A model generated the notes under the pieces. That model was not told the DNA's origin, searched no databases, and worked only from the letters and a program-made list of their open reading frames with translations. Position numbers and translations under genes: made by a program. Positions 1-64,000 of a DNA stretch of 64,000 nucleotides are shown piece by piece (the first letter of the stretch is position 1; each line of letters begins with the position of its first letter). The stretch comes from Acidobacteriaceae bacterium (GTDB taxonomy: Bacteria > Acidobacteriota > Terriglobia > Terriglobales > Acidobacteriaceae): assembly GCA_003131585.1 (NCBI GenBank), contig PKVW01000010.1:16371-80370 (forward strand), in the 5' to 3' direction.

Positions 1-1221
1 TACGACAAGCCGCTGGCCGAGCATGGGTATGTAGAAATCAGCAGCAGAGATCGCGTTTCGAACGTTTCCGACGGCAGTCAGGTGTCGCGGGGGAAAGACG
101 CGGGCGGGGGCGCCCGCGCTACGAAAATCGGCATCACTCGCGTGCATCTCGAAGAAGACGCGGGCAAGAGCCTGCATGAGGACTTTCCGGATTCCGACTT
201 AAAGACTGCCATCGACCTGAACCGAGCCGGTGTGCCGCTGATCGAGATTGTCAGTGAGCCCGACATTGCCACGCCCGACGAGGCCTACGAATACCTAACG
301 CGGCTGAAGGAGATCATCCTCTACACCGGCGTGAGCGACTGCAACATGGAGCAGGGTTCGCTGCGCTGCGACGCCAACGTCAGCGTGCGTCCGCGCGGAC
401 AGAAAGAGTTGGGCACGAAAGCCGAAATCAAGAACGTAAATTCATTCCGCTACATCCGCGAGGCGCTGATCTACGAGATCGCGCGCCAGGTAGAAACGAT
501 CGACTCCGGCGGCAAGGTCGCGCAGGAAACCCGGCTCTATAATTCGCACGAGGGCAAGACCTACAGCATGCGCTCGAAAGAGCAGGCGCACGACTACCGG
601 TATTTTCCCGAGCCTGACCTGCTGCCGCTGGTGGTGGACGAAAAGTGGAAGGCCGAGATCACGAAGACATTGTCCGAGCTGCCGGAAGCGCGCCGCCAGC
701 GCCTGGTGAAGGAATATGGCATCACCGAATACGACGCGCAGGTGCTGACGGTTTCGAAGTCGCTCGCCGATCAGTTTGAGGCGGCGGCGAAGGCGGCGAA
801 GAATCCCAAGCGCGTGGCGAATCTGGTGCAGGGCGAACTGCTGGGCCGTCTCAAGGCTCGGGGCGCGGAGATTGAGCAGTCTCCGATTTCGATGAAAGGC
901 GTGGCGGCATCCGCCGATCTGGTCGAGAGCGGCGCCATCTCGGGCAAGATGCTCAAGGATCTCTACGACCTCTGCTTTGAGCGCAACAAAGACTTTCCCG
1001 AGGTCTACGACGAAGAAGGGCGTCCGCAGCAGTCGACAGACACGTCCGCATTGGAAAAGATGATCGACGAAGTTATTGCCGCGAGTCCCAAGCAAGTCGA
1101 ACAATACCGCGCCGGCAAGAAGACCATGATCGGATTCTTCGTCGGCCAGGTGATGAAAGCGTCCAAAGGACAGGCGAATCCGCAGTTGGTGAACGAGTTG
1201 CTGACCAAGAAGCTGGAATGA
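1..1221 (+). CDS. gatB: Asp/Glu-tRNA amidotransferase subunit B, 5' truncated
   Basis: GatB is the ATP-dependent kinase/transamidase subunit of GatCAB, which converts Asp-tRNA(Asn) or Glu-tRNA(Gln) to the amide form in the cytoplasm. The frame is open to base 1 (YDKPLAEHGYVEI), so the track start at 82 is only an internal GTG and the true start lies outside the window. Visible family blocks are GITRVHLEEDAGK, IDLNRAGVPLIEIVSEPD, CDANVSVRP, AEIKNVNSFRYIREAL and DYRYFPEPDLLPL, followed by a C-terminal YqeY-like helical domain ending NPQLVNELLTKKLE. Between VEIS and KIGITRVH there is a low-complexity insert (KDAGGGARAT) encoded by a palindromic GC-rich repeat also found elsewhere in the window. 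Identity is firm. Confidence 0.96.
   Translation, partial: YDKPLAEHGYVEISSRDRVSNVSDGSQVSRGKDAGGGARATKIGITRVHLEEDAGKSLHEDFPDSDLKTAIDLNRAGVPLIEIVSEPDIATPDEAYEYLTRLKEIILYTGVSDCNMEQGSLRCDANVSVRPRGQKELGTKAEIKNVNSFRYIREALIYEIARQVETIDSGGKVAQETRLYNSHEGKTYSMRSKEQAHDYRYFPEPDLLPLVVDEKWKAEITKTLSELPEARRQRLVKEYGITEYDAQVLTVSKSLADQFEAAAKAAKNPKRVANLVQGELLGRLKARGAEIEQSPISMKGVAASADLVESGAISGKMLKDLYDLCFERNKDFPEVYDEEGRPQQSTDTSALEKMIDEVIAASPKQVEQYRAGKKTMIGFFVGQVMKASKGQANPQLVNELLTKKLE
98..119. repeat. REP-like GC palindrome (family a) inside gatB
   Basis: A 22-nt stretch (core GCGGGCGGGGGCGCCCGC) identical, in reverse complement, to intergenic bases 24272-24293. Related variants occur at 55572-55596, inside another gene, and at 29717-29744, intergenic. 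Here it is translated in frame as part of an extra loop of GatB. Confidence 0.75.
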
Positions 1222-1233
1222 AGGTGTAGATTT

Positions 1234-1275
1234 TGTGGGACCGGGTCTTTGACCCGGTCAGGCCCGCAGGGCCGA
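1234..1275. repeat. REP, left flank of RAYT-1
   Basis: The unit contains the hairpin ACCGGGTCtttGACCCGGT followed by a second short hairpin GGCCCgcaGGGCC. The same two-hairpin unit occurs in inverted orientation at 1777-1821 on the other side of the transposase gene. This bracketing is the known arrangement of RAYT/REP pairs. Confidence 0.85.
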
Positions 1276-1281
1276 GGTAGT

Positions 1282-1755
1282 ATGCAGCCGAAGTATGATT
1301 ACCGTCGTCGTCTTCCTCATCTCCAAAAAGATGATCATCCTCTCTTCGTAACTTTTGCCACCAAGTACAGGTGGAAACTTCCTCCGGCCGCCCGCGACAT
1401 TGTGTTCGAGTGCTGCGTGAAAGAGAGCGGCGGCAAGTTCAACCTGCATGTTGGAGTGGTCATGCCCGACCACGTTCACTTGATCTACTCGCCGTTGCGC
1501 CGGGAAGACGGCTGGAGCTACAGCCTGCCCGAGATCATGCAGGCAATCAAGGGAACAGCAGCGTGGCGGATCAATCATCTGCTGAAGCGCACGGGGCCGG
1601 TCTGGCAAGAAGAGTTCTTCGATCACGTTGTTCGATCAAATGAGAGTTTGGTAGACAAGGTGGCTTACATTTGCGAGAACCCAGTACGGGCAGGGCTGGT
1701 CGAGTCTGAGAGCGAATACCGCTGGCTGTGGAAGGGAGCGATTCCCGTCTTGTGA
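1282..1755 (+). CDS. REP-associated tyrosine transposase (RAYT, Y1/HUH family)
   Basis: A single-strand DNA transposase of the IS200/IS605-related TnpA_REP group, which is thought to mobilise REP hairpins. The HUH signature is visible in VVMPDHVHLIYSP, and the likely nucleophile tyrosine sits in KVAYICENPVRAGL. At 157 aa the length is normal. The track begins at a TTG (1249) that lies inside the left REP; ATG 1282, directly after the REP, is the better start. The gene is intact and flanked by an inverted pair of its presumed REP substrates. A second, decayed RAYT near 40.6 kb belongs to a different REP family. Confidence 0.9.
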   Translation: MQPKYDYRRRLPHLQKDDHPLFVTFATKYRWKLPPAARDIVFECCVKESGGKFNLHVGVVMPDHVHLIYSPLRREDGWSYSLPEIMQAIKGTAAWRINHLLKRTGPVWQEEFFDHVVRSNESLVDKVAYICENPVRAGLVESESEYRWLWKGAIPVL

Positions 1756-1776
1756 TCTCGTGGAAGGGAGAGCGAG

Positions 1777-1821
1777 CGGCCTGTCGGCCGCATGACCGGG
1801 TCAGAGACCCGGTCCTACACA
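1777..1821. repeat. REP, right flank of RAYT-1
   Basis: An inverted copy of the unit at 1234-1275: CGGCCtgtCGGCCG then ACCGGGTCagaGACCCGGT. It begins about 20 nt after the transposase stop codon. Confidence 0.85.
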
Positions 1822-1915
1822 TTTAACGTGACCGAAGTAATCTGATTCCTTGCTCTTGTTGCCGCTACGATGATTCGGAGCCTGTTTATCCTGGGCTGAC
1901 CGTTCGAGAGCATTT

Positions 1916-2590
1916 ATGAAAATCAAGGTCGCCCGCATCATCAGCATCGCGACGCTTGGAGCTTCGCTGGTGGCTATTGTTCTGGTGTTGAAAAAGCCGG
2001 CTCCGGTGGCGCAGCGGCAGACTCCGGCGGCGATGGCGGCCAATGCTCAGTCGTTTGGGCAGAAGATGGAGAAGCTCGAACAGGCCGGGCAGCAACCCCC
2101 GCCGGCATCCAGCGGAAATTATCAAGCGGCGCCATCGCAGGATCAGCAGACCGTCCCCAGTTCTCAACCTATTTCTCAACCCAAAGCGGAGGTTCACCTC
2201 AACTCCGACGAAGTTGGCGCTGCGCTGGCTCAGGCTGTGGGAGCCGCCGGAGTCGCGGAGCTCTCCGCGGATTCGAATATTGGAAGCGGAGCGCCAACCA
2301 TCAAAGATCAGCAGGTTAGTTTCGACGGCGACGTCGTCCACGGACAATTTCTTACCGAGGTCGCGGGGAAAGACGTCTGGGTGACGGTCTCGGGCCACCT
2401 TGCCTCGAAGGATGGATATGCGACCTTCGAGCCGACGGAATTTAAAGTAGGCGATCTTAACGTGCCGGTTTCGCTGGTGAATCCCGCATTGCAGAAAAAG
2501 CTAGCCGAGCAGCGCGACCGCATGAAGCTTCCGGACTACGTGGGCGACGTGAAAGTGCAGAACGGCGAATTGGTGATGCAGCAGAAATAA
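1916..2590 (+). CDS. hypothetical membrane-anchored protein
   Basis: A 224-aa protein with an uncleaved-looking N-terminal membrane segment (about residues 6-25, IISIATLGASLVAIVLVL), then a Pro/Gln-rich linker to about residue 95, then a compact C-terminal domain (SFDGDVVHGQF, DVWVTVSGHLASKDGYATFEPTEFKVGDL, ending NGELVMQQK). That domain has the alternating beta-strand look of LmeA/DUF2993-like lipid-binding folds, but I cannot assign it. It is probably anchored in the inner membrane with the domain outside the cytoplasm. It stands alone between RAYT-1 and a VOC protein. Confidence 0.7.
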   Translation: MKIKVARIISIATLGASLVAIVLVLKKPAPVAQRQTPAAMAANAQSFGQKMEKLEQAGQQPPPASSGNYQAAPSQDQQTVPSSQPISQPKAEVHLNSDEVGAALAQAVGAAGVAELSADSNIGSGAPTIKDQQVSFDGDVVHGQFLTEVAGKDVWVTVSGHLASKDGYATFEPTEFKVGDLNVPVSLVNPALQKKLAEQRDRMKLPDYVGDVKVQNGELVMQQK

Positions 2591-3060
2591 TCCTACCTGC
2601 CGGGGAGTCCAAGGCCTTCAGGAATGCTGAAAGTTCCGGTCGAGAAGGGCGAGCCCATGAGTGCAGTGAGCGCGCCGGTGGCTTGGTTGAATCGAGAAGC
2701 CGTCCAGCTGCGCGTCAAAGGAGTCGGAAGCGTAATAGCAGAGGGACGCGTGAAATTGCCAGGTGGAACACTTTCTAGAGTGTCACAATCCCGGATACCT
2801 TAGAAAGTTTCCCGCGACGGACGAAGCGGTTACCGCGAGCTCTACTCCAGAGGTGAGCCCGAGCCCCTAAGGGCTACACGGTAGAACCATCGGATATAGT
2901 TACCTAACAGCCCGTGGTGAAACTCCATCCTCGCGAAGCAGCGCCTAAAGGCGTACTGATAACGCGGCACTTACGGCACGCATGAATGCGTGCCCTGATA
3001 CGAATCGTACTTGCACTGCGGGCTGCTAAGCTAACTAATGTGGCTCTGGAGGTCAAGGAC
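2591..3060. other. gap with hairpins; possible 59-aa ORF
   Basis: No convincing gene. An open frame at 2624-2803 (ATG to TAG, 59 aa, starting MLKVPVEKGEPM) has no recognised domain and no clear Shine-Dalgarno. Further on there are several small dyads, including CGCCTAAAGGCG and a perfect hairpin GGCACGCAT-GA-ATGCGTGCC at 2975-2994 followed by CTGATACGAAT, which looks like a dispersed palindromic repeat. The track ORF start at 2986 lies inside this hairpin and was not used. Confidence 0.4.
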
Positions 3061-3453
3061 ATGAGCGCAACTGCACCCGGAATTGGAATTATCCGCCTCG
3101 GCCAAATCGCCATCAACGCAAAAGATGTGGAGCGCGCGGCGGCCTTCTACGAAGATAAGCTGGGGCTGAAGCTGCTTTTCAAGGCGCCGCCGGGGCTGGC
3201 GTTTTTCGACTGCGGCGGCGTGCGGCTGATGCTGGACCGGGCGGAGAAGCCGGAGTTCGATCATCCCAGCTCGGTTCTGTATTTCGCCGTGCCCGATATT
3301 CAGGCGGCATACGGGAAACTGAAAAAAAACGGCGTGAGCTTCGAGGACGAGCCCCACATGATCGCGAGAATGCCCACGCACGACTTGTGGATGACGTTCT
3401 TCCGCGACTCCGAGGAAAACTTGCTGGCGCTGATGAGTGAAGTGGCGCGGTAG
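3061..3453 (+). CDS. VOC (glyoxalase/bleomycin-resistance) family protein
   Basis: A 130-aa member of the vicinal oxygen chelate fold, which includes metal-dependent lyases, dioxygenases and antibiotic-binding proteins. The two beta-alpha-beta-beta-beta modules are visible: IGQ-type start IRLGQIAINAKDVERAAAFYEDKLGLKLLF, then SVLYFAVPDIQAAYGKLKKNGVSF and the metal-site-like end FFRDSEENLLALMSE. ATG 3061 is chosen over the track start because GGAGG lies 9 nt upstream and the earlier sequence is a repeat. The substrate is unknown. Confidence 0.85.
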   Translation: MSATAPGIGIIRLGQIAINAKDVERAAAFYEDKLGLKLLFKAPPGLAFFDCGGVRLMLDRAEKPEFDHPSSVLYFAVPDIQAAYGKLKKNGVSFEDEPHMIARMPTHDLWMTFFRDSEENLLALMSEVAR

Positions 3454-3558
3454 CCCATTGCGCTGCGGTTGCCGGTGTCCATCGGTGTGCTTCAGGGGCC
3501 GAATTTCCATTGCCAATTGTTGGATGGTGATTGAGAATTCGTGTGACGGGCGATCCCC

Positions 3559-4041
3559 ATGAGGCAAGCACCACCCGCACTTTCGGCGTCAGGCTTTGGT
3601 ACTGCGTGGTTTGGGCTGTGCGTGGCGTTCGCGCTGCACATCCTGGATGAGGCCTCCACCGGTTTTCTTGCGGTCTATAACCCAACCGTTACCATCTTGC
3701 GCGGGCGTTGGAGCTGGTTTCCCCTGCCTACGTTCGAGTTTCGAGAGTGGCTGGTTGCACTGGTGATGGCTTGCGGACTGCTGTTCTGCCTGACTCCGGT
3801 GGCGGCGCGCGGGATGCCGGGCTTGCGGCCGCTGGCGTGGTTTTTCGCCGTCCTCATGTTTCTTAACGGCCTCGGCCATACCCTGTTCTCGATTCTAGGA
3901 CACACGGTGGCTTCCGTGCCATTTCCGCGTCCGGCGCCGGGGTTCTATTCTTCTCCGTTTTTGTTTGTGGCTTCGGTGTGGCTGATGTTCCGGCTGCGGC
4001 GCACCGCGCGAGTGGATTTTCAATTGCCAACGGGGGATTGA
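3559..4041 (+). CDS. hypothetical integral membrane protein (HXXEE-like)
   Basis: A 160-aa protein with about four membrane spans: AWFGLCVAFALHILDEA, EWLVALVMACGLLFCL, PLAWFFAVLMFLNGLGHTLF and SSPFLFVASVWLMF. The first span carries LHILDEASTGF, which resembles the start of HXXEE-domain membrane proteins (usually LHxxEE). The fit is partial, so the family is tentative. It lies just upstream of the frameshifted TMEM175-like gene on the same strand. Confidence 0.65.
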   Translation: MRQAPPALSASGFGTAWFGLCVAFALHILDEASTGFLAVYNPTVTILRGRWSWFPLPTFEFREWLVALVMACGLLFCLTPVAARGMPGLRPLAWFFAVLMFLNGLGHTLFSILGHTVASVPFPRPAPGFYSSPFLFVASVWLMFRLRRTARVDFQLPTGD

Positions 4042-4059
4042 CCATGGACAATCAACGGC

Positions 4060-4850
4060 ATGACGGAAAATCCAAATACCGCGGTATCAACCACCGCTTC
4101 CTCCGCGTGCGCGGCCCAGCCGGGAGCGCAGGCCCATGAAGCCGCGCCGCACCGGTTTGGGATCGCTCCGGAGAAATACTTTCGCTGGCGCGCGGGCGAG
4201 ATAACGCGTCTGGAAGCTTTTGCGATGTGATTTTCGGCTTCGCCATCACGCTGCTGGTGGTATCGCTGGAAGTGCCGCACAGCTATGCGGAGCTAATGGC
4301 CGACATGCGGGGTTTTCTGCCTTTCGCGGCGTGCTTCACGCAGCTGGCGCTGATCTGGCGTACGCACTACAAATTCTCACGCCGCTATGGACTGGAAGAT
4401 CCCTACACTGTGTTTCTCAATGTGGTTCTGCCTTTTCTTGTGTTGTTCTATGTTTATCCCTTGAAGTTTGTGTTCACGTTGCTGTTTTCCCAGCTCACGG
4501 GCACCGATGTGCCCGGTTCTTTCGGATGGCACGAAGGCTCGGTGCTCATGCGAATCTACGCGGTCGGATTCGCATCCGTATTTCTGCTTTTTGTCCTCAT
4601 GTACGCTCACGCATATAGACTGCGCCGGGAACTGGGTTTGAATCCGGTCGAGGTTCTGGAAACGCGCTCCTCGATACGGGAGAACGCCCTATTCGCATTG
4701 ATCGCCGTCGCATCGTTTGTTGTGGCACTCAAGAGTCCGGGATGGGCGGGGTGGGTGTACTGCGCGCTCGGGCCGCTACTCTGGATTCACGGCTCAATCT
4801 TCGGCAAACGCACCCGACTGCTCGCCGAAAAACTACTCTCTGCTCAGTAA
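4060..4850 (+). pseudogene. TMEM175/DUF1211-family membrane protein, frameshifted
   Basis: The TMEM175 family contains bacterial K+ channel-like membrane proteins whose first helix carries an RxxxFSDxxFAxxxTLL motif. Here that motif is split. The frame from ATG 4060 reads PEKYFRWRAGEITRLEAF and then hits TGA at 4228. The +2-shifted frame (track ORF 4227-4850) resumes DVIFGFAITLLVVSLEVP with the remaining spans. Adding one T to the TTTT run at about 4218-4221 would restore LEAFCDVIFGFAITLL. It is therefore either a recent single-base deletion or an assembly error in a homopolymer. The downstream part (207 aa, about six spans) is intact. Confidence 0.8.
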
Positions 4851-4916
4851 AGCTGTGTGGGTTTGCGCGTCCGACGGCGCGGTGCCGACCCTGCTATCAT
4901 CGTGGGCGGAGTGATA

Positions 4917-5204
4917 ATGAGCGCCATGGAAGACCTGGAAGACGAAGAGGAACTTTCTTATATTTCCGGTTCAGGAGAAGGACTCATGGAAGAAGGTCCA
5001 GCTACGCATGGGAGTGCGCGCCGCAATGAGGATATCGCGCTCGATCTGATGAAATTCATCGCGATGACCACGGGGTATGGGCGAACCACTTCCTCGGGAG
5101 TAGGATTTCAGGGCACAGGCTCGGCATCGAAGCCCGAGGAGTACGCCACCCATCTGCTCGAGTTGTACGGCAAGTGCCTGAACGCAATAGGAACAAAGAA
5201 GTGA
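4917..5204 (+). CDS. hypothetical acidic small protein
   Basis: A 95-aa soluble protein with an acidic N-terminus (MEDLEDEEEL) and a C-terminal helical stretch (DIALDLMKFIAMTTGYGR, EEYATHLLELYGKCLNAI). ATG 4917 is chosen because GGCGGAG precedes it; the track start at 4857 adds an Arg-rich stretch of unlikely coding value. No family was recognised. It converges on the lysine-rich protein gene at 5444-5878. Confidence 0.6.
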   Translation: MSAMEDLEDEEELSYISGSGEGLMEEGPATHGSARRNEDIALDLMKFIAMTTGYGRTTSSGVGFQGTGSASKPEEYATHLLELYGKCLNAIGTKK

Positions 5205-5362
5205 CTCGAATGGGAGGGGCGGCTGCCCGTACCTCTTTCACCGAACTCTCCCTAAAGGCCCTCAGTTTCCAGCGGGCAGCCTCTCCGGACGCCAAAAATC
5301 ATACGTCGAAGACCGTTGCCAGTACCCGACTCCCTACCGAATGGAATTGGGATGGGCAAGAA

Positions 5363-5390
5363 AAGACCACGGCTCCGGGGCCGCGGTCTT
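5363..5390. terminator. probable bidirectional terminator
   Basis: An inverted repeat, AAGACCaCGGC...GCCGcGGTCTT, lies between two convergent genes (4917-5204 and 5444-5878). A and T runs are short on both sides, so strength is uncertain. Confidence 0.55.
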
Positions 5391-5443
5391 GGTCTTTGGT
5401 CTTGAGGTCGCCGCGCTCTTGAAACGCGCACCCGCAGACTGCC

Positions 5444-5878
5444 TTACCGGCGGGCCTTCTTCGTTTTTTTCCTGGCTTTCTTCTTCGCCGGTTTCTTCGC
5501 CACTTTCTTTCTTGCGGGCTTTCTTGCGGGCTTTCTTGCGGTTTTCTTCTTGGCGGGTTTTTTGGCCGCCTTTTTCTTTGCGGGCTTCTTTGCGGCTTTC
5601 TTCTTTGCCGATTTTTTGGCCGCTTTTTTCTTCGCTGGCGCCTTCTTCTTCGCGGCCGGCTTCTTGGGGCCGCCACCACCGCCTGAAGCGGGCTTGGGCG
5701 CGGGAGGTGGCGGCGGCGCAGGCGTGACCGGCTCGCTCAACTTGGGCTCCGGCATGCCGGATTCTTCTTCCTCTTCTTCCTCTTCGAAGTCTTCTTCCAG
5801 CGACTCGCTGTAAGCGCCGGTATCGCCGAATTCTTCTTCTTCATCACGTCCGTAGAGTGTGGGATCGTAGAACGTCAT
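5444..5878 (-). CDS. bipolar low-complexity protein: acidic N-terminus, histone H1-like Lys/Ala C-terminus
   Basis: A 144-aa protein in three parts: an acidic head (residues 1-45, with DEEEEF and a run of eight Glu), a Pro/Gly linker (PAPPPPPAPKPASGGGGG) and a basic tail of about 70 residues built of KKPAKKKA/KKSAKKKA repeats like eukaryotic H1 or bacterial HctB/AlgP-type tails. The tail would be expected to bind DNA or RNA, and the acidic head could modulate that. ATG 5878 is preceded by a strong GGAGGAG, which rules out the longer track start. No catalytic domain. The role is inferred from composition only. Confidence 0.75.
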   Translation of the reverse strand: MTFYDPTLYGRDEEEEFGDTGAYSESLEEDFEEEEEEEESGMPEPKLSEPVTPAPPPPPAPKPASGGGGGPKKPAAKKKAPAKKKAAKKSAKKKAAKKPAKKKAAKKPAKKKTARKPARKPARKKVAKKPAKKKARKKTKKARR

Positions 5879-6143
5879 TGCTCCTCCTGATCTTGTTTTG
5901 GCAGCCTGGCGCAAAAACCGCCGCGCAAGGTTGCCGGGTACGGGAAATTAAAAGACCACCAGAAACTTGTGCTGGAACGGCGGGCGATTATAGCACGACG
6001 TTTCGTGCAGACCGCAAGGGCCGTGGTCACATCAGCCCTGCCTATTCCTGTTAACACACGCGGCGACGGAATGGAAGGAAATTTTGTTGAGGAACGCGAG
6101 AATCGGTCCTGCGTTAGAAATCGTTCCGCCTCCTCTGCCCACC

Positions 6144-6176
6144 AAAAAGGCAGCGGGAGCCAGGAACGGCTCCCGC
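6144..6176 (-). terminator. Rho-independent terminator
   Basis: On the minus strand GCGGGAGCC-gttcct-GGCTCCCGC is followed by a T run. It lies about 40 nt after the phosphodiesterase stop codon. The rest of 5879-6212 shows nothing else I can support. Confidence 0.8.
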
Positions 6177-6212
6177 TTCGTCTGCGGCCTCGGGAAATAC
6201 TTCTTACGGCTA

Positions 6213-7874
6213 CTATTTCTTGCCGCTGGTGAAAGGCAGGCCCGGGAGAACTTCGGTGCCTTCCCGTTGAACGGCTTGTAAGGCGCTGGGATCGAATCCC
6301 AGAGCCTGAAGGATGGTCGGAGCCACCTGGCGGGTTTCCACCGTTCCGGTGAAGGTGCTGGGCGAGTAACTGGGGTTGGAAACGATCATAAGGACATTAC
6401 GATCGTCGTTGGCGAAGCCGCCATGTTCAGACACTTTGGCCTTGCCCCCGGTATAGACCACGCCTACGTCGGGAGCCACGATGATATCCGGCGTACGCGA
6501 GTCGATCAGGGGATCGGGGAAAAACAGCTTCAGCGAATTTCCGGCGAAGATTTCGCCGCCCCCGAACAGAGTCCGGTTTGCCGCAAGGGTGGCAACGTCT
6601 GCCGTGGTCTGGCTCTGGTCGGTGAGCCAGATGAGGGAAACATCGTCTTCAAGGGCCTGAGCGACGGGCAAGCCGGGTCCAACGCCAGACGGCGAAAGAA
6701 TCTGAGAAGGTGGCTGGTCGGTTGGGTTGTCGGCTGGAATCCGCAGCAGAGCCGTGATGTCGATGGGCGACTGGCCGTGTTTGGCGGTGATGATTACCAG
6801 CGTCGAGTCATACAGTCCCTTTTCCTTCAGTTCGCTGACAAACTGGCCGATCGAGGAATCGACGAATTGGATTTCGCCGAGCAGTTCCGAACTGGGTGTG
6901 CCGAGAGCGTCGACATAACCGCCGGTCTGGCCGATGGTTGGTTCGACCAGCTTCTGACCGACGCTAACCGCCTGGAAGTTGGCTCCGAACAGCACGGGCA
7001 CGGGCGCGGCTTGCGAGCCATCGTGGGTCTTGCCACCGATCTGGTTGAGAACCGCTTGGACATGCAGCTTGTCGTAGCACTGGATGTTGGCGAAGCTGGT
7101 GGTCCAGTCGGAAAGTGAGGTTGGGTCGGGGATAACATGGCAGCTAGGCACGTTATAGCCCTTCTGGTTCAGAGGAACGACGGCAGAGTTGATTTCGGGA
7201 CCAAAAAAATCGTTGACTCCGGCGCCGCTCGGGCCGTTGGTCCACTCATAGGAGGGATGCTTGTCGGTCCATGCGGTATATCCGCCATTCTGCTTGACCA
7301 CTTCGAAGATGGTATTCACGCGCAGGTGGCTGTGGGGATAAACCGGAGCGCAGTTCCTGCTGGAATCGCGAGGCAGGTAGTCGGTGTCGATGCCGCCGCC
7401 ACCGTTGATCTGAGTGAGGTCTACGTCAATTTCCTCGTCGTAGCCGACCTGGGTGCCGATAACGCTGGGGCAGAGTGTGGGACCGCCGATAATGCCGTAG
7501 GGCGTGGTGCTGTAGGGCGGCGAGAGCTTGCGATCATAACTGACGTCATAGTAGAAGCCCGCGCTGCGCGGGGTGCCCCCGGTCACAATGGCAGTGAGGC
7601 CGGGGAAGGAATCCGATGGACGCGGGGTAAGTGCTTGCAGGTAATGGACGCCATGAGTTTCCAGTGCGGCCAGCGAGGGGCAGTAGGGCGCCCCGTTGTT
7701 GATCGTGCTAATGCCTTTGGAGCAGTTGGCAAGGTCGAGGGAGTGCATGCCGTCAATGCTGATGAGCAGCACATGCTTGATCGGGCTGCTGCCGGGATTT
7801 TGAGCGAATGCCGCGGCTGCGACGAACAAAGCCAGTAGCGGCACGCCGACGCGTAGTCTGCGAGACAAATTCAT
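6213..7874 (-). CDS. secreted type I phosphodiesterase / nucleotide pyrophosphatase family protein
   Basis: A 553-aa member of the alkaline phosphatase superfamily (PF01663-like), which hydrolyses phosphodi- or monoesters with two metal ions. The signal peptide is clear (VPLLALFVAAAAFAQ). The first metal and nucleophile region reads HVLLISIDGMHSLDL, with the likely nucleophile in PSDSFPGLTAIVTGG. Later metal-site blocks include VIITAKHGQSPID and VSEHGGFANDDRNVLMIVS. GGAGG lies 6 nt before ATG. It would act in the periplasm or outside the cell; the substrate is not evident. It is monocistronic and followed by a terminator. Confidence 0.88.
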   Translation of the reverse strand: MNLSRRLRVGVPLLALFVAAAAFAQNPGSSPIKHVLLISIDGMHSLDLANCSKGISTINNGAPYCPSLAALETHGVHYLQALTPRPSDSFPGLTAIVTGGTPRSAGFYYDVSYDRKLSPPYSTTPYGIIGGPTLCPSVIGTQVGYDEEIDVDLTQINGGGGIDTDYLPRDSSRNCAPVYPHSHLRVNTIFEVVKQNGGYTAWTDKHPSYEWTNGPSGAGVNDFFGPEINSAVVPLNQKGYNVPSCHVIPDPTSLSDWTTSFANIQCYDKLHVQAVLNQIGGKTHDGSQAAPVPVLFGANFQAVSVGQKLVEPTIGQTGGYVDALGTPSSELLGEIQFVDSSIGQFVSELKEKGLYDSTLVIITAKHGQSPIDITALLRIPADNPTDQPPSQILSPSGVGPGLPVAQALEDDVSLIWLTDQSQTTADVATLAANRTLFGGGEIFAGNSLKLFFPDPLIDSRTPDIIVAPDVGVVYTGGKAKVSEHGGFANDDRNVLMIVSNPSYSPSTFTGTVETRQVAPTILQALGFDPSALQAVQREGTEVLPGLPFTSGKK

Positions 7875-8017
7875 GGATTCCTCCAGGGGGTTAAAAAAGC
7901 TGTTAACAGAACTAGCAGGCGAGGGTGAACGGGAGGTTACGGACAGGTTAAGCGCGGATGAAAATGTTGGTTGTTGCTTTGGAAAAACGAAGTTCGCTGG
8001 GAGAACTGAGCCGGAGC

Positions 8018-10027
8018 TTACTGGCTCGGTTGCACGATCAGGATCATGCCGGGGCGGAGGATGGCCACGTTGCCATTGTTGCGCTTGAGGGCTGCGACGG
8101 TGGTCTTGTAGGTGGTGGCGATTGAGTACAGGGTTTCGCCGGTTTTCACCTTGTGGCGGAGCACGCTGGCCTGCCCGGAAGTATCTTTGTCGAGGTTCTT
8201 CGCCGTCTTGTCAGCGGGAACCTTTGCAGTGGCCGTTTTCGCGATCTTCCGGTTGTGCCCGGTCGATTTAGTGGATTTGGTTGAGGCCGCTTCGCTGTCG
8301 GGCGTAACCGGCAAGTGCAGGGCGAGCACTTTCCTGCCCCGCAGGCTGTCGCCGCGCAGGCCGTTCCAGCGGCGCACCATCTGCGCGGGGAGGCCGAAGT
8401 TCTCGGCTACGGTCTCGACCGTATCTCCCCTGTGGACTTTGTAACGCGTGATCCGGTGCGCGTAAGTGGCAGAATCGCCGAGCGGGTGTTTGCCGGCTGC
8501 CACTGGCAGGATCACTTTAGCCCCGGCTTCGAGTTCTGCGCCATCGAGTGGATTTGCGGCGGCAATCGCCTTGGCCGGGATGCGATAGGAACGCGCCAGC
8601 GAAGCCAGCGTATCGCCGGGCTGAACTTTGTGGTAGCGCCACCACAGCCGCATGTCGTTCGGAACGGCGGCGATGGCGGTCTGATACTGATCTTTCGTCC
8701 CGGCAGGCAGGTGAAGCTGGAATGTGCCTTCTCTGGGCGTGGTCAGCCGCAGCAGGCTGGGATTCAGTTCCTGTAGCCGGGCGGGAGTCGCGTCCACACA
8801 TTCAGCCACCAGGCGCAGATCTACGGGATAGCTGATGGTTACGGCGTCATAGGCAGCCGGCTCGTCCATCGAGACGTCCTCAAAGCCGTACTGCGATAGA
8901 TTCTTGGTCATGATGGTGACGGCCAGGATGATGGGAACGTAGTTGCGGGTTTCCTTGGGAAGAACGTTGCGGCGGTAGAGCTCCCAGAAGTCAGCGTAAC
9001 CGGTGCGCCGGACCGCCGCCTGCACGGTGCCGGGGCCGGAGTTATAGGCGGCCATGGCGAGATACCAGTCGCCGAATTGGGCATAGAGATCTTTCAGGTG
9101 GCGGGCGGCGGCGCGAGTGGACTTTTCGGGATCCTGGCGATCATCCACCCACAGGCTGCGCTGCAGGCCATAACCCCGGGCGCGGCTGCCCATGAACTGC
9201 CAGATGCCGCGAGCGCCGGCGCGAGAAACGGCCAGAGGATGAAACCCCGACTCGGCCTGCGCCAGATAAATCAGATCCTGCGGGACGCCTTCTTGCTTGA
9301 GAATCGAAACCATCATGTCGTGGTAGCGGCCGGAGCGGGCGAAAGCGCGCTCGAACGTGCCGCGTCCACGATTGGAAAAGTAGCTGATGTAGCCGGCGAC
9401 CTGGTCGGTCATCATCAGCGGCAGATCGGAGTGGGTCGACTTGATCTCAGCCTGTGCCTTGGCCCTCACTTTGGGGTCGGCGGCCGGCGTGATGCCATTG
9501 GTTTCGTCGATGGGCGCGGGCTCGAACTTCTGCTCTTCGGAGTCGGGCGCTAAACCACCCAGATCCAAGTGGTTGACGCCTTCCACGATACGGTCAAATT
9601 CATTCTCCAGGCGGTCGTCGGAGCGGATATCGAGGTTGCTTTCCAGCAACGCGTTAAAGGCGTTGTCGAAATCCTGCTTGGCGGCGTCAGTCTGGCCTGC
9701 CTTGTAGGCGTCCAATCCTGCCTGATAATCCTTTTCCACCCGGACGATGAGATCACCCGCCGGATCGGAGGCCGGTGGTGTGGTTGGAGTCTGCGGCTTC
9801 TCCTCCGGCGGTGCTGGAGCTTCGATCTGCGATTGGTTTGGAGTGGCAGCCTGTAATGGCGCGGGCTGCGTGTGCTGCGGAGCCGGTGCGGGCGCGGCGG
9901 ATGTCAAAGCCGGGGCGCTTCGGGCAGGCAGCAAAGAGACCGGCTTTTGCGCCGTCTGACAGGAGGAGCCAGCGAGGGCGATGGCGGCAAGTGTCGCGAT
10001 CCCCACTTGGAGTTTGGCAACTCGCAT
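8018..10027 (-). CDS. mltD: membrane-bound lytic murein transglycosylase with three LysM domains (MltD type)
   Basis: Cleaves peptidoglycan glycan strands to 1,6-anhydromuropeptides in the periplasm. The N-terminus is a lipoprotein signal (ATLAAIALAGSSC). A Pro/Ala-rich linker and a helical region lead to the SLT domain at about residues 215-370, with catalytic Glu in LAQAESGFHPLAVSRAGARG and the family block AAYNSGPG. Three LysM repeats follow: YHKVQPGDTLASLARSY, YKVHRGDTVETVAENF and HKVKTGETLYSIATTY. 669 aa is long but normal for the family. The ribosome binding site is weak. Confidence 0.93.
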   Translation of the reverse strand: MRVAKLQVGIATLAAIALAGSSCQTAQKPVSLLPARSAPALTSAAPAPAPQHTQPAPLQAATPNQSQIEAPAPPEEKPQTPTTPPASDPAGDLIVRVEKDYQAGLDAYKAGQTDAAKQDFDNAFNALLESNLDIRSDDRLENEFDRIVEGVNHLDLGGLAPDSEEQKFEPAPIDETNGITPAADPKVRAKAQAEIKSTHSDLPLMMTDQVAGYISYFSNRGRGTFERAFARSGRYHDMMVSILKQEGVPQDLIYLAQAESGFHPLAVSRAGARGIWQFMGSRARGYGLQRSLWVDDRQDPEKSTRAAARHLKDLYAQFGDWYLAMAAYNSGPGTVQAAVRRTGYADFWELYRRNVLPKETRNYVPIILAVTIMTKNLSQYGFEDVSMDEPAAYDAVTISYPVDLRLVAECVDATPARLQELNPSLLRLTTPREGTFQLHLPAGTKDQYQTAIAAVPNDMRLWWRYHKVQPGDTLASLARSYRIPAKAIAAANPLDGAELEAGAKVILPVAAGKHPLGDSATYAHRITRYKVHRGDTVETVAENFGLPAQMVRRWNGLRGDSLRGRKVLALHLPVTPDSEAASTKSTKSTGHNRKIAKTATAKVPADKTAKNLDKDTSGQASVLRHKVKTGETLYSIATTYKTTVAALKRNNGNVAILRPGMILIVQPSQ

Positions 10028-10253
10028 ATTTCTCTATGAGATACGGATTGCTCCCTGGTGTTAAAGCCCGGTGAATTCTATCAAAAATCGTACCCCGTGG
10101 TTGGCCTCGGGTCAACGCCGAACCGGAAACCCAGCCGTTACTTTCGGCACCGGACCGAATGGTTACCCGTAGTCTCAACTGCTCAGACGGCAGAAGCCGG
10201 GCAAAGGTTTGAAAGAGGACTCCCGGCCTCCGGCCCACTCGATGGAGCCGGGG

Positions 10254-10691
10254 TCAGACGCGCCAGTAGTCGGGACGCCAGGTTTGGATCGCCTTTTTGA
10301 TGTCCGCCCGTGACAGCTTTTCCAAGAGCGCCCGCTCGGCCAGTTTCGGTACTTCCGCATCCGAGGCGAAGCGCAGCCCGATGAGCTGGTCTTCGGTCAA
10401 TTCCGGAATGCGCGAGCGCAACGGCTCGGGCAAAAGCGAAGTCAGCCGCAGCCGCTCTTCCAGGCGAATCACGCGGTCCTGCACTCGCAGCGCGTACAGG
10501 CGAATCTTGAAGATTGCAACGGTTCCTGCGGCAATGAGAACGAAGTGCCACCCGGAATGCAGACTGGGGCGCATCAGGAACAAAACGATGGCAGCGACGG
10601 TGGAAAGCGCGAAAATCGGAACGAGGAAGAAGTGGAACAGCGGATCAACGCGCGCGTGGTTCGCGAAAGTCTGTGGTTTCTTTTCGGCCAT
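10254..10691 (-). CDS. DUF6526-like small membrane protein
   Basis: A 145-aa protein with two spans near the N-terminus (FHFFLVPIFALSTVAAIVLFL and FVLIAAGTVAIFKIRLYAL), then a charged cytoplasmic region (RVIRLEERLRLTSLLPEPLRSRI, LTEDQLIGLRFASDAEVPKLAERAL) ending KAIQTWRPDYWRV. This combination matches a conserved acidobacterial and Bacteroidetes family of unknown function. ATG 10691, after AAGGAG, is used instead of the longer track start. It diverges from the quinone oxidoreductase gene. Confidence 0.75.
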   Translation of the reverse strand: MAEKKPQTFANHARVDPLFHFFLVPIFALSTVAAIVLFLMRPSLHSGWHFVLIAAGTVAIFKIRLYALRVQDRVIRLEERLRLTSLLPEPLRSRIPELTEDQLIGLRFASDAEVPKLAERALLEKLSRADIKKAIQTWRPDYWRV

Positions 10692-10857
10692 AACGAAGGG
10701 CTCCTTGCAGCGGACGTGCAAGTGTAGCAGAGGCCGGGGATGATTCTCGATTGTTGAGTATCGAACGGGAGAGAAGAAAAATCCGTTTGCCTGGGACGCC
10801 AGGCCTTGGAATTGCGGACCCGAATCTTTTCCACGGAGAGAGGAATCCAAGGCAAGC

Positions 10858-11826
10858 ATGAAAGCCATTCAAGTCAAGCAAGCTGGCGGACCGGAAGCGA
10901 TGGAGTTGGTTGAGTTGCCGGTCCCGCAGCCGAAGCCGAATGAGGCGGTGGTGAAGCTCGCTGCCTCGGGCGTGAACTTTATTGATGTCTACTTCCGCGA
11001 GGGGCGGTACAAAGCCCCGCTGCCGTTTGTTCTGGGACAGGAGGGCGCGGGCGTGGTGACCGCGGTGGGCGCGGAGGCGAAGCAGGTGAAGTTGGGAGAT
11101 CTCGTGGCTTGGACTGGGCTGCTGGGTTCTTATGCGGAGTATGCCGCGGTGCCGGCTGAGCGGCTGGTACCGATTCCGCACAGCGTGAGCGAGCAGCAGG
11201 CCGCGGCTGCGATGCTGCAAGGCATGACGGCACATTACCTGTCGCACGATACGTATCCGTTGAAGAAAGGCGAGACGGCGCTGATTCATGCCGCGGCCGG
11301 TGGCGTGGGACTGCTCCTGGTGCAGATGGCGCACAACATCGGCGCACGCGTAATCGCCACGGTTTCCACCGAGGAGAAGGCCAAGCTGGCGCGCGGGGCG
11401 GGCGCGGATGAAGTAATCCTCTACACGCAAGCCGACTTCGAGGCTGAAACCAAACGGCTCACCGGCGGCAAGGGAGTGGATGTCGTTTACGACTCGGTGG
11501 GCAAGACAACATTCGAGAAAGGACTAACTGTTCTGCGGCCGCGCGGAACGATGGTACTGTTTGGCGGGTCGAGCGGCGCGGTGCCGCCGTTTGATCTGGT
11601 GGCGTTGTCACAAAAGGGATCGCTTTACGTGACCCGCCCCACGCTGGCGCACTATACTGCTACGCGCGAGGAGTTAGTTGCTAGATCGAGCGCCGTTTTT
11701 AGCATGATCACCGCCGGGAAGCTCAAGTTGCGCATCGAGCATGTGTATCCGCTGGCCGAGGCGCAGCGCGCTCATCGGGATTTGGAAGGACGGAAGACGA
11801 CAGGAAAGCTGCTGTTGATTCCGTAA
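10858..11826 (+). CDS. qor: NADPH:quinone oxidoreductase (MDR superfamily)
   Basis: A 322-aa zinc-independent medium-chain dehydrogenase/reductase that reduces quinones with NADPH. Visible blocks are ASGVNFIDVYFREGRY, LPFVLGQEGAGVV, the QOR signature region LKKGETALIHAAAGGVGLLLVQMAHNIGARVIATVST with the Rossmann AAAGGVG motif, and GKTTFEKGLTVLRPRGTMVLFG. Cysteines of the structural zinc lobe are absent, as expected. The start is the ATG after AGAGGAATCCAAGGC. Confidence 0.93.
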   Translation: MKAIQVKQAGGPEAMELVELPVPQPKPNEAVVKLAASGVNFIDVYFREGRYKAPLPFVLGQEGAGVVTAVGAEAKQVKLGDLVAWTGLLGSYAEYAAVPAERLVPIPHSVSEQQAAAAMLQGMTAHYLSHDTYPLKKGETALIHAAAGGVGLLLVQMAHNIGARVIATVSTEEKAKLARGAGADEVILYTQADFEAETKRLTGGKGVDVVYDSVGKTTFEKGLTVLRPRGTMVLFGGSSGAVPPFDLVALSQKGSLYVTRPTLAHYTATREELVARSSAVFSMITAGKLKLRIEHVYPLAEAQRAHRDLEGRKTTGKLLLIP

Positions 11827-11842
11827 GGCGGCGCGGCCCGCG

Positions 11843-12121
11843 TCATTCGTAATCTTTGTCGCTTCGCATGTCGTCGATCCAGGCCTTTATCCCCTCTTCT
11901 CCGCCGGGGAACGGGCCTGCAATTCCAATGAATTTTTCGAAGGGGTTGACTCCCGTGGGGGCAGGCCGAATCACGGTACGGCCCTCCTCTACGACAAACT
12001 CGACGCGGTCGCCGGGTTTCAGCCCAAGGTGCTTGCGAATCTCTTGCGGAACCGTAAGGCTGCCCTTGCTGCTGAGGGTGCTGAAGTGAGTCTTATCCAA
12101 GATACTGTGAGGATATCTCAC
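11843..12121 (-). CDS. AbrB/MazE-like swapped-hairpin DNA-binding protein
   Basis: A 92-aa protein. Residues 14-58 form an AbrB/SpoVT domain (FSTLSSKGSLTVPQEIRKHLGLKPGDRVEFVVEEGRTVIRP), the fold of transition-state regulators and of antitoxins such as MazE/VapB. No PIN or MazF toxin gene follows; the next sequence downstream is the convergent qor. It is therefore an orphan antitoxin or a plain regulator. The start is uncertain: the track uses a GTG without a good ribosome site, and a TTG at 12100 would also keep the domain. Confidence 0.8.
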   Translation of the reverse strand: MRYPHSILDKTHFSTLSSKGSLTVPQEIRKHLGLKPGDRVEFVVEEGRTVIRPAPTGVNPFEKFIGIAGPFPGGEEGIKAWIDDMRSDKDYE

Positions 12122-12148
12122 TTCACCAACGCCTGCATGAGAGTTAGC

Positions 12149-12820
12149 TCATCGCCGACGAGAATAGTGCCGTGCGTATTCCGGCGCGGTCTGGCCCGGC
12201 AACAGCCGCGCATCGTCGATCGGCTCCCCCGTCTTCATTTCCAACGGCACCACTCCCGCCCACGTAGGGAACGAATAATCCTCTTCATCGTCGACGACCG
12301 GTCCTTGGCGGACCTTGGCTGAAAATTCTTCAATCGGCAGGCGCAGAATAGACGTTGCCTTGAGTTCGCGTTCGTTGGGCTGGCGCGAATCGGCCCAGCG
12401 GCCGGGAAGGATGTGCTCGGAAAGAAGGCGCAAGGCTTCGATCTTTTCTTCCGGATCATCCACCAGAGTCGCCTTGCCCAGCACAACCACCGAGCGGTAA
12501 TTCATCGAGTGATTGAAAATGGAGCGGGCGAGCACGAGCCCGTCAAGCAACGTAACCGTGATGCAGACGGGGACGCTTTCTTTCAAGCTTCGCAGCATGC
12601 GGCTGGCGGCGGAGCCGTGAATATAGAGGCAGTCGTCTTTGCGTCCGTAAGACGTGGGAATGACGAAGGGTTGGCCGTCGGCGACGAAGCCGACGTGGCA
12701 CAGGAAGCCTTCGTCGAGAATGCGGTACACCGCCTCACGATCATACACGGCGCGATCGGCTTCCCGGATCAGACGGGTCCGCGGCGTCGGCGTATAGGGC
12801 TGAGACATATCTTGGAACAT
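12149..12820 (-). CDS. pyridoxamine 5'-phosphate oxidase-fold, NimA-like flavin protein
   Basis: A 223-aa protein of the FMN-binding split-barrel superfamily. The usual NimA/PNPOx blocks are seen: AVYRILDEGFLCHVGFVADGQPFVIPTSYGRKDDCLYIHGSAASRML, VCITVTLLDGLVLARSIFNHSMNYRSVVVLG and ERELKATSILRLPIEEFSAKVR. Members reduce nitro-compounds or bind flavin, haem or PLP; this one is unassigned. ATG 12820 is chosen because GGAG lies about 10 nt upstream; the track start adds 32 unsupported residues. Confidence 0.85.
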   Translation of the reverse strand: MFQDMSQPYTPTPRTRLIREADRAVYDREAVYRILDEGFLCHVGFVADGQPFVIPTSYGRKDDCLYIHGSAASRMLRSLKESVPVCITVTLLDGLVLARSIFNHSMNYRSVVVLGKATLVDDPEEKIEALRLLSEHILPGRWADSRQPNERELKATSILRLPIEEFSAKVRQGPVVDDEEDYSFPTWAGVVPLEMKTGEPIDDARLLPGQTAPEYARHYSRRR

Positions 12821-12988
12821 GGGGAACGAACTCCGGGCAAGCGCCAAGGATGGGTGAAGGGAAAGTGTAACACCCGCGCTTCGGGCCGCGGCTTTCGGGC
12901 TTCGCCAACAATACAACTGAGTCTGGTCTCCGTGGTTCGCGGAATCCAGATCACGGAATCGAGACGATCGCCGATCGAGCGCAGAAAC

Positions 12989-15900
12989 TCACCAGTTGAA
13001 CTTCAGGGCAAACTGAAATTGCCGCGGATCATACGCGGCGGTGGCCTGGCCGGCATTGCTAATAAGCTGGTTGACGGCGGCCACGTTGAAGCGGTTCGCG
13101 ATATTGAACGTATCGGCGATCAGTTCCATGTTGTAGCGTTCGCCGAAATAGATGCGCTTGGCAACGCGCATATCGTTGAAAATGATCCAGGGCATGAGGC
13201 CGGCGTTGCGGCCCATGTTGCCGTCGAGTAACAGCAGGGCATTGGGAGAAGCCAACTGAGCTGCGCTTATATCGGCGAAGCAGGGCTCCTGCAAGAAGCC
13301 AGTGGGTGAAACTTTTGCGGGGTATGTCGAGTACCCACATCCGTTGGTGGGCGTGCCGGACGGCACGATGTTAGGCCGGCCACCGCTGGTGACGAACTGA
13401 AAGTTATCGCTGCCGCCGGTGGTGAGATTAAACGGCCGCCCGGAGGCCACTTCGATGATGGGGGCAAGGGTCCAGTCGCTGAAAAACCTGCTGGCAAAAC
13501 CGCTGCCGGCCAAATGGCCGCTCTGGTAAACCGCGCTGAATACGAAGCGATGGCGCTGGTCAAAAAGCGAGTTGGATCTTTCCAACGCCGGATAGAAACT
13601 ATCCTGGGGCGCGAGCGGCGCTTCCAGGTCGGTGGAATCGTCAATGGCGTGTGACCAGGTATAGGACGCCAGAAATTCGTAGTGGCGGTTGAAGCGCTTG
13701 CGCAGGTTGGCGCTGAAGCCATGATAAACGGAGCTCCCGTTCGAGTAGTTGGCATCCATGTCGCTAAAGGGGATGCAGTTGGTTAGTCCGGACACCGCGG
13801 GGTTGCAACCGGCATTGAGCCCTGTGGCCTGCAGATCGGCCAGCGCTAAAGGAACGCAGGGAGTGAACGGGCCGCCGGCCAGGGAGGGATTGAGCCCCGA
13901 GGGGCGGAAAAAGCTGACCAGCGCGGAGGGAACGAAGAACGGAAGCTTCGATCCCGGGATCGGGTTCACTCCGCAACTGGCTACGGAAAGTGGATTCGTC
14001 GTGGGTGTTGCGGCGCCGGCGGCTATCGCGGCCTGCCAATTTTGCACCAGCAGGTCACCCCGCACGGGATTGGCATTAATAGGCCGATTCAAGTGGCGTC
14101 CGCCGTTGAAGTTATAGGCCAGGTTCAGAGAGAAGCCGCCGCCGAAATCGCGCTCTACGGAGAAATTGGCTTGTTGGGCATAGGCGTAGACGAAGTTCTT
14201 GGCCTGCGGGTATCCATACGGCTGCTGAATGAGAGGGAATCCCGTGGTAGGCGACAAATAGCCCTGGTTGAGGAACGGCGAATTAGGGAAACATGGGTCG
14301 AAGCGTTGCGGATTGGTCTCACCTGCGCAAGCCGACGACGGTGTAGAGGTGCTCTGGTAGCCCAGTGCCGCCGCCAGTCCCGGAGGCAGGCAACCGGCGT
14401 TTCCTAAAATGCCCTGGAAGAGATTGGTGGAGGTAATGTCCAGCGGATCGTCCGGGGTGGAACCGGGGGTGCCACAGGGGTTCGCGGTTCCGAAGAACAA
14501 CAACTGGCCGCTGCTGGAGCCATCGGAGGCATCGCCCAGAAAGTAGAGGCCGAGCAGCGGGTGATCGTAGAACATTCCATAGGAGGCGCGGACCACCGTC
14601 TTGCCGTCGCCCTTCGGATCCCAAGCCACGCCGATGCGAGGCTGGAAGTTGTTGGTGTCGGTCTGAATTCCTTTCTGCAAGCCGAGCGCATTGTACCCGG
14701 CCAGAGCCAATCCAGTGGGCGCCTTCAGTTGCGGCGGGACCTCCACGTCGTAACGAACCCCGTAGTTCAGCGTGAGGTTTGGGCTCATTCTCCACGAGTC
14801 TTGCCAGAACACGCCGAGGGCCTTGTTCGTGAACGAATCTTTCGGATTGCCGATGCCTTGAGTGGAAGCTTCCGGGATTCCCAGACCATAGGCCTGAACG
14901 GAAGTGAAACCGGGAAGGCCGGGGACCCCGGCTGAGAGCGGAGAGAAGCTGTACACGCCGCCATAGTTAACGGTGAAGGTGGCCTTCAGCGGGATGTAAT
15001 TGAAGTCCACGCCGAACTTGGTGTTGTGACGGCCCTTGGTCCAGGAGAAGTTGTCAGTGAATTGGTAGCGTTGTTCGGTGCGCTGAATGTAGGAGTAGGG
15101 TTCCCGGCCAAAGTAGGCCACGCCCGTGACGTCTACTCCTATGTCGGAGCCATCCGGTGTCGCTGTGTTGTAGAAATACGAGAGGCCCCGGCGGGCATAT
15201 TGGAAGCGGAACTCATTGACCCGGTTGTTACCGATGGTCCACGTGTCCTGAAACACGCCGGCGACATCGCGATAGGTCTGCTCGGACGTTCGCGAATAGG
15301 CGTTCTGCCCAAATACCTGGTTTTCGCCGTTGACCTCGATTCCGGTAACAGTGCTCGGACTTACATTGGCGCGCAGCGTCAGGCGATTGTTTGGGTTGAT
15401 GTTGTGATCAAGACGCAACGAGTAGAGACTGGTTCCTTCGAACACCGGAAAGTTGCCCTCTTGCGATGCCAGACTCTGATAGGCGGGGGTTACGGGACAC
15501 GGCGGAGCCTGGCAACTCGAGAAAAAGCCGGGCAACCCTCCCATGCCCACTGGCCATACACCGTTCACCGCCATGCCGGAGGACGCCCCGAGGGCCGCGA
15601 CATAGCCCGGCAAAGCAGCGGCGTAGGCGCCTTCTTGCCCAGCGCTCAGGTTCTGGAGAAACGGAGCCTGGGTTAGTTTGTCCACCATGATCGTCCCAAA
15701 GTGAAGAGGAAACGTACCGGCACCCGCTCCCCCGGGGCCGCTGCCGATGTCGGTGCCGGTGTTGAAAGGCACCAAATCGAAGGGTGTCGCTCCCGTGCCA
15801 ATGCTGGAGAATCCGGTCTCGTGCCGCCGGGTAATCTCGTAAGAAAAATAGTAATAAGTCTTGTCCTTCTTGATCGGACCGCCGAAGGCGGCGCCTGCCT

Positions 15901-16801
15901 GTACCCGCGTGTAGGCTGGCTTGGAACACGGGGGATTGGGGCAGACCGCGAACGGGTTCACCGCCTGAAAATTGCGGTTCCGTAAATAGCCGTAGACGTC
16001 GCCGTGAAAATCATTCGATCCCGAGCGCGTGATGATGTTGACCACTCCGCCGGCGGCGCGGCCATATTCCGCGCTGTAATTGTTGGTGATGATCTGGAAT
16101 TCCTGCACGGCTTCCTGGGAAACGGTGGAGCGTACACCGTTCACAGAGTTGTCGGTGGCGTCGGCGCCATCCACGTTCACCAGGTTCGAGCGCCCGCGCT
16201 GCCCGCTGATGTTGAGGCCGGAAGTGGGAGCGGCGCCAGTGTTCGGCGCGTTGTCGCGGACCACCTGAGAATCCGTCAGCGTGAAATTGATGTAGTTGCG
16301 GCCGTTGATCGGCAGATTGTCGATGCGGCGCTGCCCAATCGTATCCGTGGTCGAGGTGCGCGAGGTCTCTACCAATTCCGCTTGAGAACTGACCTCCACC
16401 ACTTCCCTTCCCGCGGCGATCGCCAGCGCGACCGGAAGCTCCACCAGTCCGCCGACGGTGATGCTCACATCCTTGGCTTCGGCCTTGCCGAAGCCCGGCG
16501 CCTCCACAGTGACGGTATAGGTGCCCGGCGGCAGCAGCCGAGCGCTGTAGCCGCCCTGGCCGTCGCCGGTTGCGGTGCGTTCCAGACCCTTGGCAACATC
16601 GCCTACGGTGACCGTGGCGTTGGTCACAAGGCTGCCCTTGGGATCCTTCACGGTTACGTGCAGGTCGCCCGTTGCGGCGCCGCCTTGCCCGAAGGCGATG
16701 GAGGAAAGCAACAGGACGAACAGTGAGATCGAGAAAGTTTTCACGTTGCGGATCTTTGTACTTCGGATCGTTGTACCGAGGATCTTTGTGCTGCAGATCA
16801 T
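12989..16801 (-). CDS. TonB-dependent receptor with N-terminal carboxypeptidase-regulatory-like domain
   Basis: A 1,270-aa outer-membrane protein of the large acidobacterial receptor family, presumed to import or bind polymers or siderophores using TonB energy. In order: signal peptide (FSISLFVLLLSSIAFGQ), a CarboxypepD_reg beta-sandwich (residues ~45-130, GDLHVTVKDPKGSLVTNATVTV), a plug domain (QRRIDNLPINGRNYINFTL; VNVDGADATDNSVNG; VVNIITRSGSNDFHGDVYGYLRN) and a long beta-barrel ending RQFQFALKFNW. ATG 16801 follows AAGGGAG with good spacing. Between start and signal peptide there is an unusual 15-residue stretch encoded by three 15-nt tandem repeats. No TonB-box or anti-sigma partner is adjacent. 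Confidence 0.92.
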   Translation of the reverse strand: MICSTKILGTTIRSTKIRNVKTFSISLFVLLLSSIAFGQGGAATGDLHVTVKDPKGSLVTNATVTVGDVAKGLERTATGDGQGGYSARLLPPGTYTVTVEAPGFGKAEAKDVSITVGGLVELPVALAIAAGREVVEVSSQAELVETSRTSTTDTIGQRRIDNLPINGRNYINFTLTDSQVVRDNAPNTGAAPTSGLNISGQRGRSNLVNVDGADATDNSVNGVRSTVSQEAVQEFQIITNNYSAEYGRAAGGVVNIITRSGSNDFHGDVYGYLRNRNFQAVNPFAVCPNPPCSKPAYTRVQAGAAFGGPIKKDKTYYYFSYEITRRHETGFSSIGTGATPFDLVPFNTGTDIGSGPGGAGAGTFPLHFGTIMVDKLTQAPFLQNLSAGQEGAYAAALPGYVAALGASSGMAVNGVWPVGMGGLPGFFSSCQAPPCPVTPAYQSLASQEGNFPVFEGTSLYSLRLDHNINPNNRLTLRANVSPSTVTGIEVNGENQVFGQNAYSRTSEQTYRDVAGVFQDTWTIGNNRVNEFRFQYARRGLSYFYNTATPDGSDIGVDVTGVAYFGREPYSYIQRTEQRYQFTDNFSWTKGRHNTKFGVDFNYIPLKATFTVNYGGVYSFSPLSAGVPGLPGFTSVQAYGLGIPEASTQGIGNPKDSFTNKALGVFWQDSWRMSPNLTLNYGVRYDVEVPPQLKAPTGLALAGYNALGLQKGIQTDTNNFQPRIGVAWDPKGDGKTVVRASYGMFYDHPLLGLYFLGDASDGSSSGQLLFFGTANPCGTPGSTPDDPLDITSTNLFQGILGNAGCLPPGLAAALGYQSTSTPSSACAGETNPQRFDPCFPNSPFLNQGYLSPTTGFPLIQQPYGYPQAKNFVYAYAQQANFSVERDFGGGFSLNLAYNFNGGRHLNRPINANPVRGDLLVQNWQAAIAAGAATPTTNPLSVASCGVNPIPGSKLPFFVPSALVSFFRPSGLNPSLAGGPFTPCVPLALADLQATGLNAGCNPAVSGLTNCIPFSDMDANYSNGSSVYHGFSANLRKRFNRHYEFLASYTWSHAIDDSTDLEAPLAPQDSFYPALERSNSLFDQRHRFVFSAVYQSGHLAGSGFASRFFSDWTLAPIIEVASGRPFNLTTGGSDNFQFVTSGGRPNIVPSGTPTNGCGYSTYPAKVSPTGFLQEPCFADISAAQLASPNALLLLDGNMGRNAGLMPWIIFNDMRVAKRIYFGERYNMELIADTFNIANRFNVAAVNQLISNAGQATAAYDPRQFQFALKFNW
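16748..16792 (-). repeat. three 15-nt tandem repeats in the receptor N-terminus
   Basis: On the coding strand the units are AGCACAAAGATCCTC, GGTACAACGATCCGA and AGTACAAAGATCCGC. They are in frame and encode STKIL-GTTIR-STKIR just before the signal peptide. Confidence 0.8.
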
Positions 16802-16941
16802 AGAGTCTCCCTTGAGTCCGCCCACTCGAAAGTGGCGGCAGAAACAACTCCAATGGCGGTTGGCCGAAATACGCACACGATTCCGGGGGTTGGCACGTTC
16901 CCGCTGGTTTTTACACCAGAACGGGTAACGAAAACAAGGTG

Positions 16942-16986
16942 GGAATGATCAAGACAGGGATGATCAAGGCAGGAATGATCAGGGTA
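16942..16986. repeat. three 15-nt tandem repeats upstream of the receptor
   Basis: Units GGAATGATCAAGACA, GGGATGATCAAGGCA and GGAATGATCAGGGTA, about 140 nt upstream of the receptor start. The remainder of 16802-17079 shows no gene. Confidence 0.8.
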
Positions 16987-17079
16987 ATGCGCAAGCCAGC
17001 CCGTTTCAAATGAGGCACGGCGACGCCGGGAGAGGACAAGGCAAAGACACCGCCGCAGGGTCCGTCATCCACGTCACAC

Positions 17080-17622
17080 CTAGGGTAGCGCGGACAGACG
17101 AACCGGGACGGCGGGATTCTGCAATCGGCCCAGCAGCATGGCTGCACCGCTCAGTTGTTCGTAACGGTCCACCACCCGCACGGCGGCGAACCCGGAGTTG
17201 GGCCAGGCCAATGCCAGGTAAATCCGCGCCAGCGCCACGGTGGTGTTGCGGCGGAGCAGCAGCGCGTCGTTCACCAGTTGCTGCGCGGCTCCAGCAATGC
17301 GCGCGTCGCCGCTGGCGAGGGCGGCTTCGCCCACGCGCACCAGCGCAGTGGCGTTTCGTCCCGCTACCTGGACATAGGCGGCCATAGCGCGCAAGCGCTC
17401 ACGACGGACCAAGCGGAACTGAGCCGGCGGCAAGCGGCGCCGCAGGTAGTCGTCCTCGGCAGGATTAATCAAATTGCGGAACGCTTCGAGGTCGATCGGG
17501 CGGATCGCGACGGCCAACCCGGCGCTGCCCCTGGAAGCTTGCAGGCTTTGCGATACAGCCAGGCGCAAAATAATGCCCAGCGCAAGTACGGCGGCGATGA
17601 CGATGACAATGGCCAGATTCAT
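17080..17622 (-). CDS. hypothetical single-pass membrane protein
   Basis: A 180-aa protein with an N-terminal span (AIVIVIAAVLALGIILRLAV) and an all-helical, Arg/Ala-rich remainder (FRNLINPAEDDYLRRRLPPAQFRLVRRERLRAMAAYVQVAGRNATALVRVGEAAL). Its ATG overlaps the stop of the upstream 7-TM gene as ATGA, so the two are very probably co-translated. No domain recognised. It is the last gene of the peptide/7-TM cluster. Confidence 0.75.
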   Translation of the reverse strand: MNLAIVIVIAAVLALGIILRLAVSQSLQASRGSAGLAVAIRPIDLEAFRNLINPAEDDYLRRRLPPAQFRLVRRERLRAMAAYVQVAGRNATALVRVGEAALASGDARIAGAAQQLVNDALLLRRNTTVALARIYLALAWPNSGFAAVRVVDRYEQLSGAAMLLGRLQNPAVPVRLSALP

Positions 17623-18389
17623 GGTTGTAGCAGACGCTCCAGTTCCCGGTTCCAGATTGCCAGATTATTCTCGGGCAACGAAACCGCAGACTGAGTGGCA
17701 CTCTTCTGGGGGACAAGAAGGTAGTAAAACCAAATTAGGACGCAGAGATGATAGGTGGAGTTGTTCAGGAAATCGACAAGGTGGCCACCGTCAATCCAGC
17801 GTCCGCTCGCTATAACAGCCCAAGTACCCATGTGCTCGCAAAACAAGATGCCAAATCCCATGGCAATTCCGAAGGCTCGATGATTCCAGGTCAACTTAAA
17901 GTGTGCGGCGAACAGAAATAAGAACAGAATCAGCCCACCCTCGACCACGTAAATGCTCTGCAGGAGAATATGGGAGCGGTAAGTCCAAATGTATTGCCAA
18001 GGTTCCATCTGGACATAGGCCGCAGCTAGAACGGCAATCAACACGAGAGCGGCACCGGAGCCGCTAATCAGCCGGCTACCCACCTTGGCGAGGGTCGCCC
18101 GGTGGCTGAGCAGATGAGAAAACAATTCCCCAATCACTCCGAGCTTGAGGGCTCCTTCAACGATCAAGCCGGCGTAGAACGCCAGCCACCACGTCCTCAC
18201 GGTAACCGAGGGGAGAATGTCCATCCCGTAAAGCGTGAATTCCTCAATTGCTTCGAAGATTGCGTAAGCAAAGAAAACCGGAAAGAGCTTATGAAGTCCG
18301 CGCCGCCAGAGCAGTATGGCGAGCGCTGCCTGCAGAAGGTGCGGCCCGAGCCAGAGATAGTGCCAGAGAAATGAGTGCGGCTGCAGCAT
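17619..18389 (-). CDS. hypothetical 7-TM protein of the peptide cluster
   Basis: A 256-aa protein with seven predicted spans, including HYLWLGPHLLQAALAILLW, LFPVFFAYAIFEAIEEFTLY, ALVLIAVLAAAYV, SIYVVEGGLILFLFLF and LCVLIWFYYLLV. There is no catalytic domain. ATG 18389 (MLQPHSFLWHY) is preferred to the track start. The gene begins 86 nt after the 40-aa peptide gene on the same strand and overlaps the next gene by 4 nt. A degenerate copy of the operator motif lies at 18448-18463. Inference: it could be a receptor, transporter or immunity partner for the peptide. Confidence 0.75.
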   Translation of the reverse strand: MLQPHSFLWHYLWLGPHLLQAALAILLWRRGLHKLFPVFFAYAIFEAIEEFTLYGMDILPSVTVRTWWLAFYAGLIVEGALKLGVIGELFSHLLSHRATLAKVGSRLISGSGAALVLIAVLAAAYVQMEPWQYIWTYRSHILLQSIYVVEGGLILFLFLFAAHFKLTWNHRAFGIAMGFGILFCEHMGTWAVIASGRWIDGGHLVDFLNNSTYHLCVLIWFYYLLVPQKSATQSAVSLPENNLAIWNRELERLLQP

Positions 18390-18447
18390 GACGTAGTTGA
18401 GCACTATACCGCGACTTGCTGCAGGCGGCAAGATTCACGCTAATCGT

Positions 18448-18463
18448 GTTCGTTTTTCGTAAT
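18448..18463. promoter_or_regulatory. degenerate operator-like motif copy 4
   Basis: GTTCGTTTTTCGTAAT, 12 of 16 positions identical to the copy at 20062-20077 (GTTCGGATTTCGTAAC). It sits between the peptide gene and the 7-TM gene. This is the weakest copy. Confidence 0.35.
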
Positions 18464-18475
18464 GCGACCGTAAGA

Positions 18476-18598
18476 CTACGGTTTGCAGCCACCTGTGCAC
18501 GTGTTGCCGCCCATCCCGTCCGCATGGGCGACCGTTGGAACTACCAAAGTGTTGAGGAACAACAGGGCTGCGGCAACAACAAGTAGCATTCGTTTCAC
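18476..18598 (-). CDS. 40-aa secreted micropeptide
   Basis: Below the ORF-track cutoff. GTG start at 18598 preceded by AAGGAGAAAACAACC; TAG at 18476. The product is a classical Sec signal (MKRMLLVVAAALLFLNTL, cleavage likely after VAHA) followed by a mature tail of only about 11 residues, DGMGGNTCTGGCKP-like, rich in Gly with two Cys two residues apart from a Gly pair. It reads like a secreted signal, bacteriocin-like or redox peptide. It heads a same-strand run with the 7-TM and single-pass genes and is divergent from the 138-aa gene across a shared operator-like site. Confidence 0.65.
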   Translation of the reverse strand: MKRMLLVVAAALLFLNTLVVPTVAHADGMGGNTCTGGCKP

Positions 18599-18684
18599 GG
18601 TTGTTTTCTCCTTGTTTAGAAAATCGAACCGTGATACTTTCATGGCCTTGGCTTGGCGGAAAGATCACCCCAGGTCTTTAGCTT

Positions 18685-18700
18685 GTTCGGAATTCGTAAC
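18685..18700. promoter_or_regulatory. operator-like motif copy 1 (divergent promoter region)
   Basis: GTTCGGAATTCGTAAC, an imperfect palindrome (GTT..GAATTC..AAC). It lies between the divergent peptide gene and the 138-aa gene, ending 6 nt before the latter's ATG. The flanking CTT/AACAA bases are also shared with the other copies. Confidence 0.6.
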
Positions 18701-18706
18701 AACAAA

Positions 18707-19123
18707 ATGACGCTGAAATCCGCTTTGCAAGATCTTCGAGAAACCACGCTGGCCGCCATTTCAGGACTTCTGGCGAAACTGGCTTATCTAGGCTCTCTGC
18801 GCCGCGAAGGCGGCTACCGGCACTGGGGCATGTCGCTGGTGCATGGGGAGGAGTCGTCAGACCGCGCACTGAAAGCGGCTCACACCCAGGTGTTGTCAGC
18901 TGTGCTTCGGACGCCGATAGCGGACCTGGTGGAAGATTTGCGCGAGTCGAGCCAGGACAGCAAGAAAACCGCGGGAGCTTACGTCGAAGACATGCGCGAA
19001 CAGTTCGGCGAACTGCTCCCTTTACCTCAGGACGCGGTCTCCGCCAGTCATCTTAATTCAGTGCTGGTGGCGCTTTCGAACCTGGAGCAGAACCAAAAGC
19101 CTGCCACTCCGTCAGCTTCATAG
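18707..19123 (+). CDS. hypothetical 138-aa cytoplasmic protein of the peptide cluster
   Basis: An all-alpha protein (LKSALQDLRETTLAAISGLLAKLAYLGSLRR, GMSLVHGEESSDRALKAAHTQVLSAVLRTPIADLVEDL, ending EQNQKPATPSAS). No family name recognised. ATG 18707 has no Shine-Dalgarno; the operator-like motif ends 6 nt upstream, which suggests a very short or absent leader. Its 3' end overlaps the convergent XRE regulator gene by 71 nt, so the two transcripts are antisense at their ends. Regulation by that regulator is inferred from the shared motif. Confidence 0.7.
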   Translation: MTLKSALQDLRETTLAAISGLLAKLAYLGSLRREGGYRHWGMSLVHGEESSDRALKAAHTQVLSAVLRTPIADLVEDLRESSQDSKKTAGAYVEDMREQFGELLPLPQDAVSASHLNSVLVALSNLEQNQKPATPSAS

Positions 19124-19859
19124 CGATCCCCACTACCTGGCCGATGATCTCGGCTTCCTGGGGATGGCGCAGCACTCGCACCGGGACCGGCGACAAGGGA
19201 TGCGGCTGTAAGATCACGTCATCGCGGCGCATGCTGCACCAGCAGCAAGTGTGTCCGTCGCGGGTTTCCACAAAGTAGATGGGGCGTTCGTACTCGCAAC
19301 GCCACAAACCCTCCACCACCTTATTCTTGGCTTCGTCGACCTGGATGAAGCTGCCGGGCGGAAGAATCGGATACATGGTGAAATCCTGGTAGCCGATGTA
19401 GCCGTAGGTGAAATCGCTGTGGGCGAATTGGGCTAGGTAGGATAAAGGCACCAATCCCCACTGTTCCACCATGCGTCCCAAATTGGCGGTGCGTTGCTGA
19501 TCGAAGCCAGGATCCATGCGGATGGGCATTTGCACGGAGGATAATCCGGAGAGAGCTTCGGAGACATGCGATCGCGGTGGAGAAATGAGACCGAGGTCCG
19601 CCGCCATGTTGTTCAAGTCGACGCCGTACCAGGTGAGCAGCTCCCGCAGATCGCGCCGGTAAATCACCGCCAGGGTATAAAGCCGGAAAATACTGGGTAA
19701 AACGCCCTTGGTCTCAATGTCGGACAAACGGCTGGGAGGAATAGAGAATTCCTCGTTGCGATATTTTTCGGCCATGCGCGCGCTGGAAGTCTCGATGTCG
19801 CGCATGGTCAACCCGAGTTTCTCTCGCAGCGTACGAAGGCTCTTGCCAGCTGGGAGCAT
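19053..19859 (-). CDS. XRE-family regulator with S24/LexA-like C-terminal domain
   Basis: A 268-aa protein with an N-terminal HTH_XRE (residues 7-68, LRTLREKLGLTMRDIETSSARMAEKY, SRLSDIETKGVLPSIFRLYTLAVIY). A long C-terminal half (MYPILPPGSFIQVDEAKNKV, RPIYFVETRDGHTCCWCSMRRDDVILQPHP, EAEIIGQVVGIAM) resembles the S24-peptidase/repressor dimer domain. GGAGGGG precedes ATG. A perfect 8-bp inverted repeat (TAGCAGGA...TCCTGCTA, 19890-19927) and motif copy 2 lie in its upstream region, suggesting autoregulation. It is the obvious candidate to bind the motif shared across the cluster. Confidence 0.8.
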   Translation of the reverse strand: MLPAGKSLRTLREKLGLTMRDIETSSARMAEKYRNEEFSIPPSRLSDIETKGVLPSIFRLYTLAVIYRRDLRELLTWYGVDLNNMAADLGLISPPRSHVSEALSGLSSVQMPIRMDPGFDQQRTANLGRMVEQWGLVPLSYLAQFAHSDFTYGYIGYQDFTMYPILPPGSFIQVDEAKNKVVEGLWRCEYERPIYFVETRDGHTCCWCSMRRDDVILQPHPLSPVPVRVLRHPQEAEIIGQVVGIAMKLTEWQAFGSAPGSKAPPALN

Positions 19860-19948
19860 GACACCCCTCCAGGGAAGTGCTCGACATCATAGCAGGATGT
19901 GCTGTTCTTCCGTCATGATTCCTGCTAATTTCTCGGCGGCGCTCGGCT

Positions 19949-19964
19949 GTTACGATTTCAGAAC
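19949..19964. promoter_or_regulatory. operator-like motif copy 2, upstream of the XRE gene
   Basis: GTTACGATTTCAGAAC, reverse complement GTTCTGAAATCGTAAC, 90 nt upstream of the regulator start. The flanks (CT before, AAG after) match the other copies. Confidence 0.6.
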
Positions 19965-20061
19965 AAGCGCTGTTCCGCGTCCAGCCTAGGGAAGCGCCGA
20001 TATCGCGTTCGCAAGCTAGCTCTCGATCTGCCGGTCCCTCCCGCATGGGCTCAGCTTCGTT

Positions 20062-20077
20062 GTTCGGATTTCGTAAC
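20062..20077. promoter_or_regulatory. operator-like motif copy 3
   Basis: GTTCGGATTTCGTAAC, differing from copy 1 at one base, about 200 nt upstream of the XRE gene and 256 nt upstream of the ABC transporter ATPase gene. Confidence 0.6.
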
Positions 20078-20332
20078 AGGTCCCATAGAAAATCGCAGAA
20101 ACCGCGCTCGCGGTCTGCATGGTTGCATTCCGAAATCTGCTCCTTATTAGGCCCTCATCCAGTCTTCTCAGCCCAGAGGCATTCTTCTCGGTGATGACAT
20201 TTGTCACGCCGCCGGGGTGATGAACGGCACTGGCGCTCTGCCCGCCACTCCGCGATGATGCACTCACCGGGGCAGATCGGGACAGATCGTAGATGACCCG
20301 GAAAAAGTCAGGCGAAGGCAGAGAAGGCCCCT

Positions 20333-21286
20333 ATGATCGCGACTCTGGAAGAAACGTCCGGCAGGCAACGCGCAAGCTCGGGCAATGTGGTGGCAAGCCT
20401 GGAAGGTGTCAGCAAGAACTATGGAGAAATCCGCGCCCTGCATAATGTGAATTTTACCGTGCGCGCGGGGCAGGTCGTCGCGCTGCTCGGCCCCAACGGG
20501 GCGGGAAAGACAACGGCGGTCAAGCTGTTACTGGGGCTGATGCAGCCCCATTCCGGCAAGGCCCGAGTGTTTGGCGGAGATCCCACCAATCCGCAGAATC
20601 GCATGCGCGCCGGCGCCATGCTCCAGGTAGGCCGGGTTCCGGAGACTCTGCGCGTGCGCGAGCACATCGATCTATTTTCCAGCTATTACCCAAAGCCGTT
20701 GGCGCTCGAGGAAGTGCTGGCAGCGGCCGGCCTGGAAAAACTGCGCGACCGCAAGTTCGGCGATCTTTCCGGAGGTCAGAGACAACGAACGCTGTTTGCC
20801 CTGGCCATCTGCGGCGATCCCGACCTCCTGTTTCTCGACGAGCCCACCGTGGGACTTGATGTCGAAGCCCGCCGCGCGCTCTGGGAGGAAATTCGCCGCT
20901 TGGTCGAGCGCGGAAAGACCGTCCTGCTTACCACGCACTATCTGCAGGAGGCCGACGCTCTCGCCGACCGCGTCGCCGTAATCAATCATGGCGAGATCAT
21001 CGCGGAAGGTGCGCCGGCAGAGATAAAGGCGCAGACCGGCGGCAAGCTCATCCGCTGCGTCACCACGCTCAGCGTGGCGAGCTTGCTTCAAATTCCGGGG
21101 GTTACCGATGCCAGGCAAGACCGCGAGGCGGTTGAGATCCATGCCGCCGAAGCGGAGCCTGTCGTGCGCGCATTGCTGGCGCGTGACGCTTCACTCTCGG
21201 GGCTGGAAATCGCCAGCGCGGGGCTGGAAGAGGCATTTCTGGCTCTCACTCACGACAACGGCGAAAGCGCAAATGGCCAGAACTGA
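20333..21286 (+). CDS. ABC transporter ATP-binding protein (ABC-2 exporter type)
   Basis: A 317-aa ATPase driving the neighbouring permease. Walker A is LLGPNGAGKTTAVKLLLG, the signature is LSGGQRQR, Walker B is LLFLDEPTVGLDVEARRALW, and the H-loop is LLTTHYLQEADALADRVAVI. After about residue 220 there is a typical C-terminal dimer region of multidrug or bacteriocin exporters (CcmA/DrrA/LnrL-like). First gene of a five-gene run with permease, small membrane protein, histidine kinase and response regulator. Confidence 0.92.
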   Translation: MIATLEETSGRQRASSGNVVASLEGVSKNYGEIRALHNVNFTVRAGQVVALLGPNGAGKTTAVKLLLGLMQPHSGKARVFGGDPTNPQNRMRAGAMLQVGRVPETLRVREHIDLFSSYYPKPLALEEVLAAAGLEKLRDRKFGDLSGGQRQRTLFALAICGDPDLLFLDEPTVGLDVEARRALWEEIRRLVERGKTVLLTTHYLQEADALADRVAVINHGEIIAEGAPAEIKAQTGGKLIRCVTTLSVASLLQIPGVTDARQDREAVEIHAAEAEPVVRALLARDASLSGLEIASAGLEEAFLALTHDNGESANGQN

Positions 21287-21344
21287 CCCGCCATGGTTCT
21301 ATGTTCTACGCGCGAATATGTGCGGATGAAACGAGGAAACGATC

Positions 21345-22160
21345 ATGAGTACTGCCGCAGCGGTTCTGAGTAACACCCAGATTGAACGCTCCCCAAGCCA
21401 CACCGCCGCCATCTATTTCAAGGAAGCGAAGTATGAGTTTCTGAAGAATCTTCGCTTGCGCGTATATACGGCGTCGGTGATCAGTTTTCCGTTGATGTTC
21501 TACGTGCTGTTCGGCCTGGTGTTGAATGCCAAGGAATCCATCGGGGGCACCCACGTTCCAACCTATTTGATCGCAACCTACGGCACGTTCGGAGTGATGG
21601 GTGCTTCGCTGTTCGGCACCGCATCCGGGCTTGCCGCCGACCGCGGCCTGGGATGGCTGCAGGTGAAGCGCGCCAGCCCCATGCCCCCGTTCGCCTACTT
21701 CACGGCAAAGATTATTCTGAGCATGATCTTCAGCGCCATCGTCGTTTTGCTGTTATTGGTGTTGGGCATCGCTTTCGGCGGAGTGCGTTTGCCGCTCGCG
21801 GAAATGGCAAAGCTGCTCGGAACGCTCCTCGCTGGATCGCTGCCTTTTTCCGCCATGGGATTAGCCATCGGTTACTTCGTCGGACCCAACTCCGCGCCTG
21901 CCGCCATCAACCTCATTTACCTGCCCATGTCGTTCTGCAGCGGCTTGTGGGTGCCCTACATGTTTCTGCCCAAGTTCGTGCGGCAGGTTGCGCTGGCGCT
22001 GCCGCCTTATCACTTGGCGCAACTGGCGCTGGGAGCCGTGGGCGCGGGATGGCGCCAGTCAACGGCGACGCACTGGGAAGTGCTGCTCGCCTTCACGCTG
22101 ATTTGCCTGGGAGTGGCCCGCATCGGTTTCCAGCGCGACCAGGGAAAGCTGTACGGCTGA
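21345..22160 (+). CDS. ABC-2 type permease
   Basis: A 271-aa membrane component with six spans, for example VISFPLMFYVLFGLVLNA, FGVMGASLFGTASGLA, IILSMIFSAIVVLLLLVLGIAFGG, LLAGSLPFSAMGLAIGYFVG and ALINLIYLPMSFCSGLWVP-type. The block SAPAAINLIYLPMSFCSGLW is characteristic of ABC2_membrane_3 exporters. The substrate is unknown; the pairing with a DesK/DesR-type system is common for exporters that respond to membrane-active compounds. Confidence 0.9.
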   Translation: MSTAAAVLSNTQIERSPSHTAAIYFKEAKYEFLKNLRLRVYTASVISFPLMFYVLFGLVLNAKESIGGTHVPTYLIATYGTFGVMGASLFGTASGLAADRGLGWLQVKRASPMPPFAYFTAKIILSMIFSAIVVLLLLVLGIAFGGVRLPLAEMAKLLGTLLAGSLPFSAMGLAIGYFVGPNSAPAAINLIYLPMSFCSGLWVPYMFLPKFVRQVALALPPYHLAQLALGAVGAGWRQSTATHWEVLLAFTLICLGVARIGFQRDQGKLYG

Positions 22161-22204
22161 GATGCATGGCTTGCAACGCACGCCCGGAAATGAAAGGCGC
22201 CATC

Positions 22205-22432
22205 ATGAACACAATGTCGAATGAATCTCTTTGCTTCACCGGTGCGTTCCTGCTTCTTGGCGTGCTGGCGATCTACGGGGGCGCCCGCTGGCTGGGCCCG
22301 TTGATTCCAGCGGCAATCATCCTCTGGCTGGCCGCCGGCGCCCGCTGCCAGGCCCGTCGCGCCTCCATTGACGCGCGGGTGGACAATAGAACGGTGGAAA
22401 GATACCAGCGAAGGATAAAACCTCAACCATAG
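22205..22432 (+). CDS. small two-span membrane protein between exporter and sensor kinase
   Basis: A 75-aa protein, seen in the track only as the tail of a wrong-start ORF. Two hydrophobic segments (LCFTGAFLLLGVLAIYGGARW and LGPLIPAAIILWLAAGARC) are followed by a basic tail (QARRASIDARVDNRTVERYQRRI). AAAGG lies upstream of ATG 22205; ATG 22190 in the same frame would add five residues. It lies 12 nt before the kinase gene. Possible accessory subunit of the exporter or sensor; not recognised. Confidence 0.65.
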   Translation: MNTMSNESLCFTGAFLLLGVLAIYGGARWLGPLIPAAIILWLAAGARCQARRASIDARVDNRTVERYQRRIKPQP

Positions 22433-22444
22433 GAGCGTGAATCG

Positions 22445-23620
22445 ATGGCCGCGAAAGGCCACAATTCCGGCGAAGGCGAACCGGTGCATCCGAAATATGA
22501 TCCTTCCTTCGAGCGTCACATAAACCTCTCGCCTCGCGAAAAGGCGCACGGATGGGCGCCCTACGTTTGGCTCGCCTACTTGGGCTTCTTTTTCATCCAG
22601 CCGGTCCTGGGCCATGCGGGCCGAAAAGAGTGGTCGCTCACCGCGCTCGCAACAGCCCTGTTCCTGGTTCTTTACTTTGGCTTGTTCTGGCTGGAGCGGA
22701 CGCGGGCGCTCTGGCACATTGCCGGCATGGTCGTCCTCGGTCTGGTATTCGCGCCCATCAATGCTGGGGCTTCTACCTTCTTTATCTTTGCCGCGGCCTT
22801 CGTCCCGTTCTGCGTGCAAACCGAGCGCTCGGCGGTTGCGCTGATGGCCGGGATCGTCGTATTGGCTGCGATCGAAACCCAGATCTTCCACTTGTCGGGC
22901 TGGTTCCTCTTTTACGCGGGTGGATTGTCCGCGGTCATCGGTGGCAGCAACATCTATTTTGCCCAGCGCAACCGTGCTCTGGCCAAGTTGCGCATGGCCA
23001 ACGACGAAATTGAGCACCTCGCCAAAGTGGCCGAGCGCGAGCGCATCGCCCGCGATCTGCACGACGTTCTGGGGCACACGCTCTCGGTGATCATCCTGAA
23101 ATCCGAACTCGCCGGAAAACTCGTGGACCGCGATCCCCAGCGCGCCGGCAACGAAATCCGCGAGGTCGAACAGATTTCCCGCCAGGCTCTGTCGGAAGTC
23201 CGCGACGCCATCCGTGGCTACCGCTCCCAGGGACTGGCGGCCGAACTCGCGCAAGCCAAATCCACGCTCGAGACCGCCGGTGTCGCCGTGAAATGCGAGA
23301 CGGCCAGAGTCGCACTGCCCGCATTGCAGGAAGGCGTGCTGTCGATGGCGGTGCGGGAAGCCGTCACCAACGTGGTGCGGCACGCCCAGGCGCGCACCTG
23401 CAGTTTGCGTCTGGAGCAGCGTAACGGCTCCTGCCGCCTCGAGATCGAAGACGACGGCCGCGGAGGCTCCCCGGGCGAGGGCAACGGGCTGCGCGGCATG
23501 CGCGAGCGCGTCGAGATGTTGGGCGGCACGCTCCACCGCGACTCTCACGCCGGTACCAGACTCACCATCACCCTCCCGCTCAAGGAAGTCACGCCGAAAT
23601 CCGAAGGCTGCTCCAATTGA
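22445..23620 (+). CDS. sensor histidine kinase, DesK/NarX type (HisKA_3)
   Basis: A 391-aa inner-membrane kinase. Four to five spans occupy residues 40-170, with no large extracytoplasmic domain, so it probably senses the membrane itself or an intramembrane ligand. HisKA_3 carries the phosphoacceptor at about His206 (ERIARDLHDVLGHTLSVI). The HATPase_c domain has the N-box VREAVTNVVRHAQA and G-boxes EDDGRGG and GNGLRGMRERVE. AGGAGCGTGAATCG precedes ATG. Its stop overlaps the response regulator start. Confidence 0.92.
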   Translation: MAAKGHNSGEGEPVHPKYDPSFERHINLSPREKAHGWAPYVWLAYLGFFFIQPVLGHAGRKEWSLTALATALFLVLYFGLFWLERTRALWHIAGMVVLGLVFAPINAGASTFFIFAAAFVPFCVQTERSAVALMAGIVVLAAIETQIFHLSGWFLFYAGGLSAVIGGSNIYFAQRNRALAKLRMANDEIEHLAKVAERERIARDLHDVLGHTLSVIILKSELAGKLVDRDPQRAGNEIREVEQISRQALSEVRDAIRGYRSQGLAAELAQAKSTLETAGVAVKCETARVALPALQEGVLSMAVREAVTNVVRHAQARTCSLRLEQRNGSCRLEIEDDGRGGSPGEGNGLRGMRERVEMLGGTLHRDSHAGTRLTITLPLKEVTPKSEGCSN

Positions 23621-24249
23621 ATCCCACCTCGAAGGAAGGCCGCAAAACCATTCGCGTAGTCCTTGCCGAGGATCAGGGCATGGTGCTCGGCGCGCTGGCC
23701 GCGCTGCTCGAGATCGAAGGCGATATCTCCGTCGTGGCCCAGGTGCGCAACGGCAAAGAGGCGCTGGACGCGGTCCTCGCGCACAAGCCCGACGTCCTTA
23801 TTACCGACATCGAAATGCCACTCATGACCGGACTCGATGCCGCCGCCGAACTCAAGCGCCGCCGCACCGCGACCCGCGTCATCATCCTCACCACCTTCGC
23901 CCGCGCCGGATATTTGCGCCGCGCCATGGAAGCCGGAGCCTTGGGCTACCTGTTGAAAGACATGCGCGCCGAGGAACTCGCCGACGCCGTGCGCCGCGTC
24001 CAGCAGGGACTACGCGTCATCCATCCCGATCTCGCCACCGAAGCCTGGTCCGAGATGGATCCGCTTACCGACCGCGAACGCCAGGTTCTGCGCCTCGCCG
24101 GCGAGGGCATGCAGAGCGGAGACATCGCCGCCGAACTCGGCCTCTCCGAAGGCACCGTGCGCAACTATCTTTCCGAAGCCATCAGCAAGATGGGCGCCAG
24201 CAACCGCATCGAAGCCTCCCGCATCGCCCGCACCAAAGGCTGGCTCTGA
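23617..24249 (+). CDS. NarL/FixJ-family response regulator (DesR-like)
   Basis: A 210-aa protein. The receiver domain has acidic pair AEDQ, phosphoacceptor Asp in DVLITDIEMPLMTG, switch Thr in VIILTTFARAGYL and Lys in YLLKDM. The C-terminal LuxR-type HTH reads LTDRERQVLRLAGEGMQSGDIAAELGLSEGTVRNYLSEAI. The start is a TTG overlapping the kinase stop (ATTGA), so translation is coupled. It most likely controls the exporter genes upstream. Confidence 0.92.
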   Translation: MNPTSKEGRKTIRVVLAEDQGMVLGALAALLEIEGDISVVAQVRNGKEALDAVLAHKPDVLITDIEMPLMTGLDAAAELKRRRTATRVIILTTFARAGYLRRAMEAGALGYLLKDMRAEELADAVRRVQQGLRVIHPDLATEAWSEMDPLTDRERQVLRLAGEGMQSGDIAAELGLSEGTVRNYLSEAISKMGASNRIEASRIARTKGWL

Positions 24250-24271
24250 GAAAGTGTGGTGAGCCTGTGTG

Positions 24272-24293
24272 GCGCGGGCGCCCCCGCCCGCGT
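24272..24293. repeat. REP-like GC palindrome (family a), intergenic copy
   Basis: Reverse complement of the 22-nt unit found inside gatB. It lies 22 nt after the response regulator stop. The remainder of 24250-24390 holds nothing else I can support. Confidence 0.75.
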
Positions 24294-24390
24294 GCATGCA
24301 GGGCCAATGCTGTGTTGTTCCTCCACTAGGGTCCTCAACTAGGCCGATTAAACCTGGGTTCGTAGCGGACAGCAGTGTGTGGCCAAAATT

Positions 24391-25359
24391 TTACGCAGCC
24401 CCGCGTTCCACTCCGCTCTCTTCCTTGTGCGCGGTCTTACACGCCCAAGCCATGCGCGGCGTATTGTGCGCGATCCCCACCTGTCCCTGCCCATTCAGCA
24501 TAATGATCCCGCCATGCCCATTCAATCGCTGCTTCAGATAATTCATCGCCTCCAGCGCCGCCCACTCCGGCAAGTTCCCCGCCGCGACTCGATCCGCCGT
24601 CCACTTCGCCAGCACCAGCTTCATAATCGGCTCACCCCACCCGGTAGTCGACACGGCCGCGCTCAAATTGTCCGCATAACATCCGCACCCAATCAGGGAC
24701 GAATCCCCCAACCGTCCCGGAGCCTTATTCAGCGTTCCGCCCGTCGAAGTCGCCGCCGCAATGTTCCCCTCGCGGTCCAGCGCCACCGCGCCCACCGTGT
24801 CGTGCGAAGTCGTAGGCGCAAACATTTCGCTCCCGGGAGCGGGGTGCCCCATTTCTCGCGTGTTTTTTGCGCGAGAAGTGGGATCTTCCGCCTCCGCCCG
24901 CTGATACTCCCTCAGCCGCTCTACCTCCCGCGCAATCACCAACTCTTCGTTCGCGCACAACTCCACGCCATGCTCCGCCGCAAACCGCTCCGCCCCTTCG
25001 CCCACAAAATACACATGCGGACTCTCGCTCAAAATCTTCCGCGCCGCCCGCACCGGATTCCGCACCCGCTCCACGCACCCCACGCCTCCCGCCCGCAACG
25101 TCGCCCCGTCCATGATCAGCGCATCCATCTGCACCCGCCCGTCGCGATTCAAAAAACTTCCCCGCCCGGCGTCAAACGTCTCGTCGTCTTCCATCACGAC
25201 GACCGCCTCCTCCACCGCATCCAGCGCCCCGCCCCCAGCCTCCAGCACCCGCCACCCCGCCCCCAGCGCATTCCTCACCCCAAGCAAATGCGCCTCTACC
25301 ACGCCATCCGGCATAGCCCAAGCCCCACCGTGAACCACAAGAACAGGATTAGTTGGCAT
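24391..25359 (-). CDS. iaaA: isoaspartyl peptidase / plant-type L-asparaginase (Ntn hydrolase)
   Basis: A 322-aa autoprocessing hydrolase that removes isoaspartyl residues from dipeptides and can hydrolyse asparagine. The alpha part starts VLVVHGGAWAMPDG and contains DETFDAGRGSFLNRDGRVQMDALIMDG. The new N-terminal nucleophile Thr is in SHDTVGAVALD, followed by GNIAAATSTGGTLNKAPGRLGDSSLIGCGCYAD. The linker before the cleavage site contains an extra segment (EDPTSRAKNTREMGHPAPGS) encoded by a palindromic REP-like repeat of the family seen in the RHS region. The linker is normally variable, so activity may be unaffected. Confidence 0.93.
   Translation of the reverse strand: MPTNPVLVVHGGAWAMPDGVVEAHLLGVRNALGAGWRVLEAGGGALDAVEEAVVVMEDDETFDAGRGSFLNRDGRVQMDALIMDGATLRAGGVGCVERVRNPVRAARKILSESPHVYFVGEGAERFAAEHGVELCANEELVIAREVERLREYQRAEAEDPTSRAKNTREMGHPAPGSEMFAPTTSHDTVGAVALDREGNIAAATSTGGTLNKAPGRLGDSSLIGCGCYADNLSAAVSTTGWGEPIMKLVLAKWTADRVAAGNLPEWAALEAMNYLKQRLNGHGGIIMLNGQGQVGIAHNTPRMAWACKTAHKEESGVERGAA
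24840..24893. repeat. REP-like hairpin (family b) inside the isoaspartyl peptidase gene
   Basis: GGGGTGCCCC is followed by the hairpin ATTTCTCGCG...GCGCGAGAAGT, the same layout as units at 32743, 34268, 35448, 35567, 40547 and 41085. It is translated in frame in the linker just before the catalytic threonine. Confidence 0.7.
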
Positions 25360-25489
25360 CGCGCTTTAGTCTAGCAAAGCCAAAGCTTCCGGCTCCTGTT
25401 TTCCGGCGTAAAGAGATGGATTTTCGCTGCTCTGCCGCAATAAGAAAGTTGAAGACGGCCCTGCCGCATTACAATGGCAGCACGCATTC

Positions 25490-28400
25490 ATGCCTTATCG
25501 ATTCCATCAACTCCTGAAAAATGTTGGGAAAGCTTGCGAGAACTCGTCTCCGACAGAATCGGAGGTCGAAAAGCTTTTTCAACAACACGATTTTTTTTTC
25601 GAGCTGGGTTACGAGGGCATTGGAAGAGATATCCTCGCGCAGCGCTCGCGGTCGCAAAAGCGCTACGACGCAGCCCTTTTGGGATTTGGCGGGCGAATCC
25701 GTACCGTAATCGAATTCAAGAAGCCGAACCTTGATAAGCCGCTAGAGAGCTATGCCGACGATCTCCTGGAGAAGTATGTTCGCCCTCACTCCGCGACTGT
25801 TGGCGTTCTCACCGATGGCGTCGACCTGGTTTTGTATTTTAGGGTAAATGGGGACTTCGCGAGGCAGTTTGGCTTTCGCCTGACCGAGGTCACAGAAGCC
25901 GAGGCTCGAAAACTTGAGGACGCCGTTCGCAAGCGCCGGGTTGATCTCGAATCGCTGCAGAGCGTGCTCGAATGGTTGAAAGAAAATCGCCAGGGATCGT
26001 TGCTGATCTCAGACAGCGAGTCGGAGCCAGCCAAGATATTTTTTCAGGTTTTTCAGCTGCGGCCCGAGTCCGTCTTCGGACGCTTAGTGCTTAAGCTCAA
26101 GGAAATCCTGCCGCAGACCATCGATTCGTCCGGATTCACTCGGGGATCCTATGAATTTTGGCTGAAGACTTATGCGCGCGAACTGAAATTGCAGGACACG
26201 CCCCGCAGTTGGCGGGACTTCCTGCTCATGAGCACAGCCGAGGAGATTGCCCGCTTTTCCTTTGCCCTTGAAACCGCCTATACGATCGTGTCTCGCTTAA
26301 TCCTAGCCAAAGCCGCTGACGATCAGCGGTTTCCCGGCGTCCGGTTTTTGCCGCGCCTTCAGGAAAGTTATAGCGAACTTTCAACGCGCAACCGGCTTAA
26401 AGCGGAGAACCACTTGGAGGTCATCGGGCGATCGTTTCAGAGGGCAGGCGAGACGCTCTTCCATTCCATTTTCTCGCAAGACATTTTCGATTGGTGGTTT
26501 GAAACCAAGACGCTGGATAACCGACTCCTCTGCTTAGCCATCGGTGAGGCTGTCCTAACCATCGTGCAGTTTGACTTCGCTGATCTTTCCGGCGACTTGC
26601 TCGGGGAGTTGTACCAACAGTATTTCGACCGAGACACGCGCAAGGCCTTAGGCGAGTTTTACACCCCAAGCGAGGTCATCGAGTTCATCCTGGATGAGTG
26701 TGGCTATAAGGGGCAGCGCGGAGAACGTCTGCTCGATCCTTCTTGCGGTTCGGGCTCTTTCCTGGTGGCTGCGCTAAAGCGCTATCTTGCCAGGCACAAA
26801 GGCCAAGACAAAGAGTCTCTGCTGCGGGATCTGACTGAGGGTCTGCGCTTGGTGGGCTTCGATATTAATCCCTTTGCCGTCTTGATGTCGCAAGTCAACT
26901 ACGCGGCTCTCATTCTGCCGCTGTATGCGGAGGCCGTCTTTCACAACCCCGAATTCCGCATCTTGCGCTTGCCCGTATTTCGCACAGACTCCCTGCGTCT
27001 GGAAGAGAAGGAAGTCGAGCGTAATTCAAAGAAGAAAGACGCGCTGACCATCAACCTGCAATTCGAAGAGCGAACCCTAGACGTCAGTGTCTATTTGCCG
27101 ATCACGGAGTCCAAGAAACGGTTCGTGAAAATGCAGGTCCGCGTGCCTCGCTTCGCTGACGCACGCAAGCAAGGCCTGGTGGGCAACCTCGAGGACTATG
27201 TTGCCGCGCTCAGTTTCGTGTTCCAGGCCGCCCGGGATAAACGGCACAGCTTGGCCACGCTCTTAAAAGGCCGATTTGGAAGCCGGGCCGGCGATCTTGC
27301 AACTTACCTGACCGACGTGTTGGATAGCCTCAACTCCACCGTGGACACCCTGAAAGGAAAATACAACGACGGCCGCTTTCTCAAAACGATTGAGGACTTG
27401 GTCCTTGCTGTCTCGCTCAAGCAGGACATGCAATACGACTACGTAGTCGGCAATCCGCCCTACGTCCGTATTCAGAAGATTCCTGACCATGTGAAGGAGT
27501 ATTGGGAAGGAAGATACGAGTGGGCAGAACGCAACTACGATGTGTACATCCCATTTTTTGAGCGGACTATCCAGGCGGCAGGACAAGAAGGCTGGCTCAC
27601 AGAGGGCGGTCGTCTCGGGTTCATCACTTCTGACCGTTTTCTGAATGCTGACTACGGCGGAAAACTCCGCGAAGAGCTGCCGAAAGGCCTCAAGGTGGAC
27701 TTGCTGATTGACTTTCGCGACACTCGCGTCTTCGAGGGAGCGCTCAACTACCCCGCAATTTTGATTGGGAGGCGGGAAACCGGATCCACTGGTGAGATGG
27801 AGGCGGCTCGGGTATTTTCCAGTGAAACTCCTCTCGCGGAGCTTCTGAAACAGTTCAAGAATCTCCGAAAACAAGTTGGGGACAGTCACGTCCTGCGTAG
27901 TAATGCGGCTGAAGTTTTCAGTTTTCCGCGAAGTCAGCTCAAAGCACAGGGCTGGTGGCTAATGCCGACCGACGAGCGGGAGACATTTGAGCGTCTTCGA
28001 GGCTGTGCAGGTAAGAGCCTGTCCGAGCTGACGGTCAGTGCCAGTGGGGGATTCGCAGGTTATCAGACAAGCGCAGACGCGGTCTTGGTCTTCGACGAAC
28101 TGGAGGATTGTGGACCAATTCTTAAACTCGCGCCCCGTCACGAGCCCAAACACTGTGGTTGCGGGAAAAATCCTGTTGAGATCGAGAAGGAAGCGCTGCG
28201 GCCCTTCCTTTTCGGCAAAGACGTTGGGCGCTGGCTCGTCGATTGGAAGAAAGCATGGGTCATGTTCCCTTATGACATCTATCAGAAGAAGCAAACCCTT
28301 TATGACGAGATTTCGGTGACTAAAGGCTGGAACTTGATTCCTAGCAGAGAGAACATCGGCAAATTCAACTTTGCCCACCCGGACGCGATCACGACCATAG

Positions 28401-29443
28401 AGGAACGATTCCCCAAAGCTTGGAAGTACCTGCGCAACCATGAAACAGTGCTGCGCGCCCGCGAACACGACAAATACGCGAGGGATAGGGCGGAAGGATA
28501 CGGCTGGTATGGAGCAACCTATCCTCGAGGTCTCGATTACTATTTCCGCCCCAAGCTGATGCTGCAACTGCTCTCTCGCTACAACTCGGTCGCTTATGAC
28601 CCCGAGGGCAAATTTGTCTTTCAGGCGGGAGGCAAAGGTGGCGGCGTTTATGGAGTTGTCCCTATCGAAACGGTGAACCACCGCGCCCTGCAGGGCTTCT
28701 TGAGTTCGAAGGTGGCGGACTTTATCGTCAAAGAGATTAGCTCAGTCTACGGTGGGCGCTTCTACTCTTACGCCGATCAGTTCCTCAGAGATCTGCCGAT
28801 CTGCAAGCCTCTGTTGGCAAGCGAGTCGCGCGAGGCAAAGAAGCTCGGCGAATTAGCGGCAGAAATTTCCGACTTGTCCCGTGCAAAACTTCGTCTATTG
28901 TACAAACTGGCAGCCTTCCCTGAGGGGTTCACCGCCGAGCTCTCCAGATACGAACTCGATACGGTCAAGCGACTCTGCAGTAAGCAGCCGCAGTCAGAGA
29001 ATCTGAAGATCATTCCAGAGGATATTCGAGTAGCGGCTGCGCTCTACGGATTCGAGGTGCATTACGGCACCCAAGCTCCATTTGAGTTCGACGTGAGAGA
29101 ACACGCGGAGTGTCTGGCGAAGGCACTACGGAATCATAGGACGCAAAATATAAGCACAAAAACCGTACTCAACTGGCGGCTCCCAGTTACCGTTGCAGGG
29201 GGCAAGAAGCTTTTGGAATTGCTGGCGGGCCTGCAGGCTAATCTAGCCGACCTGAGCAGTAAGGTAACTTCCGCTGAGGAAAAACTGAACGATCTCGTCT
29301 TCGAAATGTACGGATTGGACAAAGAAGAGCGAAAAGTCGTCGATGACTTTCTGGAGAGGTACAGTAGCATTTCAAAGGTGGTCTCAGAAGAATTGGAAGG
29401 CGACGTGCCCGTCAAGCCGGACGAGGTAACGGTGCTGTCTTAA
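25490..29443 (+). CDS. type IIG-like restriction-modification protein (nuclease + N6-adenine methyltransferase + specificity)
   Basis: A 1,317-aa single-chain R-M enzyme. The N-terminus has a PD-(D/E)xK-like nuclease (RYDAALLGFGGRIRTVIEFKKPN, residues ~62-85). A helical connector follows, then the methyltransferase with SAM motif I LLDPSCGSGSFLVAAL (about residue 413) and catalytic motif IV GNPPYVRIQ (about 654). A C-terminal TaqI/Eco57I-like target recognition region follows. It should both cut and methylate its own site, giving phage defence without partner genes. Composition is visibly less G+C-rich than its neighbours and it sits alone, indicating acquisition. It could also be a PglX-like methylase, but no BREX genes are nearby and the N-terminal nuclease argues against that. 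Confidence 0.85.
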   Translation: MPYRFHQLLKNVGKACENSSPTESEVEKLFQQHDFFFELGYEGIGRDILAQRSRSQKRYDAALLGFGGRIRTVIEFKKPNLDKPLESYADDLLEKYVRPHSATVGVLTDGVDLVLYFRVNGDFARQFGFRLTEVTEAEARKLEDAVRKRRVDLESLQSVLEWLKENRQGSLLISDSESEPAKIFFQVFQLRPESVFGRLVLKLKEILPQTIDSSGFTRGSYEFWLKTYARELKLQDTPRSWRDFLLMSTAEEIARFSFALETAYTIVSRLILAKAADDQRFPGVRFLPRLQESYSELSTRNRLKAENHLEVIGRSFQRAGETLFHSIFSQDIFDWWFETKTLDNRLLCLAIGEAVLTIVQFDFADLSGDLLGELYQQYFDRDTRKALGEFYTPSEVIEFILDECGYKGQRGERLLDPSCGSGSFLVAALKRYLARHKGQDKESLLRDLTEGLRLVGFDINPFAVLMSQVNYAALILPLYAEAVFHNPEFRILRLPVFRTDSLRLEEKEVERNSKKKDALTINLQFEERTLDVSVYLPITESKKRFVKMQVRVPRFADARKQGLVGNLEDYVAALSFVFQAARDKRHSLATLLKGRFGSRAGDLATYLTDVLDSLNSTVDTLKGKYNDGRFLKTIEDLVLAVSLKQDMQYDYVVGNPPYVRIQKIPDHVKEYWEGRYEWAERNYDVYIPFFERTIQAAGQEGWLTEGGRLGFITSDRFLNADYGGKLREELPKGLKVDLLIDFRDTRVFEGALNYPAILIGRRETGSTGEMEAARVFSSETPLAELLKQFKNLRKQVGDSHVLRSNAAEVFSFPRSQLKAQGWWLMPTDERETFERLRGCAGKSLSELTVSASGGFAGYQTSADAVLVFDELEDCGPILKLAPRHEPKHCGCGKNPVEIEKEALRPFLFGKDVGRWLVDWKKAWVMFPYDIYQKKQTLYDEISVTKGWNLIPSRENIGKFNFAHPDAITTIEERFPKAWKYLRNHETVLRAREHDKYARDRAEGYGWYGATYPRGLDYYFRPKLMLQLLSRYNSVAYDPEGKFVFQAGGKGGGVYGVVPIETVNHRALQGFLSSKVADFIVKEISSVYGGRFYSYADQFLRDLPICKPLLASESREAKKLGELAAEISDLSRAKLRLLYKLAAFPEGFTAELSRYELDTVKRLCSKQPQSENLKIIPEDIRVAAALYGFEVHYGTQAPFEFDVREHAECLAKALRNHRTQNISTKTVLNWRLPVTVAGGKKLLELLAGLQANLADLSSKVTSAEEKLNDLVFEMYGLDKEERKVVDDFLERYSSISKVVSEELEGDVPVKPDEVTVLS

Positions 29444-29458
29444 ATTTAAGACAGTACC
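29431..29458. terminator. 28-bp near-perfect palindrome over the R-M stop codon
   Basis: CTGTCTTAAATTTAAGACAG is a perfect 20-bp palindrome, extended by GGT/ACC outside one mismatch. It overlaps the TAA stop. The next gene converges, so a transcription stop is plausible, but no T-tract is seen; it could instead be a protein-binding or insertion-boundary site. Confidence 0.5.
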
Positions 29459-29752
29459 GAGGTAACCGAGTAAGATCAATTCATAGCCCGCATGTGACAT
29501 CTAACCTTGCCTTCCACAATCATTTTTTTTAATCCTAGACACGGGCACACGCAGTGCCGGTCGTCTGATCCTGACGCAGCCAAGTTCTTTAGAATCCGGA
29601 ATTTGCTCCTAAGTTCCTTAGGCTCCCGATTTTGCGGGGAATTCCCTGCTAACGTGATGATTCTAATAGAGGGAGGGGGAGGGGGTATTCGATAGTTAGA
29701 ATTGCGGGGGAAGGGTGCGCGGGCGAGGGCGGCTTTCCGCCACAAGTTTATT
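29459..29752. other. intergenic region with a family-a REP variant
   Basis: An A/T-richer stretch without a gene. At 29717-29744 lies GCGGGCGAGGGCGGCTTTCC followed by GCCACA, a variant of the family-a REP, just beyond the stop of the convergent phosphatidyltransferase gene. Confidence 0.5.
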
Positions 29753-30436
29753 TTACGCCGCCTGTCCCGCCTTGGCCGCGGTGTTCGGGGCATCCTGGGT
29801 GCGGGTCCAGGTGTAGCGCATGCGGTGGATCACGGTGATGGTCGACAGCACTGCGATCACCCACAGCACCGGCGCCATGCGGTTGAAAAGCGCGCCGATG
29901 ATTACCAGCACCAGCCGCTCCGGACGCTCCATAAATCCCACGCGGCACGATCCAATCAGCGACTCGGCGCGCGCCCGCGTGTAGCTCACCATGATGGCGC
30001 TCACCATCACGAACGCAGTCAGCACCACATAGAAGAAGCGGTCGCCGCGCGCATAGAAGACCAGCAGCCCAAGAAATTGCGACGCGTCACTGTAGCGATC
30101 GACTACCGAATCGAAGAACGCTCCAAAGCGCGTGACCCGGTTCGTGGCGCGCGCGACCTGGCCATCCACCAAATCGAAAAAACCGGAGAAGATAATGACC
30201 AGGCCGGCGTAAAAAAACATACGCCGCTGCGTGAGAGCTGTAGCAGAGCCGAACAGAATCGCGGCCCAGGTGTTCACTACAAGTCCCATGAAGGTCAGCA
30301 CGTTGGGATTGATGCGCGACAGCGCCAGCCAGCGCACGATGGTATCGAGCAGCACGCCGCAAGCGCGTCCGAACGCGCTCGTCCAACTTAGATTGGTCCA
30401 GCTTCTATTGGGGCTTCTATTGTGCGACTCGGCCAC
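29753..30436 (-). CDS. CDP-alcohol phosphatidyltransferase
   Basis: A 227-aa inner-membrane enzyme that transfers a phosphatidyl group from CDP-diacylglycerol to an alcohol in phospholipid synthesis. The full CDP-AP signature is present: DGQVARATNRVTRFGAFFDSVVDRYSD (DGx2ARx8Gx3Dx3D). About five further spans follow. The acceptor (glycerol-3-phosphate, inositol phosphate or other) cannot be read off. GTG start overlaps the greA stop (TAGTG), so it is translationally coupled to greA. The N-terminus contains a 15-nt repeat. Confidence 0.9.
   Translation of the reverse strand: MAESHNRSPNRSWTNLSWTSAFGRACGVLLDTIVRWLALSRINPNVLTFMGLVVNTWAAILFGSATALTQRRMFFYAGLVIIFSGFFDLVDGQVARATNRVTRFGAFFDSVVDRYSDASQFLGLLVFYARGDRFFYVVLTAFVMVSAIMVSYTRARAESLIGSCRVGFMERPERLVLVIIGALFNRMAPVLWVIAVLSTITVIHRMRYTWTRTQDAPNTAAKAGQAA
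30380..30421 (-). repeat. 15-nt tandem repeats in the phosphatidyltransferase N-terminus
   Basis: Plus-strand units GTCCAACTTAGATTG, GTCCAGCTTCTATTG and a shortened GGGCTTCTATTG. In frame they encode NRSP-NRSWT-NLSWT before the conserved domain. Confidence 0.7.
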
Positions 30437-30930
30437 TAAGCGCCCGCCTTTTCGGGCTCCGCCTCGTCGTGAATCGTGGTCAGGGCTAGAATTTCCAGCT
30501 CACGCTTGCCGTTAGGCGTGATCACGGTGGCCTCGTCGCCTACTTTTTTATTCAACAGCGCGCGGCCGATGGGAGACGTGGTTGAGATTCTGCCGGTGGC
30601 GACGTCCGACTCTTCGCTGGTCACCAGCTTGTATTCCTTCTCCTCATTCTTAGTGCTGTCGAAGACCTTGACGGTGGAACCGAGCCCCACTTTGTCCTTG
30701 GGGATGTTGTTCATGTTGGTCAGGGACAAGTCGGCGAGGCGCTTGCCGAGCTGACGGAAGCGCGCTTTGACGAACTCCTGGCGCTGCTTGGCCATGTGAT
30801 ACTCGGCGTTCTCGCTGAGGTCTCCGAGAGCCGCGGCCCGCTTGATCTCTTTGGGCAGCTCGTGAACCAGTTCGTGCTCGAGCGCGTCGACTTCTTCCTG
30901 AAGTTTCTTTTTGATTTGATCAGTCTGCAT
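30436..30930 (-). CDS. greA: transcription elongation factor GreA
   Basis: A 164-aa factor that stimulates RNA polymerase to cleave backtracked transcripts. The N-terminal coiled coil (DALEHELVHELPKEIKRAAALGDLSENAEYHMAKQRQEFVKARFRQL) holds the acidic tip region DLSENAEY. The C-terminal FKBP-like domain contains VGLGSTVKVFD and ISTTSPIGRALLNKKVGDEATVITPNGKRELEIL. First gene of an operon with the phosphatidyltransferase. Confidence 0.95.
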   Translation of the reverse strand: MQTDQIKKKLQEEVDALEHELVHELPKEIKRAAALGDLSENAEYHMAKQRQEFVKARFRQLGKRLADLSLTNMNNIPKDKVGLGSTVKVFDSTKNEEKEYKLVTSEESDVATGRISTTSPIGRALLNKKVGDEATVITPNGKRELEILALTTIHDEAEPEKAGA

Positions 30931-31040
30931 AAGGTACCGCTCTCGGGATTATAAACCCGTTGCTGCGCTGCCGGCGCGGGGATCCTAGGAAGCCCGAAGG
31001 AGCGGCGGAAAAGCCTCTGCCGAAAGGGAGTCAGTGCTCT

Positions 31041-31060
31041 AATGTTCCCCTGGGAACATT
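31041..31060. promoter_or_regulatory. 20-nt dyad upstream of greA
   Basis: AATGTTCCC-CT-GGGAACATT, a perfect 9-bp inverted repeat 110 nt upstream of the greA start. Its shape and position fit an operator; no regulator can be named. Confidence 0.4.
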
Positions 31061-31271
31061 TTAAAAGGACGAAAATCGGCGGCGTAAGTTGTTGATTTCT
31101 CGTGGGGGCTTTCGGGCGGACCAATGGATACAACCGGTTAGGCTGTGGAAGAAATGTCTACTTTCGAGGACGCCGAATGACTACGAAAGTAGACTTGACA
31201 GTCGTGTTCTGTACTTTATACGGTACGTCGCCGACGATGGCGTAGTCGAAACTGGAGCCTGCCGGCAGCAT

Positions 31272-31320
31272 AGTGCCCACCCTTTCGCACAGAACGCGAA
31301 AGGATGGGGCAGCCTCTTCG
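31272..31320. repeat. family-b REP, degenerate copy at the array end
   Basis: CCTTTCGcacagaaCGCGAAAGG with GGGGCA after it, the same hairpin family as at 32743 and 34268. Together with the RHS remnant beside it, this marks the downstream (minus-strand) end of the cassette array. From greA to here (30931-31271) there is no supported gene. Confidence 0.55.
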
Positions 31321-31348
31321 GGGGCACTGCAAGCGTGGGCCAGCCCCC

Positions 31349-31430
31349 CCAGCCAATCCGAATGCAAAATGTGAGTGTTGCTGCCGGTGGCCCCAAGAAG
31401 CTCGGCCGTGCTGCCGGCGTGATCTCGAAA
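31349..31430 (-). pseudogene. RHS core remnant
   Basis: Translates as GSTAELLGATGSNTHILHSDWLGG, matching the same segment of the RHS core copies at about 32590 and 34105. It begins 20 nt after the stop of the preceding immunity-like gene and is interrupted by the REP, so only a scar of a further cassette remains. Confidence 0.75.
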
Positions 31431-31435
31431 ACCCG

Positions 31436-31663
31436 TCAATGGAGCAATTCCCATAGCCCTGTCGCGATGAAGAGAGTGCAAATCGCGCTTATGCCCAAAA
31501 GAATTCCAAGGTGTGTGCCCTGCCGCAACTCTCCCTTCAGATATTTCGTCCAAGCCGTGACTAAGACCACGCCACCAACGGCGATTGCAAACCATGGATT
31601 TCCTTGGCCTCCGTTGGCAGCACTGGAACCTGGTCCAAGAGTAGTCATCACTTTTTTTGGCAC
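31436..31663 (-). CDS. putative immunity protein A (two-span membrane protein)
   Basis: A 75-aa protein with two hydrophobic segments (PWFAIAVGGVVLVTAWTKYL and LGILLGISAICTLFIATGLW). Its start overlaps the end of the RHS tip A gene by 16 nt, the standard toxin-immunity arrangement. The role is inferred from position and the membrane nature of several neighbours; no family recognised. Confidence 0.6.
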   Translation of the reverse strand: MPKKVMTTLGPGSSAANGGQGNPWFAIAVGGVVLVTAWTKYLKGELRQGTHLGILLGISAICTLFIATGLWELLH

Positions 31664-32736
31664 CCCCCATTCGTGGTGACGTTCGCGTAAATTCCGCCGC
31701 CCGCCGCCCTGCCGAAGAGGGATCCCTGGGCGTAAAGACCGGCCCCTGAGGTAAACCCGACAACACCTGCGGAAGCGGAGGCAATCGGGGTATTTACTCC
31801 GAACCCTCCAAATAGGAGGTCCTCGCTGCCGAGGCTTCCACTTCCATTTGGTACTACTTCTCGTCCGCCGCCGCCCTCCAGACCCTCCCCACCACCGGCC
31901 TCGAATAAGGCCCCTGTGGTTGTTCCGCCTTGGCTATCGAATGTGGTTATTGCTCCCGCGAATGCATGCACCGGACCGCCGCTAACCTCACGGCCAGCGA
32001 AAACAAACGCACCGCCACCGCACACAGTCGGCGCGGCCTTCGCGATTGCGGTGATGTAGAGTTGCGCAGTGGGGTTCAAAGGAACGTCATTAGGAACATA
32101 GATTGGCACGGTTGTGGTTAAGAACTGGAGCAGCGTCCCTTGCTGCCCAGCCACATTCACGACATTGCTGGGAGCGACCTGGACCATCCATGCCCCGTCC
32201 ACCTTTGTGCAGTTGACGTTGTTGTCTCCACCCTGGTCATCGGGAACCGCGTTTCCATTGACGTCTGCGCAGTAGTCCAGTCCGATCGGATCGGTGTAGC
32301 TGAGTGGATCGTTCATCACATACGCATATCTGTTCCAGGACTGCGGATTGCTGGGATCGACAGCCGCCATTCCTGAAGGGTCAGGCGAAATCCACCGCCC
32401 CCGCACCGGGCTGTGCTCGCGGTAGAGGAAGTCGTACAGGCCAGAGAGCGTGTCCTGGCTCTGGCCGGTGAAATTCTGGTCGTTGGAAGTGCCGTCGTAA
32501 CTTTCGCCGTAGGGAGCGTAGGCGGTGTCGTAAACCAGTTGACGATCCCAGTCGGCGGAGATGCGCGCGCTGCCCAGCCAATCCGAATGCAGCAGATGAG
32601 TATTGCTGCCGGTGGCTCCGAGAAGCTCGGCCGTGCTGCCGCCGGGCAGCGGGATGCGGATCGTCATGGCGGCCTGGCCGTTCATCACTCCTAGTTTACC
32701 AATCGGACTGTAGAGAACTCGACCCAAGCGCAGCAT
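31648..32736 (-). CDS. RHS core fragment with C-terminal tip A
   Basis: RHS/YD proteins form a shell around a C-terminal toxin released after the core. Only the 3' part of the core is present: SPIGKLGVMNGQAAMTIRIPLPGG, HSDWLGSARISADWDRQLVYDTAYAPYGESYDG, DFLYREHSPVRGRWISPDPSGM and the core end RYAYVMNDPLSYTDPIGL. The tip of about 190 residues after that motif is Gly/Ala-rich (EAGGGEGLEGGGG; ASAGVVGFTSGAGLYAQGSLFG) and unassigned; a membrane-active toxin would fit its two-span partner. There is no RHS N-terminus, so it is an orphan cassette. A family-b REP lies immediately upstream. Confidence 0.8.
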   Translation of the reverse strand: MLRLGRVLYSPIGKLGVMNGQAAMTIRIPLPGGSTAELLGATGSNTHLLHSDWLGSARISADWDRQLVYDTAYAPYGESYDGTSNDQNFTGQSQDTLSGLYDFLYREHSPVRGRWISPDPSGMAAVDPSNPQSWNRYAYVMNDPLSYTDPIGLDYCADVNGNAVPDDQGGDNNVNCTKVDGAWMVQVAPSNVVNVAGQQGTLLQFLTTTVPIYVPNDVPLNPTAQLYITAIAKAAPTVCGGGAFVFAGREVSGGPVHAFAGAITTFDSQGGTTTGALFEAGGGEGLEGGGGREVVPNGSGSLGSEDLLFGGFGVNTPIASASAGVVGFTSGAGLYAQGSLFGRAAGGGIYANVTTNGGCQKK

Positions 32737-32742
32737 TCCCGA

Positions 32743-32825
32743 CTCCCGCCTTCGCAAAGAACGCGAAGGACGGGGCACCCACTGCGCTGGTAATGCCAGC
32801 GAGATCAAAGCCTGGGCCACCCGCC
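32743..32825. repeat. family-b REP between cassettes A and B
   Basis: Hairpin CCTTCGCaaagaaCGCGAAGG, then GGGGCACCC, and ending CCTGGGCCACCCGCC. Nearly identical to 34268-34356. Confidence 0.8.
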
Positions 32826-32871
32826 CTAAGGGAGAAACTCGTCCCAGACTAACGCGGTCGAAGGAACTCGC

Positions 32872-33186
32872 TCACACCAGCATTTGTAATCCGCAAACTA
32901 CGAAAGTTACTATCGTCAGAATCAGTGCGATAAACGCCATCATTCGATGAGAATCGGCAACTAAGCCAGCAACCGCGAATCCGAGCGAACCGAGTCCGCC
33001 CAGCAGCCAAGCAGTACTGGCCACGCTGACAATTAAGGGAGGAGCATGCGGCTGTTTCGATGTCTGAACAAGAAGCACTCCACCGTATACGATGAACGTC
33101 TCCGCCAAAGATATCGCGAGCGAGATACAGCCGAACTTACGCTTGGACCACCAGTTTGCCGTTTGAACTGTCATTGTCATTGACAT
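32872..33186 (-). CDS. putative immunity protein B (multi-span membrane protein)
   Basis: A 104-aa protein with four hydrophobic segments (FGCISLAISLAETFIVYGGVLLV, IVSVASTAWLLGGLGSLGFAVAGLV, MMAFIALILTIVTFVVCGLQML). ATG 33186 overlaps the end of the tip B frame (33177). Likely protects against tip B; inferred from context. Confidence 0.6.
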   Translation of the reverse strand: MSMTMTVQTANWWSKRKFGCISLAISLAETFIVYGGVLLVQTSKQPHAPPLIVSVASTAWLLGGLGSLGFAVAGLVADSHRMMAFIALILTIVTFVVCGLQMLV

Positions 33187-34260
33187 GCGGTCCTTCCGGC
33201 GGGAACGAGATACATACCCGTGTTCCGATAAATCCAATCCGGAGCCGAGTCATATAACAGATGCAGGGGGATCGAAAGACCACTCAAATCAACGGGGTAG
33301 GGGGCCGGAAAAGGCACTGAGGGATTGAATAGGTCTACGTGACTTTGTATTTGCCCGGTTGTCGGATCGACCGTCACATGAGTCGAGCAGAACGGATTGA
33401 AGTCGCGAAAATTGTCCTTCCCTTTCTCCATGCCGTTATACTTGTTATCAATGCTGCTCGGGCAGACATTAGCTCCCGTTGACATTCATGCAACCGCCTG
33501 TCCCGTTGTTTGCGGGACTGCTATTGGACGCCGGCGAAAGTTTTGGGCACCAAACAACGTCTCCCCCGCCCTGTCGTAAGCATCCAGTGCCTTGATAATC
33601 ACCTCCGGCGGGGACCCACACGCCCGGCGGCGGCGTGTTCAACGTCAGGGTCAGTTGCGAAACGTAATTTGCTTCTTGTTGCTGTAGCGTCAGATTGCCG
33701 GTTAAAACCTGAAACTCCGTCTGCAAACTCGCGTGCACACACGGCGTCGCCACCGGGTAGATGTTACATAACCCAGTACCCGAAAAGCCCGCGTACTGTA
33801 CCTGTAGTCCCGAGGGATCGACCGAATTCATGGGGCCATTGAGGACGTAGGCATAGCGGTTCCAGGACTGCGGATTGCTGGGATCGACAGCCGCCATTCC
33901 TGAAGGGTCGGGCGAAATCCACCGCCCCTGCACCGGGCTGTGCTCGCGGTAGAGGAAGTCGTACAGTCCAGAGAGCGTGTCCGGGCTCTGGCCGGTGAAA
34001 TTCTGGTCGTTGGAGGAGCCGTCGTAATTTTCGCCGTAGGGAGCGTAGGAGGTGTCGTAAACCAGTTGACGATCCCAGTCGGCCGAGATGCGCGCGCTGC
34101 CCAGCCAATCCGAATGCAGCAGATGAGTATTGCTGCCGGTGGCTCCGAGAAGCTCGGCCGTGCTGCCGCCGGGCAGCGGGATGCGGATCGTCATGGCGGC
34201 CTGGCCGTTCATCACTCCTAGTTTACCAATCGGACTGTACAGAATTCGACCCGAGCGCAA
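33177..34260 (-). pseudogene. RHS core fragment with C-terminal tip B, frameshifted
   Basis: The core copy is almost identical to that of cassette A (GKLGVMNGQAAMTIRIPLPGG through RYAYVLNGPMNSVDPSGL). The tip runs TGGCMNVNGS to a TAA near 33469 and continues in another frame as ANVCPSSIDNKYNGMEKG...THVTVDPTTGQIQSHVDLFNP...NTGMYLVPAGRTACQ. Removing one A near 33475 would join the halves (NVNGANVCPSS). Either the toxin is inactivated or the assembly has an error. The His/Asp-rich second half is unassigned. Confidence 0.75.
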
Positions 34261-34267
34261 GCATTCC

Positions 34268-34356
34268 CGACTCCCGCCCTTCGCACAGAACGCGAAGGAC
34301 GGGGCACCCCACTGCGCTGGTAACGCCAGCGAAGATCAAAGCCTGGGCCACCCGCC
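34268..34356. repeat. family-b REP between cassettes B and C
   Basis: CCCTTCGCacagaaCGCGAAGG, GGGGCACCC and CCTGGGCCACCCGCC, as at 32743. With the adjoining RHS core it forms a direct repeat of roughly 480 bp with the same block in cassette A. Confidence 0.8.
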
Positions 34357-34375
34357 GACCCGTTGCGCTGGAACG

Positions 34376-34864
34376 TCAACGCTGGAGCCGGCCAGCAGCA
34401 ATGCCCGCTACCGCACCAAATGCCCCGTACAGGAGAAAGTTCCCCCCGAACATAAAGAGGCCGAACACGGCTTGATCCAGTAGTCCTCTTGGGTCCGCGA
34501 GTCCAACGATCGCAGTGGGCCAAAGGAACAAGATAATCGCGGGGTTGGTGGGTTTGATGATAGCGATGATGGCCGCGACCACGAGCCCTATGCAGCCTGC
34601 CCCTAGGAACCAGCGCACACTTCTCCTGTGAAGGATCGTCATGGTATCGCCTGTTGAAGTTGCCATAAGAGCTGCGAAGCTCGCACGGCGTGGTAGAGAA
34701 TGCGACCGCCAGCGCGTGCGAGACACAAGCAAAGACAGAGTGCCAATGGCAAAAAGCGACAACTTGTCAACATTGTAGTTCCGATATCCCAGAACCATCC
34801 CGAGCACCACACCCGCATCGATGAAGATCAAAATCAACTTCGAAGACACCTTATGAGGCCCCAT
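34376..34864 (-). CDS. putative immunity protein C (multi-span membrane protein)
   Basis: A 162-aa protein with about four spans (LILIFIDAGVVLGMVLGY, FLGAGCIGLVVAAIIAIIK, AIILFLWPTAIVGLADP, AVFGLFMFGGNFLLYGAFGAVAGIA). ATG 34864 is used; the track start runs back through tip C in another frame. It lies 49 nt after tip C, whose Ala/Gly-rich hydrophobic character suggests a pore-forming toxin matched by a membrane-embedded immunity protein. Confidence 0.6.
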   Translation of the reverse strand: MGPHKVSSKLILIFIDAGVVLGMVLGYRNYNVDKLSLFAIGTLSLLVSRTRWRSHSLPRRASFAALMATSTGDTMTILHRRSVRWFLGAGCIGLVVAAIIAIIKPTNPAIILFLWPTAIVGLADPRGLLDQAVFGLFMFGGNFLLYGAFGAVAGIAAGRLQR

Positions 34865-34913
34865 ATCTAAAACCCTCCAAAGTCGTGCAGCGCTCCGCAT
34901 CCCCTTCTCTGTG

Positions 34914-35426
34914 TTAGTCTGCGGGAAGTCCGGGAGAAGGCGGCGGTGGCGGAAGAGGGGGATTAATAAAATTGCGAATCGTATCGTAGGTATCCTTGAG
35001 CCCCCCCGTCGCAAGGCCAACTGCTGTGGAAATCCGGTCCACCACGCCCACCGCTCCCTCTGGCTTTCCAACAAGGCCAGCAACGTCTCCTGCGGTTGTA
35101 GCGACCGCTGCCAGGCTCTGGTTGCCTCCAGTTGCCGCGCCAACTACTGGGCCCTGCGGAGAGCCATAAGCTTCAACAGCTTCGGTTCCCGCTGACACGT
35201 CGGTTTTGGTGGCTGTTCCCACAATTTGTGCCGTCCCTGAAACAAAGGACGCCGAACCGCCGATGCCCCCAACCAACGCGCCCACTACGCCAATCTCTGG
35301 ATTCGTTGCGACAACTGCGACCGCCGCGACCCCTGCGACAACCTTGAGTCCGCCCTTCGCGTATTGGAACACTTTGCTGGGTTCCGTCTTCGGAGGGTCT
35401 TTTTTATTCTGCGGCGGGTGGCCCAC
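34914..35426 (-). CDS. RHS C-terminal tip C, cut off from its core by a REP
   Basis: About 165 residues: linker QNKKDPPKTEPSKVFQYAKGG, then a hydrophobic Ala/Gly/Val-rich domain (LKVVAGVAAVAVVATNPEIGVVGALVGGIGGSA) and a Pro-rich end (NPPLPPPPPSPGLPAD). The linker QNKKDPP is shared with tip D (EPQNKKDPPQPKKGFW), which identifies it as an RHS tip. The first codons lie in the REP/inverted repeat at 35413, so the RHS part is displaced. Possibly pore-forming; inference only. Confidence 0.6.
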   Translation of the reverse strand: MGHPPQNKKDPPKTEPSKVFQYAKGGLKVVAGVAAVAVVATNPEIGVVGALVGGIGGSASFVSGTAQIVGTATKTDVSAGTEAVEAYGSPQGPVVGAATGGNQSLAAVATTAGDVAGLVGKPEGAVGVVDRISTAVGLATGGLKDTYDTIRNFINPPLPPPPPSPGLPAD

Positions 35427-35611
35427 CTTTAGCGGTTTCTGTGTGCATCAATCCCACAGAGGGTGCCCCATCCTTGCGTTTTTTGCAAGGGTGGGCGACG
35501 GTGCTGCCTGTGCTACGGTTTGTCATGCCAAAAAGTGCGGGGATGATCAACCCAATTGCGCAAGCATTCCCGACTCCCGCCCTTCGCAAAGTACGCGAAG
35601 GACGGGGCACC
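35413..35611. repeat. long inverted repeat, left arm (two family-b REPs)
   Basis: A 199-bp arm from GGCGGGTGGCCCACCTTTAG to GACGGGGCACC containing two REP hairpins. Its reverse complement occurs at 35961-36159 with one visible mismatch. A further REP tail (CCTGGGCCACCCGCC) follows to about 35660. Confidence 0.85.
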
Positions 35612-35662
35612 CGCTGGGCTGGTGATGCCAACGAGATCAAAAGCCTGGGCCACCCGCCAGTC

Positions 35663-35950
35663 TTCATCTGGCTTTCCCCGTCCCAGGTATAGGTGTGAGT
35701 GCCATCGCCGAGCGCGTTGCCGCTGGCGTCGTAACTCATGGCCGAGATGTGGTTATTGCCATCGGCGGTGACCGAGCCCATCGTGGTTTCCGTGCAGCCA
35801 TTGTACGTCGGCGACCAGCCCGCCTTCGAGAGCAGATTGCCCCAGGCGTCGTAGCTGAACTGATAGCCCCAGCAAGTGGAAGCGGTAATGGCGGTCGTGC
35901 CTGCCGACGTGATCGCGGGTTGGCCCGGGCTTTTGATCGCTTTGGCCTCA
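35663..35950 (-). pseudogene. RHS YD-repeat core segment between inverted repeats
   Basis: The frame reads YQFSYDAWGNLLSKAGWS, NNHISAMSYDASGNALGDG and HTYTWDGESQMKT, classic YD-repeat core. Both ends run into REP sequence, so it is an isolated segment lacking start, core end and tip. It is presently in the same orientation as the rest of the array. Confidence 0.8.
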
Positions 35951-35960
35951 CCGACACAGA

Positions 35961-36159
35961 GGTGCCCCGTCCTTCGCGTACTTTGCGAAGGGCGGGAGTC
36001 GGGAATGCTTGCGCAATTGGGTTGATCATCCCCGCACTTTTTGGCATGACAAACCGTAGCACAGGCAGCACCGTCGCCCACCCTTGCAAAAAACGCAAGG
36101 ATGGGGCACCCTCTGTGGGATTGATGCACACAGAAACCGCTGAAGGTGGGCCACCCGCC
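35961..36159. repeat. long inverted repeat, right arm
   Basis: Reverse complement of 35413-35611. It ends 22 nt before the stop of immunity gene D. Confidence 0.85.
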
Positions 36160-36181
36160 CCCCCGGTCGAACGACGGAAGA

Positions 36182-36682
36182 TTAGGCACGCACCGCTTCG
36201 GCTTCACGAAAAGCGGGCACTATGACTTCTCGCAGAAACTTCATTCTTCGCTCCACATCGGCTGCGTTTTCTGGTGTCGGGGGTACAGATACCGGGATGA
36301 CGTCCTTGGACGAGCGCCCTTCTTTGGCCAACTGGACCCATTCTGAAATCTCCCCCATGTACCCTTCCAAGGCCTGGGATGGAGTCTTGCAGGAATCCGT
36401 CACTAGGTATGCAGGCGGCACGTCTCCAAAGACAACCCACAGCCACTCGTCCACGTCAGCCCGCGATGATTCGATGCGAAAAAGGAACACCGCGACGATC
36501 CCGCCATAGCCGTCGCCGTAGTAGGCCTCCTGTATCGCTTTGCACCACGGGAAACCCCGAAGGTAGTTTTCGGCCCCGGACGCCATCACTCGCAACAGTC
36601 TGGTGTCCTCGTCGTCTCCGCCGATCATCTGGTCTAAGGAAACAACACCTTTGACCGGTATGCTGTGACCGCTTTTATCCAT
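36182..36682 (-). CDS. putative immunity protein D
   Basis: A 166-aa soluble acidic protein (DQMIGGDDEDTRLLRVMASGAENYLRGFPWCKAIQEAYYGDGYGG, ADVDEWLWVVFGDVPPAYLVTDSCKTPSQALEGYMGEISEWV, GRSSKDVIPVSVPPTPENA). The sequence has the look of a conserved polymorphic-toxin immunity family whose name I cannot give. It is cytoplasmic, matching the predicted nuclease tip D, whose gene ends 104 nt upstream. Confidence 0.7.
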   Translation of the reverse strand: MDKSGHSIPVKGVVSLDQMIGGDDEDTRLLRVMASGAENYLRGFPWCKAIQEAYYGDGYGGIVAVFLFRIESSRADVDEWLWVVFGDVPPAYLVTDSCKTPSQALEGYMGEISEWVQLAKEGRSSKDVIPVSVPPTPENAADVERRMKFLREVIVPAFREAEAVRA

Positions 36683-36786
36683 TTAGCCTTTCTTTGCGGG
36701 CCAGGGAGAACTCGTTAGCATCCACAGAATGCCGAGACTCACGAAGCAAATCAATCTGATTCCAATCGATCATGTCCTTGGTCACG

Positions 36787-37596
36787 TTAGAGCTCGCGGC
36801 CATCGCTGCTGTCGGGACCCTTCCTAGGATTTAATAAGCCGGGCGCTGGCATCGGAACTATTATAAGGATTTCCGTTGCTCCGCTCGCCGCGCCCTCGAT
36901 TGCGGCCCCGGTTGCTTTTACTGCGTCCGTTACGGCCTCCTTTGCACGAGCACCCCATCTAGCAAAATCCCCATTCTCCATGTGTTCAGCCATGTGCTCA
37001 GCGTGTTCCTGAGGTTTGAGATTCTCTGCAGCATTTGTTCCACCGTCCGTCAGCGCCTTGTTGTGGGCCATGTCGTAGAAGCGCCCGCGTACCGCATCGA
37101 AAGGCACCTTTTCGCCGGGATTGGCAGCTTCCCACAACTTGCGCGCTGCTGCAGGACTTATCCGAGCCACTCCGACGGCAAGAGCGCCTGTGAGAGATGC
37201 CCAAAAGCCCTTCTTTGGCTGCGGAGGATCTTTCTTATTTTGCGGTTCGGCCTTTTTAGCCTCAGCTTCGCCTTGCGATGCCGCGGCCTTCGCCTTGTCC
37301 GCCGCGAATCCGAAGAGGGGGTCCAGCCAGAAGTGGCCGTCGGCATCTACCCGGTTCACCGGCGCGTTCTCCACGTACGTGTACAGATTCAGGGTTTGCG
37401 GGTCGCCGAAGCTTGCGTATGGCACCGTCACCGGCTTCGCCGCCCAGTCCGGCGTCATGAATCTGCCGAGACTCGAGGCGTCGTACCTCGCGCCGAAGTT
37501 GTCCAGGCCAGACTCGGAATCCCGTTCTTTGCCGCCGAATTTGTAGTTCTGTGCGACGGTCGGGCAGTCGCAGCGGCTGTCGTATTTTGCGCCAAC
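36787..37596 (-). CDS. RHS core-end fragment with HNH-like nuclease tip D
   Basis: An open frame from a TGA at 37597-37599; it has no start of its own. The core end reads YKFGGKERDSESGLDNFGAR, GRFMTPDWAAKPVTVPYASF and LNLYTYVENAPVNRVDADGH. The tip then has a hydrophobic Ala-rich linker, shared QNKKDPP and a domain DMAHNKALTDGGTNAAENLKPQEHAEHMAEH, whose His/Asn spacing fits the HNH/Endo VII superfamily common in RHS toxins. It would cut DNA or RNA of a target cell. Its RHS part abuts the end of the previous cassette's immunity gene. Confidence 0.75.
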   Translation of the reverse strand, partial: VGAKYDSRCDCPTVAQNYKFGGKERDSESGLDNFGARYDASSLGRFMTPDWAAKPVTVPYASFGDPQTLNLYTYVENAPVNRVDADGHFWLDPLFGFAADKAKAAASQGEAEAKKAEPQNKKDPPQPKKGFWASLTGALAVGVARISPAAARKLWEAANPGEKVPFDAVRGRFYDMAHNKALTDGGTNAAENLKPQEHAEHMAEHMENGDFARWGARAKEAVTDAVKATGAAIEGAASGATEILIIVPMPAPGLLNPRKGPDSSDGREL

Positions 37597-37641
37597 TCAG
37601 GCGAACGCCTGTCGTAGTTGTACCTCCTTCAAATCGTAGGT

Positions 37642-38286
37642 TTATGGCTTGGTAGCCGCTTCAGCGTGAACTTTCGAAATGATTCCAACTTGTTGCATTG
37701 CCGAGAGGACTGAAACATCTGCGCGTTTACCTGAACGTGGGTCCTTCCAGTCCTCGTCCGAAACTAAATACCAGTCGTTGAGTTTCTGAACCGTTGCTGG
37801 CACAGATTTCTCGAAAACACCGATTGCCCTACCGGAAGCAGTTTCCGCGCACCAAAATGCACCTTGCACATAGGCCTGCCTATTTCGGTCATCCGCTCCA
37901 CGCCACCACATTCCATCAGTAAATCCATAAGGCCCTTGCCAGTGCTCAGCATATTTATCTGGCTTTGCACGAGGGGCCTTCTTGAGCGCATCAAGGATCA
38001 AGTCGCCAATCGCCGATTGATCCTTGTTTTCAGTCAAAGCCGCATCCACTATACGGATAACTGTTTCAAGGTCAGTTTGTGCAAAAGCGTTCTTACTCGA
38101 TAGAGCAGTTCTGTAGCAATGAACAAATCCAACTAACGACTGCGTTTTTTGCTCAGTTGAATATCCCTTCCAAGTATTGATACCTGGACTGCCCACGCTT
38201 CCGAATGGCGAACACGAGAGCAGAATGACGAACGTACCAATCGCCAAGCACTGCCGCGCAAAATAATTTCTATTGATTGGGGGCAT
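37642..38286 (-). CDS. putative immunity protein E, predicted lipoprotein
   Basis: A 214-aa protein. ATG 38286 gives a lipoprotein signal (CLAIGTFVILLSCSPFG), so it is exported. The mature part (LVGFVHCYRTALSSKN, GPYGFTDGMWWRGADDRNRQAYVQGAFWC) recalls the Rap1a/Tai-type amidase-immunity fold, but similarity is only suggestive. It overlaps the tip E gene by 17 nt. A periplasmic immunity protein is what a peptidoglycan-cleaving tip would need. Confidence 0.68.
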   Translation of the reverse strand: MPPINRNYFARQCLAIGTFVILLSCSPFGSVGSPGINTWKGYSTEQKTQSLVGFVHCYRTALSSKNAFAQTDLETVIRIVDAALTENKDQSAIGDLILDALKKAPRAKPDKYAEHWQGPYGFTDGMWWRGADDRNRQAYVQGAFWCAETASGRAIGVFEKSVPATVQKLNDWYLVSDEDWKDPRSGKRADVSVLSAMQQVGIISKVHAEAATKP

Positions 38287-39001
38287 AGTAAACAATCTCT
38301 CCATGTGTTGCATTAAAGACGGCACTCTGATGTGCCACCCCGTTAAACAGGCCGACGTTGGCCAGTATGGGACCACTGCTCCCGCGAGGTTGATCTCCTG
38401 AAACGCCTTCAGGACGTACTGAGGCTATATGACCATGGTCGGCGCCATGTTGAGTTGCAAAAACGAGCACTCCTTTGTTCGCTAATGCTTGCGCTTGGTC
38501 CGGCGTCACCGGTTGGTAACCATTCTTTGGGTTCGCGAGATTGTTGATTTGAGTATTTGCCGGGTAGTTGTTCCCCTTTGCGTCTGACAGCACGCCCGTA
38601 GTATTCGCCCCTGTGTGTTGCGCAATATCGCAAGCTGCCTCACTACAGTGCGTAGTCCCAGCAGTCGGTGTATTGGGCGCGTATTTCGAATTTGCCATCG
38701 CCGCATTTTGCGCATCGACCAGGGTTTGAACCTGATTTTGCGCCGTCTTGGCCGCCGCCTGGCCTGCCTTTTGCGCGTTCTGAGAAGCGGCGCATTCTGC
38801 TGACGCGGTGTCGTAGCAGGGGTTGCCGGAGTTGCTCTGGGCGTAGTCGCGGTGGCCGTCGGCATCTACGCGGTTCACCGGCCCATTCTCCACGTAAGTG
38901 TACAGATTCAGGGTTTGCGGGTCGCCGAAGCTTGCATATGGCACCGTCACCGGCTTCGCCGCCCAATCCGGCGTCATGAACCGCCCCAGGCGGGGCTTCA
39001 C
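38270..39001 (-). CDS. RHS core-end fragment with papain/NlpC-like amidase tip E
   Basis: The GTG overlaps the stop of immunity gene F (GTGA), then the same core end as cassette D (GRFMTPDWAAKPVTVPYASF, VENGPVNRVDADGH). The tip has an Ala/Gln coiled segment followed by TTHCSEAACDIAQHTGA with a candidate nucleophile Cys, LANKGVLVFATQHGADHGHIASV with a candidate His, and VFNATHGEIVYYAPNQ. This Cys...GHxA pattern is that of NlpC/P60 or Tae-type cell-wall amidases. Paired with a predicted lipoprotein immunity gene. Confidence 0.75.
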   Translation of the reverse strand: MKPRLGRFMTPDWAAKPVTVPYASFGDPQTLNLYTYVENGPVNRVDADGHRDYAQSNSGNPCYDTASAECAASQNAQKAGQAAAKTAQNQVQTLVDAQNAAMANSKYAPNTPTAGTTHCSEAACDIAQHTGANTTGVLSDAKGNNYPANTQINNLANPKNGYQPVTPDQAQALANKGVLVFATQHGADHGHIASVRPEGVSGDQPRGSSGPILANVGLFNGVAHQSAVFNATHGEIVYYAPNQ

Positions 39002-39399
39002 TGACCGCCTTCAAACCTGGCATCCATGATTCTTGTGATAACAAGCTGGCTTCCCACGACGCCATGCCTTCGCAGGGCGGCGTTGAAGCGTCCTTCAACG
39101 ACGACCCGGAATTTTCGATGCTCGTTCTTGGCACGCATGGCTTGTACTCCATCACTGTAGACGCTGTAAAGGCTTTCTTTGGGCAGAGAGATCGAGTCCG
39201 CCAGGGTGATTGCCGCCCTGCAATCGGGGCTGGTAAGTAAGGTCATGTGATAGCTCGCTTCCACGTATCCGAACACCCTCACTATTTTCCTGTCGTATTC
39301 CCTGCGGCCCGCAACAAGCTCACACGGTGTCAAAGGGCTTGGCATTTCTTGTGCCGAAACCAGGATCGAGATGCATGCGAATAAGAAAATTGTTCTCAT
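38998..39399 (-). CDS. putative immunity protein F, exported
   Basis: A 133-aa protein with signal peptide (IFLFACISILVSAQ) and the blocks CELVAGRREYDRKIVRVFGYVEASYHM, SPDCRAAITLAD and FRVVVEGRFNAALRRHG...LVITRIMDARF. It is a paralogue in layout of the gene at 40030-40425 (C-x-L, DGK.V.V.G.V, C, V.VEG.F.A). Its ATG overlaps the stop of the upstream RHS frame as ATGA. Probably a periplasmic immunity protein; family name unknown. Confidence 0.65.
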   Translation of the reverse strand: MRTIFLFACISILVSAQEMPSPLTPCELVAGRREYDRKIVRVFGYVEASYHMTLLTSPDCRAAITLADSISLPKESLYSVYSDGVQAMRAKNEHRKFRVVVEGRFNAALRRHGVVGSQLVITRIMDARFEGGQ

Positions 39400-40028
39400 G
39401 GCTTGATTCCTTGCGATTCCGCCCACTTTCTCGTCCCCTCGGTGTCTTCCTTAGACCGTTCCCTTACAGCGGCTTCTCGGAGGGTTTGCCTGTCGGCCTC
39501 CTCCCAGCTGGCCGTCGCATTTTCAACCACACCGTGCGAACCCAAGTGATCCGAAAAATAATAATGCACAGCTCCCGCGCTGTCGCGCCTCGCTACCCGC
39601 TGGCCGTTGAAAAAGACGTAGGTATTTTGGACGTTTCCGACCAGATCGGTCTCCGACAGGGAATCGCTGCTGTTGCCCCTCCAGTAGAGGGTTCCGGTAG
39701 CGCCGCTGGCGCAGGTGCCCGGAGTCGTGCCTTCCGTACACTTCTCCACCCGCTGGCCGTCGCCGTCGTAGATATACGAGTATCCGCCGGTGGCGATCAG
39801 CCGATTCTCCGCGTCGTAAACATACGATGCGGGGTTGTTGCTAGTCATGTTTCCTGCCGCATCGTAGTTGAAGCCCGAAAGCTGGTTGTTGGTGCCCGCC
39901 GACACGCTCAACGGCTCGTAGTAAGTCTTGCCCGAGATTCGGGTTCGATTCGTCAGATTGCTCCAAGAATCAATCGTAAACGTCTCGCCCCACTGCGGGC
40001 CGCTGGACGGTCCGCTGTTGATGCGAGA
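39396..40028 (-). pseudogene. RHS YD-repeat fragment F with deleted tip
   Basis: A frame of about 211 codons: WSNLTNRTRISGKTYYEPL, GFNYDAAGNMTSNNPASYVYDAENRLIATGGYSYIYDGDGQRVEK, YVFFNGQRVARRDSAGAVHYYFSDHLGSHGVVENATASW. It then passes directly into a charged end (EEADRQTLREAAVRERSKEDTEGTRKW) and stops at the ATG of gene F. The core end (DPxGL region) and most of a tip are missing, so an internal deletion probably disarmed the toxin while keeping its immunity gene. The 5' side abuts the stop of immunity gene G. Confidence 0.75.
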
Positions 40029-40029
40029 T

Positions 40030-40425
40030 TCAGCGAGTCACGAACCCTGACTTCCGGACGCGGCTGACCTCGATGCGGCTAATACAACCAAGTTGCAAGC
40101 AAACACGGGCCATGAATGTCCCTTCAACTGTAACTAAGAAGGGTCTTGGATCGAGTTTGAGGCGCTTATCTTCAACCCCTGAAATGAAGTCGGGGGGCTG
40201 TGAGTCCCTCGCGTATCTCAGGATCACAACCCTTGTGCATCCTTCACTGCCAATCGCGGTCGAATGTTGGTCTGCACTAACGAAACCGGTCACGATAACA
40301 GTCTTGCCATCATGCTTCTTCGCCGACTTGAGCAGAGTGCAGACGTCCAATGCAGCCCCTTGGCCGCAAGCCGAGATGGCTAAGAGCAAAACCGAGGCAA
40401 AAATCAGAGGAACTGTTCGGGTCAT
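40030..40425 (-). CDS. putative immunity protein G, predicted lipoprotein
   Basis: A 131-aa protein with signal and lipobox (ASVLLLAISAC), then LDVCTLLKSAKKHDGKTVIVTGFVSADQH, EGCTRVVIL and RPFLVTVEGTFMARVCLQLG...RIEVSRVRK. It shares its architecture with protein F. No toxin tip remains upstream; it is an orphan immunity gene at the upstream edge of the array, where sequence changes to a RAYT/REP scar. Confidence 0.62.
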   Translation of the reverse strand: MTRTVPLIFASVLLLAISACGQGAALDVCTLLKSAKKHDGKTVIVTGFVSADQHSTAIGSEGCTRVVILRYARDSQPPDFISGVEDKRLKLDPRPFLVTVEGTFMARVCLQLGCISRIEVSRVRKSGFVTR

Positions 40426-40497
40426 GGATTCTTCCTCTTTTCATATTCTTGTCGAGATAGTTCTACGCTGCCGTGAGCGGCCTCCTTAACAGTGTTT

Positions 40498-40590
40498 TGG
40501 CGGGTGGCCCACCCTTCTGTCCCACTGTTTCTCTCCCGTTCCGGAACTCTGGGTGCCCCGTCCTTGCGTTCTTTGCAAGGGCGGGTACGA
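40498..40590. repeat. family-b REP, left flank of decayed RAYT-2
   Basis: GGCGGGTGGCCCACCC, then GGGTGCCCCGTCCTTGCG and a TTGC...GCAA hairpin. Inverted relative to 41085-41170. Confidence 0.75.
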
Positions 40591-40615
40591 TGCTGCCGGT
40601 ACTATGGGGTCTGCT

Positions 40616-41045
40616 ATGCCCAGCGGCTTGCATCGCAGTTACGGCGCCCATCACCCCGCACTTTATCACTTGTTCGTGCTACCGGCGATTGCCTTTGCTT
40701 GGTTCGGGCGCAGAGCCGGAACCAGTTTCTCTCGATTCTGGACCAGACCCGCCTGCGTCACCGCTTCGTGGTCGTCGGATACGTCGTGATGCCGGAACAC
40801 ATCCACCTTCTATTGACTGAACCCGAGGTCGGAACTCCCTCTACCGTGATGCAAGTGTTGAAGACTTCAACGTATGGACGACGAAGAAGCGCGTGGAAAA
40901 GCTCCGGTATACGCATCGGAATCCGGTGAAACGAGGACTGGTGGAATCGCCCGAGCAATGGCGTTGAAGCAGTTATCGTTTCTATCTTCTGGAAGAGGCC
41001 GGGCCGGTAAGGGTGAATGAGGGATGGCCGCGATTTCGTTCCGGG
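40616..41045 (+). pseudogene. decayed REP-associated tyrosine transposase (RAYT-2)
   Basis: A transposase of the same superfamily as 1282-1755 but another subgroup, broken into three frames: MPSGLHRSYGAHHP, then HFITCSCYRRLPLLGS, then FVVVGYVVMPEHIHLLLTEPEVGTPSTVMQVLK with the HUH histidines, then after a deletion KLRYTHRNPVKRGLVESPEQW with an internal stop. Frameshifts lie near 40660 and 40710 and a deletion near 40870. Flanked by inverted family-b REPs, it is the probable past mobiliser of the REPs scattered through the RHS array. Confidence 0.82.
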
Positions 41046-41084
41046 ATCGTGCGGCGTAGCTTCGCAGCTGCAGGCGCTCGTGAT

Positions 41085-41170
41085 ACCCGTCCTTCGCAAA
41101 GTGCGCGAAGGACGGGGCATCCACTGTGTTGCTGACGCCAGCGAGATCAAAAGCCTGGGCCACCCGCTCG
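41085..41170. repeat. family-b REP, right flank of decayed RAYT-2
   Basis: CCTTCGCaaagtgCGCGAAGG, GGGGCATCC, and CCTGGGCCACCCGC. From here to 41371 I see no gene. Confidence 0.75.
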
Positions 41171-41371
41171 CCGGATATCTGCACTTTATCACTGAGCAGT
41201 GGCGCGTAGAAAGCCTGGGCCAGCAGCCCCCGATCTGGTTGACAGTCCCGACGCATAAGACTAGGGTTGTAGTTGAGGTGGATAACACCTTCTCCTCTTT
41301 CAGGTCCCCTGAACTAAGTCAGCTCATCTGAAGTTTTATTTCTTAGCAACCCCAACCCTAAGGAGGTTGCC

Positions 41372-41692
41372 ATGTTTGCACGCAATGTCTCCATCCGTCT
41401 GAAGCCCAATATGCTCTCCGATTACACGCGGGCATTTGAGAAAGACATCCTTCCTTTACTTCGTAAACAGGATGGCTTTAAGGACGAAATAACTTTCGCC
41501 GATCGCGGCGGAGTCGAGGTGACTGCAATCAGTCTGTGGGACAACAAGAACGTTGCCGACACTTACAACACCAATACCTATCCGCAAGTGTTGAATACGC
41601 TTGCGAGATTCATCGATGGAACGCCCAAGGTTCAGACCTGTGACGTCGTCAGCTCGACCTTCCATAAGCTTGCCATTGGCGTACCGGCGTAA
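41372..41692 (+). CDS. small ABM-like (dimeric alpha/beta barrel) protein
   Basis: A 106-aa protein (ARNVSIRLKPNMLSDYTRAFEKDILPLLRKQDGFKDEITFADRGGVEVTAISLWDNKNVADTYNTNTYPQVLNTL). The beta-alpha-beta-beta plan and the QDGF.DE block fit antibiotic-biosynthesis-monooxygenase/heme-degrading-like dimers. The function is not inferable. AAGGAGG lies 5 nt before ATG, one of the strongest ribosome sites in the window. Confidence 0.75.
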   Translation: MFARNVSIRLKPNMLSDYTRAFEKDILPLLRKQDGFKDEITFADRGGVEVTAISLWDNKNVADTYNTNTYPQVLNTLARFIDGTPKVQTCDVVSSTFHKLAIGVPA

Positions 41693-41835
41693 AGGACACT
41701 TTAAGCTTGTTGGCACGAGGGGGCGGCTTTACGTCCGCCTTCTCGGACCGCTCAACAGGCTTATTCGTAGGTCCCGAAATCCGTTGGGAGCGTGATCGAT
41801 ATGTATGCACTCGATTGGCGCCAAGGATGACAATC

Positions 41836-42102
41836 ATGCACCTAGCACTTCAAAACGCAGAAACTATCAATCGTCTGGTAGAACAGGGCGAATTCCTTCT
41901 GAAGACCTTTCATGCGGAGTACGAGAAAGATCCCGCAGGGTGGAATACCGAGTTCATGCGGGGCAACCTGGCAGGCTGGCGCAGCACACTACACACCTTG
42001 TTCCATGATTACGGTGAAGACGTGGTTAATCGCGTGCTCACCAAGACCTCCTTGACCATTCCCGACGGCGAAGTCCCAAGCAGTGCCATGCATGCCGTTT
42101 GA
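41836..42102 (+). CDS. hypothetical 88-aa protein
   Basis: The helical product begins MHLALQNAETINRLVEQGEFLLKTFHAEYEKD and ends VPSSAMHAV, with GWRSTLHTLFHDYGEDVVNRVLTKT in the middle. CAAGGA sits 9 nt before ATG 41836; ATG 41827, nine bases earlier, lacks one. The track start at 41707 includes unlikely sequence. No family recognised; same strand as the ABM-like gene. Confidence 0.55.
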   Translation: MHLALQNAETINRLVEQGEFLLKTFHAEYEKDPAGWNTEFMRGNLAGWRSTLHTLFHDYGEDVVNRVLTKTSLTIPDGEVPSSAMHAV

Positions 42103-42281
42103 GGCATCGTGCGCTCCGAAGACACTGCAGTCCGAACAGTCCGCGGAACGATGGAGATGACATTCCGGGCAAGGCGCGGAGTGATGTTTGGGGCGAAGAT
42201 CAGCTTTGCTGGGAGTGGCTGACCTAGGGTTGCGATGGTGTTGCAAGGCGCCAGCCCGCCGAGCTGTTCGCGAGGCGAATC

Positions 42282-43889
42282 TCACTTTTTCTTGCTTCCT
42301 GGCGCTTTCAGTCCGAAAATCTGCAATTGCCGGCTGCTAGCCACAAACACTTCGCCGTTGGCAACTACGGGAACCTGATTCGAATTGTTGCCTGGGTTGG
42401 GCCACGCGCCGGCTGCGGCCCGGAAGATCTGCTTCAGTGTGGCGCCGCTCAATTCGGGATTGAAGGCATAGAGATAGATCGCAGCATTCGAGCCGAAGCC
42501 GAAGACGGGCCGCGATAATGCCCAGATGACAGGGTTCCCGTTGCCGTTGGACGATACACTGGTGAAGAACCCTGAATCCTTTCCGCCTGCGATCGCAGCA
42601 GAGCTGCTGACTCCTGACAACAAGGGCGTGGATGAAGTGTGCACCTTCCAAACCTTGACGCTCCTACCGCCGCTGCTGACGACTCGCGCCGCGCCGTCCC
42701 GGGGATCGACAAAATACGACTCGCCGCACCAGCAAGGGCCGATGGAGTAGCTGCCCAGAACTTTGTTTTTGGTTGAGTAGCCGCCGAGGTTATCTTCGTT
42801 CATCAGGAACATCACCCCGGCTTTGCCCGCAGCAACGGCCAAATGCGGCGTAGAGCCTGGTTGGTCAGGCAACAGCATTACTCCGCCGGAACCGAAGTCC
42901 ACATCGCCCAGATCCAGGCTGTCCTGGTTGCTCGGGGTAAACAGATCCAGGGTGGCGTTCAAGGTGGAAGAAACCTTCACCACGCTTTCCTGGATGTTGG
43001 TTATGCCGTCATAGGTCAAATACTGGGAGTTGCCGGTGACGAACAGGATGTTTCCGGAATCGTCGGCGGCCGGGCCATAGCCGGACATCCAGATCGACGA
43101 GAGAAAATAGCTATTGGGCGATGCGGACTGGGTGTCGACGAGTTGGTTCGGGGGAAGCGGAGTCAACGATGCGGTGCTCCATCCCAGCAGCCAGCCGCGC
43201 GAAAAATTGGCCTGCGCGTCACAGAAGCTGCCGAACGCGGCATAGACATTGCCGTTGGCTAATAGCAGCGCCGGGCGCTGGCGCTGGTAGATGGCGTTGA
43301 AAGCGAATGTGCTGCCATCGGTCAAGGTGTGCGAAGCCGCGACTAACTGCGGAGTGAGTTTGTCGGTCAGGCTGCCGAGGTCGAGCGCGTGGATCCGATA
43401 GGCCGGCCCGGTCGAGTCGGTGCTGTAGATCACGACGTACATCGTGTTGGAACTGGAATCGATCACCGGCGTCGAATGAATGCCGAGGCGAGGACTTGGT
43501 CCACAGGCAGACGGAGGGGTGACTGGCGTTCCGAAATTCGGACTCAACAGAACGGCGCCAGTCTCGGCGTCGACGGCGTAAATCGTGTTGCCTTCGGTGG
43601 CGACGTAGACGACATCGTGTTTGCCTTGATAGTTTCCGCTGGTGATGAGCACGCCGGGCACTACGAGGGGCTGGCCATCCACCTGAGCGTCCAAGGCCAC
43701 GGTTTGCAGAAGGCCGAAGGACTTGGCGTTTACGTTGGCCGGAGTCAGCACCGCCTCGTTCTGATTCCATCCGGTACGATGGTTGTCGTAGTGGTAAGTC
43801 GTGATCGCGGTCTGTGCCGGGACCAGAAGCGTCCCGGCGACAATCTGAGATGCTAGCCAAGCGCTAGGACGAAGGTGTCGGATCCCCAT
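42282..43889 (-). CDS. secreted PQQ-like beta-propeller protein
   Basis: A 535-aa protein with an N-terminal export signal (WLASQIVAGTLLVPAQ). Repeated propeller strands are visible: VYVATEGNTIYAVDAETGAVLLS, YRIHALDLGSLTD, LFVTGNSQYLTYD, VMFLMNEDNLGGYS and GEVFVASSRQLQIFGL. No PQQ-dehydrogenase catalytic motif is evident, so it may be a binding or scaffolding propeller in the periplasm or outside. Monocistronic. Confidence 0.82.
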   Translation of the reverse strand: MGIRHLRPSAWLASQIVAGTLLVPAQTAITTYHYDNHRTGWNQNEAVLTPANVNAKSFGLLQTVALDAQVDGQPLVVPGVLITSGNYQGKHDVVYVATEGNTIYAVDAETGAVLLSPNFGTPVTPPSACGPSPRLGIHSTPVIDSSSNTMYVVIYSTDSTGPAYRIHALDLGSLTDKLTPQLVAASHTLTDGSTFAFNAIYQRQRPALLLANGNVYAAFGSFCDAQANFSRGWLLGWSTASLTPLPPNQLVDTQSASPNSYFLSSIWMSGYGPAADDSGNILFVTGNSQYLTYDGITNIQESVVKVSSTLNATLDLFTPSNQDSLDLGDVDFGSGGVMLLPDQPGSTPHLAVAAGKAGVMFLMNEDNLGGYSTKNKVLGSYSIGPCWCGESYFVDPRDGAARVVSSGGRSVKVWKVHTSSTPLLSGVSSSAAIAGGKDSGFFTSVSSNGNGNPVIWALSRPVFGFGSNAAIYLYAFNPELSGATLKQIFRAAAGAWPNPGNNSNQVPVVANGEVFVASSRQLQIFGLKAPGSKKK

Positions 43890-44066
43890 AGGCGGTACTC
43901 TCCTGAGCTATTTGTGGGTGCCGCCTGACGACCGCAGGCGCGGGGGAGCACCACTTGGGCGACGAGTCTATGACATTTCCGAGGGCTTGTAAAGCGCATT
44001 TGGCGAATGGTCGCGAAGCAAGTCGGCGACCGGGAAGCCGGGGAGTTGACTTGAAAGATGGTGGAA

Positions 44067-44603
44067 TCAGGCCTGGAATTCGGAGGCTTCGGGAAAGCGG
44101 AGTTTGCACTTGGCGAGGGCCAGGGCGAGGAGTTCCTCGATCTTGGTCTCTTCGCAGTTGCGGGACATGGCGAGTTCGCTGACGAGGAGGTAGCGGGCGC
44201 GTTCGAGCATCTTCTTTTCGCGAAAGGAAAGGGGCTTGGCCTGGTGAAGGGCGATCAGGCTCTTGAGGACTCCGGCGACCTCGAACAGAGAGCCGGTGCG
44301 CATGCGATCGGAATTTTCCTTGAAGCGGTCTTTCCAGTCGGCGGTGCTGAGGTCTTCGGCGATGGAGAGAAAGTCCAGGATTTTCTGCACCTCGCCGTTG
44401 CGAACGACGCGGCGAATGCCGACGCTGCCGACGTTGTTGCAAGGCACCATGACCTTGAGACTGCTCGACTTGATGGTGAGGAGATAGAACTTTTCCACCG
44501 TGGCGCCGGTGGAGCGGCTGCTAATTTGTTCGATGACCCCCACGCCGTGGTTGGGGTAGACGACCTTGTCGCCGATGTGGAAATTCAGATCAGCACCACT
44601 CAT
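44067..44603 (-). CDS. carD: CarD-family transcriptional regulator
   Basis: A 178-aa protein. The N-terminal Tudor-like RNA polymerase interaction domain (FHIGDKVVYPNHGVGVIEQISSR, EKFYLLTIKSSSLKVMVPCNNVGSVGIRRVV) is followed by the helical DNA-binding domain with the conserved KDRFKENSDRMRTGSLFEVAGVLKSLIALHQAKPLSFREKKMLERARYLLVSELA. It stabilises the open promoter complex, in Acidobacteria presumably at housekeeping promoters. ATG 44603 is used; the track start adds 68 non-homologous residues. Confidence 0.93.
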   Translation of the reverse strand: MSGADLNFHIGDKVVYPNHGVGVIEQISSRSTGATVEKFYLLTIKSSSLKVMVPCNNVGSVGIRRVVRNGEVQKILDFLSIAEDLSTADWKDRFKENSDRMRTGSLFEVAGVLKSLIALHQAKPLSFREKKMLERARYLLVSELAMSRNCEETKIEELLALALAKCKLRFPEASEFQA

Positions 44604-44865
44604 AAAAGGCACCCGGGAAGGAGTAATAGGGTCTAGTGGGGGAAAAGCGTTGTCTTTACTATAAACAGAGTATCCCGAAATGGGCCGAAAAGCAAGGATT
44701 GGTGCGGGGTTGGGGCATGTGGTGCGGTTCGGGAAAGTGGCGTTCGGCGATGCGAGATGGCAGGTGTGAGGTTGTAAGTCACTGTGCTTAGGCGGGTTAC
44801 ACGTCAAGCCCAGACTAGTTGTTGCCTAACGAGGGAAGCCAGGGAGGGCAGCGCATATAATCGCG

Positions 44866-44889
44866 GCGTGATCTTTGGCGTGATCTTTG
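44866..44889 (+). repeat. 12-nt tandem repeat upstream of ruvX
   Basis: CGTGATCTTTGG twice, perfect, directly before the ruvX translation start. A TATAAT lies at 44855-44860, so the repeat would fall in the transcript leader. Confidence 0.75.
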
Positions 44890-44907
44890 GAAGAGGGAAA
44901 GTCTTCT

Positions 44908-45420
44908 GTGAAACCAAGCCTGATCAAACCGGCCCCGGTTACACCAGCCATACTCAAGCCAGGCTTGGGCGGCGACGATTCGCCGAAAGACAGGGCGGCA
45001 GGGCGAGTCCTTGGGCTGGACGTGGGGTCGAGAAGGATTGGGATCGCGGTGTCGGATCCTCTGGGGATTACCGCCCAGGGACTGGAAACCTTACAGCGGC
45101 GGAACAAGCGGCAGGATTTGGCGGCGCTGGAGCGGGTGATTCGCGACTACACGGTGCTGGAGATCGTGGTCGGGCTGCCGCTGCGCATGAGTGGCGCGGA
45201 GGGGACGCAATCGGAAAAGATGGAGCTGTTCGCGGAAGAACTGCGCAAGCGGTTCCGGCTGCCGGTGCACTTGTGGGATGAGCGGCTGACCTCGGCGGAA
45301 GCGAACCGGCTGCTGCGCGAGACGGATCTGTCGATCAAAAAGCGCGCCCAGGCGGTGGACCGGATGGCGGCTGTTTTGATCTTGCAGGCGTGGATGGAGG
45401 GACGGGGAGCCGGTCGTTAG
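44908..45420 (+). CDS. ruvX: Holliday junction resolvase RuvX/YqgF
   Basis: A 170-aa RNase H-fold nuclease acting in pre-16S rRNA processing and/or Holliday junction resolution. Visible blocks are VLGLDVGSRRIGIAVSDPLGITAQGL (first catalytic Asp), LEIVVGLPLRMSGAEGTQSEKMELFAEEL, VHLWDERLTSAEANRLL and KKRAQAVDRMAAVLILQAWMEG with the last Asp. GTG 44908 follows GAGGGA; the track TTG at 44887 is less likely. The N-terminal 30 residues are Pro-rich and non-conserved. The stop codon lies inside an 11-nt tandem repeat. Confidence 0.92.
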   Translation: MKPSLIKPAPVTPAILKPGLGGDDSPKDRAAGRVLGLDVGSRRIGIAVSDPLGITAQGLETLQRRNKRQDLAALERVIRDYTVLEIVVGLPLRMSGAEGTQSEKMELFAEELRKRFRLPVHLWDERLTSAEANRLLRETDLSIKKRAQAVDRMAAVLILQAWMEGRGAGR

Positions 45421-45430
45421 CCGGTCGTTA
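45409..45430. repeat. 11-nt tandem repeat over the ruvX stop
   Basis: GCCGGTCGTTA twice, followed by GTCGTTCGTT. The first copy contains the end of ruvX including its TAG. Confidence 0.75.
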
Positions 45431-45527
45431 GTCGTTCGTTCATCGTTGGTCTTTAGCGCCTCAGCTAGTGGGCTGATTTACCCGCGGCTCAAAGACTGGA
45501 GTGCCAAAAGCGCGCGCGGCTTGAGGC

Positions 45528-45569
45528 CAACGTCCAACGTGCAACGGCCAACGGCCAACGGCCAACGAC
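45528..45569. repeat. heptamer array next to mltG stop
   Basis: Six 7-nt units: CAACGTC, CAACGTG, CAACGGC three times, CAACGAC. Between the convergent ruvX and mltG genes. Confidence 0.85.
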
Positions 45570-45573
45570 GTTC

Positions 45574-46614
45574 CTACTTTCCTCGCATAGCGCGGCGGTA
45601 GGCTGCCACATTCTTATCGTGTTCCTCGATGGTGCGGGCGAAGCGGTGGTGGCCCTGGGCGTCGGCGACGAAGTAATAGTAGTCGCTCTGCGCGGGATGC
45701 ATAGCCGCTTCGAGCGCGCTCTTGCCGGGATTGCCGATTGGGCCGGGCGGCAATCCCGCGTACTTGTATGTGTTGTAGAGCGAGTTGAACCGCATGTCAT
45801 CGTGATGCAACGCACCGGTGTAGGTTCCGTCCAGAAGTTCGGCGTAGATGACCGTGGGGTCGGCGTCGAGGGCGATTTTCTCCGCCAGGCGGTTGTAGTA
45901 GACGCTGGCGACTATAGGGCGCTCGTCGGCGACGGCGGTTTCTTTTTCGACGATCGATGCCATGATTACGGTGCGCTCGAGATCGGTCCCAGCCACGATT
46001 TGAGGCGAGCTTGATCCGCGCTCCGGTGTTCCGCTTGCTGCCGGCGGAATCAATCCAATCTGATGTGCCACCTGGCGGAACTGCTTGACCATGGCCGCAC
46101 CCATGTCGTGCATGGTTTGCATGCGGCTGAATTGGTAGGTATCGGGGAAAAGGTAGCCCTCGAGAGAAGGCGCGCCGGGAGCGAAATCGGCGATGAGCGC
46201 GGTATCCGATTGCGCCGCTTTCAGAAACTCTTGCGCGGATCCGAGCCCGGCGGCCTCGACGGCGCGCGCGATGTCGAACATGGTGAAGCCTTCCGGAACG
46301 ACCACGGTATGGAAATAAACGTCGCCGCGCCGGAGACGCTTCCGCAGGCCGACGATATTCGCCGGCTTCGCGAAGAGATATTCTCCGGCCTCGAGCGAAC
46401 CGCGGCGGAGCAGGTAGTGCCAGAGGATGAACGCTTCCTCGCTGCGAATGACACCGGCGGATTTGAGTTCAGAGGCGATGCGGCGCGTGGAGTATCCCGG
46501 GCGCAGCATCACGAAGGTTTGCCCCGGAGGTTCCACAGGAGTCAGCAGAGCCCAGGTGAACCAGCCCGCGGACGCGAGCGCCGCAATGAGGACGAGCCAG
46601 ACGATCTTGCGCAC
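45574..46614 (-). CDS. mltG: endolytic murein transglycosylase MltG
   Basis: A 346-aa inner-membrane protein that cuts nascent glycan strands and sets their length. One N-terminal span (IVWLVLIAALASAGWFTWALL) is followed by a LysM-like region and the YceG domain with LEGYLFPDTYQFSR and the catalytic Glu in IMASIVEKETAVADERPIVASVYYNRL. It ends with HHRFARTIEEHDKNVAAYR. Convergent to ruvX. Confidence 0.94.
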   Translation of the reverse strand: MRKIVWLVLIAALASAGWFTWALLTPVEPPGQTFVMLRPGYSTRRIASELKSAGVIRSEEAFILWHYLLRRGSLEAGEYLFAKPANIVGLRKRLRRGDVYFHTVVVPEGFTMFDIARAVEAAGLGSAQEFLKAAQSDTALIADFAPGAPSLEGYLFPDTYQFSRMQTMHDMGAAMVKQFRQVAHQIGLIPPAASGTPERGSSSPQIVAGTDLERTVIMASIVEKETAVADERPIVASVYYNRLAEKIALDADPTVIYAELLDGTYTGALHHDDMRFNSLYNTYKYAGLPPGPIGNPGKSALEAAMHPAQSDYYYFVADAQGHHRFARTIEEHDKNVAAYRRAMRGK

Positions 46615-46801
46615 GATGGCGACAGTTTAGATGATGATGGACGGCGTGTGTAACTGACTTTAGTGATTCTGACTCGGGCTGCCCCGAGCAGGGCATTCGA
46701 CGTCGCCGATAACAACGCTTGCTCCAACCGAGGTTCTTGCTAGTTGTGCAACCTTTCCGGCGCGTTATACTCAAATGATCTGGAGATAAGTTAACCCCTG
46801 C

Positions 46802-47737
46802 ATGAGACGTACTTCGCCCTTGGGGGCTTCGGTTTTGCTTCTCGCAGTCCTGCCCACGACGGCGTGCTTGTTCCGCACGCGGCCGGTGGAGGAAACGTAC
46901 TCCAAGACCGCTCTTCGGGAATCCTCTCAATCAGCATTGATTGACAGCATCAAGCAGCAGGCGGAGAAGATCCGGTCGCTGCAGGCAACCGTGGATATCG
47001 ATACTTCCGCGGGCGGCGCGAAGAAGGGCCATGTCACCGACTACAAAGAGATACGCGGTTACGTGCTGGCGCGGAAGCCGGCGATGCTGCACATGATCGG
47101 GTTGCTGCCGATCGTGCGGACCACGGCCTTCGACATGGTAAGCGACGGACAGGAGTTCAAGTTGTGGATTCCGCCGAGGAACCGCTTTGTAACGGGGCGA
47201 AACGATGTGCAGACCCATGATGCGGACCAGCCCATGGAAAGCATCCGGCCGCAGGATATCTACGAGGCGCTGCTGATCCGCCCCGTCGATCCCGAACGCG
47301 AGATTGCGGTGCTGGAGAATGGTTATGAGATTCTTCACGACTCCAAAGGGCATCGCGTCTTGCAGGAAGACTACGAACTGGTCGTCATTCGAAAGAGAGA
47401 GAAGGTTTGGGGCTTATCGCGCAAGATCGTTTTCAGCCGCGCCGATCTGCAGCCGCATCGCCAGTACATTTACGACGATCAGGGCAAATTGGCGACCGAC
47501 GCCCGCTACGCCAACTACAAGGATTACGATGGCATCAGCTTCCCCTCGCGCATCGAGATTTTCCGGCCCGAGGAGGAGTACGACATCACCCTCAATATGT
47601 TGAAGCTGGAGATGAACAAGCCGCTGCGGGACGACCAGTTCGCTCTGGCGCAGCCGCCCGGAGCGGAGGTGGTGGACCTGGACAAGCCGAAGCCACAATC
47701 CAGCGCCGTGAAGCCGCCGGCGGGCGATGTGCGATAA
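46802..47737 (+). CDS. outer-membrane lipoprotein of the LolA/LolB-like fold (DUF4292-like)
   Basis: A 311-aa protein with a lipoprotein signal (SVLLLAVLPTTAC). After a helical stretch (SALIDSIKQQAEKIRSLQATVDID), beta strands follow in the pattern of lipoprotein-carrier domains (YKEIRGYVLARKPAMLHMIGLLPIVRTTAFDMVSDGQEFKLWIPPRNRFVTG; SFPSRIEIFRPEEEYDITLNMLKLEMN). The 29-nt gap to the permease gene suggests one operon and a role in lipid or lipoprotein handling. The specific function is unproven. Confidence 0.75.
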   Translation: MRRTSPLGASVLLLAVLPTTACLFRTRPVEETYSKTALRESSQSALIDSIKQQAEKIRSLQATVDIDTSAGGAKKGHVTDYKEIRGYVLARKPAMLHMIGLLPIVRTTAFDMVSDGQEFKLWIPPRNRFVTGRNDVQTHDADQPMESIRPQDIYEALLIRPVDPEREIAVLENGYEILHDSKGHRVLQEDYELVVIRKREKVWGLSRKIVFSRADLQPHRQYIYDDQGKLATDARYANYKDYDGISFPSRIEIFRPEEEYDITLNMLKLEMNKPLRDDQFALAQPPGAEVVDLDKPKPQSSAVKPPAGDVR

Positions 47738-47766
47738 AAAGCAATTCGTACTCACCATCAAAACCG

Positions 47767-48873
47767 ATGATGAATAAAATGATTGTCGCCAACCTGGTGC
47801 ATCGGCCGATCCGGTCGCTGATCAGCATTGTGGCCATTGGGTTGGAAGTGGCGTTGATTCTGCTGATCGCGGGCCTGTGCTACGGCATCATGAACGACTC
47901 CAAGAACCGCACCGCGGGCATCGGTGCGGATGTGATTGTGCAGCCGCCGGGATCGTCGTTTTTGGCCGGCATCAGCGGGGCGCCCGTTCCCGCCAAGGTT
48001 GCCGACGTCCTGCGCGGCCTTCCCCACGTCAAGGTGGTGAGTCCGGTGATCTGGCAGCTCTCGACCGCGGGCGCGCTCGAAGTGATTGACGGAATTGACC
48101 TCCCGAGCTTCGAAGCCTTGGGCGGAGCGTTTCAATATGTGCAGGGCGGCCCCTTCCAGGGCCCGAATGACATTTTGGTGGACGACTACATTGCGCGCCA
48201 GAAACACGTGACAGTGGGCAGCGCCATGGAAGTTCTGAACCACAACTTTCGTGTGGCCGGGATTGTGGAGAACGGCCGGGGCGCGCGCAAGTTTCTGCCT
48301 CTGGCCGCGTTGCAGGATTTGATCGGCGCTAAAGATAAGGCTTCGGTCTTCTATGTGAAACTCGACGACTCCGCCAATGCCGATGCGGTGGTGCAAGCGG
48401 TAAAAAATCAGCCCGGCATGGAGAAGTATTCGGTGCTGTCGACGCCGGATTACCTGAGCATGATGACGCCCAGCCGCCTGCCTGGCTTCCGGCCATTCAT
48501 CGGCGTAGTGATCGGGGTGAGCCTGGTCATTGGCTTTCTGGTAATTTTCCAGTCGATGTACGCGGCGGTGATGGAGCGCACGCGCGAGATCGGAATCTTG
48601 AAGTCGCTGGGCGCGTCGAAGTTTTACATCGTGAGCGTCATTCTGCGTGAGACTGGATTGTTGGCCGTGGCTGGCATCGCGCTGGGCATCGGGTTCAGTC
48701 TGGCAGCGAGCTGGGCTATTCGGCAGCGCTTTCCTCTGGTACAGGTGGTGGTGAGCGGAGATTGGGTCCTGCGATCCTGTTTGGTGGCAGTGCTGGGGGC
48801 GGTCGCGGGGGCGCTGTATCCGGCATTCAAGGCGGCGGGAAAAGATCCGATTGAGGCGCTGGCGTACGAGTGA
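47767..48873 (+). CDS. MacB/FtsX-type ABC transporter permease
   Basis: A 368-aa membrane protein with four spans: one near the N-terminus (LISIVAIGLEVALILLIAGLCYG), a periplasmic MacB_PCD domain, and three at the end in the FtsX domain (GVVIGVSLVIGFLVIFQSMYAAVMERTREIGILKSLGASKFYIVSVILRE, LLAVAGIALGIGFSLAASW, VAVLGAVAGALYPAFKAAGKDPIEALAYE). No ATPase gene is adjacent. The track start at 47407 is an overlap with the lipoprotein gene in another frame; ATG 47767 or 47770 is correct. Confidence 0.9.
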   Translation: MMNKMIVANLVHRPIRSLISIVAIGLEVALILLIAGLCYGIMNDSKNRTAGIGADVIVQPPGSSFLAGISGAPVPAKVADVLRGLPHVKVVSPVIWQLSTAGALEVIDGIDLPSFEALGGAFQYVQGGPFQGPNDILVDDYIARQKHVTVGSAMEVLNHNFRVAGIVENGRGARKFLPLAALQDLIGAKDKASVFYVKLDDSANADAVVQAVKNQPGMEKYSVLSTPDYLSMMTPSRLPGFRPFIGVVIGVSLVIGFLVIFQSMYAAVMERTREIGILKSLGASKFYIVSVILRETGLLAVAGIALGIGFSLAASWAIRQRFPLVQVVVSGDWVLRSCLVAVLGAVAGALYPAFKAAGKDPIEALAYE

Positions 48874-48892
48874 GCGGCAGCTCTAAGCGCTT

Positions 48893-48913
48893 CTTAGCTC
48901 TTAGCCTTTAGCC
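48893..48913. repeat. heptamer array
   Basis: CTTAGCT, CTTAGCC, TTTAGCC between the permease gene and the convergent thioredoxin-like gene. Confidence 0.7.
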
Positions 48914-48942
48914 AATGCGAGTTCGTGTATGCTCTTCTTCTT

Positions 48943-49463
48943 TCATTCTTCCGATTCTGGCTTCGCTTCGATTCCAGCCCGGCTCAACAGACGCCGTAGT
49001 CCTCTTTCTCCGGCGGCGCCGCGTTGTTCGCCGGCGATGTTGCCGTCGCGGTCGATCACCACGTAGATCGGATAACTCCGGGCGTCGTACATGGCCGCCA
49101 GGTTGGTGTCTTTGGTGAGCACGATGGGAACGGATCGAGGGTGATCGGCAAGATATTTCTTCACCCTTTGATCAGGCTCGAGGACGTCGACGGCGAGCAC
49201 GATCAGGCCCTTGCCGGCGTTCTCCTTGGCGATGTCGTCGACCAGCGAGGCTTCGTTTTCGCAGTACTTGCACCAGGTAGTCCAGAATTCGAACAGGACA
49301 CTTTGCCTTTAACCGACGCGTTGTTGAACTGGTCGCCAGTCGTAGTCTTGGCGCGGAAGCGAGGAGCGGGTTGGCCGGTCTCGTCGCCCGCGAAGGCGCA
49401 GAGAGCGCCGAGCATGAGTGCGATGGGCGCGATGTGGCGAAGAGCGCGAGGCGGCGCGGCCAT
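48943..49463 (-). pseudogene. TlpA-like thioredoxin-fold protein, frameshifted
   Basis: An exported thiol-disulfide oxidoreductase or redoxin. The 5' part has a signal peptide (IAPIALMLGALCAFAG) and TGQPAPRFRAKTTTGDQFNNASVKGKV. The continuation LFEFWTTWCKYCENEASLVDDIAKENAGKGLIVLAVDVLEPD lies in another frame and runs to IDRDGNIAGEQRGAAGERGLRRLLSRAGIE. Inserting one base in GTGTCCTG (near 49300) restores KVVLFEFWTTWCKYC with the CxxC site. It is therefore a one-base deletion or assembly error, just before the active site. Confidence 0.82.
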
Positions 49464-49655
49464 GGGCCGAATGGTAGCACGGATGTGGAAACCGGTTAGC
49501 CCGAATAGTGAACTCTGCGTTGACAATTCCTTGCAGGCTACGGTATCTTAAAGACTTTGGGAAGTCTTGTGGTTGCCCGCCTGATGGTCTGGCGTCCTCG
49601 CCGGGGAATCAATGAGCGGTCTTCTTTCGCAATTTTTCATTCTGGGAGAGTTCCG

Positions 49656-50096
49656 ATGTCAACCTATTTCCCCAAAGCGGGGGAAATTGTGCGCAAGTGG
49701 TATGTCGTGGATGCGGATGGGCAGACGCTCGGGCGGATGGCCTCGCAGGTAGCGCGCATCCTCATGGGCAAAGAGAATCCGCAGTACACGCCCTTTCTCG
49801 ATACTGGCGATCATGTGATCGTCATTAACGCCGAGAAGGTGAAAACGACCGGCATGAAATCGGAGCAGAAGCAGTATCACCACTACACCGGGTACCCCGG
49901 CGGTCTGCGCACCGAAGATTACCGCAAACGTTTGGCGCGCAAGCCGGAGAAGATCATTGAAGACGCGGTGCGGCGCATGCTGCCCAAGAACAAGCTCGCA
50001 GCTCACATGCTGTCGAAGCTGAATGTCTACAAGGGTGACAAGCATCCGCACGAGGCGCAGAAGCCGCAGCAATTCGCGCTGGAAGTACGGGCATAA
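49656..50096 (+). CDS. rplM: 50S ribosomal protein L13
   Basis: A 146-aa protein. [66 protein letters not shown] and [47 protein letters not shown] are diagnostic. ATG 49656 follows GGGAGAG; the track start is too early. Operon with rpsI 70 nt downstream. Confidence 0.97.
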
Positions 50097-50150
50097 TTTT
50101 TTGGTACAACTACTCGCCTTGGCCGCGAAAGCCAGGAGCTTAAGATCCGG

Positions 50151-50164
50151 GAGCTAAGAGCTAA
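50151..50164 (+). repeat. heptamer duplication at the rpsI start
   Basis: GAGCTAA twice, ending 2 nt before the rpsI ATG, so the repeat occupies the ribosome-binding region. A related AGCTTAAGATCCGGG precedes it. Confidence 0.65.
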
Positions 50165-50166
50165 GC

Positions 50167-50562
50167 ATGGCAGAACTGGTGCAGTATTACGGAACGGGAC
50201 GGCGAAAACGGGCTATTGCGCGGGTATACCTGCGTCCGGGCAGCGGCGAGTTTAAGGTTAACGGACGCGAATTCGAGGAGTATTTCGTGACGCCGGCGCA
50301 GCGCTCGAGTGCGAAGGCGCCGTTGGCATCTACCGATACCGCTGCGTCTTTCAACGTCATCGCCAGCGTGTTGGGCGGCGGGGTGCGCGGGCAGGCCGAC
50401 GCGGTGAAGCTCGGGATTGCGCGCGCCTTGATGCAGTTCAACGCGGAGCTGCGCGGCAAGCTGAAGGCCGAGGGCATGGTGACCCGTGACTCGCGCGGCA
50501 AAGAGCGCAAGAAGTACGGCCAGAAGGGCGCGCGAAAGCGGTTCCAGTTCAGCAAGCGGTAA
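50167..50562 (+). CDS. rpsI: 30S ribosomal protein S9
   Basis: A 131-aa protein. [58 protein letters not shown] and the invariant end [18 protein letters not shown], which reaches the ribosomal P site. Second gene of the rplM-rpsI unit. No conventional Shine-Dalgarno; the upstream region is a GAGCTAA heptamer pair. Confidence 0.97.
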
Positions 50563-50568
50563 GGCAAA

Positions 50569-50680
50569 GTTTCAAGGTTTCATGGTCTCAAAGTTTCAAG
50601 GTTCCTGTGGCCAAACGGTCGCTGCGAAACGCTTGAAACCTGCGAAACTTTGAAACCTGAGTTTTGAGGTGTTCAATTCT
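50569..50680. repeat. octamer repeats forming a long stem-loop, first copy
   Basis: Left arm AAGTTTCAAGGTTTCATGGTCTCAAAG-like octamers; right arm with CTTGAAACCTGCGAAACTTTG. The arms are complementary. It starts 6 nt after rpsI. Confidence 0.75.
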
Positions 50681-50725
50681 TCCTGTGCCTCGCGGCGCGG
50701 GGCAGGGAATGGCAATCGGGAAGGG

Positions 50726-50818
50726 AAGTTTCAACGTTTCCAAGGTTTTAAGGTTTCAAGGAAAAGGCGCGGCGCTCGGACTTTGAAACATTGCAACCTT
50801 GAAACTCTGAAACTTTGA
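50726..50818. repeat. octamer repeats forming a long stem-loop, second copy
   Basis: Left arm AAGTTTCAACGTTTCCAAGG and AAGGTTTCAAGG; right arm CCTTGAAACTCTGAAACTTT. It ends 31 nt before the rpsB start, leaving the AAGGAGG free. Confidence 0.75.
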
Positions 50819-50849
50819 GTTCCTGATGCAGACTAACTAAGGAGGTTCA

Positions 50850-51776
50850 TTGGCTACCATCACCATGAAAGAGTTGCTCGAAGCGGGAGTTCACTTCGGG
50901 CATCAGACAAAGCGCTGGAATCCCAAGATGAAGGAATACATCTTCGGAGAGCGCAACGGGATTTACATCATTGACCTGCAGAAGACGCTGAAGATGTTCA
51001 AGGAAGCGTCGAAATTCGTGCAGGAACTGGCGGCCGACGGCAAGATTGTGCTGTTCGTGGGGACCAAACGCCAGGCCCAGGACGCGATTGCCGAGGAGGC
51101 CACAAAGTGCGGCGGCTTCTACATCAACCAGCGCTGGCTGGGCGGGCTGCTCACCAACTGGATTACGGTGCAGAAGTCAGTGAAGCGGCTGAAGGAACTC
51201 GACGAGATGGCCACGGATGGCCGCTACGAGCTGCTGCCGAAAAAAGAAGTGATCAAGCTGGAGCGCGAGCGCAAACACTTGCAGGCTAACCTGGCGGGCA
51301 TCAAGAATATGAGCCGGTTGCCGGATGCGGTGTTCGTGATTGACTCGAACAAAGAGCAGATCGCGGTGCGCGAGGCTCGCAAGCTGGGCATTCCGGTGGT
51401 CGCGGTGGTGGATACCAATTGCGATCCCAGCGAAGTGGATTACGTAATTCCGGGCAACGACGACGCGTTGCGCGCGATCCGGCTGTTTACTTCGAAGATT
51501 TCGGAGTCGATCGCCGAGGGCGCGCAATTGATGACCGATAAGCAGGTCGCCGACATGACGGCGGCGACAGAACAGGCGCAGGCTCGGGAAGCGCAGCAAG
51601 CGGAAGATGCCGCCGCCGCGCTCGAAGTTCGAGCCCAAGAGGCTGCGGCGACGGCTGACATGGTGGACATCGGCGAAAATATCAGCATGGAAGAGGTGCT
51701 GGGTCCAGGGACGCATAAGAAGCCGGTCGCCAACGAGGAAGCTGACGTCCCGAAGATCGAGAGCCAGACGGTTTAA
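50850..51776 (+). CDS. rpsB: 30S ribosomal protein S2
   Basis: A 308-aa protein. [70 protein letters not shown] and [33 protein letters not shown] are typical. A TTG start is used, 5 nt after a perfect AAGGAGG. The C-terminal ~70 residues are an Ala/Gln/Glu-rich extension ([21 protein letters not shown]) beyond the usual S2 length. First gene of rpsB-tsf-pyrH-(HEPN/MNT)-frr. Confidence 0.97.
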
Positions 51777-51782
51777 GGTTGC

Positions 51783-51810
51783 GAGTACCGAGTACCTAGT
51801 ACCTAGTAAA
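51783..51810. repeat. heptamer array after rpsB
   Basis: GAGTACC, GAGTACC, TAGTACC, TAGTAAA, beginning 7 nt after the rpsB stop. Confidence 0.85.
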
Positions 51811-51870
51811 AACCGGGCACGTGGAAATCTTGACCCGCGCGGGTCGTCCGGCGCGGGTCAAAGTTTGTAC

Positions 51871-51970
51871 GGCAAGGTTTCAAAGTTTCAGGGTTTCAAG
51901 GTTTCAAAGTTCACGCGGATGCCGCGGATTGTGGTCTTTGCAACCTTGAAACCCTGAAACCTTGAAACTT
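51871..51970. repeat. octamer repeats forming a long stem-loop, third copy
   Basis: The left arm contains GTTTCAGGGTTTCAAGGTT and the right arm its exact complement AACCTTGAAACCCTGAAAC, a 19-bp perfect stem, within longer runs of the same octamer. Between rpsB and tsf. Confidence 0.8.
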
Positions 51971-52006
51971 CGGCATGAACCCAGAATTCATAAGGACTCT
52001 CAACGA

Positions 52007-52663
52007 ATGAGCACTACTATGGAGAATATTTCAGCGGCACAGGTGAAGGCGCTCCGGGAAAAGACCGGAGCTCCCATGATGGATTGCAAACAGGCCCTGA
52101 CGGAAGCCAAGGGCGATATGGAGCAGGCGGTTGTGATCCTGCGCAAGAAGGGCGTTTCGGTTGCGGCCAAGAAGGCCACGCGGGTGACCAGCGAAGGCTC
52201 GGTGACCAGCTACATCCATGCGGGCGGCAAGATTGGGGTGCTGGTCGAGGTGAACTGCGAGAGCGACTTCGTGGCGCGCACCGACGACTTCAAGGAACTG
52301 GTGCACGATATCGCCATGCACATCGCGGCCAGCGACCCGAAGTTCGTGCGCAAGGAAGATGTGACGTCGGCTGACTTCGAGCGCGAGAAAGATATCTATC
52401 TCGCGCAGGCTGTCGCCTCCGGCAAGCCGCAGAATATTGCGGAGAAGATGGTCGCCGGCAAGATGGAGAAGTTCTACGAAGAGGTTTGCTTGCTGGAGCA
52501 GCCCTTCATCAAGGACCAAACGATGTCGATTGCGCAGCTCATCGCGGCGAAGATCGGCAAGCTGGGCGAGAACATCAGCGTGCGGCGCTTCGCGCGCTTC
52601 AAAGTGGGCGATGCGGGCGAGACCATCGCTACAACCAAGGCTGCAGAACAGAAAGCTGAGTAA
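52007..52663 (+). CDS. tsf: translation elongation factor Ts
   Basis: A 218-aa nucleotide exchange factor for EF-Tu. The N-terminal UBA-like module (ISAAQVKALREKTGAPMMDCKQALTEAKGDMEQAVVILRKKG) and core blocks (GSVTSYIHAGGKIGVLVEVNCESDFVARTDDFKELVHDIAMHIAA, GKMEKFYEEVCLLEQPFIKD) are diagnostic. A short-type EF-Ts. ATG 52007 after TAAGGA is chosen; the track TTG at 51962 runs through the stem-loop repeat. Confidence 0.96.
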   Translation: MSTTMENISAAQVKALREKTGAPMMDCKQALTEAKGDMEQAVVILRKKGVSVAAKKATRVTSEGSVTSYIHAGGKIGVLVEVNCESDFVARTDDFKELVHDIAMHIAASDPKFVRKEDVTSADFEREKDIYLAQAVASGKPQNIAEKMVAGKMEKFYEEVCLLEQPFIKDQTMSIAQLIAAKIGKLGENISVRRFARFKVGDAGETIATTKAAEQKAE

Positions 52664-52785
52664 TTTCAGGCGTCCGATAAGCGTTTTTTTGTGCTTGACG
52701 CGAGCAGGAATGTCTAGCGTCAGCCGGCGGGACCCTTCGGTTACACTCAGGGCAAGCGCCGGCGCTACAGAACCGACGGACCTAC

Positions 52786-53508
52786 ATGACTTCCACTGCC
52801 CCTGCCTTCAAACGCGTTCTGCTCAAGCTTTCCGGAGAAGCCCTGGCAGCGAATCAGGGTTTTGGCGTGGATACGGCGCGCATTCACGAGGTCGCAGCCG
52901 AATTGGCCGACGTGCACAAACTGGGAGTGCAGCTCGCCATCGTGGTGGGCGGCGGCAACTTCTTTCGCGGCGTGGCCGACCAGGCCAGGGACATGGACCG
53001 GGTTTCCGCCGATCACATGGGAATGCTGGCCACCGTGATCAACGCGCTGGCGTTGCAGGATGCGCTGGAGAAGCAGAAAGTCTACACTCGGGTGCAATCG
53101 GCGATTGAGATGAACCAGGTGGCGGAGCCGTTCATCCGGCGGCGCGCCATCCGGCATCTGGAAAAGGGACGCGTGGTGATCTTTGCTGGCGGGACGGGGA
53201 ACCCATACTTCTCGACCGACACGGCGGCATCCTTGCGCGCCATGGAGATCAAAGCCGACGCGATTCTCAAGGCCACCAAGGTGGATGGCATCTACGACGC
53301 CGATCCCATGAAGGTGAAAGACGCCAAGAAGTTCACGGACATCACGTACATGGACGTCCTGAGGCTGGGATTGAAGGTAATGGATTCCACCGCCATCAGC
53401 TTGTGCAAGGACAATAACCTGCCCATCATCGTCTTCAACCTGAATCAGCATGGCAACATTCGCCGGGTGGTCAGCGGGGAGAAGATCGGATCGAGGGTGA
53501 GCGCATGA
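52786..53508 (+). CDS. pyrH: uridylate kinase (UMP kinase)
   Basis: A 240-aa amino-acid-kinase-fold enzyme phosphorylating UMP to [80 protein letters not shown] and [20 protein letters not shown] are diagnostic. It would normally be followed directly by frr; here a HEPN-MNT module intervenes. Confidence 0.97.
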
Positions 53509-53519
53509 TTCCAGATCGG

Positions 53520-53548
53520 TTGCATCATGTACCCTAATTAGGTACAAT
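53520..53548 (+). promoter_or_regulatory. promoter of the MNT-HEPN module
   Basis: TTGCAT (53520-53525), exact 17-nt spacer, TACAAT (53543-53548). Predicted start at about 53555, so the MNT ATG at 53559 would have a leader of only a few bases; no Shine-Dalgarno is present. Confidence 0.6.
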
Positions 53549-53566
53549 AGTACCTATTATGGGTAC
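53529..53566. promoter_or_regulatory. tandem operator dyads over the MNT promoter
   Basis: Two GTACC-N7-GGTAC inverted repeats at 53529-53545 and 53550-53566, exactly 21 bp apart (two helical turns). The first lies between -35 and -10; the second covers the predicted transcription start and the ATG. Confidence 0.75.
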
Positions 53567-54200
53567 ACGGTCTCTGACCCCGCCTGTTGGGAATGCGCCC
53601 AGCGCGCTCTTCGGAAGGACGCGCAATGCTGTCCTCGGCCTCCTCTTCAGTCACCCCGACGAATCCTTCTTCGTTCGCAAGATTGTCCGTGCGGCAGATT
53701 CTGGGCAGGGTTCTGTCCAGCGTGAACTAAGACACTTGGAACGAGCCGGAATCCTAAAGCGGACCGTTAAGGACCGGCATGTGTATTACCAGGCAAACGC
53801 TGATTGCCCAATTTTTGCGGAGCTCAAGGGCATGGTGGCTAAGACTGTCGGCGGAGTTGAGATTCTTGCTCGCGCTCTGGCTTCGCTAAGGGGCGGGATC
53901 AAAATTGCATTCATTTACGGATCAATGGCTCGCGGAGAACAGCGTCGAGGCAGCGACGTGGACGTGTTTATAATCGGCGATGCCTCTTTCGGCGAAGCTG
54001 TGGAAGCCTTGACTCCTGCTCAGGAGAAGCTGGCGCGGGAGGTTAACCCCACCGTGTACCCACTTACTGAGTTTCGCGAAAAGGTTTTGCAAAAACATCA
54101 TTTTGTTACAAGCGTGCTGCGAAGCCCGAAACTGTTCCTGGTGGGAGACGAGAGTGAGCTTGCAAGACTGGGTGGCACAGGGCTGGATACAGGAACATAA
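53559..54200 (+). CDS. winged-helix + MNT nucleotidyltransferase fusion (antitoxin-like)
   Basis: A 213-aa protein. Residues 15-75 form an ArsR/MarR-like wHTH (SALFGRTRNAVLGLLFSHPDESFFVRKIVRAADSGQGSVQRELRHLERAGILKRT). Residues ~110-150 form the Pol-beta-type MNT domain with IAFIYGSMARGEQRRGSDVDVFIIG (GS and DxD motifs). MNT proteins inactivate HEPN RNase toxins by modification; the wHTH could bind the dyads over its own promoter. ATG 53559 lies within the second dyad. The HEPN gene overlaps its 3' end by 47 nt. Confidence 0.82.
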   Translation: MGTRSLTPPVGNAPSALFGRTRNAVLGLLFSHPDESFFVRKIVRAADSGQGSVQRELRHLERAGILKRTVKDRHVYYQANADCPIFAELKGMVAKTVGGVEILARALASLRGGIKIAFIYGSMARGEQRRGSDVDVFIIGDASFGEAVEALTPAQEKLAREVNPTVYPLTEFREKVLQKHHFVTSVLRSPKLFLVGDESELARLGGTGLDTGT

Positions 54201-54594
54201 AACCAGCCCGCAGGAAATCGCGAGCCTTCTGGCGGTGGCCGACCGCGACTTGGCCAATGCCCAGATCGAAACCCTTGCGGCCGAGTGGCGCCTCATCATT
54301 GCCTACAACAGTGCGCTGCGCACGGCGACTGCGGCCTTGGCAGCGGCAGGCTTCCGGCTCTCTACGCAGGTTTCCCATCACTACTACGGGATCGAATCGC
54401 TAGGATTCACGATTGGCCTGGAGGCAAGACTGATTACTCAATTCGATGGTTTTCGCAAGAAACGTAATCTCAGCGCTTACGAGCAATCCGGAGCAGTCTC
54501 GGAACAGGAGGCATCGGAGATGATTGCCTTGGCGCGAGACTTGCGCTTACGCGCGCAGAACTGGATGGAGAAGCACCATCCCGATCTTCTCTGA
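54154..54594 (+). CDS. HEPN-domain protein (toxin-like partner of MNT)
   Basis: A 146-aa all-helical protein (SPQEIASLLAVADRDLANAQIETLAAEWRLIIAYNSALRTATAALAAAGFRL, ITQFDGFRKKRNLSAYEQSGAVSEQEASEMIALARDLR). The second helix pair with RKKRNLSAYE resembles the Rx4-6H/Y region of HEPN RNases, with Tyr instead of the usual His. GTG 54154 follows GGGAG and overlaps the MNT gene, so translation is coupled. Assignment rests on fold pattern and pairing. Confidence 0.72.
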   Translation: MSLQDWVAQGWIQEHKTSPQEIASLLAVADRDLANAQIETLAAEWRLIIAYNSALRTATAALAAAGFRLSTQVSHHYYGIESLGFTIGLEARLITQFDGFRKKRNLSAYEQSGAVSEQEASEMIALARDLRLRAQNWMEKHHPDLL

Positions 54595-54605
54595 TTTGCT
54601 TCGTT

Positions 54606-54611
54606 TATAAT
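54606..54611 (+). promoter_or_regulatory. candidate -10 box before frr
   Basis: TATAAT 34 nt before the frr ATG without a clear -35. It would let frr be transcribed independently of the inserted HEPN-MNT module. Confidence 0.35.
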
Positions 54612-54644
54612 GCAAGGTCTTCATCCCAAATCACGGAGCAACCC

Positions 54645-55235
54645 ATGGCTCAAGCCACAATGGCCGCAATTCCCGGTCTTAAAGAAACTTACGGACAACT
54701 CAAGACGCGGATGGACAAGGCCGTGGAAGATTTCCGCAAGGCGATGGCGGCCACGCGCACCGGGCGCGCCTCGGTGCACATGCTGGACAGCGTGAGCGTC
54801 GATTATTACGGTTCGCAGATGCCGCTGAACCAGATCGCCCAAGTGCACGCTCCGGAACCGCAGATGATCACGGTGCAGCCGTTCGATCCGTCGCAGATCG
54901 GCGCGATCGAGAAGGCGATCCGTTCGGCTGAACTGGGACTGAACCCAATGAACGACGGGAAGTTGGTTCGAGTGCCCGTGCCGGCTCTCACCCAAGAGCG
55001 CCGCCAGGACATGGTGAAACACCTGCACAAGGTGCTCGAGGAGCACCGTACCGCCGTCCGGAATATTCGCCGCGACGGCAACGATGCCATCAAGAAGGCG
55101 ATGAAGGACAAGACGATCAACGAGGACGACGAGAAACGCTCGCTCGAAGAGATCCAGAAGCTCACCGACGACGAAATCAAGAAGATGGAAGAGATGAGCA
55201 AGGCCAAAGAAAAAGAAGTGCTGGAGCTGGCCTAG
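54645..55235 (+). CDS. frr: ribosome recycling factor
   Basis: A 196-aa protein that splits post-termination ribosomes with EF-G. MDKAVEDFRKAMAATRTGRASVHMLDSVSVDYYGSQMPLNQIAQVHAPEPQMITVQPFDPSQIGAIEKAIR and IRRDGNDAIKKAMKDKTINEDDEKRSLEEIQKLTDDEIKKMEE are diagnostic. CGGAGC precedes ATG by 8 nt. Followed by a terminator. Confidence 0.97.
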   Translation: MAQATMAAIPGLKETYGQLKTRMDKAVEDFRKAMAATRTGRASVHMLDSVSVDYYGSQMPLNQIAQVHAPEPQMITVQPFDPSQIGAIEKAIRSAELGLNPMNDGKLVRVPVPALTQERRQDMVKHLHKVLEEHRTAVRNIRRDGNDAIKKAMKDKTINEDDEKRSLEEIQKLTDDEIKKMEEMSKAKEKEVLELA

Positions 55236-55259
55236 GAGCTTCTTGCATCCCTTGAAATC

Positions 55260-55285
55260 AGGGCATCCGAAAGCGCGGATGCCCT
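55260..55285 (+). terminator. Rho-independent terminator after frr
   Basis: AGGGCATCCG-aaagcg-CGGATGCCCT followed by TTGTATT; 24 nt after the frr stop. Confidence 0.75.
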
Positions 55286-55334
55286 TTGTATTGCATGAGC
55301 CCGTCGGCCCTTATAATCGAATAATCGAAAAGAT

Positions 55335-57506
55335 ATGAAGCAGGTCATCCATGCCGCGTGTCCGCACGATTGCCCCGATGCTTGCGGAGTGCTGATCACG
55401 GTCGAGGACGGTCGCGCGACGAAAATTCAGGGCGATCCCGGCCATCCCGTGACGCGAGGATTCTTGTGCGCGAAAGTGGCGAAGTATTTGGACCGCGTGT
55501 ATTCGCCGGACCGGGTGCTGTACCCGATGCGGCGCATAGCGCCGAAGGGGTTGACGGCTGGCGGCGCAAAAGCGGGCGAGGGCGCCTGCGCCACACAAAG
55601 CTGGCAGCGCATCACTTGGGACGAAGCGCTCGATGAGATTGCCGCGCGCTTCCGCGCCATCATTGCCGAGTTCGGTAGCGAGGCGATTCTGCCGTATTCC
55701 TACGGCGGAACGCTGGGCGCGCTGAATGGCGCTTCCATGGATCGCAGATTCTTCAGCCGGCTGGGTGCCTCGCAACTTGAGCGCACCATTTGTTCTTCGG
55801 CGGGCGAGGCCGGGCTGGAGTCTGTGTTCGGCGTGAAACTCGGCACCGAGCCCGAGCAGTTCATCCATGCTCGCTACATCATCGCGTGGGCTTCGAACAT
55901 TCATGGCAACAATGTTCACCTGTGGCCGTTCATTGCGGAAGCGCGGCGCAGGGGCGCGAAGCTGGTGGTAATCGATCCCTACCGCACGCGCACCGCGGCA
56001 TGCGCCGACTGGTATCTGCCGATCAATCCGGGCACCGATGGTGCGCTGGCGCTGGCCATGATGCACGTGATCATCAGCGAAGGGCTGCACGACGCAGATT
56101 ACGTGGCGAAGTACACGCTGGGCTTCGACCACCTGGTTGAAAAGGTTAAGGCCTACCCGCCGGAACGCGCGGCGCAGTGGACGGGGATTGCTGCCGAAGA
56201 TATCCGTAAGCTGGCGCGCGAGTATGCCACGGTGCGGCCTTCGGTCATTCGCCTGAATTACGGCGTCCAGCGCTCGGAAGGCGGCGGAATGGCCACGCGC
56301 GCGATTGTCATGCTGCCATGCATCATCGGGTCGTTGAAAGAAGTGGGCGGCGGCCTGCACCTCTCGACCAGCGGCGCGTTTGGGCTGAACAATGACGCCT
56401 TGAGGCGTCCCGACCTCAAGCCGGAGGATCGCCAGCGGCCACCGCGGGTGGTGAACATGGTTCGGCTGGGTGAGGCGCTGAACACGCTGAGCGATCCGCC
56501 GGTGAAGGCGTTGTTCGTCTACAACTCAAATCCGGCGGCGGTTTGCCCAAATCACAATGAAGTGGTTCGCGGACTCAAGCGCCCGGACTTATTTGCCGTT
56601 GTCCACGAGCAGTTTTTCACCGACACGACCGACTACGCCGACATTGTGTTGCCGGCGACGACGTTCTTCGAGCACAAAGATTTACAGACGGCGTACGGCC
56701 ACTACTACTTGCAGGTGTCGGATCAGGCGATCGAGCCGTTGGGAGAGTGTCGGGCGAATGTTGAAGCATTCCGTGCGCTGGCCGGGCGGATGGGATTCCA
56801 GGACCCGTGCTTTGCCGAAACCATCGACCAGATGATCGATGGCGCGCTGGCTTCGAGCAACCCGTGGTTGGATGGTCTCAACCGGGAGCGACTGGAGCGC
56901 GAAGGGCAGGTGAGGCTGAACTTCAGTTCCCAGTTGCCAGTGGCCGGTGGCCAGCCAGAAACGACGCCAGGCATCCACAAAGCTCACGAACCCTTCCTTC
57001 CATTCGCCAGCGGTAACTTCCGCACCCCTTCGGGCAAGGCTGAACTGTACAGCGAAGCGATGATAGCGCTGGGGCTCGATCCGGTGGCTGAGTTCACGCC
57101 CCCGGCGGAATCGCGGCATGGAGGACAGGGGAAAGCATTCCCCCTCGAACTCCTGGCGCGCAAGTCCGACAACTTCCTGAACTCAACTTTCTCGAACCTG
57201 CCCTCGGTCCAAACGATGGAAGAGACGAACCTTCTGGAAATGCACTCCGCCGATGCCCGGGCGCGTGGAATCGCCGACGGAGAGACGGTGAGGGTATACA
57301 ACCGGCGCGGAGAAATCTTTTTGAAGGCTCGAGTGGATGGCGCAGTTCAGTCAGGAGTGGTCTCGGCGAAGCTGAACTGGGCCAAGCTCGGCCCTGGGTT
57401 CCGGAATATCAACGTGCTGACCTCAGAAAAACTTTCCGATCTGGGCAACTCCGCCACGTTTTATTCCGTCTTGGTTGAGGTGGAACCAGCAAAGTCCTTT
57501 CCATGA
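55335..57506 (+). CDS. molybdopterin-dependent oxidoreductase with 4Fe-4S cluster (DMSO reductase family)
   Basis: A 723-aa protein. An N-terminal 4Fe-4S site (ACPHDCPDACGVL and GFLCAKV) is followed by the molybdopterin domain (WQRITWDEALDEIAARFR, LPYSYGGTLGALNG, YIIAWASNIHGNNVHLWPFIAEARRRGAKLVVIDPYRTRTAACADWYLPINPGTDGALALAMMHVI) and a C-terminal molydop-binding barrel (NLLEMHSADARARGIADGETVRVYNRRGEIFLKA). There is no Tat signal, so it is cytoplasmic; substrate unknown. A family-a REP is translated in frame after GLTAGG (AKAGEGACATQ). A TATAAT at 55312 lies just upstream. Confidence 0.9.
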   Translation: MKQVIHAACPHDCPDACGVLITVEDGRATKIQGDPGHPVTRGFLCAKVAKYLDRVYSPDRVLYPMRRIAPKGLTAGGAKAGEGACATQSWQRITWDEALDEIAARFRAIIAEFGSEAILPYSYGGTLGALNGASMDRRFFSRLGASQLERTICSSAGEAGLESVFGVKLGTEPEQFIHARYIIAWASNIHGNNVHLWPFIAEARRRGAKLVVIDPYRTRTAACADWYLPINPGTDGALALAMMHVIISEGLHDADYVAKYTLGFDHLVEKVKAYPPERAAQWTGIAAEDIRKLAREYATVRPSVIRLNYGVQRSEGGGMATRAIVMLPCIIGSLKEVGGGLHLSTSGAFGLNNDALRRPDLKPEDRQRPPRVVNMVRLGEALNTLSDPPVKALFVYNSNPAAVCPNHNEVVRGLKRPDLFAVVHEQFFTDTTDYADIVLPATTFFEHKDLQTAYGHYYLQVSDQAIEPLGECRANVEAFRALAGRMGFQDPCFAETIDQMIDGALASSNPWLDGLNRERLEREGQVRLNFSSQLPVAGGQPETTPGIHKAHEPFLPFASGNFRTPSGKAELYSEAMIALGLDPVAEFTPPAESRHGGQGKAFPLELLARKSDNFLNSTFSNLPSVQTMEETNLLEMHSADARARGIADGETVRVYNRRGEIFLKARVDGAVQSGVVSAKLNWAKLGPGFRNINVLTSEKLSDLGNSATFYSVLVEVEPAKSFP
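55572..55596. repeat. REP-like GC unit (family a) inside the oxidoreductase gene
   Basis: GCGGGCGAGGGCGCCTGCGC followed by CACAC, a variant of the unit in gatB (98-119), translated in frame between two conserved blocks. Confidence 0.65.
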
Positions 57507-57628
57507 AGGTCACCGGCAAGGGTGGCGGCTTGGACGCTTTCTGTTTCTCTACCGTATAATGATCGTTTTCCTACATCCCAGAGGCTGAGGTCGTAGCGAT
57601 TCATCTTTGCTCTCATCGAGACATTGCC

Positions 57629-60517
57629 GTGTCCGGGCGCGGCCACGGTTCTTTCGGCGCTGCTCATCCTCCATCTTCTTCATTTGCACGGCTTTGCCGG
57701 AGAATGAGGGGGCTCGGGGGGGTACTGGGGATCGCGCTGGCACTTCTTTCCGCCTCGGCAAGCTGGGCGCAGACCGACGTGATCTCGGAGATCGACGTTC
57801 AGGGAAATCGCAGAATTCCCGCCGAAACGGTTCGGGCGCGCATTTTCACCCACGCCGGGGACATCTATGACCCCGCCTCTCTGGAGCGCGATTTCAACTC
57901 GCTGTGGAATACAGGCTACTTCGAGGATATCCGCTTTACCCGGGAACAGACTCCGAAGGGCTGGCGGCTGATTGTCCAGGTTAAGGAAAAGCCGACCATC
58001 CGCGAGATCAACTATGTAGGCCTGAGTTCGGTCTCCACCAGCGACGTGTTGGACCGCTTCAAGTTAGCGAAGGTCGGGTTGACGGTGGAGAATCAGTATG
58101 ACCCGACCAAAGTCAAGAAAGCGGAAGTTACGATCAAGGGCCTGCTGGCCGAACACGGACGGCAGTTTTCTACGATCCGGACGGAAATACGGCAGATTCC
58201 GCCGGCTGCGATCGGGATCACCTTTGTTGTCAAGGAAGGTCCGAAGGTCAAGGTGGGCAAGGTCAAGTTCGAGGGCAACAAGAACGTCAATACGCGAGTC
58301 CTGCGTTACGCCATGAAGAACTTGCGGCCTATCGGCGTGCCGCACTCGATCTTTCTGGAAAACATCTTCGCCCGGACCTACGACGCGACCAAGCTGGACG
58401 AAGATACGGAACGCGTCCGGAATGAATACCAGAATCGGGGCTATTTCAAAGTCATCGTGAACGAACCCAAGACGCAAATTCACGATACCGGACACGCGGG
58501 GATCCATCTCCCGCTGTTGCAGGGCGCCTCGGGTAAGGCCGTCGACATCACCATGCCCATCGAGGAGGGCGACCGCTACACGCTGGGTGGGATCACGTTC
58601 AAAAACAACAAGGCGGTATCGAACGTAAAGGCGCTGCGAGGACTCTTTCCGATCAAGGACGGCGAAGTCTTCAGCAAGGAGAAAGTCGGCAAGGGGCTGG
58701 AGAGCCTGCGCAAGGCCTATGGCGAGCTGGGCTACATCAATTTCACTTCCATCCCCGACACCAGGTTTGACGACGAAAAGAAACTCATCTTTCTCGACAT
58801 CGACGTCGACGAGGGGAAGCAGTTCTACGTGCGCCGCATCGAGTTCCAGGGCAACACCACGACCCGCGACAAGGTAATCCGGCGTGAGGTCGCTCTGGAG
58901 GAGGGAAACATTTACAACTCGCGTCTCTGGGAGTTGAGCTTGCTGCGCTTGAACCAACTGGGATACTTCGACCAGTTAAAGCCGGACGATCCGAACACCA
59001 CCGTTCGCCAACTGGACGAGAAAGACGGGTTGGTCGACCTGGCGCTGAAGATCCATGAGAAGGGCAAGAACAGCATTGGCCTGAACGGGGGCGTCAGCGG
59101 ACTGGAAGGCGCCTTCATCGGCATTAACTACGCCACCAACAATTTCCTCGGACTCGGCGAAACCCTTCAGGTCCAGGCCAGCGTCGGAAACCTGGCGCGG
59201 AGCGTCCGGTTCGGCTTCACCCAGCCGTACATGTTTGACCGGCCGTTGCAGTTTGGTTTCAATGTGTACTTCAACAAGACCAGCTACGACCAGGCCAGGC
59301 AACTTTCCATCTTCAGCGGGCAGAACCTGAACCTTCCCAACGCGGTGCTGCAGAACTTGCAGAATTACACGCAATCGAGCGCCGGGTTCACGCTGTCGCT
59401 GAGCTACCCGATGCGCCGCTCTTTCAAGCGCCTGGGCATAACGTATTCGTTCGACCGGTCCTCGTTGCTGGCGCTGAGCACGGCATCCAAGAATTTGTTC
59501 GAGTTTCTGGCCTTCCGCGGCATTTCCGGCCCCAATGCGCTGAACGGAATCATCACCAGTAAGATCTTCCCCAACTTTTCCGTCAATACCATCGACAGTC
59601 CCATCTCGCCCCATCACGGACGCCAGTTTACGGTGGGCGCGGAGATCGCGGGCCTGGGAGGGACTGTTCGGTCGGTCCGTCCGATCGTTCAGTACAAAAA
59701 ATTCATTCCGGTGCAGAATCGGCGCAATGCGCTGGGCTTCAACGTTCAGGGATCTTTCATCAGCGGCTTTGGCGGGTTGGTGGCGCCGCCCTTCCAGCGT
59801 GCCTACATGGGTGGCGAGAACGATCTGCGCGGTTTTGACATCCGTTCCGTGTCGCCGGTGGCGTTCCTGCCGAGCGTGGGAGCGATCACGCTGACCAATC
59901 CCACTGGAGTGCCCGTACCCAAGGACCCGCAAAATCCCAGGGCGGGAAATGTGACTATTCCGATTCCAGTGGATCAGATCACATTCCCAGGCGGCGATTT
60001 GAGCGTGGTGACCAACCTGGAGTACCGCATCACGATCTATGGGCCGGTGGCTCTGGCTCCATTTGTAGACGCGGGCATTGACCCGATCCTTCGGCCGTCG
60101 CAGTTGCAGATTGCGTCGCAGCAATATCTGAGTGTGATTGGCACGCCTGTTGGGTGTCCCACGCTATCGCAGACTGTTACCGCCAATACCTGCTCTCCGG
60201 GCTCTCTGCTGAACCCGCGGCCGTCGCAGGATCTGCAGGTGCTGGCCTCGACCAACTGGCGACCCAGAATGTCGACGGGACTTGAACTCCAGATGTTCCT
60301 TCCGGTGATCAATGCGCCCTTCCGCATCTACTGGGCATACAACCCGTTGCGGCTGGATAGCCCGGCGAATCCACCGATTCCAATCACGCGCAGCATGTTC
60401 CCGCAGACCGCTGCGGGAAACTATACTTACATCCTCGCAAAGGACGCCTACTCCCCGAGCTTTCTGCTGCGGGAGCCGCGCAAGACGTTCCGCTTCACGG
60501 TGGCTACGACGTTCTGA
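57629..60517 (+). CDS. bamA: outer membrane protein assembly factor BamA
   Basis: A 962-aa Omp85 protein that inserts beta-barrels into the outer membrane. A signal peptide (LGIALALLSASASWAQ) is followed by five POTRA domains (first ISEIDVQGNRRIPAETVRARIF; later VRRIEFQGNTTTRDKVIRREVALEEGNIY) and a 16-strand barrel with RGFD-type block GGENDLRGFDIRSVSPVA. It ends in Phe (FRFTVATTF) as expected for barrel recognition. The start is uncertain: track GTG 57629 has a weak ribosome site, while ATG 57704 would begin just before the signal peptide. A TATAAT at 57555 may be its -10. Confidence 0.95.
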   Translation: MSGRGHGSFGAAHPPSSSFARLCRRMRGLGGVLGIALALLSASASWAQTDVISEIDVQGNRRIPAETVRARIFTHAGDIYDPASLERDFNSLWNTGYFEDIRFTREQTPKGWRLIVQVKEKPTIREINYVGLSSVSTSDVLDRFKLAKVGLTVENQYDPTKVKKAEVTIKGLLAEHGRQFSTIRTEIRQIPPAAIGITFVVKEGPKVKVGKVKFEGNKNVNTRVLRYAMKNLRPIGVPHSIFLENIFARTYDATKLDEDTERVRNEYQNRGYFKVIVNEPKTQIHDTGHAGIHLPLLQGASGKAVDITMPIEEGDRYTLGGITFKNNKAVSNVKALRGLFPIKDGEVFSKEKVGKGLESLRKAYGELGYINFTSIPDTRFDDEKKLIFLDIDVDEGKQFYVRRIEFQGNTTTRDKVIRREVALEEGNIYNSRLWELSLLRLNQLGYFDQLKPDDPNTTVRQLDEKDGLVDLALKIHEKGKNSIGLNGGVSGLEGAFIGINYATNNFLGLGETLQVQASVGNLARSVRFGFTQPYMFDRPLQFGFNVYFNKTSYDQARQLSIFSGQNLNLPNAVLQNLQNYTQSSAGFTLSLSYPMRRSFKRLGITYSFDRSSLLALSTASKNLFEFLAFRGISGPNALNGIITSKIFPNFSVNTIDSPISPHHGRQFTVGAEIAGLGGTVRSVRPIVQYKKFIPVQNRRNALGFNVQGSFISGFGGLVAPPFQRAYMGGENDLRGFDIRSVSPVAFLPSVGAITLTNPTGVPVPKDPQNPRAGNVTIPIPVDQITFPGGDLSVVTNLEYRITIYGPVALAPFVDAGIDPILRPSQLQIASQQYLSVIGTPVGCPTLSQTVTANTCSPGSLLNPRPSQDLQVLASTNWRPRMSTGLELQMFLPVINAPFRIYWAYNPLRLDSPANPPIPITRSMFPQTAAGNYTYILAKDAYSPSFLLREPRKTFRFTVATTF

Positions 60518-60690
60518 GGGCAGGTTCGCAGCGGTGGGTTTGACGGCAGCTGAGGAGGCTCTCTATAATCGGTTCGATCCACGCCGTCGCAGAAAGCTGA
60601 TCGAGGATGGACGACGCGTCCGCGATTCGGCGTGTGACGCTGGCAATCCAGTGCGCCCTGCGTTGCCTGAAAAAGGGTAATCCGATTTAT

Positions 60691-60750
60691 TCCCGGAAGC
60701 ATCTGTACCGGAACCATCTTTACCGGAAGCATGTTTACCGGAACCATGTT
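60691..60750 (+). repeat. four 15-nt tandem repeats upstream of ompH
   Basis: TCCCGGAAGCATCTG, TACCGGAACCATCTT, TACCGGAAGCATGTT, TACCGGAACCATGTT. They end 21 nt before the ompH ATG, just before its AAGGAG. Confidence 0.85.
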
Positions 60751-60771
60751 CCAAGGAGTTTAAGCGATCCA

Positions 60772-61494
60772 ATGACAAGCAAGTTTCTGCGTTCTGTCCT
60801 GGCCATTGCGGCGGTTTCGATGGTTTCCGCATGGGCCCAAACCGGTGGCGCCGCCCCCACGGGCGCGGCCATTTCGCCCGCAGCTCCGCCGACCTCCACA
60901 GCGATAACGACCGGTACCGGCACCAAAGTCGGGACCATCAACATTGAGCAAGCTGTGGTCGGCACCAATGAAGGCCAGCGCGACTTCGAAGTCCTGCGCA
61001 AGAAACTGGAGCCGAAGCAAAACGAACTGAAATCCCAGAACGACGAACTCGAGGCGTTACAGAAGCAGTTCCAGACCCAGGTCGACAAGTTGAATGAAGA
61101 TGCCCGCGCTTCTCTGCAGAAGCAGATCGAGACCAAGAAGAAGTCCTTCGATCGCGCCGTGCAGGACGCTCAGGAGGATGCACAGAATCAGCAGAAAGAG
61201 ATTTTCCAACGCATTCTGCAGAAGATGGCACCCGTGATCGTGAAACACGCGCAGGATAGCGGCTTCGGCATGATTGTGGATACCTCGAATCCCTGGCCGC
61301 AAAGCCCGGTGCTGTGGTATGGCGACGGAGGGGACATTACCAAGGCGGTGGTGGACGTTTATAACACGCAGTCCGGCGTGCCGGCCCCAGCCTCTGCGGG
61401 AGCGGCAGCTAGGCCCGCCGCTCCGAAGCCAGCGGCCCCGAAGCCAGCAGTTCCGAAATCAACGGTTCCGAAATCAACCGCACCACCCAAGTAG
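60772..61494 (+). CDS. skp: OmpH/Skp-family periplasmic chaperone
   Basis: A 240-aa protein with signal peptide (FLRSVLAIAAVSMVSAWAQ). The OmpH core (VGTINIEQAVVGTNEGQRDFEVLRKKLEPKQNELKSQNDELEALQKQFQTQVDKLNEDARASLQKQIETKKKSFDRAVQDAQEDAQNQQKEIFQRILQKMAPVIVKHAQ) forms the tentacle coiled coil. It ends in an Ala/Pro/Lys tail made of pentapeptide repeats. It follows bamA, the usual partner, and escorts barrels to it. ATG 60772 is used; upstream frame is repeat-derived. Confidence 0.92.
   Translation: MTSKFLRSVLAIAAVSMVSAWAQTGGAAPTGAAISPAAPPTSTAITTGTGTKVGTINIEQAVVGTNEGQRDFEVLRKKLEPKQNELKSQNDELEALQKQFQTQVDKLNEDARASLQKQIETKKKSFDRAVQDAQEDAQNQQKEIFQRILQKMAPVIVKHAQDSGFGMIVDTSNPWPQSPVLWYGDGGDITKAVVDVYNTQSGVPAPASAGAAARPAAPKPAAPKPAVPKSTVPKSTAPPK
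61420..61479 (+). repeat. four 15-nt tandem repeats coding the OmpH tail
   Basis: GCTCCGAAGCCAGCG, GCCCCGAAGCCAGCA, GTTCCGAAATCAACG, GTTCCGAAATCAACC, encoding APKPA-APKPA-VPKST-VPKST. Confidence 0.85.
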
Positions 61495-61531
61495 TTTTCA
61501 CGACACCACTTGTGTCGGGAAGGTTCCCAGA

Positions 61532-61557
61532 GGCCGCGCCAGGCGCGGCCTTTTTTC
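61532..61557 (+). terminator. Rho-independent terminator after ompH
   Basis: GGCCGCGCC-a-GGCGCGGCC followed by six T; 37 nt after the ompH stop. Confidence 0.9.
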
Positions 61558-61665
61558 TTTGCTTCGCCCAGTCGCGCAGAGCAAGTTTGGTGTCCTTAGC
61601 AGTAACGCATTCAAAGCAGGAGCCACCATGTTTGACCGCACACTCAACTCATCATGGGATGACCG

Positions 61666-61770
61666 TTCGCGCCGTGGATTGACAACCTCTACCGGCCTTA
61701 CGTCCTCAACAATGAGCCGGTCGAAGTGGAAACACAGATCACCGTGAACTTCTCGCTGGCCGGGAACTGA
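61666..61770 (+). pseudogene. remnant of a TonB C-terminal domain
   Basis: The frame ending at TGA 61768-61770 reads PWIDNLYRPYVLNNEPVEVE then TQITVNFSLAGN, the closing strand of TonB-family energy transducers (WRYKPYLLNGxPVEVETxxTVNF). Nothing upstream in the 170-nt gap supports the rest of the gene, so only a 3' scar remains. An unrelated frame at 61628 (MFDRTLNSSWDD) overlaps it. Confidence 0.65.
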
Positions 61771-61867
61771 TTGGGCAGACTTTGTCGGACAAGGCGTTGA
61801 CGATAGCGGCGCAGGAAATCAAGCGGGAGTAGCCCAGGCGTAACCTGAGGACCCGCGCCGCTCCCGC

Positions 61868-61873
61868 TATAAT
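61868..61873 (+). promoter_or_regulatory. -10 box of alr, possible leaderless transcript
   Basis: TATAAT 8 nt before the alr GTG. Transcription would start at or next to the start codon. No -35 match and no Shine-Dalgarno. Confidence 0.45.
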
Positions 61874-61881
61874 CGAGCCCA

Positions 61882-63054
61882 GTGGCGACCACTGTAGAAA
61901 TTCTGAGCCGCGTGGCTACCCGCCCCACATGGGCGGAAGTTTCCCTGGCCACTCTGCGGCAAAACTTCCGCACGGTTGTGAAGCATGCGGGCGCGGGCGT
62001 GACCGTGTGCGCGGTGGTGAAGGCCGACGCTTACGGCCACGGCGCCGTGGAATGCTCGCGCGCTCTGCAGGCGGAAGGCGCGCGCTGGCTGGGCGTCACA
62101 TCGCTCGATGAGGCGATCCCGCTGCGCGAGGCGGGCATCGAGTCGCGAATTCTGTTGATGACGGGTTTCTGGCGCGGCGAAGAGGGCGAGATCGTTCGCT
62201 TGAGGCTCACACCCACGGTTTGGGAGCCTTGGCACATCGAGTCTCTGGAGACTGCCGCGGCGTCAGGAGCGCTGCGGCAGGCTGTGCATTTGAAGGTGGA
62301 CACGGGAATGGGCCGGCAGGGTGTGTCGCTGGATGAACTTCCCGCTGTCCTAAAAGCTCTCAGCGCGGCTCCGCATCTTGTTCTTGAAGGGCTCTCAACC
62401 CACCTGGCTTCCTCCGAAATCATGGACGCGCCCTCGGTGGCCGAGCAGCAGCGCCACTTCGAGCAGGCGCAGCGCATGGCTGGCGCGGCTGGCTTCGAGC
62501 CGGGTTTGATGCATGTGGCCAATACCAGCGCCCTGATTTCGCGGCGCGAGACCTGGAACAACATGGTGCGTCCGGGTGTCGCGCTCTACGGCTATTATCT
62601 GCCATTCCAGCGCGCGGGCCGGGAAGTGAGTGGCGGCACGCTGCGGCTTCCGGTGAAGCCGGTGCTGACGTGGAAGACTCGCATTCTCTCGATGCGGAAG
62701 TTCGCCGCAAACCAGGCGCTGGGCTACGGCGGAACTTATGTGACCAAGGCGCCGGCGCACGTTGCCGTGCTGCCCGTGGGATACGCCGATGGGTATAACC
62801 GGCAGCTATCCAATCGCGGCCGCGTGATCGTCCGCGACCACTATGCGCCCGTCGTCGGCAGCATTTCGATGGACCTTACGCTGGTGGATGTGACGGGTAT
62901 TCCCGGGATTGCGGTGGGCGATGAGGTGATCCTGCTCGGAACCAGCGACGGTTTAAGCGTCGATGCTCTGGAACATGCGCGCCTGGCCAACAGCTCGCCC
63001 TATGAGATTCTCTGCAATATCTCCAAGCGCGTGCCGCGGAAGTACGTAGCGTAA
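61882..63054 (+). CDS. alr: alanine racemase
   Basis: A 390-aa PLP enzyme giving D-alanine for peptidoglycan. The PLP lysine is in VCAVVKADAYGHGAVECSRAL. The substrate region contains VDTGMGRQGV, the PLP-phosphate region NTSALIS, the second catalytic base LGYGGTYV, and later blocks LPVGYADGYNRQLSNRG and GSISMDLTLVDVTGIPGIAVGDEVILLG. GTG start; the leader appears to be very short. Monocistronic. Confidence 0.96.
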   Translation: MATTVEILSRVATRPTWAEVSLATLRQNFRTVVKHAGAGVTVCAVVKADAYGHGAVECSRALQAEGARWLGVTSLDEAIPLREAGIESRILLMTGFWRGEEGEIVRLRLTPTVWEPWHIESLETAAASGALRQAVHLKVDTGMGRQGVSLDELPAVLKALSAAPHLVLEGLSTHLASSEIMDAPSVAEQQRHFEQAQRMAGAAGFEPGLMHVANTSALISRRETWNNMVRPGVALYGYYLPFQRAGREVSGGTLRLPVKPVLTWKTRILSMRKFAANQALGYGGTYVTKAPAHVAVLPVGYADGYNRQLSNRGRVIVRDHYAPVVGSISMDLTLVDVTGIPGIAVGDEVILLGTSDGLSVDALEHARLANSSPYEILCNISKRVPRKYVA

Positions 63055-63443
63055 GGCGGCAGATCAATTCAGATCAAAAAATTCTCCAGATCAATCGACC
63101 TAAAATATCTGGAATCAAGGAGTTGCGCGCCATTGATCTGATGCTGATCTGGCTAAAATCCTGAAAACAAATAACTTATCCGCAAAATATTCCATTCTAA
63201 GGACTTAAGGTCGGCGTGCCGTGGCTAAGTGCCCGAAATCAGCGGGTAAGTCTGCAAAATATTGGATTCACGGGAGTTATCTCATTGCTATTCAAATGTC
63301 AAAGAGCCAACGCGTAAAGAGATATGATTGCAGCGCGGAGGGTCGAAGTCAAGAAAATTCCGCGGAGGGTAGCGGCCTAAATTCTTCACCACCCGTCGGC
63401 TTCGCTCAGGGCAGGCTCCGGACACAGGTTACACAGAGGCAGG
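63055..63443. repeat. A/T-rich gap with degenerate ~24-nt repeats
   Basis: Four related units start at 63102, 63155, 63184 and 63256: AAAATATCTGGAATCAAGG, AAAATCCTGAAAACAAATAA, AAAATATTCCATTCTAAGG, AAAATATTGGATTCACGGG, each followed by an AGTTA/ACTTA-like end. Spacing is 29-72 nt. GATC is frequent at the left. No gene supported. Confidence 0.55.
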
Positions 63444-63716
63444 TCACACCGCCTGCCGTTTTCTGGCTTCCATGTACTTGCGCAGGACGGCGTTGATCGT
63501 GGTCTGGTAGCCGCGCCCGTGCTTGCGGAAGAATGTCAGCACGTCGGGATCGACGCGCAAGGTAATCTGCTTCTTCGGCCCCGGCCAGAGAATAGCGTTC
63601 TTGAAGAAGTCCGGGCCGAGTTCGGGCGCATCGGAAAAATCGATGTCCTCATCCCGCATTGCGTCAATTCTCTTCCAATCGGTCCTCGATGGCTTTTTCG
63701 AATTCTTTCCGTTCAC
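63444..63716 (-). CDS. brnA: BrnA-family antitoxin
   Basis: A 90-aa protein, TDWKRIDAMRDEDIDFSDAPELGPDFFKNAILWPGPKKQITLRVDPDVLTFFRKHGRGYQTTINAVLRKYM: acidic N-terminus and ribbon-helix-helix-like C-terminus. It neutralises BrnT and represses the operon. GTG 63716 is chosen because BrnA proteins normally carry the TDW segment; ATG 63659 would be a shorter choice. Overlaps brnT by 53 nt. Confidence 0.85.
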   Translation of the reverse strand: MNGKNSKKPSRTDWKRIDAMRDEDIDFSDAPELGPDFFKNAILWPGPKKQITLRVDPDVLTFFRKHGRGYQTTINAVLRKYMEARKRQAV

Positions 63717-63957
63717 GACTTGTTGCCTTTCTGAGTGAAATGATCCGGATGGTTTCAAGATCGCCCTCTGCAAAGACCACGTGCGCAACGCGCCCTCCGA
63801 CAATGCCAAGTCCGGTCCACCGGCTTTCGCCGTAGTCCTTTCGCGTGTCGGCGTCCACGGCAAGCATGCCGCGAAACATCTCTTCCGCGTCCGCAAAGTC
63901 GAAGCCATGCTTGCGAAGATTGGTGCGGTTCTTCGCTTCGTCCCATTCGAACTTCAT
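63664..63957 (-). CDS. brnT: BrnT-family RNase toxin
   Basis: A 97-aa RelE-superfamily ribonuclease that blocks translation. MKFEWDEAKNRTNLRKHGFDFADAEEMF and RWTGLGIVGGRVAHVVFAEGDLETIRIISLRKATSRERKEFE are diagnostic. GGAG precedes ATG. Toxin before antitoxin is the normal order for this type. Confidence 0.92.
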   Translation of the reverse strand: MKFEWDEAKNRTNLRKHGFDFADAEEMFRGMLAVDADTRKDYGESRWTGLGIVGGRVAHVVFAEGDLETIRIISLRKATSRERKEFEKAIEDRLEEN

Positions 63958-63979
63958 TGTAACTCCAAACGTAGTTACA
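63958..63979. promoter_or_regulatory. putative BrnA operator
   Basis: TGTAACT-N8-AGTTACA, a perfect 7-bp inverted repeat touching the brnT start codon and including its ribosome-binding site. Consistent with known autoregulation of brnTA. Confidence 0.6.
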
Positions 63980-64000
63980 TTTCAAGCAAGTCCTGCAGTG

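What the first reader, a model, noticed from the sequence alone, without database searches (positions are those of the whole stretch)
31170..40425. Tandem array of orphan RHS C-terminal toxin/immunity cassettes
Seen: on the minus strand, RHS core fragments, different tips and small genes alternate. RHS pieces begin within a few bases of the preceding immunity-like gene's stop (at 39001, 40028 and 31430, and 45 nt after at 37596). Two nearly identical RHS core blocks (~480 bp with REP, near 32.3-32.8 and 33.85-34.35 kb), a shared core end in cassettes D and E, and a shared linker QNKKDPP in tips C and D mark the homologous junctions. No full-length RHS is present. Known: orphan rhs-CT/immunity modules in Enterobacteria serve as a reservoir for tip exchange. 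Inference: this locus is such a reservoir, with at least seven immunity genes.
Basis: partly seen in the sequence, partly recalled or inferred. Interest (0 to 1): 0.85.

Follow-up and report, generated by a model that had tools for sequence, protein, structure and literature searches.

The report
Orphan toxin-immunity cassette array, Acidobacteriota
A soil acidobacterium carries a row of cut-off toxin ends, most followed by a small gene that probably neutralises it; this arrangement is known from other bacteria, but here the parent gene is missing and repeat elements lie in or beside several of the joins.

Summary
On the minus strand at 40425-31345 there are seven Rhs fragments, five different tips and seven small genes. 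Homology blocks end sharply at the Rhs core end. The window belongs to an acidobacterial genome whose genus includes Candidatus Sulfotelmatobacter MAGs, not to an enterobacterium. Relatives carry the same architecture. A complete genome of the same family has a full-length rhs with a Sec-type signal followed by five orphan cassettes, one of them homologous to tip E plus its small gene. Tip A resembles the peptidoglycan amidase Tse1 (Tae1). It is paired with a lipoprotein-like gene, with the same start/stop overlap, in three genomes. Pairing in relatives is shown for A, D and E; it is positional only for B and C; imm0 and imm1 are unproven. The 'reservoir' reading is not supported here: no resident rhs shares near-identical DNA with the cores, tip D is frame-broken, one piece has lost its tip, and REP/RAYT repeats sit in or beside several joins. 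Best reading: a relict orphan array whose immunity genes may still protect. New member of a known kind. The clustering of REP elements at rhs loci in this genome is the only unusual part.

The parts
40030..40425 (-). imm0: small secreted/lipoprotein-like gene, distant paralogue of imm1; immunity role unproven
   Evidence: ORF; hydrophobic N-terminus ending in LLAISAC; alignment score 118 to imm1 against shuffle maximum 51; no homologue in 346 other genomes of the order except one weak hit
39487..40028 (-). rhs_up: Rhs YD-repeat/core piece without a tip
   Evidence: RHS_repeat E 5e-5; 81% identical over 178 aa to a 1705-aa rhs frame in a congener
38998..39399 (-). imm1: small secreted-type gene, paralogue of imm0, SD-like AAGGA
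38852..39001 (-). Rhs core end A (ends ...DADGH)
   Evidence: Rhs_assc_core E 2e-7
38270..38851 (-). tip A: predicted papain-like peptidoglycan amidase related to T6SS effector Tse1 (Tae1)
   Evidence: profile of 8 homologues hits Tse1 chains at E 3e-6; conserved HC, GH, N-[IV]-G motifs
37642..38286 (-). immA: predicted lipoprotein immunity gene overlapping the end of tip A by 17 nt
   Evidence: pair and start/stop overlap conserved in L109 and L110; lipobox-like LLSC
37333..37600 (-). Rhs core end B (ends ...DADGH)
   Evidence: TIGR03696 59 bits in own-genome search; 93% DNA identity to core A over 138 nt
36787..37332 (-). tip B (HNH-like motif by eye only), contains linker QNKKDPP
   Evidence: no homologue found, no Pfam/PDB hit
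36182..36682 (-). immB: member of a widespread family, mostly solitary in relatives
   Evidence: 16 homologues 39-78%; dN/dS 0.07-0.09
35915..36159 (-). REP/MITE-like element, copy in inverted orientation
   Evidence: 96% to 35413-35657
35658..35914 (-). Rhs YD-repeat fragment trapped between inverted elements
   Evidence: 71% aa identity to a 1640-aa rhs frame in L049, 63% to a resident rhs (L034)
35413..35657 (+). REP/MITE-like element, reference copy, terminal inverted repeats GGCGGGTGGCCCA
34914..35408 (-). tip C: hydrophobic, glycine-rich tip that has lost its core to the element; begins with the NKKDPP part of the linker
   Evidence: weak 33% match inside a congener's Rhs frame
34376..34864 (-). 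immC: membrane protein, SD GGAGG
   Evidence: two predicted TM segments, SD; partial homologue in L126
34257..34354 (-). half REP element joined to core D
33799..34251 (-). Rhs core D
   Evidence: E 2.6e-17 to TIGR03696; 73% to a Ca. Sulfotelmatobacter Rhs
33177..33798 (-). tip D, frame-disrupted at about 33470-33485
   Evidence: second part 79% identical to a congener's tip (L039) that is one open frame with its core
32872..33186 (-). immD: three-TM membrane protein
   Evidence: same pair in L039, L041, L140; dN/dS 0.32-0.41
32728..32825 (-). half REP element joined to core E, same join as in D
32272..32724 (-). Rhs core E
   Evidence: E 1e-17 to TIGR03696
31648..32271 (-). tip E
   Evidence: 45% over residues 16-207 to an orphan tip in the L111 array
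31436..31663 (-). immE: small membrane protein overlapping tip E
   Evidence: 40% homologue directly after the tip E homologue in L111
31345..31430 (-). short core D/E remnant, interrupted by a REP
   Evidence: 89% to the same part of cores D and E
40473..41167 (.). degraded REP-associated transposase (Y1_Tnp) with REP copies, upstream edge of the array
   Evidence: PF01797 E 6e-6

Best explanation
This is a relict array of orphan rhs C-terminal toxin/immunity cassettes in an acidobacterium. Each unit is a stub of Rhs core, a variable tip and a small gene. Units formed when a new core-end/tip/immunity segment recombined into the core of an rhs gene and pushed the old tip and immunity gene downstream (inferred from the homology blocks, not observed). 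The parent full-length gene was not found at this locus or elsewhere in the sequenced genome. Most tips lack convincing start signals and are probably silent. Most small genes keep start codons with SD-like sites and may still give immunity against Sec-exported Rhs toxins of neighbouring strains (inferred). Tip A probably cleaves peptidoglycan like Tse1 and immA probably blocks it outside the inner membrane (inferred from homology and the lipoprotein-like signal). REP elements, probably moved by a RAYT transposase, inserted into or beside the cassettes, and one element-core join was later copied (D and E).
For: Core profiles. Homology blocks with sharp ends at the core end or the REP start. 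The same architecture in congeners and relatives, including a complete genome with a full-length rhs with a signal-like N-terminus and five orphans, one carrying the tip E/immE pair. Pairs A, D and E kept in other genomes, A with the same start/stop overlap. Tse1 similarity of tip A. No resident rhs with near-identical core DNA. Broken or partial units. Amino-acid conservation of immB, tip A, tip D, immD.
Against: No same-species strain was available, so gain, loss or displacement was not seen. immB, immD and immE homologues often stand alone away from rhs. imm0, imm1 and tip B have no informative relatives. The genome is 75 contigs at 96% completeness, so a parent rhs could be missing from the assembly. 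dN/dS values span time before the cassettes became orphans.
Confidence: 0.8

Rival explanations
1. Live reservoir: the array still feeds tips into a resident full-length rhs by homologous recombination.
For: Several tips and small genes are intact frames; full-length plus orphan layouts with shared core DNA exist in relatives, for example 92% over 547 bp in L131.
Against: The resident rhs genes share at most 74% DNA over 70 nt with cores A/B and 72% over 254 nt with the trapped fragment, and nothing detectable with core D/E.
Confidence: 0.1
2. One ordinary rhs gene broken by frameshifts and repeat insertions.
For: Tip D is frame-broken and some pieces are short.
Against: The pieces are repeated copies of the same core end followed by different tips, of two backbones; relatives show the same cassettes as separate units.
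Confidence: 0.03
3. Immunity-only relic: tips are dead weight and the locus is kept only as an immunity island protecting against neighbours (a sub-case of the best explanation).
For: SD-like sites before most small genes, weak or absent before the tips; immB family is mostly solitary and conserved.
Against: Tips A, B and E remain open frames; tip A has saturated synonymous change but low amino-acid change against relatives.
Confidence: 0.35

Closest known systems
Orphan cdiA-CT/cdiI and rhs-CT/rhsI modules of E. coli, Yersinia and Dickeya (Poole et al. 2011, PMC3150448)
   Same: Core stub plus variable tip plus immunity gene, tandem and co-directional; tips without start signals, immunity genes with them; mobile elements disrupting some orphans.
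   Different: No full-length parent found upstream or elsewhere in the genome with matching core; REP/RAYT repeats rather than IS elements; acidobacterial host.
Polymorphic toxin cassette loci (Zhang et al. 2012, PMC3482391)
   Same: Arrays of toxin cassettes with adjacent immunity genes; acidobacteria are listed among hosts.
   Different: These tips and small genes are in no Pfam, NCBIfam or PADLOC family, as far as each was scanned.
Tse1 (Tae1) peptidoglycan amidase with its immunity protein
   Same: Tip A matches the Tse1 chain over its C-terminal two thirds, including the GH motif; the partner small gene is predicted to be exported.
   Different: Carried as an Rhs tip, not as a free T6SS effector; no type VI sheath gene found in the genome.
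REP elements mobilised by RAYT (Y1_Tnp) transposases
   Same: Short palindromic repeats with a degraded Y1_Tnp gene beside the array.
   Different: In this genome the copies cluster at rhs loci: 10 of 21 sites.

Membership tests
Orphan rhs-CT/immunity array | Truncated Rhs core end directly upstream of each tip | tested here: met
   Cores A, B, D and E; not for tip C, where an element replaces it
Orphan rhs-CT/immunity array | Tips differ while cores are homologous, with sharp homology ends | tested here: met
Orphan rhs-CT/immunity array | Small gene after each tip, same pair in relatives | tested here: met
   A, D, E; B and C only by position
Orphan rhs-CT/immunity array | Full-length rhs upstream in the same genome (usual, not required) | tested here: not met
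   None in the window or with matching core elsewhere; met in relatives
Orphan rhs-CT/immunity array | Toxic tip neutralised by its small gene | not testable with these tools
   Needs expression in a laboratory strain
Tse1/Tae1 amidase | Sequence match with catalytic Cys/His motifs | tested here: met
   E 3e-6, GH aligned; the Cys motif is conserved in the family but lies outside the aligned part
Tse1/Tae1 amidase | Papain-like fold | tested here: inconclusive
   Single-sequence model, mean pLDDT 36
T6SS-delivered Rhs effector | Type VI secretion genes in the genome | tested here: not met
   No VipB match; full-length relatives carry Sec-type signal peptides by eye
RAYT/REP | Y1_Tnp domain beside palindromic repeats | tested here: met
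   PF01797 E 6e-6

The most novel reading that the evidence does not exclude
REP elements serve as portable homology that keeps the array recombining after the parent rhs is lost: cassettes D and E share one REP-core join, REP copies lie at four of the five rhs loci of this genome, and one Rhs fragment lies between a 245-nt inverted pair.
Probability: 0.12. Interest if true: 0.6.

Novelty: new member of a known kind. Interest (0 to 1): 0.36.

Why it matters
It extends tandem orphan Rhs cassettes, with comparative evidence, to uncultured soil Acidobacteriota, where they are common (19 of 79 core-bearing loci fetched, mostly acidobacterial, show two or more core ends in tandem). It gives several unnamed toxin/immunity candidate families, including a Tse1-like amidase on an Rhs carrier. 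It also raises a testable question about REP elements as recombination points at toxin loci.

Tried and rejected
Pfam, NCBIfam and PADLOC scans of the tips and small genes gave no usable family. Single-sequence folding of tip A failed (mean pLDDT 36), so no fold search was run. PDB searches with tips B and D gave nothing; the tip D query there spanned the frame break. The HNH idea for tip B rests on a motif seen by eye and is not claimed. Concatenated queries scored only two candidates per genome, so absence there is weak; imm0/imm1 were searched again without the others. A T6SS delivery model was dropped after no VipB was found. An invertible switch for the fragment between inverted elements was considered and not pursued: no second arrangement was seen.

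Full report
What was checked. The window is C50:16371-80370 of a 3.93 Mb, 75-contig genome.

The array. Reading the minus strand from 40425 down: imm0; a YD-repeat piece that has lost its tip; imm1; core A with tip A and immA; core B with tip B and immB; a REP element; a 257-nt Rhs fragment; a second, inverted REP; tip C without core, and immC; half a REP joined to core D, a frame-broken tip D and immD; half a REP joined to core E, tip E and immE; and a last core remnant cut by another REP. Core pieces score up to E 1e-17 against Rhs_assc_core. Cores A/B and D/E belong to different Rhs backbones.

Chance is excluded. D and E share about 490 bp, 92-100% identical per 50-nt block, that begins exactly at the REP start and stops abruptly at the core end, while flanks fall to about 50-60%. 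A and B share 138 bp at 93% that stops at the codons for DADGH. These are the junctions expected of tip displacement.

Relatives. In 41 genomes of the genus group, tandem truncated cores on one strand recur, including full-length plus orphan layouts. A profile of cores found two or more tandem core ends in 19 of 79 fetched named loci, six in one Acidobacteriaceae MAG. The strongest case is L111 in a complete genome of the same family: a full-length rhs, whose N-terminal part carries a signal-like sequence, followed by five truncated cores in tandem. The third carries homologues of tip E (45%) and immE (40%) side by side.

Pairs. Tip A and immA recur together in two other genera, with the immunity start codon inside the last codons of the tip in all three. 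Tip D and immD recur in a congener where core and tip are one open frame, and in two more genomes in part. immB has 16 homologues, fifteen away from rhs, so its link to tip B is positional. immD and immE also have solitary homologues. imm0 and imm1 are distant paralogues of each other with no clear relatives.

What the tips may do. A profile of eight tip A homologues matches Tse1 chains in the PDB at E 3e-6, through the GH motif; a Cys motif is conserved upstream. immA has a lipoprotein-like signal, which suits a target outside the inner membrane. immC, immD and immE are small membrane proteins, which would suit membrane-acting tips; this is inference only. Tip B is unidentified.

Expression signals. 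Most small genes have SD-like sequences before their starts; tips have weak or none, as described for orphan cdiA-CT genes (PMC3150448). immB, tip A, tip D and immD show low amino-acid change relative to synonymous change against relatives, but this covers time before orphaning.

Why not a reservoir here. Homologous exchange needs shared DNA. The resident rhs genes match cores A/B at 65-74% over short stretches and the trapped fragment at 72% over 254 nt; core D/E has no DNA match. The genome is incomplete, so this lowers the claim rather than excluding it.

Repeats. A degraded Y1_Tnp gene with REP copies lies at the upstream edge. Of 21 merged REP sites in the genome, 10 lie within 3 kb of rhs loci. 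A rough binomial gives 3e-14 for all, and 2e-4 when the array contig is left out (3 of 14 sites); sites within the array are not independent. One congener array also has REP copies beside its cores; the others examined do not.

Verdict. A real array of orphan Rhs toxin/immunity cassettes, of a known kind, in a group where the papers found here say little about it, probably a relict with possibly active immunity genes.

Noticed in passing
35413-36159: A 245-nt element and its 96% inverted copy flank a 257-nt Rhs fragment.
   Followed up: partly
40473-41167: Degraded REP-associated transposase (Y1_Tnp) with REP copies.
   Followed up: partly
25490-29443: 1317-aa frame on the plus strand that reads like a restriction-modification protein with a methylase part (NPPY motif), by eye.
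   Followed up: no
44067-44807: CarD-like regulator gene near the array.
   Followed up: no
L112:6300-7010: A tip A-like domain on a short frame without an Rhs core, in another genus.
   Followed up: no
L206:1602-9442: Six truncated Rhs core ends in tandem in an Acidobacteriaceae MAG.
   Followed up: partly
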